A stretch of DNA of 38,547 nt from positions 1 through 38,547 of the forward strand of contig CAIUWO010000144.1 of NCBI GenBank assembly GCA_903902895.1, read 5' to 3'. Made by a program: the position numbers and the translations under genes. Under the pieces are notes generated by a model, which ran no database searches, was not told the origin of the DNA, and saw only the letters and a program-made list of their open reading frames with translations. Below, one piece after another: positions 1-38,547 of this stretch. The first letter of the stretch is position 1. Every line of letters begins with the position of its first letter. This DNA is from Candidatus Hydrogenedentota bacterium (GTDB lineage: Bacteria > Hydrogenedentota > Hydrogenedentia > Hydrogenedentales > CAITNO01).

Positions 1-2
1 AC

Positions 3-125
3 GAGCTGACCGAGACGGACCCGAAGGACCCGGGCGAGAAGTACAAGGTGATGATGGGCATCCGCGTCGAGATATCGCAACTGGTCGCACTGCTGGAAAC
101 GATGGGCATGGAGAAGGGCAAATGA
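3..125 (+). CDS. C-terminal fragment of an unidentified protein (5' end outside the window)
   Basis: Frame 3 is open to TGA at 123-125: [40 protein letters not shown]. The stop overlaps the ATG of the next gene. Confidence 0.5.
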   Translation, partial: ELTETDPKDPGEKYKVMMGIRVEISQLVALLETMGMEKGK

Positions 126-601
126 TGGCCTGGATGGTGCTGTTTTTCATCGCGGGCATGGTGCTCGTGCTGGTGGAGTTTCTGCTGCCGGGCATGGTGC
201 TGGGCACCATCGGCGTGGGGCTGCTCATCCTCAGCGGCGTGCTGGGCGTGAAGGCCTATCCCGACTATGCCCTGCACATTATCATGGGTGAATTGATCGG
301 CGCCGGCCTGTCCGTTATCCTTGGCCTGGTGGTTCTGACGCGCACCCGCGCCCTGCGCGGCACGCTGACACAGTCCCTGTCGCAGCAGGCCGCGGACGGC
401 TACGTGAGCGCCGAGTCGGACCTGGCGCTCATCGGCCGGGAGGCGGAGGTGATCACCGCGCTGCGGCCGGCCGGGTCGATACGCGTGGACGACCGGCGCA
501 TTGACGCCGTGTCGGACGGGGTGTTTATCGAGGAGCGCCGGTTGGTGCGCATCCGCGAGGTGCGCGGCAGCCGGGTGGTCGTGGATCCTATAGAAAACTA
601 A
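122..601 (+). CDS. NfeD-like membrane protein
   Basis: Hydrophobic N-terminal segments followed by an NfeD-like OB-fold tail ([33 protein letters not shown]); directly upstream of floA. Confidence 0.8.
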
Positions 602-650
602 CAGTCCGCGCCCGGAAGAAACGGGCACGCGGGGAAAGGAAGAGAAGACA

Positions 651-1667
651 ATGACACCGCAAATCTACCTGTTGCTGGGGTTGTTCGCGCTGGTGGGGAT
701 CCTCATCTGCTCGGTCGTGGTTCTGACCTACTTCCGCCTGTGGCTGCGCGCGTGGCTCTCGGAGGCCAGTGTGGGCTGGCTGCAGCTCGTCGGGATGAGC
801 CTGCGGAAGGTGAACCCCACGGTCATCGTCGACTCGCGCATCATGGCGGTCAAGGCCGGGCTCAACATCAGCACCAACGAGCTCGAAACGCACTACCTCG
901 CCAGCGGCAACGTGCTGCGCGTCGTGCAGGCGCTCATCGCCGCGAACAAGGCCAACATCGACCTGACCTTCCAGCAGGCCACCGCCATCGACCTGGCCGG
1001 CCGCGACGTGCTCGACGCGGTGCGCACCTCGGTACACCCCAAGGTCATCGACTGCCCCGACCCGACCAAGGGCTCCTCCACGGTCGCCGCAGTGGCCATG
1101 GACGGCATCCAGCTCAAGGCCAAGGCGCGCGTGACCGTGCGCACCAACATCAAGCGGCTCGTCGGCGGCGCCACCGAGGAGACCATCATCGCCCGCGTCG
1201 GCGAGGGCATCGTCACCACCATCGGCTCGTCCCAGTCGCACAAGAAGGTGCTGGAAAACCCCGACTCCATCTCCAAGACCGTGCTCGCCCGCGGGCTCGA
1301 CGCCGGCACGGCCTTTGAAATCCTCTCCATCGACATCGCCGACGTGGACGTGGGCGAGAACATCGGCGCCGCGCTGCAAATCAAGCAGGCCGAGGCCGAC
1401 AAGCAGATCGCCCAGGCCCGCGCCGAAGAGCGCCGCGCCATGGCCCGCGCCAGAGAGGCCGAGATGGTCGCCATGGTCCAGGAGATGCGCGCCCGCGTGG
1501 TCGAGGCCGAGGCCGAGGTGCCCCGCGCCCTGGCCGACGCCCTGCGCTCGGGCAACCTGGGCGTGATCGACTACTACCGCATGAAGAACATCATGGCCGA
1601 CACGGGCATGCGCGAGTCCATCGCCAAGGTGGACACCGTGATCCCGCCAGAAGAGGGGCCGAAGTGA
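651..1667 (+). CDS. floA: Flotillin-like protein FloA (SPFH family)
   Basis: Diagnostic FloA segments: [73 protein letters not shown] ggaaaggaagag. Confidence 0.93.
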
Positions 1668-1692
1668 CCGAACCGTCCCGGAGGCACCGGTC

Positions 1693-2406
1693 GTGAACAG
1701 CACGATTGGCTTCATCATTTTCGTCATCATCAGCATCGCGAGCATCGTCAAACACTATCGCGAGGCGCAGCAGGAGGAGGAGCAGCGCCGGGCCGCGCCC
1801 AAGACGCGGCCGGAAGACCTGCCCGAGGCCACGCGGCGCATGCTCTATGGCGACACCACCGTGCCCACCGCACGCGAACGACGCGAACCGGCGCAGCCCA
1901 CGGTCATCGTTGCGCGGCCCCGGCAGGTGGTGGAGGAAAACGAGGAGGGACCGCGCCCCGTTGTGATGCCACCGCCCGTCATTCCGCCGCCGCCCCCCAG
2001 ACAAGCCGAGAGGCCCGCGCGGCTTCCCATCCCGCCCCGGCCCATGCAGCCTTCCCGCCCCGTTGTCATGCGATCGCGCCCCGTGCCGCAACGCATTCCC
2101 ACGGTGATGCCGCCGCCCAGCGTGGCGCGGCAGATCCTGTCCGGTGAGGAGGGCATGGACTACGACACCCGGGCCGCCCGCGATGAGGAGGACGGGGGCT
2201 GGATGCGCCGCGACCGGCTGGAGCGCCGCGACCAGGCGGAGCGGGCGCAGGGCCGGGCCACGGCCCGCGCAAACACCGCGCGCAAACAAAAACTGTTCGC
2301 GGCCGGCACCGACCTGCGCCGGGCCATCCTGATGAACGAAATCCTCGGCCCGCCCGTTGCCATGCGCGAACCCTTCGGCCCCTTCCAGAGCGGGCCAAGC
2401 CTGTAG
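1693..2406 (+). CDS. Hypothetical single-pass membrane protein with Pro/Arg-rich tail
   Basis: GTG start after cggaggcaccggtc; N-terminal TM (IGFIIFVIISIASIV), then a low-complexity Pro-rich region. Confidence 0.6.
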   Translation: MNSTIGFIIFVIISIASIVKHYREAQQEEEQRRAAPKTRPEDLPEATRRMLYGDTTVPTARERREPAQPTVIVARPRQVVEENEEGPRPVVMPPPVIPPPPPRQAERPARLPIPPRPMQPSRPVVMRSRPVPQRIPTVMPPPSVARQILSGEEGMDYDTRAARDEEDGGWMRRDRLERRDQAERAQGRATARANTARKQKLFAAGTDLRRAILMNEILGPPVAMREPFGPFQSGPSL

Positions 2407-2487
2407 GTGCGGGGGCTTGGGCCAGGGCAATCGCATTAAGGCCGACCTTGTCTCCAGCCCAGACAACGCGCATAAGCCAAAGCACGG

Positions 2488-2612
2488 CGAGCCCCTAAAT
2501 CCCCCTTCGAAGGGGGATTTAGGGGCTCGTCCGCCTTCGGCGGGGATCTTGCTCTTGCGCCGGCTTCCACATCCCCCCGCCGCTTCGCGGCCGTCCCCCT
2601 TCAAAGGGGGAC
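2488..2612. repeat. Composite palindromic intergenic repeat element
   Basis: 42-bp perfect palindrome at 2488-2529, then CCGCCTTCGGCGG, CCGCTTCGCGG and GTCCCCCTTCAAAGGGGGAC hairpins. Confidence 0.85.
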
Positions 2613-2860
2613 TAATAACCGTCCGGTATTTATAATCATGCATAAAAACTTGCCCCGTGGTCGCGGTGCTTTCACGCGGCAAGTCCCGAAACTCTTGTGA
2701 CCTGCGTCGAGGTGCAACCGCATTCCAATGCGATTGCCTTGGCGCCCGGGGGCAGGCAATTTTTTGTTCTTTATGCTATATTTTACAGGAAGGTCCGTCC
2801 GGCGGATGCGGGGGGATCGTGTTTCAGCGACTATTTGTGTCCAATAACACGGAGGTGCCT

Positions 2861-3763
2861 ATGAAACGCAATGGATTCACACTCATCGAACTTCTCGTCG
2901 TCATCGCCATCATCGGAATCCTGGCCGCCATTCTACTTCCCGCACTGGCGCGGGCGCGCGAGGCGGCGCGGCGCTCGTCCTGCCAGAACAACCTCAAGCA
3001 GCTCGGCATCGTTTTCAAAATGTACGGCAACGAGTCCAAAGGCGGCGGCTATCCAACCCTCAAGCACCGATCCGAAGACAACACCGTAGCGGGCGAGCCC
3101 TGCACCAGGCTGAGCGGGATTGAATTCATATTCCAGGGCGACCAGTTGTACCCCGAGTATTTGACGGACTACAAGGTCTTGGTCTGCCCGTCGGACGCGG
3201 ACGGGGCCAAGGCGCTCACCGGAGGGCGCTGGCACATAGGAGATGACACAAAGAACCCCATCAACCCCTGCCGCTTCGACGGGATCTGCTACGTGTATCT
3301 GAGCTGGGCGCTGCAGGACCTTTACCAGGGCACGCAGGATGTCAACGCGCCGGGCATTCCGAGCGACATCATGCAGGCCGTCGCGGGGGGGTATCTGAAC
3401 CTGTCGCTTGCGCTCACGCTGCAGCAGCTCTATGACCAGGTAGACGGGGGTGACCTTGCGCCGCTGGAAAAGGACGTCGTCCTCATGGCCCCGGACAACC
3501 GCACTGCGTACCGCCTGCGCGAAGGCATCGAGCGCTTTCTGATCACCGACATCAACAATCCGGCGGCATCGAACCAGGCGCAGAGTGAAATCTATGTGTT
3601 CTGGGACACGACGAGCATCAAGGCCGATAATTTCAACCACATTCCGGGCGGTTCAAACGTGCTGTACATGGACGGGCACTGCGAGTTCATCAAGTTCCCC
3701 GGCCCCGCCAAGAGCCCCGTGTCGCGGGCGTTTGCCACGCTCACCGGCGGCGCGCTGCAATAG
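2861..3763 (+). CDS. Type II secretion/type IV pilin-like protein with DUF1559-type architecture
   Basis: Prepilin motif [49 protein letters not shown] and C-terminal [26 protein letters not shown] ggaggtgcct. Start trimmed from the ORF-track start 2657. Confidence 0.92.
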
Positions 3764-3791
3764 TCTCTGAAACAGCCTCGGCTCGTTTTGC

Positions 3792-3826
3792 GCGGGTGGC
3801 ACCTTGACGTGCCGCCCGCCTCTTTT
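3792..3826 (+). terminator. Rho-independent terminator downstream of the pseudopilin gene
   Basis: GCGGGTGGCAC-CTTGAC-GTGCCGCCCGC (11-bp stem, one G-T pair) followed by ctcTTTTT. Confidence 0.8.
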
Positions 3827-3874
3827 TGACACCCCCCCCCTTTCTGCCATAATCCCCCTCACAGGAGACAGGAC

Positions 3875-6178
3875 ATGCGCACAGCACTGGCAATCACTTT
3901 GGTCATGGCGGCAGGAATGGCGGCGGCGGACACAGACGGCGTCATCGCCTTCTGGAAAGCGCCGACCGCCGCCGAAGGTTTGAAACCGCTCAATGGCGCG
4001 GACGGCGCCTTTGACAGCGCGTACCGGGGCGGGGCCGCGTGCATCACCCACAGGCCGGGCGTTGAGCCCCCGTCCAACTATCTCTATTTCGCGCTGGACG
4101 AAACGGCGCGCGCCAGGGTCGCCGCGCCGCTGTACCTGACTGTCGAATACCATGACGGCGCGCCCGGCGGCGCGATCACGGTGGAGTATGACAGCATGGG
4201 CGACAAGGGCACCGACCGCTACCGGCCCAACGAGGACCAGTGGGGCGGCGCGATGGCGGGGACAAAACGCTGGCGCACGGCGGTCTTCCTGCTCAAGAAT
4301 CCCCGGTTCAGGGGCGGCGAAAATTTGGGCGCCGACTTTCGGCTCGGCGGCGTGCGGATGGCCCTGCGGGCCCTGTCGGTGGGCACCGCCGCCCCCGCCA
4401 ATCTCGAAGCGCTCCAAAAGAACGACGCGCCCCGCCTTCTCCCGCAGGCCCGCATCGGTGCGGGCGGCCAGTTGATCATCGGCGGCTTTGACCCGGACTC
4501 CCGCGAGAGCGCCGTGACGCAGACACGCCTGCTCGACGCCGCGCTGCCCGGTCTCCGGGCGGCCGGAGTGACCTGCCACGAGGGCTATGTGCGCTGGAAC
4601 CTGTGCGAGCCCGAACCGGGAAAGTATGACTGGAGCGTCTACGACCGCTATGTGGAACTCTACCGCAGGCACGGCGTCAAGTGGGTGCCCTTCCTCATCT
4701 GCGGGTCCGCCTACAGCCTGCCCGACTGGTTCTACAAGAAGGAGGGGTTCCAGGGCTATGTCTGCCTGGAGCACGGCCAGGAGTCGGACGTGGCCTCGCT
4801 GTGGAGCCCGGCGCTGAGGGGGCACCTTGCGCGGTTCCTGCAGGCCTTCGCGGAGCACTACCGCGATGCCGGCGTGATTGACAACATCCTGCTCGGCATC
4901 ACGGGCAATTACGGCGAGGCCATCTACGTTGCCAGCGGCAACGACTGGACTGCGGGCACCCACGGCGAATACCACACCCACGCCGGACTCTGGGCGGGAG
5001 ACCCGCTCGCCGTCGCCGATTTTCGCCGCTTCCTGACAGAAAAATACGGGGACACGGCCGCCGTCTCGAAGGCGTGGGGCGCGCCCGTGGCGGACATCGC
5101 GCAGCTGACGCCCTTCCAGCGCAAGGACGCGCCCTCCGACCGGGCCTGGCTCGACTTTGCCGAGTGGTACATCGGCGCGATGAACGGCCACACCCGGTTC
5201 TGGCTGGAGACGCTGCGCAGGCATTACAGCGGCCCCATGGAGGTCTGCACCGGCGGCCATGCGCCCGTGGAGCACGGGGCCGACTTCGGCATGCAGTGCA
5301 AACTCGCCGCCGAATACGGCGCGGGCGTGCGCATCACCAACGAGGGCAGCGACTATCGCCATAATTTCTCGCTGACCCGGTGGGTGGCCTCCGCCAGCCG
5401 CCAGTACGGCGGCTATTTCAGCTTTGAGCCCGCCGGACTTGTGACCCCCGACGGGGTGGTCGGCCGCGTCTACAACGCCTCCGCCTCCGGCGCACAGCGG
5501 CTGCACTACTATTATCCAAACATCTTCTCCGACGAGCGCGCGCGGGACAACTGGGTGCGCTGGGCGTCGGAGTACCGGCAGCGCGCCCCCCGGGTGGATA
5601 TCGCCGTGTACTATCCCGAAACCAACATCCGGCTGAACGGGAACAAGTTTCTTGAGCACGCGCAGCCGCTGCGCGACTGTTTCGATTTCGGCTACATGAG
5701 CGACGGCCAGATTGCCGACGGCGGCCTCAAGGGCGTCCGCGCCCTGGTGCTGCTCTGGGGCACGACCGCGGAGCAGTCCACCTGGGATACCATCGCCCAA
5801 TGGGTGCGCCAGGGAGGACTGCTGCTCTATGCCGACGGCATTGGCCGGCTGCGCAACGTTGAGGGGGACGAATCGGTCAACGACACCCTGTTCGGCGCCA
5901 ATGCCGACCACGGCGGCGGCCGAACGGCGGTCTTCAACGGCCCCGGCAACAGCGCGGAATACCGGCGTTTTCTCTCCGACGCGCTGGCAAAAGCACCCGA
6001 ACTGTCCCGCGCGACCCGTGCCATGGTTGCCGCAGACGGGCGGGAGGACCGCATTTTCAATACCGTCACCGGCCCCAACACGCTGCGCTGGTACAACGAG
6101 ACGGACCTTGCCGCGCGCCGCCTCGGCCGGGGCCTCCCCCCCCACGCCATTACCGCCACCGGGCTTCGCAAACCATGA
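3875..6178 (+). CDS. Secreted glycoside hydrolase, beta-galactosidase (GH42-like) superfamily
   Basis: Signal peptide MRTALAITLVMAAGMAAA; TIM-barrel segments (GYVRWNLCEPEPGKYDWSVYDRYVELYRRHGVKWVPFLICG, NILLGITGNYGEAIY, ADFRRFLTEKYGDTAAVSKAWG); RBS aggagacaggac. Confidence 0.8.
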   Translation: MRTALAITLVMAAGMAAADTDGVIAFWKAPTAAEGLKPLNGADGAFDSAYRGGAACITHRPGVEPPSNYLYFALDETARARVAAPLYLTVEYHDGAPGGAITVEYDSMGDKGTDRYRPNEDQWGGAMAGTKRWRTAVFLLKNPRFRGGENLGADFRLGGVRMALRALSVGTAAPANLEALQKNDAPRLLPQARIGAGGQLIIGGFDPDSRESAVTQTRLLDAALPGLRAAGVTCHEGYVRWNLCEPEPGKYDWSVYDRYVELYRRHGVKWVPFLICGSAYSLPDWFYKKEGFQGYVCLEHGQESDVASLWSPALRGHLARFLQAFAEHYRDAGVIDNILLGITGNYGEAIYVASGNDWTAGTHGEYHTHAGLWAGDPLAVADFRRFLTEKYGDTAAVSKAWGAPVADIAQLTPFQRKDAPSDRAWLDFAEWYIGAMNGHTRFWLETLRRHYSGPMEVCTGGHAPVEHGADFGMQCKLAAEYGAGVRITNEGSDYRHNFSLTRWVASASRQYGGYFSFEPAGLVTPDGVVGRVYNASASGAQRLHYYYPNIFSDERARDNWVRWASEYRQRAPRVDIAVYYPETNIRLNGNKFLEHAQPLRDCFDFGYMSDGQIADGGLKGVRALVLLWGTTAEQSTWDTIAQWVRQGGLLLYADGIGRLRNVEGDESVNDTLFGANADHGGGRTAVFNGPGNSAEYRRFLSDALAKAPELSRATRAMVAADGREDRIFNTVTGPNTLRWYNETDLAARRLGRGLPPHAITATGLRKP

Positions 6179-6276
6179 AACCGATTTGACTGTCACCCGG
6201 TCTTTGCATAGACTATTCAACCGCGCCCCGGTGGTCGGGGACGGGCTCGATGAATGTTGAACAGGAGAATGAAACA

Positions 6277-6705
6277 ATGATGAAGCGTGCTGCGTTATGT
6301 GTGACTTTGGTGCTGGCGCTTGTGTTGATCGCCGGCTGCGCGACCTCCGGCAAGTCGGCCATGACCCCGGAACAGCAGATTAAGGCCAAGATTGACGCTT
6401 GGAAGGTTGCTTTGGTCGCCAAGGACCTCAAGGGCGTCATGGCCAACTTCTCCGACAAGTTTGAAAACGACGAGTGGGGCGACAAGGCCGGCGCCGAGCG
6501 TTTCATCGGCGACGCGATTGACGCGGGCTACCTTGACGGCGTCGAAATCGCAGACAAGGACGCGAAGACCAAGATTGAGGGCGAAAAGGCCACCGTGTAC
6601 CCGATCGACCTTTCCGGTTCGTTCGGCTCGATCACGCTTGAGCTGCAGCTCGCCAAGGAAAAGGCCGGCTGGATGGTCGTGGGCGTGGAAGCCTCCGGCC
6701 TCTAA
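6277..6705 (+). CDS. Small lipoprotein with SnoaL/NTF2-like features
   Basis: Lipobox signal peptide ...LALVLIAGC; approximately 120-aa mature domain (IDAWKVALVAKDLKGVMANFSDKF). RBS acaggag. Confidence 0.7.
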   Translation: MMKRAALCVTLVLALVLIAGCATSGKSAMTPEQQIKAKIDAWKVALVAKDLKGVMANFSDKFENDEWGDKAGAERFIGDAIDAGYLDGVEIADKDAKTKIEGEKATVYPIDLSGSFGSITLELQLAKEKAGWMVVGVEASGL

Positions 6706-6728
6706 TTCCCAGTCTTTGACGCTTTCTC

Positions 6729-6758
6729 GGGGCGGCCGGACGCATGTCCGGCCGTCCC
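6729..6758 (+). terminator. Possible terminator hairpin
   Basis: GGGGCGGCCGGAC-GCAT-GTCCGGCCGTCCC; the following T-tract is weak. Confidence 0.45.
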
Positions 6759-6810
6759 GCAGTGTTTGCAGCCCAATGCGCCGCGCTGTCGGCGGGGAGT
6801 CCCAGCAGTC

Positions 6811-8184
6811 ATGACCCATGCGGACAAAGCCGTGGAACTGGCGCGCGGCCGCCACGCGGCGTTTTTGGAGCAGTATGCTGAAATGCTGCGCATCCCGAGC
6901 GTGTCCACCCTGCCCGAACACCGCCAGGACATGCGGCGCATGGCCGAATGGTGCGCCGATGAACTGCGCCGCCTCGGCATGGCGCATGTCGAGGTCAACG
7001 AAACGCCGGGCCATCCCATCGTCTGCGCGGAATGGTTGAATGCCCCCGGCAAACCCACTGTGCTGGTCTACGGCCACTACGACGTGCAGCCGGTCGACCC
7101 GGTCAACGAGTGGGAGTCGGACCCCTTCGGCGCCGAGGTGCGCGGCGAGTGGATCTTCGCGCGCGGCGCCTCGGACATGAAGGGCCAGTTCTTCGCGCAG
7201 ATGAAGGCCATGGAATGCCTGCGCGACGCCGACGGCGCCTATCCGGTCAACATCAAGTATCTGCTGGAGGGCGAGGAGGAGATCGGCTCCATCAACCTGC
7301 CCGAATTCATCGACGCCCACCGCGGACAGCTTGCCTGCGACGTGACGCTCAACTGCGACGCGGGCATGCACGCGCCCGACATGCCGTCCATCACCTATGC
7401 CCTGCGCGGCCTGGCCTACTTTGAAATTGAACTGCGCGCCGCCGGGCACGACCTGCACAGCGGCCTTTTCGGCGGCTCCGTGCGCAACCCCATCCACGTG
7501 CTCGCCGAACTTATCGTCGGCATGCACGACGCCAGGGGCCGCGTCACGCTGCCCGGCTTCTACGACAAGGTGCGTCCGCTCGATGACGAGGAGCGGGAAA
7601 TTCTGGCGCGGGTGCCCTGGTCGGAACAGGAGTGGCTGGAGATGACCGGCGCTTCCGCGCTCTACGGCGAAGAGGGCTACACCACGCACGAGCGCGTGGG
7701 CGCCCGCCCCACGCTCGACGTGAACGGCATCTGGGGCGGATTCACCGGCGAGGGCGCCAAGACCGTGCTGCCCGCACGGGCCTGGGCCAAACTGTCCACC
7801 CGCCTCGTGCCCGACCAGCGCCCCGAAGACATCGAGGGCATGCTGCGCGCCTACCTGGAGGCCCACGCGCCCAAGGACGTCGAATGGACGCTCAAAATCC
7901 ACTCGCTCGGCCCCGGCGCGGTCATGGACCGAAAATCGGCCTACATGCAGTCCGCCGCCGCAGCGCTGGAGGACGTGTTCGGCGCCCCTCCCCTGTTCAA
8001 GCGCGAAGGCGGCAGCGTGCCCGTCGTCGGCCTGTTTCAGGAAAAGCTCGGCGTCGACTCCATCATGCTCGGCTTCGCCCTGCCCGGCGACGGCATCCAC
8101 GGCCCCAACGAACGCCAGCACCTGCCCACGCTGTTCAAGGGCGTGGAAACGTACATACGTTTCCTGTGCAGGATGGGCGAGTAG
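6811..8184 (+). CDS. M20 family dipeptidase/peptidase
   Basis: VLVYGHYDVQPVDPVNEWESDPF, FARGASDMKGQFFAQ, LLEGEEEIGS, GHDLHSGLFGG are M20 signatures. Confidence 0.92.
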   Translation: MTHADKAVELARGRHAAFLEQYAEMLRIPSVSTLPEHRQDMRRMAEWCADELRRLGMAHVEVNETPGHPIVCAEWLNAPGKPTVLVYGHYDVQPVDPVNEWESDPFGAEVRGEWIFARGASDMKGQFFAQMKAMECLRDADGAYPVNIKYLLEGEEEIGSINLPEFIDAHRGQLACDVTLNCDAGMHAPDMPSITYALRGLAYFEIELRAAGHDLHSGLFGGSVRNPIHVLAELIVGMHDARGRVTLPGFYDKVRPLDDEEREILARVPWSEQEWLEMTGASALYGEEGYTTHERVGARPTLDVNGIWGGFTGEGAKTVLPARAWAKLSTRLVPDQRPEDIEGMLRAYLEAHAPKDVEWTLKIHSLGPGAVMDRKSAYMQSAAAALEDVFGAPPLFKREGGSVPVVGLFQEKLGVDSIMLGFALPGDGIHGPNERQHLPTLFKGVETYIRFLCRMGE

Positions 8185-8222
8185 GGTGCCCGAAGCGAAG
8201 CGGAGCGGAACGGAGCACGCCG
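8181..8222. repeat. REP-like element overlapping the M20 gene stop codon
   Basis: GTAGGGTGCCCGAAGCGAAGCGGAGCGGAACGGAGCACGCCG resembles GTAGGGTGCCCGTAGCGAAGCGGAGCGCACCGTC at 33597. Confidence 0.65.
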
Positions 8223-8290
8223 ATTTTCCGGCCATCTTTGTCTACGCGGAGCGCACCGTCCAGGCATGTCACGACGGCAGATCGCGCTTT

Positions 8291-8350
8291 CGGCCCCGAA
8301 GGGGTCGCCCAATAATAGCCCCGGGTGACCGAAGGGAACCCGGGGTTATC
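8291..8350. repeat. GGCTATTATTG double-hairpin intergenic repeat (minus-orientation copy)
   Basis: Reverse complement GATAACCCCGGGTTCCCTTCGGTCACCCGGGGCTATTATTGGGCGACCCCTTCGGGGCCG; related copies at 28765 and 36909. Confidence 0.65.
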
Positions 8351-8358
8351 ACTCTTGC

Positions 8359-8619
8359 CTACCTGTATGTGAGCGGATACGCCTCAGGATTCTCCAGGGA
8401 ATCCAACTCCAAGTCCACGTCCAGATCTGGCCAATGCAAGTGCGCACCATGAATGAGCTGAACATTCAAAACAGCGCCAAGCGTGGCGTCGCGAAACCGC
8501 GGATACTCCGCGTGGGACAGAAAGAACTCCCTGCCGTTGACATACAGCCACACGCCATGAGCGGATATGTTGACCACTTCAGTGACTGAAGTGTCCGTTC
8601 CAAGCTTTTGTGATTTCAT
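8359..8619 (-). CDS. DUF2442-family protein
   Basis: TSVTEVVNISAHGVWLYVNGREFFLSHAEYPRFRDATLGAVLNVQLIHGAHLHWPDLDVDLELDSLENPEAYPL matches the DUF2442 pattern. Start assigned at MKSQKLG. Confidence 0.75.
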   Translation of the reverse strand: MKSQKLGTDTSVTEVVNISAHGVWLYVNGREFFLSHAEYPRFRDATLGAVLNVQLIHGAHLHWPDLDVDLELDSLENPEAYPLTYR

Positions 8620-8855
8620 CACGATGTTCCTCGACAATCTTTCGTGAATCTTACCACACCGACCGAAACGGACGGCGGGCAAGAACTTTCGGGAGGAGAT
8701 GGCGCGTTCCGCTGCGCTGCACGGCACCCAACATTTTGTTCGCCCCCCTCTGGGGCCGAAGGCACGTCACGGGACGTGTGTGTAACGAACACACTCTTTG
8801 ACGCCGACATCAAGGTCAGTTAGAATCTCCACAGTACCAACGGAGGCTCCCTGCA

Positions 8856-10049
8856 ATGACCAACATAGAACTTTTCAAGATCCGTCAGGCCCTGTTGCAG
8901 ACCTATCTGCGCGAGCGCGGGTATGACGGCGTGCTGCTGTCGCGGGCCGACAATTTTGCCATGGCCACCGGCGGCCGGCGCAATTATATCTGGACCCACG
9001 GTAACGTCGGCTCAAATGCCATCTACGTGCCCGCCGAAGGCCCGGCGCTGTTTGTGGGCGATACCATTGAGAAGCCGCGCATCCTGGACGAGGAGTTGGC
9101 GGGTTTCAACTGCGGGTCCGTGGACTACCTGTGGTTCACCGACAGTCCGGCGGGCGCCATCGCAAAGCGGTTCGCGGGCAAGAACATCGTCTCCGACGAC
9201 GGTTCCATCGGCAAGAACGTGCACGGCGATCTCGCCGTCATCCGTGCGCTGCTCTGCGAGACGGAACTGGAGAAATACCGGGCGCTCGGAAAACTGGCCG
9301 GTGACGCGATGACCGCCACGCTGGACCTGATAGAAGAAGGCATGACGGAAAACGAAATCGCCGCCACGCTGGCCGCCGAGGGCATGATGCGCTCCTGCCA
9401 GGTGCCCGTGGCGCTGGTCGCCGCCGACGAGCGCATCGCCCAATACCGCCACCCGCTGCCCACGCAGGAACCGCTCCTGGGGGCCGGACTCAAGGCGCGC
9501 GTTGTGCGCGGCTACGTGGAGGTGGTCGGCTGCTTCCTGCGCGAAGGGCTCGTTGTGTCGCTGACCCGGTTCAAGCGCGTCGGCGACTTGCCCGCAGGCA
9601 TCGAGGACGCCTATGCGCGCATCTGCGCGGTGGATGCGGCCATGCAGGTGGCGACCGTTCCCGGCCGTACCCTGGGCGACGTATTCGCCGTATGCCAGCG
9701 GGCCTATGGGGACTACGGGTTCGACGCCAATGAATGGCACAACCACCATCAGGGCGGCTCCACCGGCTACGCCGGACGCACCTGCTTTGGCCGCCCGGGC
9801 GAGGCTTTTCCGGTGCTCGACAGTTTCTGGCCCGCCAAGCTCAAAGAGTATTTCGGCCTGGACATTGCCTTCGGCTCCGCCTTCGCGTGGAACCCCTCGG
9901 CACCCGGCGTGAAGTCGGAGGACACGTTCCTGCTGCTGCCCGACGGGACAAAGGAGATTGTGTCGGTCACGCCGGCGCTGCCCGTGGTGGACCTCGCGCC
10001 GGTGCCGGGCATGGACGCCGGAATCATCAAATACGGCATGGCCGAATAG
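8856..10049 (+). CDS. M24 family (Xaa-Pro aminopeptidase-like) protein
   Basis: Creatinase-like N-terminal domain (RERGYDGVLLSRADNFAMATGG) and pita-bread segments; RBS cggagg. Confidence 0.82.
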   Translation: MTNIELFKIRQALLQTYLRERGYDGVLLSRADNFAMATGGRRNYIWTHGNVGSNAIYVPAEGPALFVGDTIEKPRILDEELAGFNCGSVDYLWFTDSPAGAIAKRFAGKNIVSDDGSIGKNVHGDLAVIRALLCETELEKYRALGKLAGDAMTATLDLIEEGMTENEIAATLAAEGMMRSCQVPVALVAADERIAQYRHPLPTQEPLLGAGLKARVVRGYVEVVGCFLREGLVVSLTRFKRVGDLPAGIEDAYARICAVDAAMQVATVPGRTLGDVFAVCQRAYGDYGFDANEWHNHHQGGSTGYAGRTCFGRPGEAFPVLDSFWPAKLKEYFGLDIAFGSAFAWNPSAPGVKSEDTFLLLPDGTKEIVSVTPALPVVDLAPVPGMDAGIIKYGMAE

Positions 10050-10082
10050 AACGGGTCGCGCCGCCGCGGCGCGGTTTTCGGG

Positions 10083-10808
10083 GTGTCGCCATTGAAACAC
10101 ACGATCCATTACGAGCAGATGCGGCCGCGCGATTTGGAGCGGGTGCTGGAGCTGTGTCCGGTGGCCTACGCGCCGCTGGGCACGCTTGAGTTTCACGGGT
10201 GGCATCTTCCGCTGGGCTTTGACGCGCTGAAGGCGCAGGCGATCTGCGAGCGGGCCGCGGTGAAAACAGGCGGCGTGGTGCTGCCACCGTACTACACGGG
10301 ATTCGGGGGCGGGCACGGGGAGTATGCGGGCTCCATCATCTTCGACGAGCAGGCCTTTTCCGCGCAGTTGCGGCGCCTGTGCGGGCGTCTTGCGGAAATG
10401 GGCTTCCGGGTGATTGTGCTGCTGACGGGCCACTATCCGCAGGAGCAGGTGGCTGCGGTGAAGACTGTTGCGCGGGAGGTGGAGGCGGCGCACCCAACGG
10501 TGTCGGTGCTGGGTTTGGCGGAGCCGGAGGCCTATCCCGGCGAGTTCAGGGGCGACCACGCGGCGAAGTGGGAAACGTCGCTGGGCATGCACCTGCTGCC
10601 GGGGCTGGTGGACCTGAAGGGCATGGAACGGCATGAAGACCCGCTGTGCGGCGTGTGCGGCGCGGACCCGCGCACGGAGGCGTCGGCCCAACTGGGCCGG
10701 GAGACGGCGGACGGCATATTGGAGGTGCTGGTGGCGCAGGTGGGCGAGGCGCTCCGGGGCAACCGGCCCAGGCCGCCCTGGTATTACCACAATCTCGGGG
10801 AGCAATGA
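10083..10808 (+). CDS. Creatininase family protein
   Basis: PLGTLEFHGWHLPLGFD, FGGGHGEYAGSI, VLLTGHYPQEQ, GDHAAKWETSLGMHLLP; GTG start. Confidence 0.85.
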   Translation: MSPLKHTIHYEQMRPRDLERVLELCPVAYAPLGTLEFHGWHLPLGFDALKAQAICERAAVKTGGVVLPPYYTGFGGGHGEYAGSIIFDEQAFSAQLRRLCGRLAEMGFRVIVLLTGHYPQEQVAAVKTVAREVEAAHPTVSVLGLAEPEAYPGEFRGDHAAKWETSLGMHLLPGLVDLKGMERHEDPLCGVCGADPRTEASAQLGRETADGILEVLVAQVGEALRGNRPRPPWYYHNLGEQ

Positions 10809-11263
10809 TGGAACACCTGGACACGGATTATGCGGAACGGCTTGTCGCGCGGATCGGGCGCATCGCGCCGGATGCGGTGCCGAAGTGGGGCGTGCTCCGC
10901 CGGAACACGCTGATTGAGCATCTCATCTGGGTGATTGGGTTCTCGATGGGCCGGAACAGCCAAATGCCCTTTCTGGGAAACTGGTTTACGGTCCGCATCG
11001 TGGGGCCGCTTTTTCTGCGCGGCCTGCTCCCCATTCCCAAAAACCTTCCGATCCCAAAGAAACTGCGGAAGGCGGGTGTGACGATGCGCGAACCGGGCGA
11101 TCTGGACACGCTGCGGCGCCTGCTGGAGGAGTACCTGAACCTGGTGCAGGCCGATGAGCTGCGCCCCGCGCCGCATCCCCTGCTTGGCGACATCGGCATC
11201 GACGGCTGGGACCGGCTGCATGTGCTGCATTGCGAGCATCATCTGCGGCAGTTTGGGGTGTAG
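10805..11263 (+). CDS. DUF1569-like (DinB-fold) protein
   Basis: IEHLIWVIGFSMGR, PHPLLGDIGIDGWDRLHVLHCEHHLRQFGV; ATGA overlap with the upstream gene. Confidence 0.7.
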   Translation: MMEHLDTDYAERLVARIGRIAPDAVPKWGVLRRNTLIEHLIWVIGFSMGRNSQMPFLGNWFTVRIVGPLFLRGLLPIPKNLPIPKKLRKAGVTMREPGDLDTLRRLLEEYLNLVQADELRPAPHPLLGDIGIDGWDRLHVLHCEHHLRQFGV

Positions 11264-11264
11264 C

Positions 11265-11289
11265 AAAAACCGCCCGGCCCCGCGCCGGG
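11265..11289 (-). terminator. Minus-strand terminator of the SGNH-like gene
   Basis: On the minus strand: CCCGGC-GCGGG-GCCGGG then cgg-TTTTT (plus strand AAAAA at 11265-11269). Confidence 0.6.
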
Positions 11290-11290
11290 T

Positions 11291-12382
11291 CTAGTCGCAC
11301 CCGCCGATGTCCCGCGCGAGCCGCGCCGCCACGAGGTCATATGCCAGCGCTCTGGGATGCCCCCATGGCGCCCAGGGGGAATCGTCGTACCAGAGCTTGT
11401 CATCGGTATAGGGCGCGCCGTCAAGAAGTCTGCTGTAGTCGAGCAGCACCACCCCTTTGCGCCCCCTCAACGCATCCGCCACGGCGGTGCTGCACGGCGG
11501 CGGTGTTCCGGGGAAGATGAGGCAGTAGAATTTGAGCTCGGGGCCGGCCTTTGCCACCGCGCGGCCGCATTCCTCCATCACTGTGGCAAACAGCGTTACA
11601 GCCCCGGCGGTATTTTCGGGGGGGTGGCTGCGGCGGGGCATGTGGTTTTCCACAAACTTGACCAGATGCGTCTGTTCCGCGTACCGCGCCCAAAGCGACT
11701 GAATTGTCATCCGGTCGTTGAAGGTGCCGGCCCAGTGTATGGCCCCGTTCTCGATGGTGAGCCAAGGCATGGGATAGCCCCACACGGACAGGATGCTTGT
11801 GGCGCCGACAAGCCGGTCCAGATGGTTGTCTATGAAGGTGAAGACAACCGCCCCCTTTTTTGACGGCAGTTCGTTCAATGCTCCCAGCCTGTTCAGCAGC
11901 AACCATGCCTGCTGGGGGCCATAGCCGTTGTACCCGTAATTCAGGGGCAAATATGCGGGGCAATGGGCTGCGAAGCGCGCTGGGAAGGTCTCATCATCCT
12001 GAACGCCCCTTCCAAAAGTGAAGGAACAGCCGAAGAATGCGGCAACGCTGTCGCGGGTTTCGGGGGAATCGCAGGGGGTCATGCGCCGTGAGTTTCCGTC
12101 AATGGTGTATTCAGCCTCGTAGACGCGTCTTTCGCCCCGAAGCACCGAGTCCTTCATGACGATACTGGGCAGGGGCTTGAAACCCAGCGTCTTCTGGTTC
12201 ACATGCTGGTGTAGATTGCCAAATTCCAAGCTGTCCTTGGGCTGTTTCTTGAAATGCGCCTTTATCCGCAGGGTCCCTTCGGCGGCCCCCAAAACAAGCA
12301 CAACGAGGGCGCATCCCGCGGCAAACGCCGCGAGGTTGGCCAGGGCGCGAAACAAGAGAGACTTCTTTGGTTTGTTTTCCAT
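11291..12382 (-). CDS. Membrane-anchored SGNH/GDSL hydrolase-like protein
   Basis: N-terminal TM; FFGCSFTFGRGVQDDETFPARF (GxSxT-like block) and C-terminal DDSPWAPWGHPRALAYDLVA. Confidence 0.65.
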   Translation of the reverse strand: MENKPKKSLLFRALANLAAFAAGCALVVLVLGAAEGTLRIKAHFKKQPKDSLEFGNLHQHVNQKTLGFKPLPSIVMKDSVLRGERRVYEAEYTIDGNSRRMTPCDSPETRDSVAAFFGCSFTFGRGVQDDETFPARFAAHCPAYLPLNYGYNGYGPQQAWLLLNRLGALNELPSKKGAVVFTFIDNHLDRLVGATSILSVWGYPMPWLTIENGAIHWAGTFNDRMTIQSLWARYAEQTHLVKFVENHMPRRSHPPENTAGAVTLFATVMEECGRAVAKAGPELKFYCLIFPGTPPPCSTAVADALRGRKGVVLLDYSRLLDGAPYTDDKLWYDDSPWAPWGHPRALAYDLVAARLARDIGGCD

Positions 12383-12470
12383 GGTGCTCCCCGGTGTTGA
12401 AGGAATTAATGGTCGGATAATAATGCCGTGGCGGAGCGGTTTTCAACAGGCGGGCGCGCGGTGGACCAAC

Positions 12471-13394
12471 TCAGCCCGGGGGTTCAACACCGGCGGCGGC
12501 GGGCCCCACGGACCGGGTGTGCCAAGTGTCTCCCAGGCTTTGCTCGACACGCTGCGCGTCTGCCTGCGCGGCGCACACGCCGAACATGGTCGGGCCGCTG
12601 CCGCTCATGGCGGCGGCAAGACACCCGGCGTCAAGGAGTCGCGCCTTTATCTCGGCCAGCACGGGATGCATGGCAAAGACGGGACGCTCCATTCGGTTGA
12701 ACACAACCTCCCCGATATCGCCGGACGCGAGGGCCATGACGGCGCGGCGGAAGGATCTGGTCCGCCCGGAAAAGGGCCGCGAGGTGTTCTTCTCAAGCAG
12801 GGGATGGTTGTAGGCCTGGGCGGTGCTGACCGCCAGCGGCGGATGGACCAGGACATACCACCACGGATGCGGCGCGTGAAGCGGGGCGAGTTTCTCGCCC
12901 CGGAGGGTGCCCGCCATGAGTCCGCCGGTGAGGCAGTAGGGCACGTCGGAGCCGAGTTCCAGGGCAAGCTCTTGCAGCCGCGCGTCACTCAGCCCCAACC
13001 CCCAGAGGGTGTTGAGCCCGATGAGGGCCGCGGCGGCATTGCCCGAGCCGCCGGCAAGCCCGGCGGCGATGGGGACGTTCTTTTCAAGGTGGATGGCCGC
13101 GCCCCGGTCGCAGCCGGTTTCCCTGCGCAACAGCGCCGCGGCGCGGCACACCAGATTGCCGTCGCCGGTTTCCAGGTCTGGACGCGAGCAGGCCAAAGTG
13201 ACACAGCCCGTGCGGCTGTCCTGGAAAGACAGTTCATCGCACAGGCTGACGGTCTGAAAGATGGTCTCGATGTTGTGGTAGCCGTCGCGGCGGCGGCGCA
13301 GCACGTCGAGATACAGGTTTATCTTGGCATGGGAGCGCAGCACAAACACGTCGCGGGGCTTTGTCGCCGTATCCGATGCCATCCTGCTGCCCAT
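12471..13394 (-). CDS. ispE: 4-diphosphocytidyl-2-C-methyl-D-erythritol kinase
   Basis: GHMP kinase motifs: HAKINLYLDVLRRRRDGYHNIETIFQ, KNVPIAAGLAGGSGNAAAAL, MSGSGPTMFGVC. Start 13394 or 13382. Confidence 0.93.
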   Translation of the reverse strand: MGSRMASDTATKPRDVFVLRSHAKINLYLDVLRRRRDGYHNIETIFQTVSLCDELSFQDSRTGCVTLACSRPDLETGDGNLVCRAAALLRRETGCDRGAAIHLEKNVPIAAGLAGGSGNAAAALIGLNTLWGLGLSDARLQELALELGSDVPYCLTGGLMAGTLRGEKLAPLHAPHPWWYVLVHPPLAVSTAQAYNHPLLEKNTSRPFSGRTRSFRRAVMALASGDIGEVVFNRMERPVFAMHPVLAEIKARLLDAGCLAAAMSGSGPTMFGVCAAQADAQRVEQSLGDTWHTRSVGPAAAGVEPPG

Positions 13395-13408
13395 CCCAAA
13401 TTCTACGG

Positions 13409-13828
13409 CTATTGCTCGTCGGTTTCCTTGTTGAACGCCTCGAAGGTGGTCAGGAAGGAGTCGGCGCCGGAATCGAGGGCGTCCATCATGGCGTCGAAAA
13501 CGGCCGGGAGTCCGCCGGGCTTCTCGACCATGACCTCGACGGACACGGTGACGATGTTCTCCTCGGTCATGAAGACCTTGGCGCAGGCGATTTCGGCGTT
13601 GACCACGTTTGCGGCGCACAGCGCGAGGGCGACGCCCTCCTCAACGACCTCCATGATTTCGCAGCTGATGGCGACGAATTCCGGACCGTCGCCGTCGCAC
13701 TCGGCGCTCAGGGTGTAGGTGTTGCCGTTGATGTCAAAATCAATGAAGCCCTCCTCATCGAGCTGGACTTCGGTTGCGCGGTCCGCAATAAAGGCCTGGT
13801 AGTTCTTGGCCGTCATATTGTCCGTCAT
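13409..13828 (-). CDS. Hypothetical acidic protein, possibly YbjN-like
   Basis: MTDNMTAKNYQAFIADRATEVQLDEEGFIDFDINGNTYTL...; RBS aaggag upstream of ATG. The fold assignment is weak. Confidence 0.6.
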   Translation of the reverse strand: MTDNMTAKNYQAFIADRATEVQLDEEGFIDFDINGNTYTLSAECDGDGPEFVAISCEIMEVVEEGVALALCAANVVNAEIACAKVFMTEENIVTVSVEVMVEKPGGLPAVFDAMMDALDSGADSFLTTFEAFNKETDEQ

Positions 13829-13904
13829 GGAAAATTCTCCTTTTGTGGCCCGGGCCTGCGCCCGCGCCGTAACGGTCACTTCATAATCATACAGCATAAC
13901 AAGA

Positions 13905-13977
13905 GCGCCGGTGACACGGTCCTCCGTGTTCCGGCGCCCAATTCTTCCATCACGGGGTGTTTGAGCGGGACACCCCG
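13905..13977 (-). terminator. Tandem hairpins downstream of rplS
   Basis: CGGGGTGT-TTGAGCGGG-ACACCCCG (13953-13977) and GCGCCGGTGACACGG-TCCT-CCGTGTTCCGGCGC (13905-13937), followed on the minus strand by tcttgttatg. Confidence 0.5.
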
Positions 13978-13996
13978 GCATAACTGTCCGGTCGGG

Positions 13997-14356
13997 CTAG
14001 GCCTTGCGCTGCTTGGCCTTGACGCGGGCCGACTTGCCGACGCGATCGCGCAGGTAGTACATCTTGGCGCGGCGCACCTGGCCCTCGCGGGTCACCTCGA
14101 CCTTTTCAACGCGCGGCGAGTGCAGCGGGAACACGCGCTCGACGCCCTCGCCAAAGGCGACGCGCCGGACGGTGAAGGTGGCACTGGGGGCCTCGGCGTT
14201 CTTGCGCGCGATAACCACGCCCTCGAACACCTGGATGCGCTCCTTTTCACCCTCGACGATGCGGAAGTGCACGCGCACGGTGTCGCCCACATTGAACTTG
14301 GGCAGTTTCTCCGCCGCCTTCGCGGTCTTCAGCGAGTATTCTTCGATAATGTTCAC
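13997..14356 (-). CDS. rplS: 50S ribosomal protein L19
   Basis: [65 protein letters not shown]. Confidence 0.97.
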
Positions 14357-15105
14357 GGTTCATTCTCCCTCTCCGGCGCCGGGGCTTCATTCCCGGTTTC
14401 GGCGAGCAGTTCCAGGTCTTCTTCCGTCAGATTCCTCAACAAATCGGGTCGCCGCGCGCGCGTGGCGCGCAGGGCCTCTTTTCTTCTCCAGCGGCCTATG
14501 GCCGCGTGATCACCGGACTGCAGTGGCGCGGGCACTTTCATTCCGCGGAACTCGGGCGGCCGCGTGTACTGCGGCGGGCCGAGCAGCCCGTGGAAGAACG
14601 AGTCGGTTTCCACCGACTCCCACTTGCCCACAACGCCGGGTATCATCCGGCCCATCGCCTCAATCATCACCAGCGCGGGCAGTTCGCCGCCGTTGAGCAC
14701 ATAGTCACCGATGGAAACCTCCTCGGTCACCAGCGCCCGCGACACGCGCTCGTCCACGCCCTCGTACCGCGCGCAGATGACCACCATGTCCGGCGCCGAG
14801 GCCAGCTCTTTGACCATTTCCTGGTCGAGCCGGCGCCCGCGCGGCGACATGAGCACCACGCGCCCGCACGAGTTTCGCCCGCGCAGACTTTCCACCGCGT
14901 CAAAAACCGGGCCGCACGCCATCACCATGCCGGCGCCGCCCCCGTAGGGGGCGTCGTCCACGGAGCGGTGCCGGTCCGCGCTGAAATCGCGCGGATTGAC
15001 CACCGCCACCTCGATCAGGCCCTCGTCAACGGCGCGGCCGAGCAGGCCCGCCCGGAGCACGCCCTCGACAATTTCCGGAAACAGGCTGACGATGTCAATG
15101 CGCAT
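14353..15105 (-). CDS. trmD: tRNA (guanine-N1)-methyltransferase TrmD
   Basis: [70 protein letters not shown]. Confidence 0.97.
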
Positions 15106-15130
15106 CCGCGTCGTTTCCCTGCGGTCGGCT

Positions 15131-15370
15131 TTACTCCACGATATCGAGCAGCACCGGCGCGCCGGCCTTGCCGGCCGCCGTGCTCACCAGCGTGCGCAGG
15201 GCCTTGGCCGTGCGTCCGCTGCGCCCGATAACGCGGCCCATGTCTTCCGCGTGCACTTTCAACTGGATACGGGAGCCCTCGCCGTCGTCCGTGGTCTCAA
15301 TGACCACGTCGTCGGGATGCTGCACCAGCCGGTGAACGATGAAGTCCACCATTTCCGGAACCGGCGTCAT
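15131..15370 (-). CDS. khpA: KH-domain RNA-binding protein
   Basis: VDFIVHRLVQHPDDVVIE..., GRVIGRSGRTAKALRTLV; located between rpsP and trmD. Confidence 0.9.
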   Translation of the reverse strand: MTPVPEMVDFIVHRLVQHPDDVVIETTDDGEGSRIQLKVHAEDMGRVIGRSGRTAKALRTLVSTAAGKAGAPVLLDIVE

Positions 15371-15837
15371 TCGGCCTTCTCTTCAACCGCCTCAACCGCC
15401 TCGGCAACTGGCGCGGCTTCGGCCTCGGCGGCCGCTTCGGCTTCAGGGGCCGCCTCAGCCTCGGGGGCCGCCTCAACAACGGGCGGGGCCGCAGGCTTCG
15501 GGGGCGGCGGGGCATTGTAGCCCTTTGCCACAACCGGCGCGTCCTTGGCCAGGGCAACCGCCTCCTCGGGGCTGGTGCCCTCGTGGAAGTGCTTCATAAT
15601 GCCCAGTTTGCTGAACACGGCGCGGACCGTGTCCGAGGGCGTGGCGCCGAGGCGCAGCCAGTCGAGCGCCTTGACCGCGTTCACCTCGCTGACCGGCTCA
15701 GGCCGGGCAGTCGGGTGGTACACGCCCAGGGTGTCGATTTCGCGCCCGCGCGTGCGGGTCCGTCCGTCCTGAACGACGATCCGGTAGTAGGGCTTTTTCT
15801 TGCGCCCGCCGCGCATCAACCTGATTACTGTTGCCAT
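15367..15837 (-). CDS. rpsP: 30S ribosomal protein S16 with Ala/Glu-rich C-terminal extension
   Basis: MATVIRLMRGGRKKKPYYRIVVQDGRTRTRGREIDTLGVYHP; tail APPVVEAAPEAEAAPEAEAAAEAEAAP. Confidence 0.96.
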   Translation of the reverse strand: MATVIRLMRGGRKKKPYYRIVVQDGRTRTRGREIDTLGVYHPTARPEPVSEVNAVKALDWLRLGATPSDTVRAVFSKLGIMKHFHEGTSPEEAVALAKDAPVVAKGYNAPPPPKPAAPPVVEAAPEAEAAPEAEAAAEAEAAPVAEAVEAVEEKAE

Positions 15838-15855
15838 GTTCGTCCTCTCGGCCGG

Positions 15856-17202
15856 TTACATTCCCGGCATGGGTGGGAAGGGCGTGCGCGGCATCCCTTT
15901 GCCGCCTTTCATGCCCCTCATCATTTGCTTCATCATTTTCTTCATCTTCTCGAATTCCTTCAGCAGGGAGTTCACCTCCTGAACGGAGGTGCCACTGCCT
16001 TCGGCGATTCGCCGGCGCCGGCTCCCGTTGATGATAACGGGGCTGCGCCGCTCCTTGGGCGTCATCGAAAGGATGATCGCCTCGGTGTACTTCAACTCTT
16101 CCTCGGCCCCGTCGAAGCCCTGCGGCATCATCTTGTTGAGGCCCGGTATCTTTGCCATCAGGTCCCCGAAGGACCCGAGTTTCTTCACCTGGCGCATCTG
16201 GGTGAGAAAGTCCTCAAGGTCCCAGTCGCCCTTGCGCGCCTTCTTCTGGAAGTCCATCGCCTGGTCGCGGTCGACCACCTGCTGGGCCTTCTCGACGAGC
16301 GAAACGATGTCGCCCATGCCGAGAATCTGGTCGGCCATGCGACCCGGATGGAACGCCTCGAGCGCCTCAAGCTTTTCGCCGGTGCCGATAAACTTGATCG
16401 GGCAGCCCGTGACATTGATGAGGCTGATCGCCGCGCCGCCGCGCGCGTCGCCGTCCATCTGCGTGAGCACCACGCCGGTGAGCGGCACCGTGTCGTGGAA
16501 CTGCTTGGCCGAGCGCACCGCGTCCTGGCCGGTCATCGCGCTGGCGACAAAGAGTATCTCGTGCGGCTTCATCTGCATCGAGATCTGCCGCACCTCCGCC
16601 ATCATCTCCGCATCCACGTGCAGCCGGCCGGCCGTGTCGAGGATCAGCGTGTCGCAACCGCGCATTGCCGCCTCGCCGCGGGCCATGAGGCAGATGTCCA
16701 CCGGGTTCGCGTTCACGCCGAGGCTGAACGATTCAACACCCGCCTGGCGCGCCACTATCTCCAACTGTTGGATGGCGGCGGGACGGTACACGTCCGCGCC
16801 GACCAGCATCGGCGTTTTGCCGCGCTTCTTCAGCATCACCGCCAGTTTTCCGGCGGTGGTCGTCTTGCCCTGCCCCTGCAGGCCCACCATCATGATGATC
16901 GTCGGCGGTGTCGAGGCCTCCGCCAGGGGCGCATTGCGCTCACCCATCACCTTTATCAACTCGTCGTGCACGATCTTGACGATCATCTGGCCGGGGTGAA
17001 TGCTTTCAATCACCTTCTGGCCGACCGCCGCATCCTGCACGTCCGTGATGAACTTCTTGACGACCTTGTAGTGGACGTCCGCCTCAAGCAGGGCCTGGCG
17101 AATCTGCTGCATGGCGTCCTTCATATTCGCTTCGGTCAGGCGACCCTGCCCGCGAATATTCTTGAACGCCGCTTCCAGTTTTTTCGTCAGGTTCTCAAAC
17201 AT
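15856..17202 (-). CDS. ffh: Signal recognition particle protein Ffh
   Basis: MVGLQGQGKTTTAGKLA, DTAGRLHVD, ALGAxx-type and M-domain segments (EEELKYTEAIILSMTPKER...INGSRRRRIAEGSGTSVQEVNSLLKEFEKMKKMMKQM). Start at MFENLTKK. Confidence 0.96.
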   Translation of the reverse strand: MFENLTKKLEAAFKNIRGQGRLTEANMKDAMQQIRQALLEADVHYKVVKKFITDVQDAAVGQKVIESIHPGQMIVKIVHDELIKVMGERNAPLAEASTPPTIIMMVGLQGQGKTTTAGKLAVMLKKRGKTPMLVGADVYRPAAIQQLEIVARQAGVESFSLGVNANPVDICLMARGEAAMRGCDTLILDTAGRLHVDAEMMAEVRQISMQMKPHEILFVASAMTGQDAVRSAKQFHDTVPLTGVVLTQMDGDARGGAAISLINVTGCPIKFIGTGEKLEALEAFHPGRMADQILGMGDIVSLVEKAQQVVDRDQAMDFQKKARKGDWDLEDFLTQMRQVKKLGSFGDLMAKIPGLNKMMPQGFDGAEEELKYTEAIILSMTPKERRSPVIINGSRRRRIAEGSGTSVQEVNSLLKEFEKMKKMMKQMMRGMKGGKGMPRTPFPPMPGM

Positions 17203-17485
17203 AACCTGCTGCACAGCCTTGTCTTACAGTCACTCAGCGCGCGCCCCGGCACAACAATCCGGAAACGGCTCTCCCACACGGCGGTGTCTGCCCGGAAAGA
17301 CAGATCACCCCCGCACAGGGACGGTAAGCATACCAAACGGACGCTCCCCGATGCAACCTCAAGCCGCTGGGGAGTTTAGGGAAGGACGGGGGGCGGAAGA
17401 TGGCCGGCATGACCGGGCACGGAGCGAAACACCTATGAAATTGGGGTGGACGATTGGCCGGAGCGCATCGCCGCGAGAGGCCGGT

Positions 17486-17641
17486 TCAGTCTTCGTCCTT
17501 CTCAAGCACAACCAGAAAATCGTTGTAACTCTTGCCGTGGTTGGCCGTCACGGAAACAACTTTGTAACCTTCCTTGAGCAGGGCGTCCAGCTTGTCTTTG
17601 CCCGATCCGTTGGATTCAATAATCAACGATGTCTGCTTCAT
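17486..17641 (-). CDS. 51-aa small protein, DUF4177-like
   Basis: Not in the supplied track. Reverse-strand translation MKQTSLIIESNGSGKDKLDALLKEGYKVVSVTANHGKSYNDFLVVLEKDED*; RBS GGAGGTGGAGC immediately before ATG. Confidence 0.8.
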   Translation of the reverse strand: MKQTSLIIESNGSGKDKLDALLKEGYKVVSVTANHGKSYNDFLVVLEKDED

Positions 17642-17792
17642 GCTCCACCTCCGTCATGTGGGACAGCCGCCCTCGGCTGTCGGCCTCCGTCATGCCCGCG
17701 CAGGCGGGCTTGTCCGCCTCTGGCGGGCATCCGCGCCCGCCACAAGGGCGGACGCTACTTTAGCACGCAGGCGGGACGAATCAAAAACGGGC

Positions 17793-17821
17793 TTGACAGC
17801 GGACGCAACCTGTGGTCTAAT
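17793..17821 (+). promoter_or_regulatory. Sigma70-type promoter of lexA
   Basis: TTGACA (17793-17798), 17-bp spacer, TCTAAT (17816-17821). Confidence 0.8.
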
Positions 17822-17825
17822 AAGG

Positions 17826-17856
17826 CTGAAAAGAGATTCAGTCTTATTGTTTCAGT
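17826..17856 (+). promoter_or_regulatory. Candidate LexA operator (dyad plus extra half-site)
   Basis: CTGAA-AAGAGA-TTCAG (17826-17841) and another TTCAGT at 17851-17856, at the predicted transcription start of lexA. Confidence 0.55.
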
Positions 17857-17872
17857 ACAGTGGAGAGAAAAC

Positions 17873-18487
17873 ATGACACGCGGACTAACTTCGAGACAGC
17901 GCGATATCCTTGAATTCATTGTGCGGTGCGTCCGGGACAACGGCTATCCACCCACCATCGCCGAGATCGGCGACCGTTTCGGCATCTCCTCAACCAACGG
18001 CGTCAACGACCATCTGGTGGCGCTGGAGCGCAAGGGGTTCATCGAGCGCTCCTCCAAGGCGCGCTCCATCCGCGTGACTGAGATGGCGGCCATTGACCTG
18101 TTTGAGGACGAGGTGGGTGTGCTGCCCCTGCTGGGCCGCGTGGCGGCCGGGCAGCCGCTGCTGGCGGTGGAGAACATCGAGGCCCGCGTGCCGGTGGACG
18201 CGCAGCTGGCGCGGCGCAACGCCTTCTGCCTGCGCGTCACCGGCGACAGCATGATCGAGGACGGCATCCTCGACGGGGACATCATCGTGGTGGACCAGGA
18301 GAAGACCCCGCGCCGCAACGACATTGTGGTGGCGCTGGTCGACGGCGAGGCCACGGTCAAGCACTACCATCCCGACGGGAACACCGTCGAACTGCGCCCC
18401 GCAAACGCCGCCATGCGCCCCATGCGCTTCCCCGCCCGCGATGTGGCCGTGCAGGGCGTGGTGGTGGCCCTGCAGCGCAAGCTGTAA
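17873..18487 (+). CDS. lexA: LexA repressor
   Basis: LTSRQRDILEFIVRCVRDNGYPPTIAEIGDRFGISSTNGVNDHLVALERKGFI, AG cleavage site VAAGQPLLA, catalytic Ser GDSMIEDGI, Lys EATVKHY. Confidence 0.96.
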   Translation: MTRGLTSRQRDILEFIVRCVRDNGYPPTIAEIGDRFGISSTNGVNDHLVALERKGFIERSSKARSIRVTEMAAIDLFEDEVGVLPLLGRVAAGQPLLAVENIEARVPVDAQLARRNAFCLRVTGDSMIEDGILDGDIIVVDQEKTPRRNDIVVALVDGEATVKHYHPDGNTVELRPANAAMRPMRFPARDVAVQGVVVALQRKL

Positions 18488-18505
18488 TTCTGTGGCTGTA
18501 ATTCT

Positions 18506-18587
18506 GTAGTGGGTGAAGTGAAGCGCAGCGAAACGAAACCCACCGTGCTTTTCCGGCAATCCGTAGGGTGGGTGAAACCCACCGTTC
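18506..18587. repeat. REP-like elements upstream of the RAYT gene (two units)
   Basis: GTAGTGGGTGAAGTGAAGCGCAGCGAAACGAAACCCACCGTGC and GTAGGGTGGGTGAAACCCACCGTTC. Confidence 0.75.
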
Positions 18588-18636
18588 TTCGCCCGTGAGA
18601 GATAGACGGCATTCACGTGTTCATGGGGGTTGACAT

Positions 18637-19185
18637 ATGCCAAACTATATACGGCTTCGAAGCGAGGGCGGGACGTTCTTCTTCTCGGTGGTGACACATG
18701 AGCGCGGCGCTTTCTTGACGGACCCTTCGGCGCGAAAATGCCTGCGTCAGGCATGGAAGGATATGCGTGCGCGGTATCCGTTCGAACTTGTCGCGCTGTG
18801 CCTGCTGCCTGATCATCTTCACACAATATGGACCTTGCCTGAAGGGGACACGGACTCTTCAGAACGCTGGCGTTTTCTGAAGGCCCGGTTCACGTCGCGT
18901 TTCCTCGTTGAGAATGGTCGTGAAGGGCGCCGTTCCAATTCACAGCAGAAGAAAGGGGAACGTGGTTTTTGGCAGCGCCGCTATTGGGAACACACCATAC
19001 GGGACGATGAAGACCTGCTGCGGCACTTTGACTACATTCATTTCAATCCCGTGAAGCATGGACTTGTCGAATGGCCGGAGCGATGGCCGTGGTCGACCTT
19101 TCACCGGTACGCACGATTGGGGTGGTATGACGCCGGATGGGGGACAGAGCCCGAATTGGGTATCGACGGTCTGGACTGCGGGTAA
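18637..19185 (+). CDS. REP-associated tyrosine transposase (RAYT; HUH Y1/IS200-like)
   Basis: HUH motif CLLPDHLHTIWTLP, downstream tyrosine region GFWQRRYWEHTIRDDEDLLRHFDYIHFNPVKHGLV; flanked by REP-like repeats. Confidence 0.92.
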   Translation: MPNYIRLRSEGGTFFFSVVTHERGAFLTDPSARKCLRQAWKDMRARYPFELVALCLLPDHLHTIWTLPEGDTDSSERWRFLKARFTSRFLVENGREGRRSNSQQKKGERGFWQRRYWEHTIRDDEDLLRHFDYIHFNPVKHGLVEWPERWPWSTFHRYARLGWYDAGWGTEPELGIDGLDCG

Positions 19186-19189
19186 TAAA

Positions 19190-19233
19190 GACGGTGGGTT
19201 GCGTTCCGCTTTGCGGAACTCCACCCACCCTAC
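19190..19233. repeat. REP-like element downstream of the RAYT gene (inverted orientation)
   Basis: GACGGTGGGTTGCGTTCCGCTTTGCGGAACTCCACCCACCCTAC; its reverse complement begins GTAGGGTGGGTGGAGTTCCGC. Confidence 0.8.
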
Positions 19234-19235
19234 AC

Positions 19236-21395
19236 CTACAGCGCCTCCAGCAGGGGCATTTCCGTTTCAGTTTCGGGAGCTTCCGCGTCGGCGGGGGGCG
19301 CCGGCTCGGGGGAAACGAAGCTTGCAGGCGGGCGGGTGCCGGTCATGTAGGCCTCCTTGTAGGAGCCGCCCTCCACGCCGGTGAAACGGTTTATGTTGAA
19401 GAACTCCACGCCGTAGGGCACGTCGAAATCGCGGACGGGCAGGCCCTCTTCGGCCTCGAGCATGAACTCGGTCCACACGGGACAGGAAAGGCGTCCTCCG
19501 GTGTAGGCACGGCCCGTGCCGAGTGTGCGGCCGTCGCGGTAGCCGATCCACACGACGGCGGTGTAGTCGGCGGTAAACCCGCAGAACCACGCGTCGCGGC
19601 TGTTGTTGGTGGTGCCCGTTTTTCCACCCACCGGCCGGTTGACTCTCGCGGCGCGCGCGCCGGTGGGGGCCCATGTTTCGGTCCCGGGCGTGCAGACGCC
19701 CTCCATCATGTGCAGCGTCACATAGGCGACCCGGGGGTCCATGGCCTGCTCCACGCGGGTCTCGTTGTGGTAGTCGAAGCGCTGCACGCCGTCGCGGTCG
19801 CGGATGTCGGTCACCGAAACCGCGTCATAGCGCATGCCGCCGTTGGGGAAGCAGGAGTAGGCCACGCAATGGTCCATGGGCCGGACCTCGGACGAACCCA
19901 GGGCGATGGTCAGCCCCTCCACCTCCGTGGGGATGCCGCAGCGCTGCAAATAGGAGCGCACCACCGGCGCGCCCACCATGTCGGTCAGTTTGACGGACAC
20001 AATATTAAGCGACTTCTCCAGCGCGTGACGTATGGGAACGGCGCCGCTGTAGTCGTTGCCGAAGTTCTTGGGCGACCACACCTTGCCGTTCGGGGCGACG
20101 CGGGAAAAGGGCTCATCGACGATGATGGTCGACGGCGTGAACCCGCTGGCCACGGCGGCGGCCCACACAAACGGCTTGATGCTGGAGCCCGGCTGTCGCC
20201 GGGCCTGGGTGACGGTGTTGTACTTTTCCCGCTCGTAATCGCGCCCGCCCACCATGGCGCGGACAAAGCCGCGGTACTGGGGCCGGTTGTCGATACAGAC
20301 CAGCGCGCCGGCGGCGGGCGTGAACTCGTCGGGATTGCCCTGCCGTTCAAACATCTTGCGCTGCTTGGCGTCGAACTCGTCAAGCGCCTTGCCCAGGGCG
20401 CGCTCGGCGGCCTCCTGCAGGCGCATGTCGACGGTGGTGTAGATTTCCAGGCCATCCTGGAAGATCTTCTCGCTCTCAAATTTGTCCTGGACGAACTTGC
20501 GCACCTCTTCGACGAAATAGGGTGCCTTGAATCGCTTGGAAGGAGTCATGGCGGCGGCCCGGTTCTCCGCGACCTGCTCCGGCTTGACCACTTGGGCGGC
20601 CAAATCCTCCGCCGTGGCGGCATCCAGTTCCCCCTGGGTAATGAACCCCTCGTCCAGCATCTGCTTGAGAACGACTCCGCGGCGGGTGCGCGCGTTCTCC
20701 AGGTTGCGGATGGGGTTGTTGGTGTTGGGCCACCGGGTCAGGCCGGCCAGCGTGGCCGCCTCGCCCAGCGTAAGGTCCTGACAGCTCTTGCCAAAGTACT
20801 GGCGCGAGGCGGCCTCGACGCCGTAGGCGCTGATGCCGAGGAAAATCTGGTTGAGGTAGAGTTCGAGAATCTCGTCCTTGGTGAACTTGCGCTCGATCTG
20901 GAGGGCGACCAGCGCTTCGCGGAATTTGCGCCGATAGGAGTGCTCCGTGCCCACTTTGAGGTCGTCGATATTGCGCACAACCTGCATGGTGATGGTGCTG
21001 GCGCCGCGGACACGGCCTGTTTGGAGGGCATCGACCGCCACGCTCAGATACGCTTCGGGGCGCACCCCCTTGTGCTGGAAGAAGGTGGCGTCCTCGGTGG
21101 CGATAAAGGCCTTTTGGACCTTCAGGGGAATGTCGCACAGGCGCAGGAGTTGGCGCTCCTCGACGGTGAACTCGCCCAGCAGCTGCCCGTCGCTGCTGAA
21201 CACCTTGCTGCCCACTTTGGGCCGGAAATCGGCAAAAGCCTGGGACACGTCGGAGGTCGCATCGTTGACCATCCACAGGAACAGGCCCAGCCCTGCCCCC
21301 CAGCATGCGCCGAGGATGAGCATAAAAAAGATGAACAACCCGGCGCAGCCGCGGCGGCGCACGGGTTCAGTTTCGAGGTTTTCCGGTTCCTGCAT
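19236..21395 (-). CDS. Class A penicillin-binding protein (PBP1A-type transglycosylase/transpeptidase)
   Basis: ATEDATFFQHKGVRPEAY, GASTITMQVVRN, RRKFREALVALQIERKFTKDEILELYLNQIFLG (GT51); QPGSSIKPF (SxxK), VGGKTGTTN (KTG). Start at MQEPEN. Confidence 0.95.
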   Translation of the reverse strand: MQEPENLETEPVRRRGCAGLFIFFMLILGACWGAGLGLFLWMVNDATSDVSQAFADFRPKVGSKVFSSDGQLLGEFTVEERQLLRLCDIPLKVQKAFIATEDATFFQHKGVRPEAYLSVAVDALQTGRVRGASTITMQVVRNIDDLKVGTEHSYRRKFREALVALQIERKFTKDEILELYLNQIFLGISAYGVEAASRQYFGKSCQDLTLGEAATLAGLTRWPNTNNPIRNLENARTRRGVVLKQMLDEGFITQGELDAATAEDLAAQVVKPEQVAENRAAAMTPSKRFKAPYFVEEVRKFVQDKFESEKIFQDGLEIYTTVDMRLQEAAERALGKALDEFDAKQRKMFERQGNPDEFTPAAGALVCIDNRPQYRGFVRAMVGGRDYEREKYNTVTQARRQPGSSIKPFVWAAAVASGFTPSTIIVDEPFSRVAPNGKVWSPKNFGNDYSGAVPIRHALEKSLNIVSVKLTDMVGAPVVRSYLQRCGIPTEVEGLTIALGSSEVRPMDHCVAYSCFPNGGMRYDAVSVTDIRDRDGVQRFDYHNETRVEQAMDPRVAYVTLHMMEGVCTPGTETWAPTGARAARVNRPVGGKTGTTNNSRDAWFCGFTADYTAVVWIGYRDGRTLGTGRAYTGGRLSCPVWTEFMLEAEEGLPVRDFDVPYGVEFFNINRFTGVEGGSYKEAYMTGTRPPASFVSPEPAPPADAEAPETETEMPLLEAL

Positions 21396-21456
21396 GTTGG
21401 TCAAGAGGGTACCATGCCCCTGTCCGGGGGCGCAATTGGTTCGAATCCCGGGAGTA

Positions 21457-21849
21457 TTATTCCCCGGGGCTGGCCAATGGTTCCTGAACCGGTCTGCGGA
21501 AGAGGAGCACCAGCAGCGACGCGACCCCAAAGGCACCGGTCACATCGGCAAGCCAGTCAACAACGTCGCAGCTTCGGGAAGGGATGAAATACTGGTGAAA
21601 CTCGTCGCTCCCCCCGTACAGGGCCACGAAGAGGACGGGGAACCAGAGCATGGCGCGGGGCGTCCACGGTCTTCCGGACTGCCGCAGGCCGTAGAACACC
21701 AGCCCGGCAAGCAGGCCGTAGGCGCACATGTGGGCGACCTTGTCCATTCCGTCGAACTGCACCGACGCGGGCGCCGAAACGGGTCCGGAGGACAGCCAGA
21801 AAAGGAAGGTGCAATAGGCGGCAATCATCAGGATATGCGGAAGCTTCAC
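21457..21849 (-). CDS. VanZ family protein
   Basis: DKVAHMCAYGLLAGLVFYG...ALYGGSDEFHQYFIPSRSCDVVDWLADVTGAFGV. Confidence 0.88.
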   Translation of the reverse strand: MKLPHILMIAAYCTFLFWLSSGPVSAPASVQFDGMDKVAHMCAYGLLAGLVFYGLRQSGRPWTPRAMLWFPVLFVALYGGSDEFHQYFIPSRSCDVVDWLADVTGAFGVASLLVLLFRRPVQEPLASPGE

Positions 21850-23561
21850 GGTGCCACTCCATATTCCATGGCTTTGATTTGGGAGAACATTTCGTACTCA
21901 ACGCCGTCGAAAAAGAACATGCGGCCGCCCGCGGCCACACCGGTGACGTAGCCCTGCCCCGGCGCGGAAAAATTGCGGCGCAGGGCGGTCTCGCCGCCCA
22001 TGACCTGACCCGCGGGGTTGGCGGTGAAAATAAGCGTGGTGTCACCGCCGCCGGAGATGAGGTCCGCCAGGAGCAGCAGCGCGTAGATGCCCTCATAGTC
22101 CCCCTGGTCGATGGTGGCGGCGGCCGCCTGCAGCGCCGTTTCCGAGCCGGTGAGCCAGAGCACCATGAGGGACGGATAAAAGTCGTTCGGCCCCGCATAG
22201 CCCCCCGGCGCCAGGAACGCGGGCAGCGCGGAATTGGCGCGCCCTTCGGCCGTCATGAGCAGGACATCGCGCCTGGTGACCAGCTCAGGCCGCCGCGCGA
22301 GTTCGCGCTGCTGGATGATTTCACCCAGGGCCCGGACGGCGGTGGCGGTGAATTCCGGGATGGATGGCAGCATTGCGCCGGGCGGCAACTCCACCGGCGG
22401 ACGCTGCAACTCCGGCGACACAGGGGCAAGGGGCATCACCATGCCGGGCGCGCGCAGACTGAAGGGCAGGGGCATCATGGTGACCACGGAGACACCGGTG
22501 ACAACGGTGGGTATCGCCGACAGCAGACTGCCCAAACTCAACGCCTGAAGCTGCGTCAGCGCGCCGCCGTCGAACACCCATACTCCGCTCGCCTGGTAAA
22601 TGTGCAGGGAAACTTCGGGCAGGCGCATCCAGCGGCCGATATTCTCCGGCCCCGCGTAATAGCCCAGCGTGATGGCCACCTGCATGGCCGGCGCCGGAAA
22701 TGCCGCGCCCGGAATGGGCGTGATGTCCGGCTTCTTGAGTTTGTCCTTGTCGGCCGGCTTGTCCGGCTTGTCCGGCTTTGGCGGAAAGGCAGCAAGGGGC
22801 ACCGTCGCGGGCGGCAGGGTGGAAGCGCCCAATGCTGATTCAGCGGGCTTGGATGGTGCCGGTGCCGCCGCACCGGCGGGCGGCGGAGCCGGCACGGCCA
22901 CCGTAACCGGCGGCGTGCCGGGCGTTGTGCCATCGGGAAGCGGCGGCAGTGCCGCGGCGGCCGAAGGGGCCGGGGATTCGCCGGGGACAGCCGCGCCCGG
23001 GGCCGAAATCACTGTTTCAGGACGCGGCAGGGGCCGTTCATCGAGAAGCGCCGCATCAAGCGGGCTGGCGCGCAGCACGGCGTCCAGCCCCGTGCCGATG
23101 GTGGCCGCCAGCGGCGGGGCAAATGCCATGTGCTCCAGCCATTGGAGCACGGCATCGAGTTCCTGCAGATTGGGCGGGGCGCCGTGCAGCACCGATTGGA
23201 GCGCGGCGGCGGCAAAGGCCCCCGCGGCGCGCGCGGCACCTTCCTGGCCGGGGGCGTCAATGCCGACCATGTCGCGCCAGGCGCCACCCACCGCGAGGGA
23301 GTAGTGGTTCTTGTCCAGAAACTCGCGAAACGCGGGTGCCCACTCCTCGGCGGACACATCGGTGCGGGCTATTTTCTCGTACAGCGCAGCCGTTGTCTCC
23401 TGGGACGGCGCTGCGGCCACCGCCTCGAGCGCGGTGATCGTCTGGCCTTTCTGCTCCTCCGTCAGCGCGGCGGCCCGTGCCGAAACCTGCGCCAGCAGGA
23501 CCGACACCAGCAACACTGGCAACGCGGTCCGGACAATATGGACACACCTTCTCATCTTCAT
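21846..23561 (-). CDS. Large secreted hypothetical protein with Pro/Ala-rich linker
   Basis: Signal-peptide-like MKMRRCVHIVRTALPVLLVSVLLAQVSARAAA; Pro-rich middle; ATGA overlap with vanZ. Start could also be 23585. Confidence 0.65.
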   Translation of the reverse strand: MKMRRCVHIVRTALPVLLVSVLLAQVSARAAALTEEQKGQTITALEAVAAAPSQETTAALYEKIARTDVSAEEWAPAFREFLDKNHYSLAVGGAWRDMVGIDAPGQEGAARAAGAFAAAALQSVLHGAPPNLQELDAVLQWLEHMAFAPPLAATIGTGLDAVLRASPLDAALLDERPLPRPETVISAPGAAVPGESPAPSAAAALPPLPDGTTPGTPPVTVAVPAPPPAGAAAPAPSKPAESALGASTLPPATVPLAAFPPKPDKPDKPADKDKLKKPDITPIPGAAFPAPAMQVAITLGYYAGPENIGRWMRLPEVSLHIYQASGVWVFDGGALTQLQALSLGSLLSAIPTVVTGVSVVTMMPLPFSLRAPGMVMPLAPVSPELQRPPVELPPGAMLPSIPEFTATAVRALGEIIQQRELARRPELVTRRDVLLMTAEGRANSALPAFLAPGGYAGPNDFYPSLMVLWLTGSETALQAAAATIDQGDYEGIYALLLLADLISGGGDTTLIFTANPAGQVMGGETALRRNFSAPGQGYVTGVAAGGRMFFFDGVEYEMFSQIKAMEYGVAP

Positions 23562-23667
23562 CTTTTCCGCAAATCCTTCCGCCATGGGCGAATTCTACAG
23601 GGATTATACATGGGTGCGGGGCGGGGGCACAGAAGTTGCCCCTCTCCGGTCCGCGCGCCCGCCCGGG

Positions 23668-25380
23668 TCAGCTGCCAAGAAGCTTGAGATTGGCCTGTGC
23701 GGCGGCGTTGGCGGAATCGAGGGTGAGTGAGCGCTCAAAGGCGGCGCGGGCCTCTTCTTTGCGGCCCAGATTCATAAAGGCCACACCCAGATTGATGTGG
23801 GCGTTGGGGTTTTCCGGGTCCAGTTTGGCGCCCGCCTCCAGATAGGGCAGCGCGGCGGCGGGCTGTTTCAACTGGAGCAGCGCATACCCGAGATTGGTCT
23901 GTATGTCGCCCCGTTCCGGAGCCAGACGCACCGCCTTTTCAAGCCAGGGCAGCGCCCCGCCGGGGTTGGTTTCAATCAGCATGCTGCCCAGGTTGTAGTT
24001 CCAGTCTGTTATGTTGGGCTGGAGGCGGATCGCCTCCAGATAGTGCTTTGTTGCGCCTTCCAGATCGCCCTGGGCGTACCGGCAGTCACCGAGTTTGGCG
24101 TGGGCAAGGTCGTCGTCCGGATAGAGCCGCAGCACGCGGGCAAAGACGGAAGGCTCGTCGCGCCAGAAACCGGCCTGCCGCCAGGAGAGCCCCGCCAGCG
24201 CCAGCACCAGCGCGGCCGCCATGACAAACCCCGCGGTCTTGCCGCCCCGGCAGCGGGCCAGCCTCTCCCCCGCCTCGCACAGCAGCCATGCGACGGCCAT
24301 GGAAAGGCCCATGCCGGACAGGTACATATGGCGGTCCGCGTAGGGGGCGTTGCCATAGGATATGATGCCGATGACGGGTATGAGGGCCAGCAGGAACCAG
24401 AACCAGCCCACGGTGAGCCATGGCCGTTTGCGGCGGACCGCCAGCGCGCCCAGCGACAGGGCGACCAGAAGCGCCCATGCCGCGCCGGCTTTCCACGGAA
24501 CAGTCGGAACAATGGGATAGTGGGGCGACAGGCCAAAGGGCCAGAAGAACGCGCCCAGGTAATGCGCGTAATTGCCGCCCACGGCGGCCATGCGCAGCGC
24601 GGGCGGCGCCGCACCCTCCTCGACAATGGAGCCCACCTCATGCTGGGCACCCCAGGTGACCGCCAGCACGGCAAGGGCGAGCAGGCCCATGGGCGCCTTT
24701 TCCATCACGAGCCAAACGGCACGCCGGAAGGAAGGCTTCGCGCCGTCCCCGGTGTGAAAGCGGCCGAGCGGCCATGCGTCGAGCAGGAGCAGCACGGCGG
24801 GAAGCGGCAGGGCGCTGGTCTTTCCGGCAAAGGCCAGCAGCACCGCGGCAAGCAGCGCGGCGTAGCGGAGGGCGCCGGGGCGCCGCGCGTAGCGCGCGTG
24901 GGCCAGCAGGGCAAGCGCGAAGAAGGCGCCGCAAACGAGGTCCTTGCGGCTGGCGACCCAGGCCACATCCTCCACGCGCAGCGGATGGGCCGCGAAGAGC
25001 GCCGCCGCCAGAAAACTCGCGCCGCGCGCGCCGGTCAGCGCGCGCAGGGCGGCGTAGAACAGCAGCACGGCCAGCGCGTGCCACAGCACGCTTGTCAGAT
25101 GGTGCCCCCCCGCCCGCAGCCCAAAAAGGGTCACATCGGTCATGTGCGTGAGCGCGGTCGCGGGCATCCATATGCCGAAGAGCCCGTGGGTCAGCGCCCA
25201 GGAAAGGCCCTTCCAGGACAATCCCTGCCGCATAACGGGATGGTTGAAGACAATGCGCCCGTCATCATAGTTGAGAAAGGGATAGGCGCTGGTGCGCGCA
25301 TAGATGACGGCGACGAGCAGCAGCAGCGCCGCAATGCCCGCAGTCTCAAACAGCCACTGTTTTGAAGATTTGGATGGCAC
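23668..25380 (-). CDS. Multi-pass GT-C-like membrane protein with C-terminal TPRs (TMTC-like)
   Basis: YPFLNYDDGRIV, HPLRVEDVAWVASRKDLVCGAFF, then TPR repeats (AKLGDCRYAQGDLEGATKHYLEAIRLQP...). Confidence 0.82.
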   Translation of the reverse strand: MPSKSSKQWLFETAGIAALLLLVAVIYARTSAYPFLNYDDGRIVFNHPVMRQGLSWKGLSWALTHGLFGIWMPATALTHMTDVTLFGLRAGGHHLTSVLWHALAVLLFYAALRALTGARGASFLAAALFAAHPLRVEDVAWVASRKDLVCGAFFALALLAHARYARRPGALRYAALLAAVLLAFAGKTSALPLPAVLLLLDAWPLGRFHTGDGAKPSFRRAVWLVMEKAPMGLLALAVLAVTWGAQHEVGSIVEEGAAPPALRMAAVGGNYAHYLGAFFWPFGLSPHYPIVPTVPWKAGAAWALLVALSLGALAVRRKRPWLTVGWFWFLLALIPVIGIISYGNAPYADRHMYLSGMGLSMAVAWLLCEAGERLARCRGGKTAGFVMAAALVLALAGLSWRQAGFWRDEPSVFARVLRLYPDDDLAHAKLGDCRYAQGDLEGATKHYLEAIRLQPNITDWNYNLGSMLIETNPGGALPWLEKAVRLAPERGDIQTNLGYALLQLKQPAAALPYLEAGAKLDPENPNAHINLGVAFMNLGRKEEARAAFERSLTLDSANAAAQANLKLLGS

Positions 25381-25635
25381 GGTCCCGGTTCCTGCGTGAA
25401 AGCATAGCGCCCGCGGGGCGCGGCAGACAACAAGCCGCCCTTAATTCTCCGAGCCGTTGAAGATTGCCCCCCAGCGGCCGCGTTGAACGGGGCCAGGCCA
25501 TGATTGCGCAGGAGGGGCACGGGGGGCTCCTGCCTGCCCGGCGATTGGGGCATTGGCCGTATTGGGCGCGGTTCCGGTATACTTGCGCGTCATTGCGGTT
25601 CTTTTTTCTCCCAACCCCCTATTCCCGGACATGCC

Positions 25636-27522
25636 ATGAGCCTTATACGACTGGAAAATGTGACCAAGTCTTTTGCCGGCGAGCCTGTGCTCGACGAGGT
25701 GAGCCTGCGCATCGAGGAGCGCGAGCGCATCGGCCTGATCGGCCGCAACGGCACGGGCAAATCGACCATCTTCCGCATCATCACGGGCGAGATGGAACCC
25801 GACTCCGGCGTCATCGAGCGGATGCGGCGCATGCGCTTCGCCTGCCTGGCGCAGCTGCCGCAGGTGCCGGAGGACACGCCGATTGAGGCCATTGTGATGG
25901 ATTCATTCTCCGAGCTGATAGAGCAGGAAAAGACGCTGAGCCGCCTGGAACACCAGATGGGTGACGGCGACGAGTCGGTGCTGGCCGAATACAGCGATTT
26001 GCAGCACGAGTTCAGCATCCGCGGCGGCTACACCTTCCGCACGCGGGTGCGCCAGGTCCTGCAGGGGCTCGGTTTCCGGCTGGACGAGTTTGCCCTGCCC
26101 TACAGCTCCCTGAGCGGCGGCCAGCGCACGCGGCTGCGGCTGGCGCTGGTGCTGCTGCAGGACGCGGACCTGCTGCTGCTCGACGAGCCCGAGAACCACC
26201 TGGACATGGAGGCGCGCGAGTGGCTGGAAGCGTACATCCGCAACTGCCGCGAGGCGGTGATGATCATCTCCCACGACCGGCGCATGCTGAATTCCGTGAC
26301 CGAGCGCATCATCGAGGTGGAGCGCGGCGAGGTCTTCGACTACACGGGCAACTACGACTACTACGTGGGCAAGAAGGCGCTGCTGCGCGAGCAGCAGCAG
26401 AAGGCCTTTGAGAAGCAGGAGGATTTCATCCGCAAGGAAAACGCGCTCATCGACCGGTTCCGCTACAAGAGCACCAAGGCGCGCATGGTCCAGAGCCGGC
26501 TCAAGCGGCTGGACAGTCTGGAGAAGGTGGACGCGCCGCCGCCCGAGGCGTCGGAGGCCTCCTTCGGGCTGGGCGAGGTGTCGCGCAGCGGCGAAGTCGT
26601 GCTGGACGCGCGCGGCCTGGCCATGGCCTACGGCCCGCTGCGGCTGTACAACAACGTTTCATTCACCGTGCGCCGCGGCGAGCGGGTGGGCATCATCGGC
26701 CCCAACGGCACCGGCAAGACGACGCTGCTCCGGCACATCGCCGGACAGCACGGCGGCACGGCCGGCGAGGCAACGCTGGGCCACAAGGTGTCGATCGCGT
26801 TTTTCGAGCAGAACCACGACAACGTGAACCGCGCCAACGACATTCTGGGCGAGATCATGTCGATGAAGCCCGACTGGAAGCCCGAGCAGGGGCGGCGCTT
26901 CCTCGCGCGCTTCCTGTTCACCGGCGACGACGTGTTCAAACCCGTCTCCACGCTGAGCGGCGGCGAACTGGCCCGCGTGGCCATGGGCAAGCTCATCCTG
27001 AGCGGCGCCAACCTGCTGCTGCTCGACGAGCCCACGAACCACCTCGACATCGCCTCGCGCGAGGCGCTCGAAATGGCCCTGGCCGCCTACGAGGGCAGCG
27101 TCATCCTCGCCAGCCACGACCGCACGCTGGTCGACAAACTGGTCGACAAGCTGGTCATCTTTGAAAACGGCACGGCCACGGTCCACCTCGGCAACTACAC
27201 CCACTACCGCTGGAAGCACAAGCAGGAGGAGGAGGACCGCGAGATCAAGTCCACCGACGAGGTCCTGCGCATCCGCCGCGAAACGGAGGAGCGGGAGAAG
27301 AAAAAGACCAAGCAGCGCGACGAACGCAAGGACAAAAAGCGCATCGAGAAGCTGGAATCCGACATCGCCGCGATGGAGGGGCTCATCGAGGAGTTCAGCC
27401 ACCGCTTCGCCGCGCTCGACCCCACCGACTACGCCAAGGCCCAGGAACTCAAGGACGAGTACGATGGGATGAAGCAGGATTTGCAGGAGTTGTACGCCGA
27501 GTGGGAGGAGTTAGCCGGGTGA
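25636..27522 (+). CDS. ABC-F family ATPase
   Basis: Two ABC cassettes: GLIGRNGTGKST / LSGGQRTRLRLALVLLQDADLLLLDEPENHLD and GIIGPNGTGKTT / LSGGELARVAMGKLILSGANLLLLDEPTNHLD; C-terminal coiled coil. Start MSLIRLENV. Confidence 0.95.
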   Translation: MSLIRLENVTKSFAGEPVLDEVSLRIEERERIGLIGRNGTGKSTIFRIITGEMEPDSGVIERMRRMRFACLAQLPQVPEDTPIEAIVMDSFSELIEQEKTLSRLEHQMGDGDESVLAEYSDLQHEFSIRGGYTFRTRVRQVLQGLGFRLDEFALPYSSLSGGQRTRLRLALVLLQDADLLLLDEPENHLDMEAREWLEAYIRNCREAVMIISHDRRMLNSVTERIIEVERGEVFDYTGNYDYYVGKKALLREQQQKAFEKQEDFIRKENALIDRFRYKSTKARMVQSRLKRLDSLEKVDAPPPEASEASFGLGEVSRSGEVVLDARGLAMAYGPLRLYNNVSFTVRRGERVGIIGPNGTGKTTLLRHIAGQHGGTAGEATLGHKVSIAFFEQNHDNVNRANDILGEIMSMKPDWKPEQGRRFLARFLFTGDDVFKPVSTLSGGELARVAMGKLILSGANLLLLDEPTNHLDIASREALEMALAAYEGSVILASHDRTLVDKLVDKLVIFENGTATVHLGNYTHYRWKHKQEEEDREIKSTDEVLRIRRETEEREKKKTKQRDERKDKKRIEKLESDIAAMEGLIEEFSHRFAALDPTDYAKAQELKDEYDGMKQDLQELYAEWEELAG

Positions 27523-27576
27523 GGGGCCACACTTCACCGGTGCCTGACTTGAAACAAATCCCGCACCCCAAAGGCC

Positions 27577-27999
27577 TTAGATTCCTGTTGGAACTAGCAA
27601 TGGAATCACCTGCCGGCCGTGCCGCCGGTACTGCCGGAAGTCTTTGTCGATGGTGAATGTCCTGCTGTCGGCATGAATCTCGCTCATGCGCACGAGGCAG
27701 GCATCCGCAAAGGACATGGGCATATCGGCGTATTTCTTCATCAAACGCGCGATGGGCACCACATGGTCACCCGCATGGAAGGAAAGCTCGATCACACCGC
27801 GGCGCACCAGATCGAGCACCGCATCGGCGCCGCCGGGGGCGGCGCGAAGCAGGAAACACGCCTCAGCCAGCACCGCCTCACAGGAGAGCAGCGGCGGAGA
27901 CAATTCGGCCAGTTGAAGCCGCGCCCATGCATGGTGCCTGTCCCGGCGGTTGATGGCGGCGACCAACGGTCCGGTGTCCAGAAGAACCACCGGCTTCAC
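27577..27999 (-). CDS. PIN-domain toxin (VapC-like)
   Basis: MKPVVLLDTGPLVAAINRRDRHH...SFADACLVRMSEIHADSRTFTIDKDFRQYRR. Confidence 0.88.
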   Translation of the reverse strand: MKPVVLLDTGPLVAAINRRDRHHAWARLQLAELSPPLLSCEAVLAEACFLLRAAPGGADAVLDLVRRGVIELSFHAGDHVVPIARLMKKYADMPMSFADACLVRMSEIHADSRTFTIDKDFRQYRRHGRQVIPLLVPTGI

Positions 28000-28235
28000 C
28001 CGCCAAATCCCTTCATGTGCCTTGGATGCGTGGACAGGTCGGCGGCGGCATCCACAGACCCGACCAGTTCGCCGGCCAAGTCAAGACAGGAACCGCGCCC
28101 CGTGCCGCCCCTGCCGGCCGCATAGGAGTCCAGTGCCATGCGGATAATCTCAGACTGCGTGGCTCCCTGCGCCTTGGCCAGTCCCACCAGCGCTCGGGAC
28201 TGTTCCTCGGTCAGTTTCAACGATACTGTCTTCAT
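27996..28235 (-). CDS. Ribbon-helix-helix antitoxin
   Basis: MKTVSLKLTEEQSRALVGLAKAQGATQSEIIRMALDSYAA; ATGA overlap with the downstream PIN gene; RBS gggag. Confidence 0.85.
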   Translation of the reverse strand: MKTVSLKLTEEQSRALVGLAKAQGATQSEIIRMALDSYAAGRGGTGRGSCLDLAGELVGSVDAAADLSTHPRHMKGFGG

Positions 28236-28240
28236 CGTGC

Positions 28241-28278
28241 AATACTCCCGTATTACTTTCCTGACATAATTGTAATAC
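28241..28278 (-). promoter_or_regulatory. Candidate autoregulatory operator of the TA module
   Basis: AATAC-TCCC-GTATT (28241-28254) directly upstream of the antitoxin start, and GTATTAC (28250-28256)/GTAATAC (28272-28278) inverted repeat. Confidence 0.55.
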
Positions 28279-28347
28279 GCGTGCGCGTCCGAACGCAAAC
28301 AACCATACCCGCCATTGCTGAATGGGAAAGGGGGAGCCGGGGAAGAT

Positions 28348-28464
28348 TTCGCGGCCCTCTACCCCGCCGACTACACCAAGGCCCAGGAACTCAAGGACGA
28401 ATACGACGGGATGAAGCAGGATTTGCAGGAGTTGTACGCCGAGTGGGCGGATTTGGCGAGCTAG
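28348..28464 (+). pseudogene. Remnant of an ABC-F gene 3' end (diverged copy of 27406-27522)
   Basis: FAALYPADYTKAQELKDEYDGMKQDLQELYAEWADLAS* versus FAALDPTDYAKAQELKDEYDGMKQDLQELYAEWEELAG*; about 15 mismatches in 117 nt by hand alignment. Confidence 0.88.
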
Positions 28465-28592
28465 GGGCAATTGGTAATGGGATGAAGGGGAAAAGCGGTT
28501 TTATGCGCGGATCTGGCAAGCGGGGGTAGGGGGTGGCTTATTACATCGAACGGCATTTCGCAGTAATAGGCGATATTCTTATTGCTGTTTGA

Positions 28593-28637
28593 TGCGGTTC
28601 GCGGCAATAAGGAGTAGCCTTATTGCTGCAAACCGCA
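28593..28637. repeat. Long imperfect hairpin
   Basis: TGCGGTT-cgcg-GCAATAAGG-agtag-CCTTATTGC-tgca-AACCGCA. Confidence 0.8.
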
Positions 28638-28764
28638 GTTCGTAATAATAACCCGTGGTAAACAGGAAAGAATATCTCCTTCCCCGCACGGGGGCGAACA
28701 TGGGTCGGACCGCACGCGGACACCTTGTTCGTCCCCGTTGGGGACGCTTGGTCCATCCCTTGTT

Positions 28765-28821
28765 CCGCAGGTTCCGCTTCGCTTCACCTGCGGCTATTAA
28801 TGTTTACCCCCTTGCGGGGGC
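28765..28821. repeat. GGCTATTA double-hairpin intergenic repeat
   Basis: CCGCAGGTTCCGCTTCGCTTCACCTGCGGCTATTAATGTTTACCCCCTTGCGGGGGC. Confidence 0.65.
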
Positions 28822-29041
28822 GATGCAAAGCGCCAGAACACACTACTAAATGAGGAGGCGGTGGGACAGAGGGTTCGTCTGTTCTTGGCTCCCATGCTTC
28901 CCACGACTCCCCCCGCCTCCCGTCAAGCTGCTAAATGTACGCAAATTGGCGCGCAAGATGGGGTTAAGCCGTGGACTCCACCTATATTAATGTGCTATTC
29001 TTCTGCCATTCCTGCCCCCCTTCTTTTTGGAAAGGAAGACT

Positions 29042-29344
29042 ATGAGCAAGATTACCAAGCAGGACGTGGAGTATGTGGCCGGATTGGCCCAGTTGCGCCT
29101 GGATGAGGCCGCCAAGGAGCGGTTGGTCCGGGAGATGGGCGATATTCTGGCGTATATGGACCAGTTGAACGAGCTGGACACGTCGAATGTGGAACCGATG
29201 ATGCATGCCATGGAAATGACGAATGTGTTCCGCCAGGATGTGGTGGAGCCGTCGCTTCCGCGCGAGGAGGCGCTGATGAACGCGCCGGTGCATGACGGCG
29301 AGTATTTCATTGTGCCCCGAATTCTGGAGGGCGGTTCCTCATGA
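29042..29344 (+). CDS. gatC: Asp/Glu-tRNA amidotransferase subunit C
   Basis: MSKITKQDVEYVAGLAQLRLDEAAKERL...DILAYMDQLNELDTSNVEPM. Confidence 0.94.
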   Translation: MSKITKQDVEYVAGLAQLRLDEAAKERLVREMGDILAYMDQLNELDTSNVEPMMHAMEMTNVFRQDVVEPSLPREEALMNAPVHDGEYFIVPRILEGGSS

Positions 29345-30810
29345 CCACGCCCCTGTACAAGAAAACGGCCCGGGAAATCCGGGATGCGGTGCGATCCGGC
29401 GCGGTGTCGGCGGTGGCGGTGACGGAGGCGCATCTGGCGCGCATTGCCGAGGTCGACCCGAAGGTGGACGCGTTCACGCAGATTTGGACGGAGGAGGCAC
29501 TGGCGCAGGCGGCGGCGGTGGACGCCAAGGTGCAGCAGGGCGTTGATCCGGGCCCAATGGCGGGCGTGCCGGTCGGCGTGAAGGAACTCATCTGCACGCG
29601 CACGGGCAAGACCACCTGCGCGTCGAAGATCCTGGCGAATTTCCGCAGCCCCTATGACGCGACGATCATTGAAAAGCTGGACGCCGCAGGCGCGGTTTTC
29701 CTGGGCAAGGTCAACATGGACGAGTTCGCGATGGGCTCGTCGACCGAGCGGAGCACGATTAAGACGACCAAGAACCCTTGGAACCTGAAGTGCGTTCCGG
29801 GCGGTTCGAGCGGCGGCTCCGCCGCGGCGATCAGCGCGGACGAGTGCGCGATGGCGCTGGGCAGCGACACGGGCGGCTCCATCCGCCAGCCGGCGGCGCT
29901 GTGCGGCTGCGTGGGCATCAAGCCGACCTACGGCCGCGTGTCGCGCTACGGGCTGGTGGCGTTTGCGTCGTCGCTGGACCAGATTGGCCCGCTGACGAAG
30001 AACGTGGAAGACGCAGCGTTGTCGCTGAACACGCTGTGCGGCCGCGACCCGCGCGACGCGACGTCGGCGGACCTGCCGGTGCCCGATTTCATGAAGGCGC
30101 TGACGGGCGACGTCAAGGGGTTGCGCGTGGGCCTGCCCAAGGAGTATTTCACGGAGGCGCTCAACGCCGAGATGCGCGAGAAGGTGGAGGCGGCGGTGGA
30201 CGTGTTCCGCAGGGGCGGCGCGGAGATCGTGCCGGTGTCGCTGCCGCACACGGACTACGCGATTGCGACGTACTACATCATCTGCACGGCTGAGGCCAGC
30301 GCCAATTTGGCCCGCTTCGACGGCGTGCGCTACGGCCACCGCAACCCCAACGCGAAGACGGTCGAGGAAATGTACGTGCTGAGCAAGTCGGAGGCCTTCG
30401 GCCCCGAGGTGCGGCGGCGGATCATGCTGGGCACCTACGTGCTGTCGAGCGGGTACTACGACGCGTATTACCTGAAGGCGCAGAAGGTGCGGCGGCTGAT
30501 TAAGAAGGACTTTGACGACGCCTTCGAACAGTGCGACTTTGTCATGGGGCCGACCTCGCCCATTCCGAGCTTTGAGTTCGGCGCGAAGACGGAGAACCCC
30601 CTTGAAATGTATCTGGCCGACATCTACACGATCTCGGTGAACCTTGCGACGCTGCCGGGCATATCGATTCCCTGCGGACTGACGGCGTCGGGCCTGCCTG
30701 CGGGCCTCCAGATGATCGGGCGTCCCTTCGGCGAGGAGACCCTGCTGCGGGCGGCCCACTGTTACGAACAGACCAGCGGCATAACCCTGGGCGAACCGCC
30801 CATTGCCTGA
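29341..30810 (+). CDS. gatA: Asp/Glu-tRNA amidotransferase subunit A
   Basis: Amidase signature CVPGGSSGGSAAAISADECAMALGSDTGGSIRQPAALCG. Confidence 0.97.
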   Translation: MTTPLYKKTAREIRDAVRSGAVSAVAVTEAHLARIAEVDPKVDAFTQIWTEEALAQAAAVDAKVQQGVDPGPMAGVPVGVKELICTRTGKTTCASKILANFRSPYDATIIEKLDAAGAVFLGKVNMDEFAMGSSTERSTIKTTKNPWNLKCVPGGSSGGSAAAISADECAMALGSDTGGSIRQPAALCGCVGIKPTYGRVSRYGLVAFASSLDQIGPLTKNVEDAALSLNTLCGRDPRDATSADLPVPDFMKALTGDVKGLRVGLPKEYFTEALNAEMREKVEAAVDVFRRGGAEIVPVSLPHTDYAIATYYIICTAEASANLARFDGVRYGHRNPNAKTVEEMYVLSKSEAFGPEVRRRIMLGTYVLSSGYYDAYYLKAQKVRRLIKKDFDDAFEQCDFVMGPTSPIPSFEFGAKTENPLEMYLADIYTISVNLATLPGISIPCGLTASGLPAGLQMIGRPFGEETLLRAAHCYEQTSGITLGEPPIA

Positions 30811-30820
30811 GGAAGCGCAC

Positions 30821-32260
30821 ATGGAATTCGAAGCAGTCGTCGGCATGGAGGTCCATGTCGAGATCAACAGCAAATCGAAAGTGTTCTGCGGCTGCAGCGC
30901 CAACTTCCACGCCGCGCCGAACACGAACGTGTGTCCCGTGTGCCTGGGCATGCCCGGCGTGCTGCCGGTGCTCAACGTGGACATGGTGAACAAGTCGGTG
31001 GCGGTGGGGCTGGCGCTGAACTGCGCCATCTCGCGCTGGTCCAAGCTGGACCGGAAGAACTACTTCTATCCGGACATGGCCAAGAACTACCAGATCAGCC
31101 AGTACGACCTGCCTTTGTGCCAGCACGGGTGGATCGAGATCGAGGTGGACGGCCAGACCAAGCGCATCGGCATCACGCGGGCGCACATCGAAGAGGACAC
31201 GGCCCGCAACGTGCACACCATCGCGGGCAACCAGAGCGGCGTCGACTTCAACCGCAGCGGCCTTGCGCTCCTTGAAATCGTGACCGAGCCGGACATCCGC
31301 AGCGCCAAGGAGGCCTTTGCCTACCTGACCGCGCTCAAGCAGCTTCTGCAGTACCTCGACGTGAGCGACTGCAACATGGAGGAGGGCTCGCTGCGCGCCG
31401 AGGCGAACATCAGCGTGCGCCCCGTGGGCCAGGAGAAGTTCGGCACCAAGACCGAGGTGAAGAACGTCGCCTCCTTCTCGGGCGTGTTCAAGGCCATCGA
31501 GTTTGAAATCGCGCGGCAGATCAAGCTGATCAACTCGGGCGGCAAGGTCGTCCAGGAGACCCGCGGCTGGGACGCCGACCGCGGCGTCACGGTCATGCAG
31601 CGGCTCAAGGAGTCGGCCCACGACTACCGCTACTTCCCCGAGCCCGACCTGGTGCCCATCGTGGTGGACGAGACCTGGGAGCAGCGCGTCCGCGAATCGC
31701 TGCCCGAACTGCCCGCCGCGCGGCGGCGCCGAATCGGGACCCAGTACGGCCTGTCGGCCTATGACGCGAACGTGATTACCCTGTCGCAGGACACGGCGGA
31801 CTACTACGAGAAGGTGGTGGCGGCCGGCGCCGACGCGAAGAAGGCGGCGAACTGGCTGATGGTGGAACTGCAGGCGCTGCTGTCGGCCGCCAGGCAGGAC
31901 ATCGGCGACTGCCGGGTGACCCCGGCGGACCTTGCCGGACTGGTCGGGCTCATCGAATCGGGCGCGATCAACGGCAAGATGGGCAAGGACATCATCGCCG
32001 AAATGTTCGAGACGGGCAAGGCCCCGCAGGCCATCGTGAAGGAGAAGGGACTGAGCCAGATCACCGACACGGGCGAGATCGAGGCCATCATCCTAAGGGT
32101 GCTGGCCGACAACCCGGCCCAGGTGGAACAGTTCCGGGCCGGCAAGGAGCAGGTGTTCGGGTTCCTCGTGGGCCAGGCGATGCGCGCCACCCAGGGCAAG
32201 GCCAATCCGGCACTGCTCAATGATTTGCTGCGCCGCGAACTTTCGCGGCAGGAGAACTAG
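30821..32260 (+). CDS. gatB: Asp/Glu-tRNA amidotransferase subunit B
   Basis: MEFEAVVGMEVHVEI, VCLGMPGVLPVLN, RKNYFYPDMAKNYQISQYDLP, C-terminal GatB/Yqey domain. Confidence 0.97.
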   Translation: MEFEAVVGMEVHVEINSKSKVFCGCSANFHAAPNTNVCPVCLGMPGVLPVLNVDMVNKSVAVGLALNCAISRWSKLDRKNYFYPDMAKNYQISQYDLPLCQHGWIEIEVDGQTKRIGITRAHIEEDTARNVHTIAGNQSGVDFNRSGLALLEIVTEPDIRSAKEAFAYLTALKQLLQYLDVSDCNMEEGSLRAEANISVRPVGQEKFGTKTEVKNVASFSGVFKAIEFEIARQIKLINSGGKVVQETRGWDADRGVTVMQRLKESAHDYRYFPEPDLVPIVVDETWEQRVRESLPELPAARRRRIGTQYGLSAYDANVITLSQDTADYYEKVVAAGADAKKAANWLMVELQALLSAARQDIGDCRVTPADLAGLVGLIESGAINGKMGKDIIAEMFETGKAPQAIVKEKGLSQITDTGEIEAIILRVLADNPAQVEQFRAGKEQVFGFLVGQAMRATQGKANPALLNDLLRRELSRQEN

Positions 32261-32261
32261 C

Positions 32262-32660
32262 ATGGCGGAAGCCACGACGAAGAAGAAAAAGGCGGCCAAA
32301 ATGGACGCCGCCATACTCGCCAAGGTGCGGCGGGTGGGCGAACTGGCCGCCGAAAAGAAGGCCCGCGACATCCGCGCCTTTGACGTGCGCGGGCTGACGC
32401 TCATGGCCGACGCGTTTGTGCTGTGCAGCGTGGGCAGCGAGCCCCAGCTGCGCGCCGTCGTCTCCCTTGCCCGCGAGGAAATGAAGGACAAGGGCTACCG
32501 GGTGCTGCGGGTCGAGGGCGACCACCAGTGCGGATGGTTGATTGTGGACTACGGGGATGTTATCTTTCATGTGTTCCGGGACCAAGCGAGGGAATTCTAC
32601 GACCTCGACCGCCTGTGGGCGGACGCCCCGGAGATAAAGTTGGAGCTGGACAAGGCATAG
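32262..32660 (+). CDS. rsfS: Ribosomal silencing factor RsfS
   Basis: DIRAFDVRGLTLMADAFVLCSVGSEPQLRAV...GWLIVDYGDVIFHVFRDQAREFYDLDRLWADAP. Confidence 0.93.
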   Translation: MAEATTKKKKAAKMDAAILAKVRRVGELAAEKKARDIRAFDVRGLTLMADAFVLCSVGSEPQLRAVVSLAREEMKDKGYRVLRVEGDHQCGWLIVDYGDVIFHVFRDQAREFYDLDRLWADAPEIKLELDKA

Positions 32661-32712
32661 GATTGGACACCACCTCCGGCGGGGCGCCGGGGAACGGCTT
32701 TCGGGGCAAGGC

Positions 32713-33555
32713 ATGCTAGACCCTCAGTTCATACCCGATATTCCGAAACTGTACCACTACAAGCTTGAGCGCGTGCTCGGGCAGGGTGGCACGGGCAAGG
32801 TATATCTCGGCATTGACACCAAGAAGGGCGAGGCCGTCGCGGTCAAGCTGTTCCACGAGAATTTCTTCCGCAATTATCTGCACGTGCGGGACCTGGCCAA
32901 GAGCGTGGCCAAGTTCAAGCGTTTCAAGAGCACCAACTGCGTCCAGATTTTCGACTTCATCGACGGCCCCGAGGGCCGCTGCATGATCATGGAGTATGTC
33001 GACGGGCCCAGCCTCAAATGGTACATCCTGAACCGCCCCTGGAACCTTCAGGAGCGGATTAACGTCTCCATGCAGATCTGCCAGGGCATGCAGTACCTGC
33101 ACGACAAGGGCTGCGTCCACCACGACTTCAAGCCCGCCAACGTGCTGTTTACCCGCACGGCCATCGTCAAGGTCGCCGACTTTTCCCTCTACGGCAGCAG
33201 TTTCCTGCTCGAACTGGTCGACCGCAACGTGGGTGAGCAGATTACCCCCATGTTCGTGCCGCCCGAGTTCATCCGCAAGGAAAAGGTCAGCGCCGTCAGC
33301 GACCAGTACTCCATGGGCATCACCTTCTACATGATGTTCGCCGAGCGTGTCCCCTTCCCCGTCGACAATCTGAGCAAGCTCTACCAGTGCCACCTGACGG
33401 TGATGCCCGAGCACCCCTCGCTGGTCAACCCAAAGTGCCCCACGCCCCTGGGCGACATCATCATGAAACTGCTCCAGAAGCGCCCCGAAAAGCGCTTCGC
33501 CGACTGCGACGAGCTCCGCATCGCCTTCTCACAGATCGGACGCAGCAGGATATAG
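32713..33555 (+). CDS. Hanks-type Ser/Thr protein kinase with atypical motifs
   Basis: GQGGTGKVYLG, VAVKLF, CVHHDFKPANVLF (HRD replaced by HHD), VADFSLYG (DFG replaced by DFS), FVPPEF. Confidence 0.88.
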   Translation: MLDPQFIPDIPKLYHYKLERVLGQGGTGKVYLGIDTKKGEAVAVKLFHENFFRNYLHVRDLAKSVAKFKRFKSTNCVQIFDFIDGPEGRCMIMEYVDGPSLKWYILNRPWNLQERINVSMQICQGMQYLHDKGCVHHDFKPANVLFTRTAIVKVADFSLYGSSFLLELVDRNVGEQITPMFVPPEFIRKEKVSAVSDQYSMGITFYMMFAERVPFPVDNLSKLYQCHLTVMPEHPSLVNPKCPTPLGDIIMKLLQKRPEKRFADCDELRIAFSQIGRSRI

Positions 33556-33596
33556 CGCGCGGGGCGCCAATCTTCCTCAATGACGACTGCGTTCCC

Positions 33597-33694
33597 GTAG
33601 GGTGCCCGTAGCGAAGCGGAGCGCACCGTCCCTTCTCCTCATAGCACAAAGACGGTGCGTTATGTGCCGCTTTGCGGCGCTTCACGCACCCTAC
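33597..33694. repeat. Inverted pair of REP-like elements (RAYT-less)
   Basis: GTAGGGTGCCCGTAGCGAAGCGGAGCGCACCGTC ... GACGGTGCGTTATGTGCCGCTTTGCGGCGCTTCACGCACCCTAC. Confidence 0.8.
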
Positions 33695-33729
33695 CGAAAC
33701 CACCTTAATAGATACCCCTGTATTTTTAC

Positions 33730-33758
33730 TTGACAGAATGTATACGGCGGTATATAAT
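33730..33758 (+). promoter_or_regulatory. Promoter with embedded dyad upstream of the BlaI-like gene
   Basis: TTGACA (33730-33735), 17-bp spacer containing TATAC-GGCG-GTATA (33741-33754), TATAAT (33753-33758). Confidence 0.85.
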
Positions 33759-33802
33759 TGGGGAAAGAACAGGAAAAGAAACCGTTCACGGGAGTCCGCA
33801 GC

Positions 33803-34222
33803 ATGGTCAATCGAGAGTCGTCGCGCAAATTAGAACAGGGGCCGGACGGTCTGCCCGACACGGAATTGGAGGCGCTGGCCTGTCTCTGGCAGGCGGGCAG
33901 CGTGACCGCCCGCGAAGTGCGCGAGGCCATGAACGATTACCGTCCCATGACGCATGGGGCCATGGTCACCATCCTGAAGAGGCTGGAGGCCAAGGGACTT
34001 GTGACTAAGCGGAAAGGTCCCGTGGGCAAGGCTTTCTTGTATTCGGCGACCAGCAAGCCCGAGCCGATGTACCGCAAGATTATGCACGACCTGCGGGAAC
34101 GCGTCTTTGGCGGAAGCGGCGTGACCATGGTGGCTTCGCTCCTGGAGACGAAGCCGCCCACGCCAAAGGAATTGGAGGAATTGCAGGGGTTGCTCGACGC
34201 GCTCAAGCGCGGGCAACAATAG
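33803..34222 (+). CDS. BlaI/MecI/CopY family transcriptional regulator
   Basis: LPDTELEALACLWQAGSVTAREVREAMNDYRPMTHGAMVTILKRLEAKGLVTKRKGPVGKAFLYSA. Start MVNRES preferred over 33758. Confidence 0.92.
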   Translation: MVNRESSRKLEQGPDGLPDTELEALACLWQAGSVTAREVREAMNDYRPMTHGAMVTILKRLEAKGLVTKRKGPVGKAFLYSATSKPEPMYRKIMHDLRERVFGGSGVTMVASLLETKPPTPKELEELQGLLDALKRGQQ

Positions 34223-34234
34223 AAGGGAGAGGCC

Positions 34235-36841
34235 ATGAATTCACTACTATTGGGACTGGTTTCATTCAGCAATGCTTGGTGGCCCTGGCTGGCCCATGCG
34301 GCATGGCAGTCGGCGCTGGTGGGCCTGCTGCTGCTCGGCGTCGTTTGGCTCATGCGGCGCAAGTCCGCGCCATCGCGCCACGGGGTACTGGTGGTCGCGC
34401 TGCTAAAGTTCGCCATGCCGCCACTATTCATTGTCTCGTATGCCCTGTTGCCCGCCCTTCCGATGGACGTTCCGGCGGCGCCCCGCGTGATGCAGTCCGG
34501 AGTCCCCGCGACGAACGGCGCAGTCAAATCCGCAGTCACGCCAAAGACGTCCAGCGCACTGGCGGCATCCAAGGGCATTGAACCTGCCGCCAAACCTTCG
34601 GCATCCCCATCCTCCACGGAGCACTCCGCTACAACAGCATCGCCCGGTCTCGCGGCACGCCTGCTGGGACAGTGGAGACTGTTGCTGTTTGCGGCGCACC
34701 TGTTCGGCGGACTGGCCGTGGCCGGCCTGATTCTTGTGGGCATCTCGGAGACAAGACGTTTTGTCCGGCGTTGTGAGGCTGCAAAAGACGGGGCAATGCT
34801 GCAAGCCTTCCAAGATGTTCGCAGCCGCCTGGGCGTGCGGCGCTCGATACAGTTGCTGCTTTCATCGGAGAACTGCACCCCGGTGGCCGTGGGGATACTG
34901 CGTCCCAGTGTCATCCTGCCGAAGTCGTTGGTGGAGCAGATGGATTCCGCGCGACTGGAAGCGGTGCTGGCCCATGAACTGGCCCACCATCAGCGGGGCG
35001 ACTTGTGGATCATGACCATAGAGAGTCTGCTCATGGTCGTGTGGTGGTTCCACCCTGTCTTCTGGCTCGTGCGCAGGGAACTGCGCGCCGTGCGCGAGGA
35101 CTGCTGCGACGACATCCTGCTGGAGGCGCGCGTGGCCGACAGCGAGACCTACTGCGAGATCCTGTTGCAGGCGGCGGGACACGCCGCGCGGCCGCGCCGG
35201 GCCCAGGCAGCCTTGGGCATCGCCGAACGGTTTCACCCGCTGGGCCGGCGCTTCATGCGCATCATGGATGCGCCGCTGGTTCGGAAGTCAAGCCTGTCCA
35301 GGCTGGGACTGGCGATGCTGACCGTGCTGGCGCTGGTGCTGTGGCCGGGGGTGCGCTTTGTTGCGGGGACGGCCGAAGCACAGACCGCGCCGCCCGCCGA
35401 AGTGAACCAACCGACACCGCCGCCCAATGACGACGGATCGGTCACACCCAGCACGCCGCCCGAAGGGTGGGTCTGGTGGGGCAGTATAGGTTTTCGCAAG
35501 GACGCCAAGATACAAAGCAACTATCAGGATACCAGGGGGACCGGTTATGGGGTGCCCGTGCAGTACACGAATGGCGGAACGCTGATTGTCGCCAGCAAGT
35601 ACCCCGACCATACCGCCTGCATCTGGTCCTATGACACGGTGACGGCACAGTTCAGCGTACTGCACCGCAAGACGCGTGAGGCGATGGGCAAATTCCTGGA
35701 GCACGAGGCCGTCGCCCAACTGCTCTGGACGGAATTCCCCCGGGAGTACACATGGGAACGCAACAAGGAAAACGGCAAGTTCTACCGGGAAGGCGCGAAA
35801 GGGGCGTTTGCATCGCTGCGTGGCGGCGTTCAAAGTAATGACTTTTACATCTCAAAACCCTACAGCGAAGATAACAGCGGGCTTGTGTTCAAGTCCAAAG
35901 TTATGGAAGGTGTGCTGATGCCGCTGAATGGCGGTGCGCTTGAGCTGATACAAACTATTACTGATTCAAGCGTGGCCATTCCCTTTGTGGAAAAGCGCTA
36001 CGCCAAAACGTACGTCCGTTCCATCTCCCTGTACGACCCAGTGACGAAACGAACACTGAGTTCCATGCCGGCAGATGGCCTGATGAGCGACCATGTCCAT
36101 AGGGATCTTGGCCAAGGCTTGGCCATGATCTTCTGCATCGATGCCGGTTCGGGAAGAGGAGGCGTGGCCGACACAACCCAGCGCATCGTGCTGATGACGT
36201 ATCCGGAACTGCGGGTTGTCGCACGGGGCGATCTTCCAAGGTCGGACCTGCAGATCATGCCGTCCGTAAAGGACAAACTGGCGATGGACATAATCCTCGA
36301 CAACTACTGGGCGAATGTTGAGGGCGGGACTCCCGTGCCCGGAAAGGTGTTCCCGGTCCCCAACCAGAAACTGTTCCGAGTTCGCGTTCCGGATACTTGG
36401 CGCGATGCGCCGGGGCAGAAGAACACGACCTGTATCTGGGAAGATCCGCCGAAGGACCTGGCCGCGCTGGAGGTGGCCGAACTGGGTGCGTTTGACGTGG
36501 CCAAGTACGATGCGCACTGGCTTTCGAAAGTGGAGAGTGATACCGGCGGCAAGAACATTACCCCCTCCTATGTGTGGCGCGACGGCATGATGTACTGGCG
36601 CAAACGGCACACGGGCGAGGTGGTGATGGCGGCCATCGCCGACCTGGACGCGCAGACGGTGATCGGCGGTGCGGGCACCGCCTGGGACGGGTTCCGTCTG
36701 AACCCCGCACGCGATGAACTGGTGACCTGGCGCGAGAACGGGGAGATTGTTTTTTGGAAGGTGCCGTTCCCTGCAGCGGAGGCGGTTTACAAGGGGCGCG
36801 TTGTTACGGACGAGACGCCCCATCGGCTTGAGCAGATGTGA
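34235..36841 (+). CDS. BlaR1/MecR1-like M56 membrane metallopeptidase with large C-terminal domain
   Basis: N-terminal TMs; zinc motif VLAHELAHHQRGDLW; VVWWFHPVFWLVRRELRAVREDCCDD; TM near residue 370; C-terminal extracytoplasmic region of about 480 aa. Confidence 0.88.
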   Translation: MNSLLLGLVSFSNAWWPWLAHAAWQSALVGLLLLGVVWLMRRKSAPSRHGVLVVALLKFAMPPLFIVSYALLPALPMDVPAAPRVMQSGVPATNGAVKSAVTPKTSSALAASKGIEPAAKPSASPSSTEHSATTASPGLAARLLGQWRLLLFAAHLFGGLAVAGLILVGISETRRFVRRCEAAKDGAMLQAFQDVRSRLGVRRSIQLLLSSENCTPVAVGILRPSVILPKSLVEQMDSARLEAVLAHELAHHQRGDLWIMTIESLLMVVWWFHPVFWLVRRELRAVREDCCDDILLEARVADSETYCEILLQAAGHAARPRRAQAALGIAERFHPLGRRFMRIMDAPLVRKSSLSRLGLAMLTVLALVLWPGVRFVAGTAEAQTAPPAEVNQPTPPPNDDGSVTPSTPPEGWVWWGSIGFRKDAKIQSNYQDTRGTGYGVPVQYTNGGTLIVASKYPDHTACIWSYDTVTAQFSVLHRKTREAMGKFLEHEAVAQLLWTEFPREYTWERNKENGKFYREGAKGAFASLRGGVQSNDFYISKPYSEDNSGLVFKSKVMEGVLMPLNGGALELIQTITDSSVAIPFVEKRYAKTYVRSISLYDPVTKRTLSSMPADGLMSDHVHRDLGQGLAMIFCIDAGSGRGGVADTTQRIVLMTYPELRVVARGDLPRSDLQIMPSVKDKLAMDIILDNYWANVEGGTPVPGKVFPVPNQKLFRVRVPDTWRDAPGQKNTTCIWEDPPKDLAALEVAELGAFDVAKYDAHWLSKVESDTGGKNITPSYVWRDGMMYWRKRHTGEVVMAAIADLDAQTVIGGAGTAWDGFRLNPARDELVTWRENGEIVFWKVPFPAAEAVYKGRVVTDETPHRLEQM

Positions 36842-36908
36842 GGCCGGGCTTGCGCGGCACGTCGGGGTGTTCGCCCCCTTCGGGGACGGTGTGTGTTTGC
36901 CTCGTTGA

Positions 36909-36980
36909 CCATGGGTTCCGCCCGCCAAAGGCGGGTAAACATCGCTCCACCCATGGCTATTATTGTGTGGCCCTGGGGCC
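36909..36980. repeat. GGCTATTATTG double-hairpin intergenic repeat
   Basis: CCATGGGTTCCGCCCGCC...CCACCCATGGCTATTATTGTGTGGCCCTGGGGCC. Confidence 0.65.
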
Positions 36981-37056
36981 AAGCAGCGGGACCTGCCTTC
37001 GCCCAAGGGCTTCGGCGAGACAAGCGCCTGCGGTACGGAAAGGCAGGCAAGTCTGG

Positions 37057-37914
37057 TCAGTGTTGCTCGGCCAGTTCGGCGAGGATGGCGTCCACGTGAT
37101 TTTGCAGGTGGTCCAAGTTGCCGCCGTTGTCGATGACCCATGTTGCCACAGCGCGTTTGGATTCCGGGTCGGACTGGGCGGCGATGCGGCGCTCCGCTTC
37201 AGCGGGGTCCATGCCGCGCTCTTCCACCAAACGGCGCATCCGCTCCGCAACGGGGCAACTGACGAGGATCAGCCCGTCGAACAGGAGCGGGACAGCAGGT
37301 GTGGCGGGGTTATGGTGCGGTTGAGCATTGGCGCGATGGTCCACATCCCCCGGCCCTTCGGGCCACCCCCTTCGAAGGGGGACCTGGGCAGGCGTGTGGT
37401 CTGGTCTTGGCGGGATGTGTTCTTCCCCGACGACTTCTCTCCCTGCCCCCTTCAAAGGGGGACCGGGGCAGGCGCGCGGTCCAGTTGTGGCGAGATGTAT
37501 GCCCCCCCGGCAACTGCTGTCCCCCCTGTCTTCTGCCATGGGGTTAACCATGCCCTTCTCCCCCAGCAAGGCCGCCTCGACCAAGACGGTTTGCGCGCCC
37601 TGCTCTCCAAGTTCCGCGCAGCGCCGCGCGATTTCGGCGTAGATGGCGGGATGGGTGATGGCGTTGAGCTGGCGGCGGGCGTTGGGATCGGCAAAGGCGC
37701 GGGCGGCGATGCGGGCGCGGTCGATGCTTCCATCTTCGGCGAGTATGCCGTCGCCAAAGGCGCGCAGCAGGGCCTCGTGGGCGGCGCCCCCGGGCTCGAT
37801 GACGGCGTGGCCAACGCGGTCGGCGTCGATGACGGGGATGCCGCGCCGTTCGAAGGCGCGGGCGGCTTCCGACTTGCCGGCGCCGATGCCGCCGGTGATG
37901 CCGAAGATCCTCAT
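37057..37914 (-). CDS. coaE: Dephospho-CoA kinase with repeat-derived in-frame insertion
   Basis: MRIFGITGGIGAGKSEAARAFERRGIPVIDADRVGHAVIEPG, NAITHPAIYAEI, VLVEAALLGEKG, then non-CoaE sequence (residues about 122-209), then LFDGLILVSCPVAERMRRLVEERGMDPAEAERRIAAQ, VIDNGG. Confidence 0.92.
   Translation of the reverse strand: MRIFGITGGIGAGKSEAARAFERRGIPVIDADRVGHAVIEPGGAAHEALLRAFGDGILAEDGSIDRARIAARAFADPNARRQLNAITHPAIYAEIARRCAELGEQGAQTVLVEAALLGEKGMVNPMAEDRGDSSCRGGIHLATTGPRACPGPPLKGAGREVVGEEHIPPRPDHTPAQVPLRRGWPEGPGDVDHRANAQPHHNPATPAVPLLFDGLILVSCPVAERMRRLVEERGMDPAEAERRIAAQSDPESKRAVATWVIDNGGNLDHLQNHVDAILAELAEQH
37341..37525. repeat. Palindromic repeat element inside coaE (GGCCCTTCGGGCC hairpin plus two 80-bp tandem units)
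   Basis: CCCCCTTCGAAGGGGGACCTGGGCAGGCG... and CCCCCTTCAAAGGGGGACCGGGGCAGGCG... 80 bp apart; 37341-37383 resembles 2567-2612. Confidence 0.88.
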
Positions 37915-38547
37915 CGCAGCCAGCCCCAGCGTTTCTTCTTGACGACGGTTTCACGGACAAAGATGGACAGCGTCTGCGCAAGCTGCACGGGATAGCGAAA
38001 GCGAATGAGCACCTCGCACCGTCCCGACTCGGAGCGCGGCGCGACGTCGCAGGCAAGCAAATCCTCGTTGAGAGTGCAGCGGACAAGGGGATTGGCCAGC
38101 CCCTCGGGCACGCGCAGCACCAGTTCGCGAATGATGACGGGACTGTCCAATGCAAGGTCGGTCTGCATTTCGGGGCCGCCGGAGCCCTGAATCTCCAGGT
38201 AGTGCATGCGCCCGAAACAAAACGGCGTCATCAGGGTGACGACGGCTTCGGCGCCCTTGAAACCGGGGCGCAGGTCAAGGTAGATGCGCTGCGCGGGCAC
38301 GGCGTGCAGCATGCCGCCGATGGCCTGGAAGAGCGGCCAGAGCAGGCGCAGGTCAAAGGCGGGGTCCTTGTCGAGCCGCGCGGCAAGCCGCGCGCCCCAG
38401 AAACCGCCCCCGACCGTTTCACTGGCATAGTGCCGTTCCAGAAAGGCAAGGCGCGCCAGGGACGCCGTGGGCAGTGTTTCGGCGCGGGGGTCCCGGGCCA
38501 GCGCTTTCAGGCAGCCCGCGACCCGCGCGGGCTGGGCCACATCGTCC
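37911..38547 (-). CDS. Hypothetical protein, probably truncated at the window edge (5' end missing)
   Basis: Frame open to the window end; overlaps the coaE start (ATGA-type). RLAFLERHYASETVGGGFWGARLAARLDKDPAFDLRLLWPLFQAIGGMLH...; no family recognised. Confidence 0.55.
   Translation of the reverse strand, partial: DDVAQPARVAGCLKALARDPRAETLPTASLARLAFLERHYASETVGGGFWGARLAARLDKDPAFDLRLLWPLFQAIGGMLHAVPAQRIYLDLRPGFKGAEAVVTLMTPFCFGRMHYLEIQGSGGPEMQTDLALDSPVIIRELVLRVPEGLANPLVRCTLNEDLLACDVAPRSESGRCEVLIRFRYPVQLAQTLSIFVRETVVKKKRWGWLR

Follow-up and report, generated by a model that had tools for sequence, protein, structure and literature searches.

An in-frame MITE insertion in the dephospho-CoA kinase gene of a Hydrogenedentes bacterium

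Peptides that mobile elements contribute in frame to conserved proteins have been documented mainly in Rickettsia and Wolbachia, as well as for certain MITEs of enterobacteria and Neisseria. Bacterial MITEs are mostly intergenic with some in-frame fusions (PMC2229807, PMC5896051), and according to a 2024 review it is not unusual for intragenic MITEs to be fused in frame (PMC10969869). Nearly half of the 44 Rickettsia palindromic elements (RPEs) of R. conorii are inserted in ORFs (PMC10969869). Guanylate kinase is likewise a P-loop nucleotide kinase, and its RPE-bearing form in Rickettsia is translated and retains activity, although its substrate affinity is altered (PMC2229807). A limited literature search found nothing that ties such an element to dephospho-CoA kinase.

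We have analysed a 38,547-nucleotide stretch of DNA (hereafter, the window) from an uncultured bacterium, in which coaE, the usually essential gene for dephospho-CoA kinase, is interrupted in frame by a MITE. An earlier note on this DNA had proposed that a mobile palindromic repeat was domesticated or tolerated there as an internal peptide. From sequence comparisons, we consider it quite probable that the MITE was acquired by transposition at a target-like site and is tolerated as a translated loop within the sole coaE found.

The insertion in coaE

The coaE gene (37057–37914, minus strand) spans 285 codons. Its ORF encodes 285 amino acids without an internal stop, so the uninterrupted frame described earlier is real. 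The PF01121 match is split into two stretches, which in the genome search cover positions 2–120 and 123–178 of the CoaE profile; the P-loop, the invariant residues and the kinase fold of CoaE are all in place. CoaE matches were obtained in 56 of 60 related genomes. When the CoaE of 27 relatives, including the two congeners G001 and G002, were aligned with that of the window, none had the insert, and all pass uninterrupted from the GENG..NPM region into the F.GLILVSCP region. This alignment, which the earlier note had set as a test, ruled out a conserved CoaE domain and mapped the junctions, with native ...GEKGMVNPM on one side and FDGLILVSCP on the other. The insertion that is missing from the relatives' coaE is of 255 bp and consists of the MITE and one copy of the target site (37283–37537 in the target-site register, the exact gap position being ambiguous by a few bases). 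The in-frame insert thus stood, at 85 rather than about 88 codons, MVNPM being native. When it is excised in silico, a clean empty site results and the gene has a normal length of 603 bp.

The MITE body (37283–37529, plus strand in the consensus orientation, antisense to coaE) comprises the 5′ part of the element and a duplicated 3′ half. The left terminal inverted repeat, AGGAGCGGGACAGCAG (37283–37298, plus strand; consensus ACAGGGAGGACAGAAG), lacks its first bases and has a 3-bp insertion, and the right one (37514–37529, minus strand) reads CTGCTGTCCCCCCTGT as plus strand. About 16 additional bases (37298–37313) lie outside the consensus and occur in no other fetched copy. The first unit (37310–37443, plus strand; model positions 12–145) contains the hairpin GGCCCTTCGGGCC and the palindrome CCCCCTTCGAAGGGGG, and the second unit (37444–37528, plus strand; model positions 66–150) is the duplicated 3′ half. 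The two direct repeats of about 80 bp reported earlier were recovered as 78-bp repeats that are 78% identical and spaced 80 bp apart; they correspond to the 3′ half of the element and its duplicate. We also observed an imperfect inverted repeat near the insert ends (37289–37309/37503–37523), absent from that note. Overall, 13% of the aligned sites differ from the element consensus. Similar duplications of the 3′ half are found in L086, L088, L089 and L123. In L088, the clearest other copy, the duplication has a unit of 81 bp, versus 80 bp plus about 16 extra bases at coaE, so that the present length requires either a longer copy formed beforehand or compensating indels.

The native site, CGTCGAAC (37275–37282; CCTCGAAC in one congener), resembles CTTCRAAG, the target that the element prefers. 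On the other side of the body lies CTTCTGCC (37530–37537), presumably a decayed 8-bp target duplication; it is identical to the left copy at 4/8 positions, and a duplication at coaE itself is only plausible.

AlphaFold, run with 27 sequences, gave a pLDDT of 90–98 for the CoaE blocks and below 50 for insert residues 130–202; the predicted kinase core is intact and the predicted insert disordered. The best PDB matches of this model in Foldseek were dephospho-CoA kinases. In the model, the insert follows a short helix and precedes the strand at 212–219, which, by the parallel topology of P-loop kinases, would place it at the sheet edge opposite the P-loop.

The element and its distribution

With the insert as query, the genome search yielded 47 matches, and E-values for the best of the other copies were 1e-43 to 1e-41; the repeat is therefore far beyond chance. 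The non-palindromic 3′ half gave 38 matches. From the genome search and the fetched contigs, about 40 MITE copies with ends in common were found. The intergenic match noted earlier at 2567–2612 of the window was also recovered (2549–2613, plus strand; model positions 25–86, E 7e-8), as the short palindromic core only. Short dispersed palindromes are also present at 2480–2613 of the window.

Alignment of the copies with their flanks gave a consensus of ~151 bp, ACAGGGAGGACAGAAG...CTTCTGTCCCYCGCGT, with terminal inverted repeats of 16–20 bp (ACAGGGAGGACAGAAG / CTTCTGTCCCYCGCGT) in the complete copies. The element is small (151 bp), is present in ~40 copies and has no transposase gene, as is typical of a MITE. 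It is flanked by an 8-bp target duplication, which is most often CTTCAAAG (for example in L093, L094 and L104) and elsewhere CTTTGAAG (L099), CCTGTAGG (L087) or TTTCAAAG (L098), the preference being for the palindromic CTTCRAAG. Across the 17 complete copies, the two 8-mers that flank an element agree at a mean of 6.5/8 positions, compared with 4.9 when 8-mers of different copies are paired. This agreement was reached in 0/20,000 permutations (P<5e-5), and 8/17 copies have a duplication matching at least 7/8. The fixed length of the duplication is a property of these 17 copies, the coaE copy showing just 4/8. Thus, the repeat is mobile as had been proposed, and its terminal inverted repeats and target duplication make it a MITE and more than a palindrome.

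A pattern search of the draft genome for an autonomous partner with the same ends found none; the matches were close to the control and included no convincing long pair. One candidate end pair, in C472, turned out to be two separate MITEs. A second type of MITE of ~370 bp (C435:10801–11171; L237, G000) has the same terminal repeats around a different middle, together with an 8-bp duplication, CTTCGAAG, and further palindromic repeats within. Since its ends are identical and its middle is not, several MITEs probably share one transposase. The 5′ end of a C435-type MITE was also seen in L236 at 1278. Many MITE copies are nested in a second dispersed palindrome, CCCCCTTCAAAGGGGG. Short CCCCCTTCAAAGGGGG palindromes with a GC hairpin were seen on many contigs, are common across the family and the order, and are frequent targets of the MITE.

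With the 3′ half as query, the 38 matches in this genome compare with 3 in the congener G002, and no convincing match was obtained in the remaining genomes of the order (68 searched), where one marginal match of 23 bases was seen in G012. Longer-model matches were also found in the congener G001. By these searches, the MITE seems restricted to the genus. An evenly stepped sample of 80 further contigs (0.49 Mb) contained no full copy, which fits a total of ~40. The GC content of these 80 contigs (L126–L205) was 0.54, versus 0.635 in the element-bearing contigs; this lower value, along with the lack of a full MITE, suggests that part of the bin may be another organism.

The ORFs across the other copies were examined by Pfam scans and by a coding score based on hexamers; as the latter picked the correct frame in 73% of calibration cases, it was used solely alongside Pfam and reading. 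Out of 42 merged loci, just one, that of coaE, has the element within a gene, and no other locus is flanked on both sides by coding-like sequence of the same strand and frame. The other element-containing genes that the earlier note had envisaged were thus not found among these loci, and gene insertions are usually not retained. Pfam matches in ORFs that span a copy (SBP_bac_5, Metallophos) are positioned downstream of the element, so that in these cases the element seems to precede the gene. Three candidates in the same frame, L090, L121 and L247, were rejected as in-gene copies, the element lying after the stop codon of the gene or the stop lying beside the palindrome. In L087 (9924–10075; G000:C631), the MITE, whose 8-bp duplication is perfect, lies at the apparent stop codon between two adjacent genes of the same strand. 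In the congener locus L247 (3798–3982; G002:C383), it lies at the 3′ end of a ThiG-like gene, upstream of a ThiH-like one (names from the translations alone), and appears to provide the end of the ThiG-like frame.

Open frame, selection and alternative explanations

The preferred explanation would run as follows. A non-autonomous, genus-restricted MITE transposed into the single coaE, at a target-like site that encodes the start of a beta-strand (Phe-Asp). A standard insertion, computed as 151 + 8 = 159 bp or 53 codons, is in frame and stop-free in this orientation, and so would have been translatable at once; the coaE copy is longer (255 bp, also a multiple of three) because of the duplicated 3′ half and the ~16 extra bases. 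The ribosome would read through, and CoaE would gain a disordered loop of 85 residues after the strand-3 helix and before strand 4. As the loop is expected at the edge of the sheet that is remote from the P-loop, the enzyme may still work. Selection would then preserve the frame and the CoaE halves and leave the loop sequence to drift.

By itself, the open frame is not remarkable, as full-size copies of this GC-rich element have on average 3.9/6 frames free of stops. For the same reason, no evidence of selection comes from the point stressed in the earlier note, that the two 80-bp units are both free of stops even though 80 cannot be divided by three. The open frame becomes informative when taken with age. 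In a neutral simulation with the indel rate assumed at 1/10 of substitutions, the insert frame stayed open in ~2% of runs at 5% drift and in 0/4000 at 13% drift, both figures taking the drift as having occurred in place, whereas some may have preceded the insertion. Divergence from the consensus may partly reflect subfamily structure that predates the insertion, which weakens the drift argument. With its 13% divergence and decayed ends, the insertion does not look young.

The strongest competing explanation, which we regard as unlikely, is a recent disabling insertion: CoaE would be dead, a second coaE missing from the assembly, or uptake, would make up for its function, and the open frame would be a coincidence. 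An open frame by chance is likely from the 3.9/6 figure, and the genome is a draft of 94.7% completeness. However, the CoaE profile search of this draft found no second coaE, and the copy in the window is not decaying: there are no stops or frameshifts, and all 32 residues that are invariant in 26 other CoaE are kept. Pairwise dN/dS values of coaE against the congeners are ~0.14–0.19 (NG86). At positions where the congeners agree, the window lineage has 15 amino-acid changes, and the congeners have 11 and 17 by the same kind of count; the branch of the window CoaE has no excess of amino-acid change. The age of the insert also does not favour a recent event.

The loop might also affect CoaE, through its partners or the control of CoA synthesis for instance, or else be removed during translation. 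This appears to us very unlikely; if true, a core enzyme of metabolism would have been modified by a MITE in a species-specific manner. Domestication is highly improbable as well; in that case the loop would have acquired a function (in regulation, in the binding of a partner or as an oligomer contact) and selection would maintain it. The retained frame and the unusual Pro/Gly/Arg/His-rich peptide are compatible with it. However, the 31 mismatches of the insert to the consensus are spread evenly over the codon positions (11/10/10, P=0.95), so the inserted peptide looks unconstrained; differences between the coaE of the window and of G002 are dominated by third positions (33/19/78). The segment is also predicted to be disordered and has no counterpart in relatives. 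In the choice between domesticated and tolerated that had been left open, the best reading of these data is a tolerated loop, and we infer that the frame and the CoaE halves are under selection while the loop sequence drifts.

An assembly artefact, with a short-read assembler placing a repeat between the two halves of coaE, is barely credible. Repeats do provoke misjoins, and the source is a draft metagenome assembly of 1056 contigs with 6.7% contamination; but a misjoin at a repeat links different loci, whereas here both sides belong to the same gene, in the right order and with seamless codons. The gene upstream of coaE is kept as its neighbour in the congeners, and the 16 extra bases make the inserted copy distinctive. 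Finally, absence of a transcribed insert from the protein, by ribosome bypass of a hairpin or by splicing, appears extremely unlikely. In its favour, the terminal repeats pair in the predicted mRNA fold and join the insert ends; against it, this fold is no more stable than that of shuffled sequence (z −1.1), and bypass is unnecessary for an in-frame, stop-free insert.

Comparison with known systems

The element shares terminal inverted repeats, a target duplication and a mostly intergenic location with the 127-bp enterobacterial ERIC, the 107-bp Correia element of Neisseria and QMITE1/2. It is set apart from them, by description, through its 8-bp duplication, its palindromic target CTTCRAAG and its frequent location within another palindrome. 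The last feature recalls the use of REP sequences as insertion-sequence targets (PMC1525189), the incoming element here being a MITE within the dispersed palindrome CCCCCTTCAAAGGGGG.

With the RPEs, the coaE case shares a short mobile repeat (about 105–150 bp), dispersed in the genome and placed in frame in a conserved gene. It differs in host and in element ends, the RPE families being those of Rickettsiales and the present host belonging to Hydrogenedentes. RPEs are found in many genes, whereas recurrent in-frame insertion in conserved genes is not seen here, with 1/42 loci. By this comparison, the case is RPE-like in its working, but would be an isolated event involving another MITE that is specific to its genus.

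What is new is an example in another phylum, from an uncultured lake bacterium of Hydrogenedentes, of a phenomenon known mainly from Rickettsia. With 27 relatives that have the empty site, it suggests that the process is not peculiar to host-restricted Alphaproteobacteria. Two notions that are often conflated can also be kept apart here, as the frame is apparently selected and the inserted peptide is not. If a MITE is GC-rich, has mostly stop-free frames and adds, together with its duplication, a number of bases divisible by three, it should be easy to tolerate, and this property of length and frame offers a testable rule for which MITEs can enter proteins.
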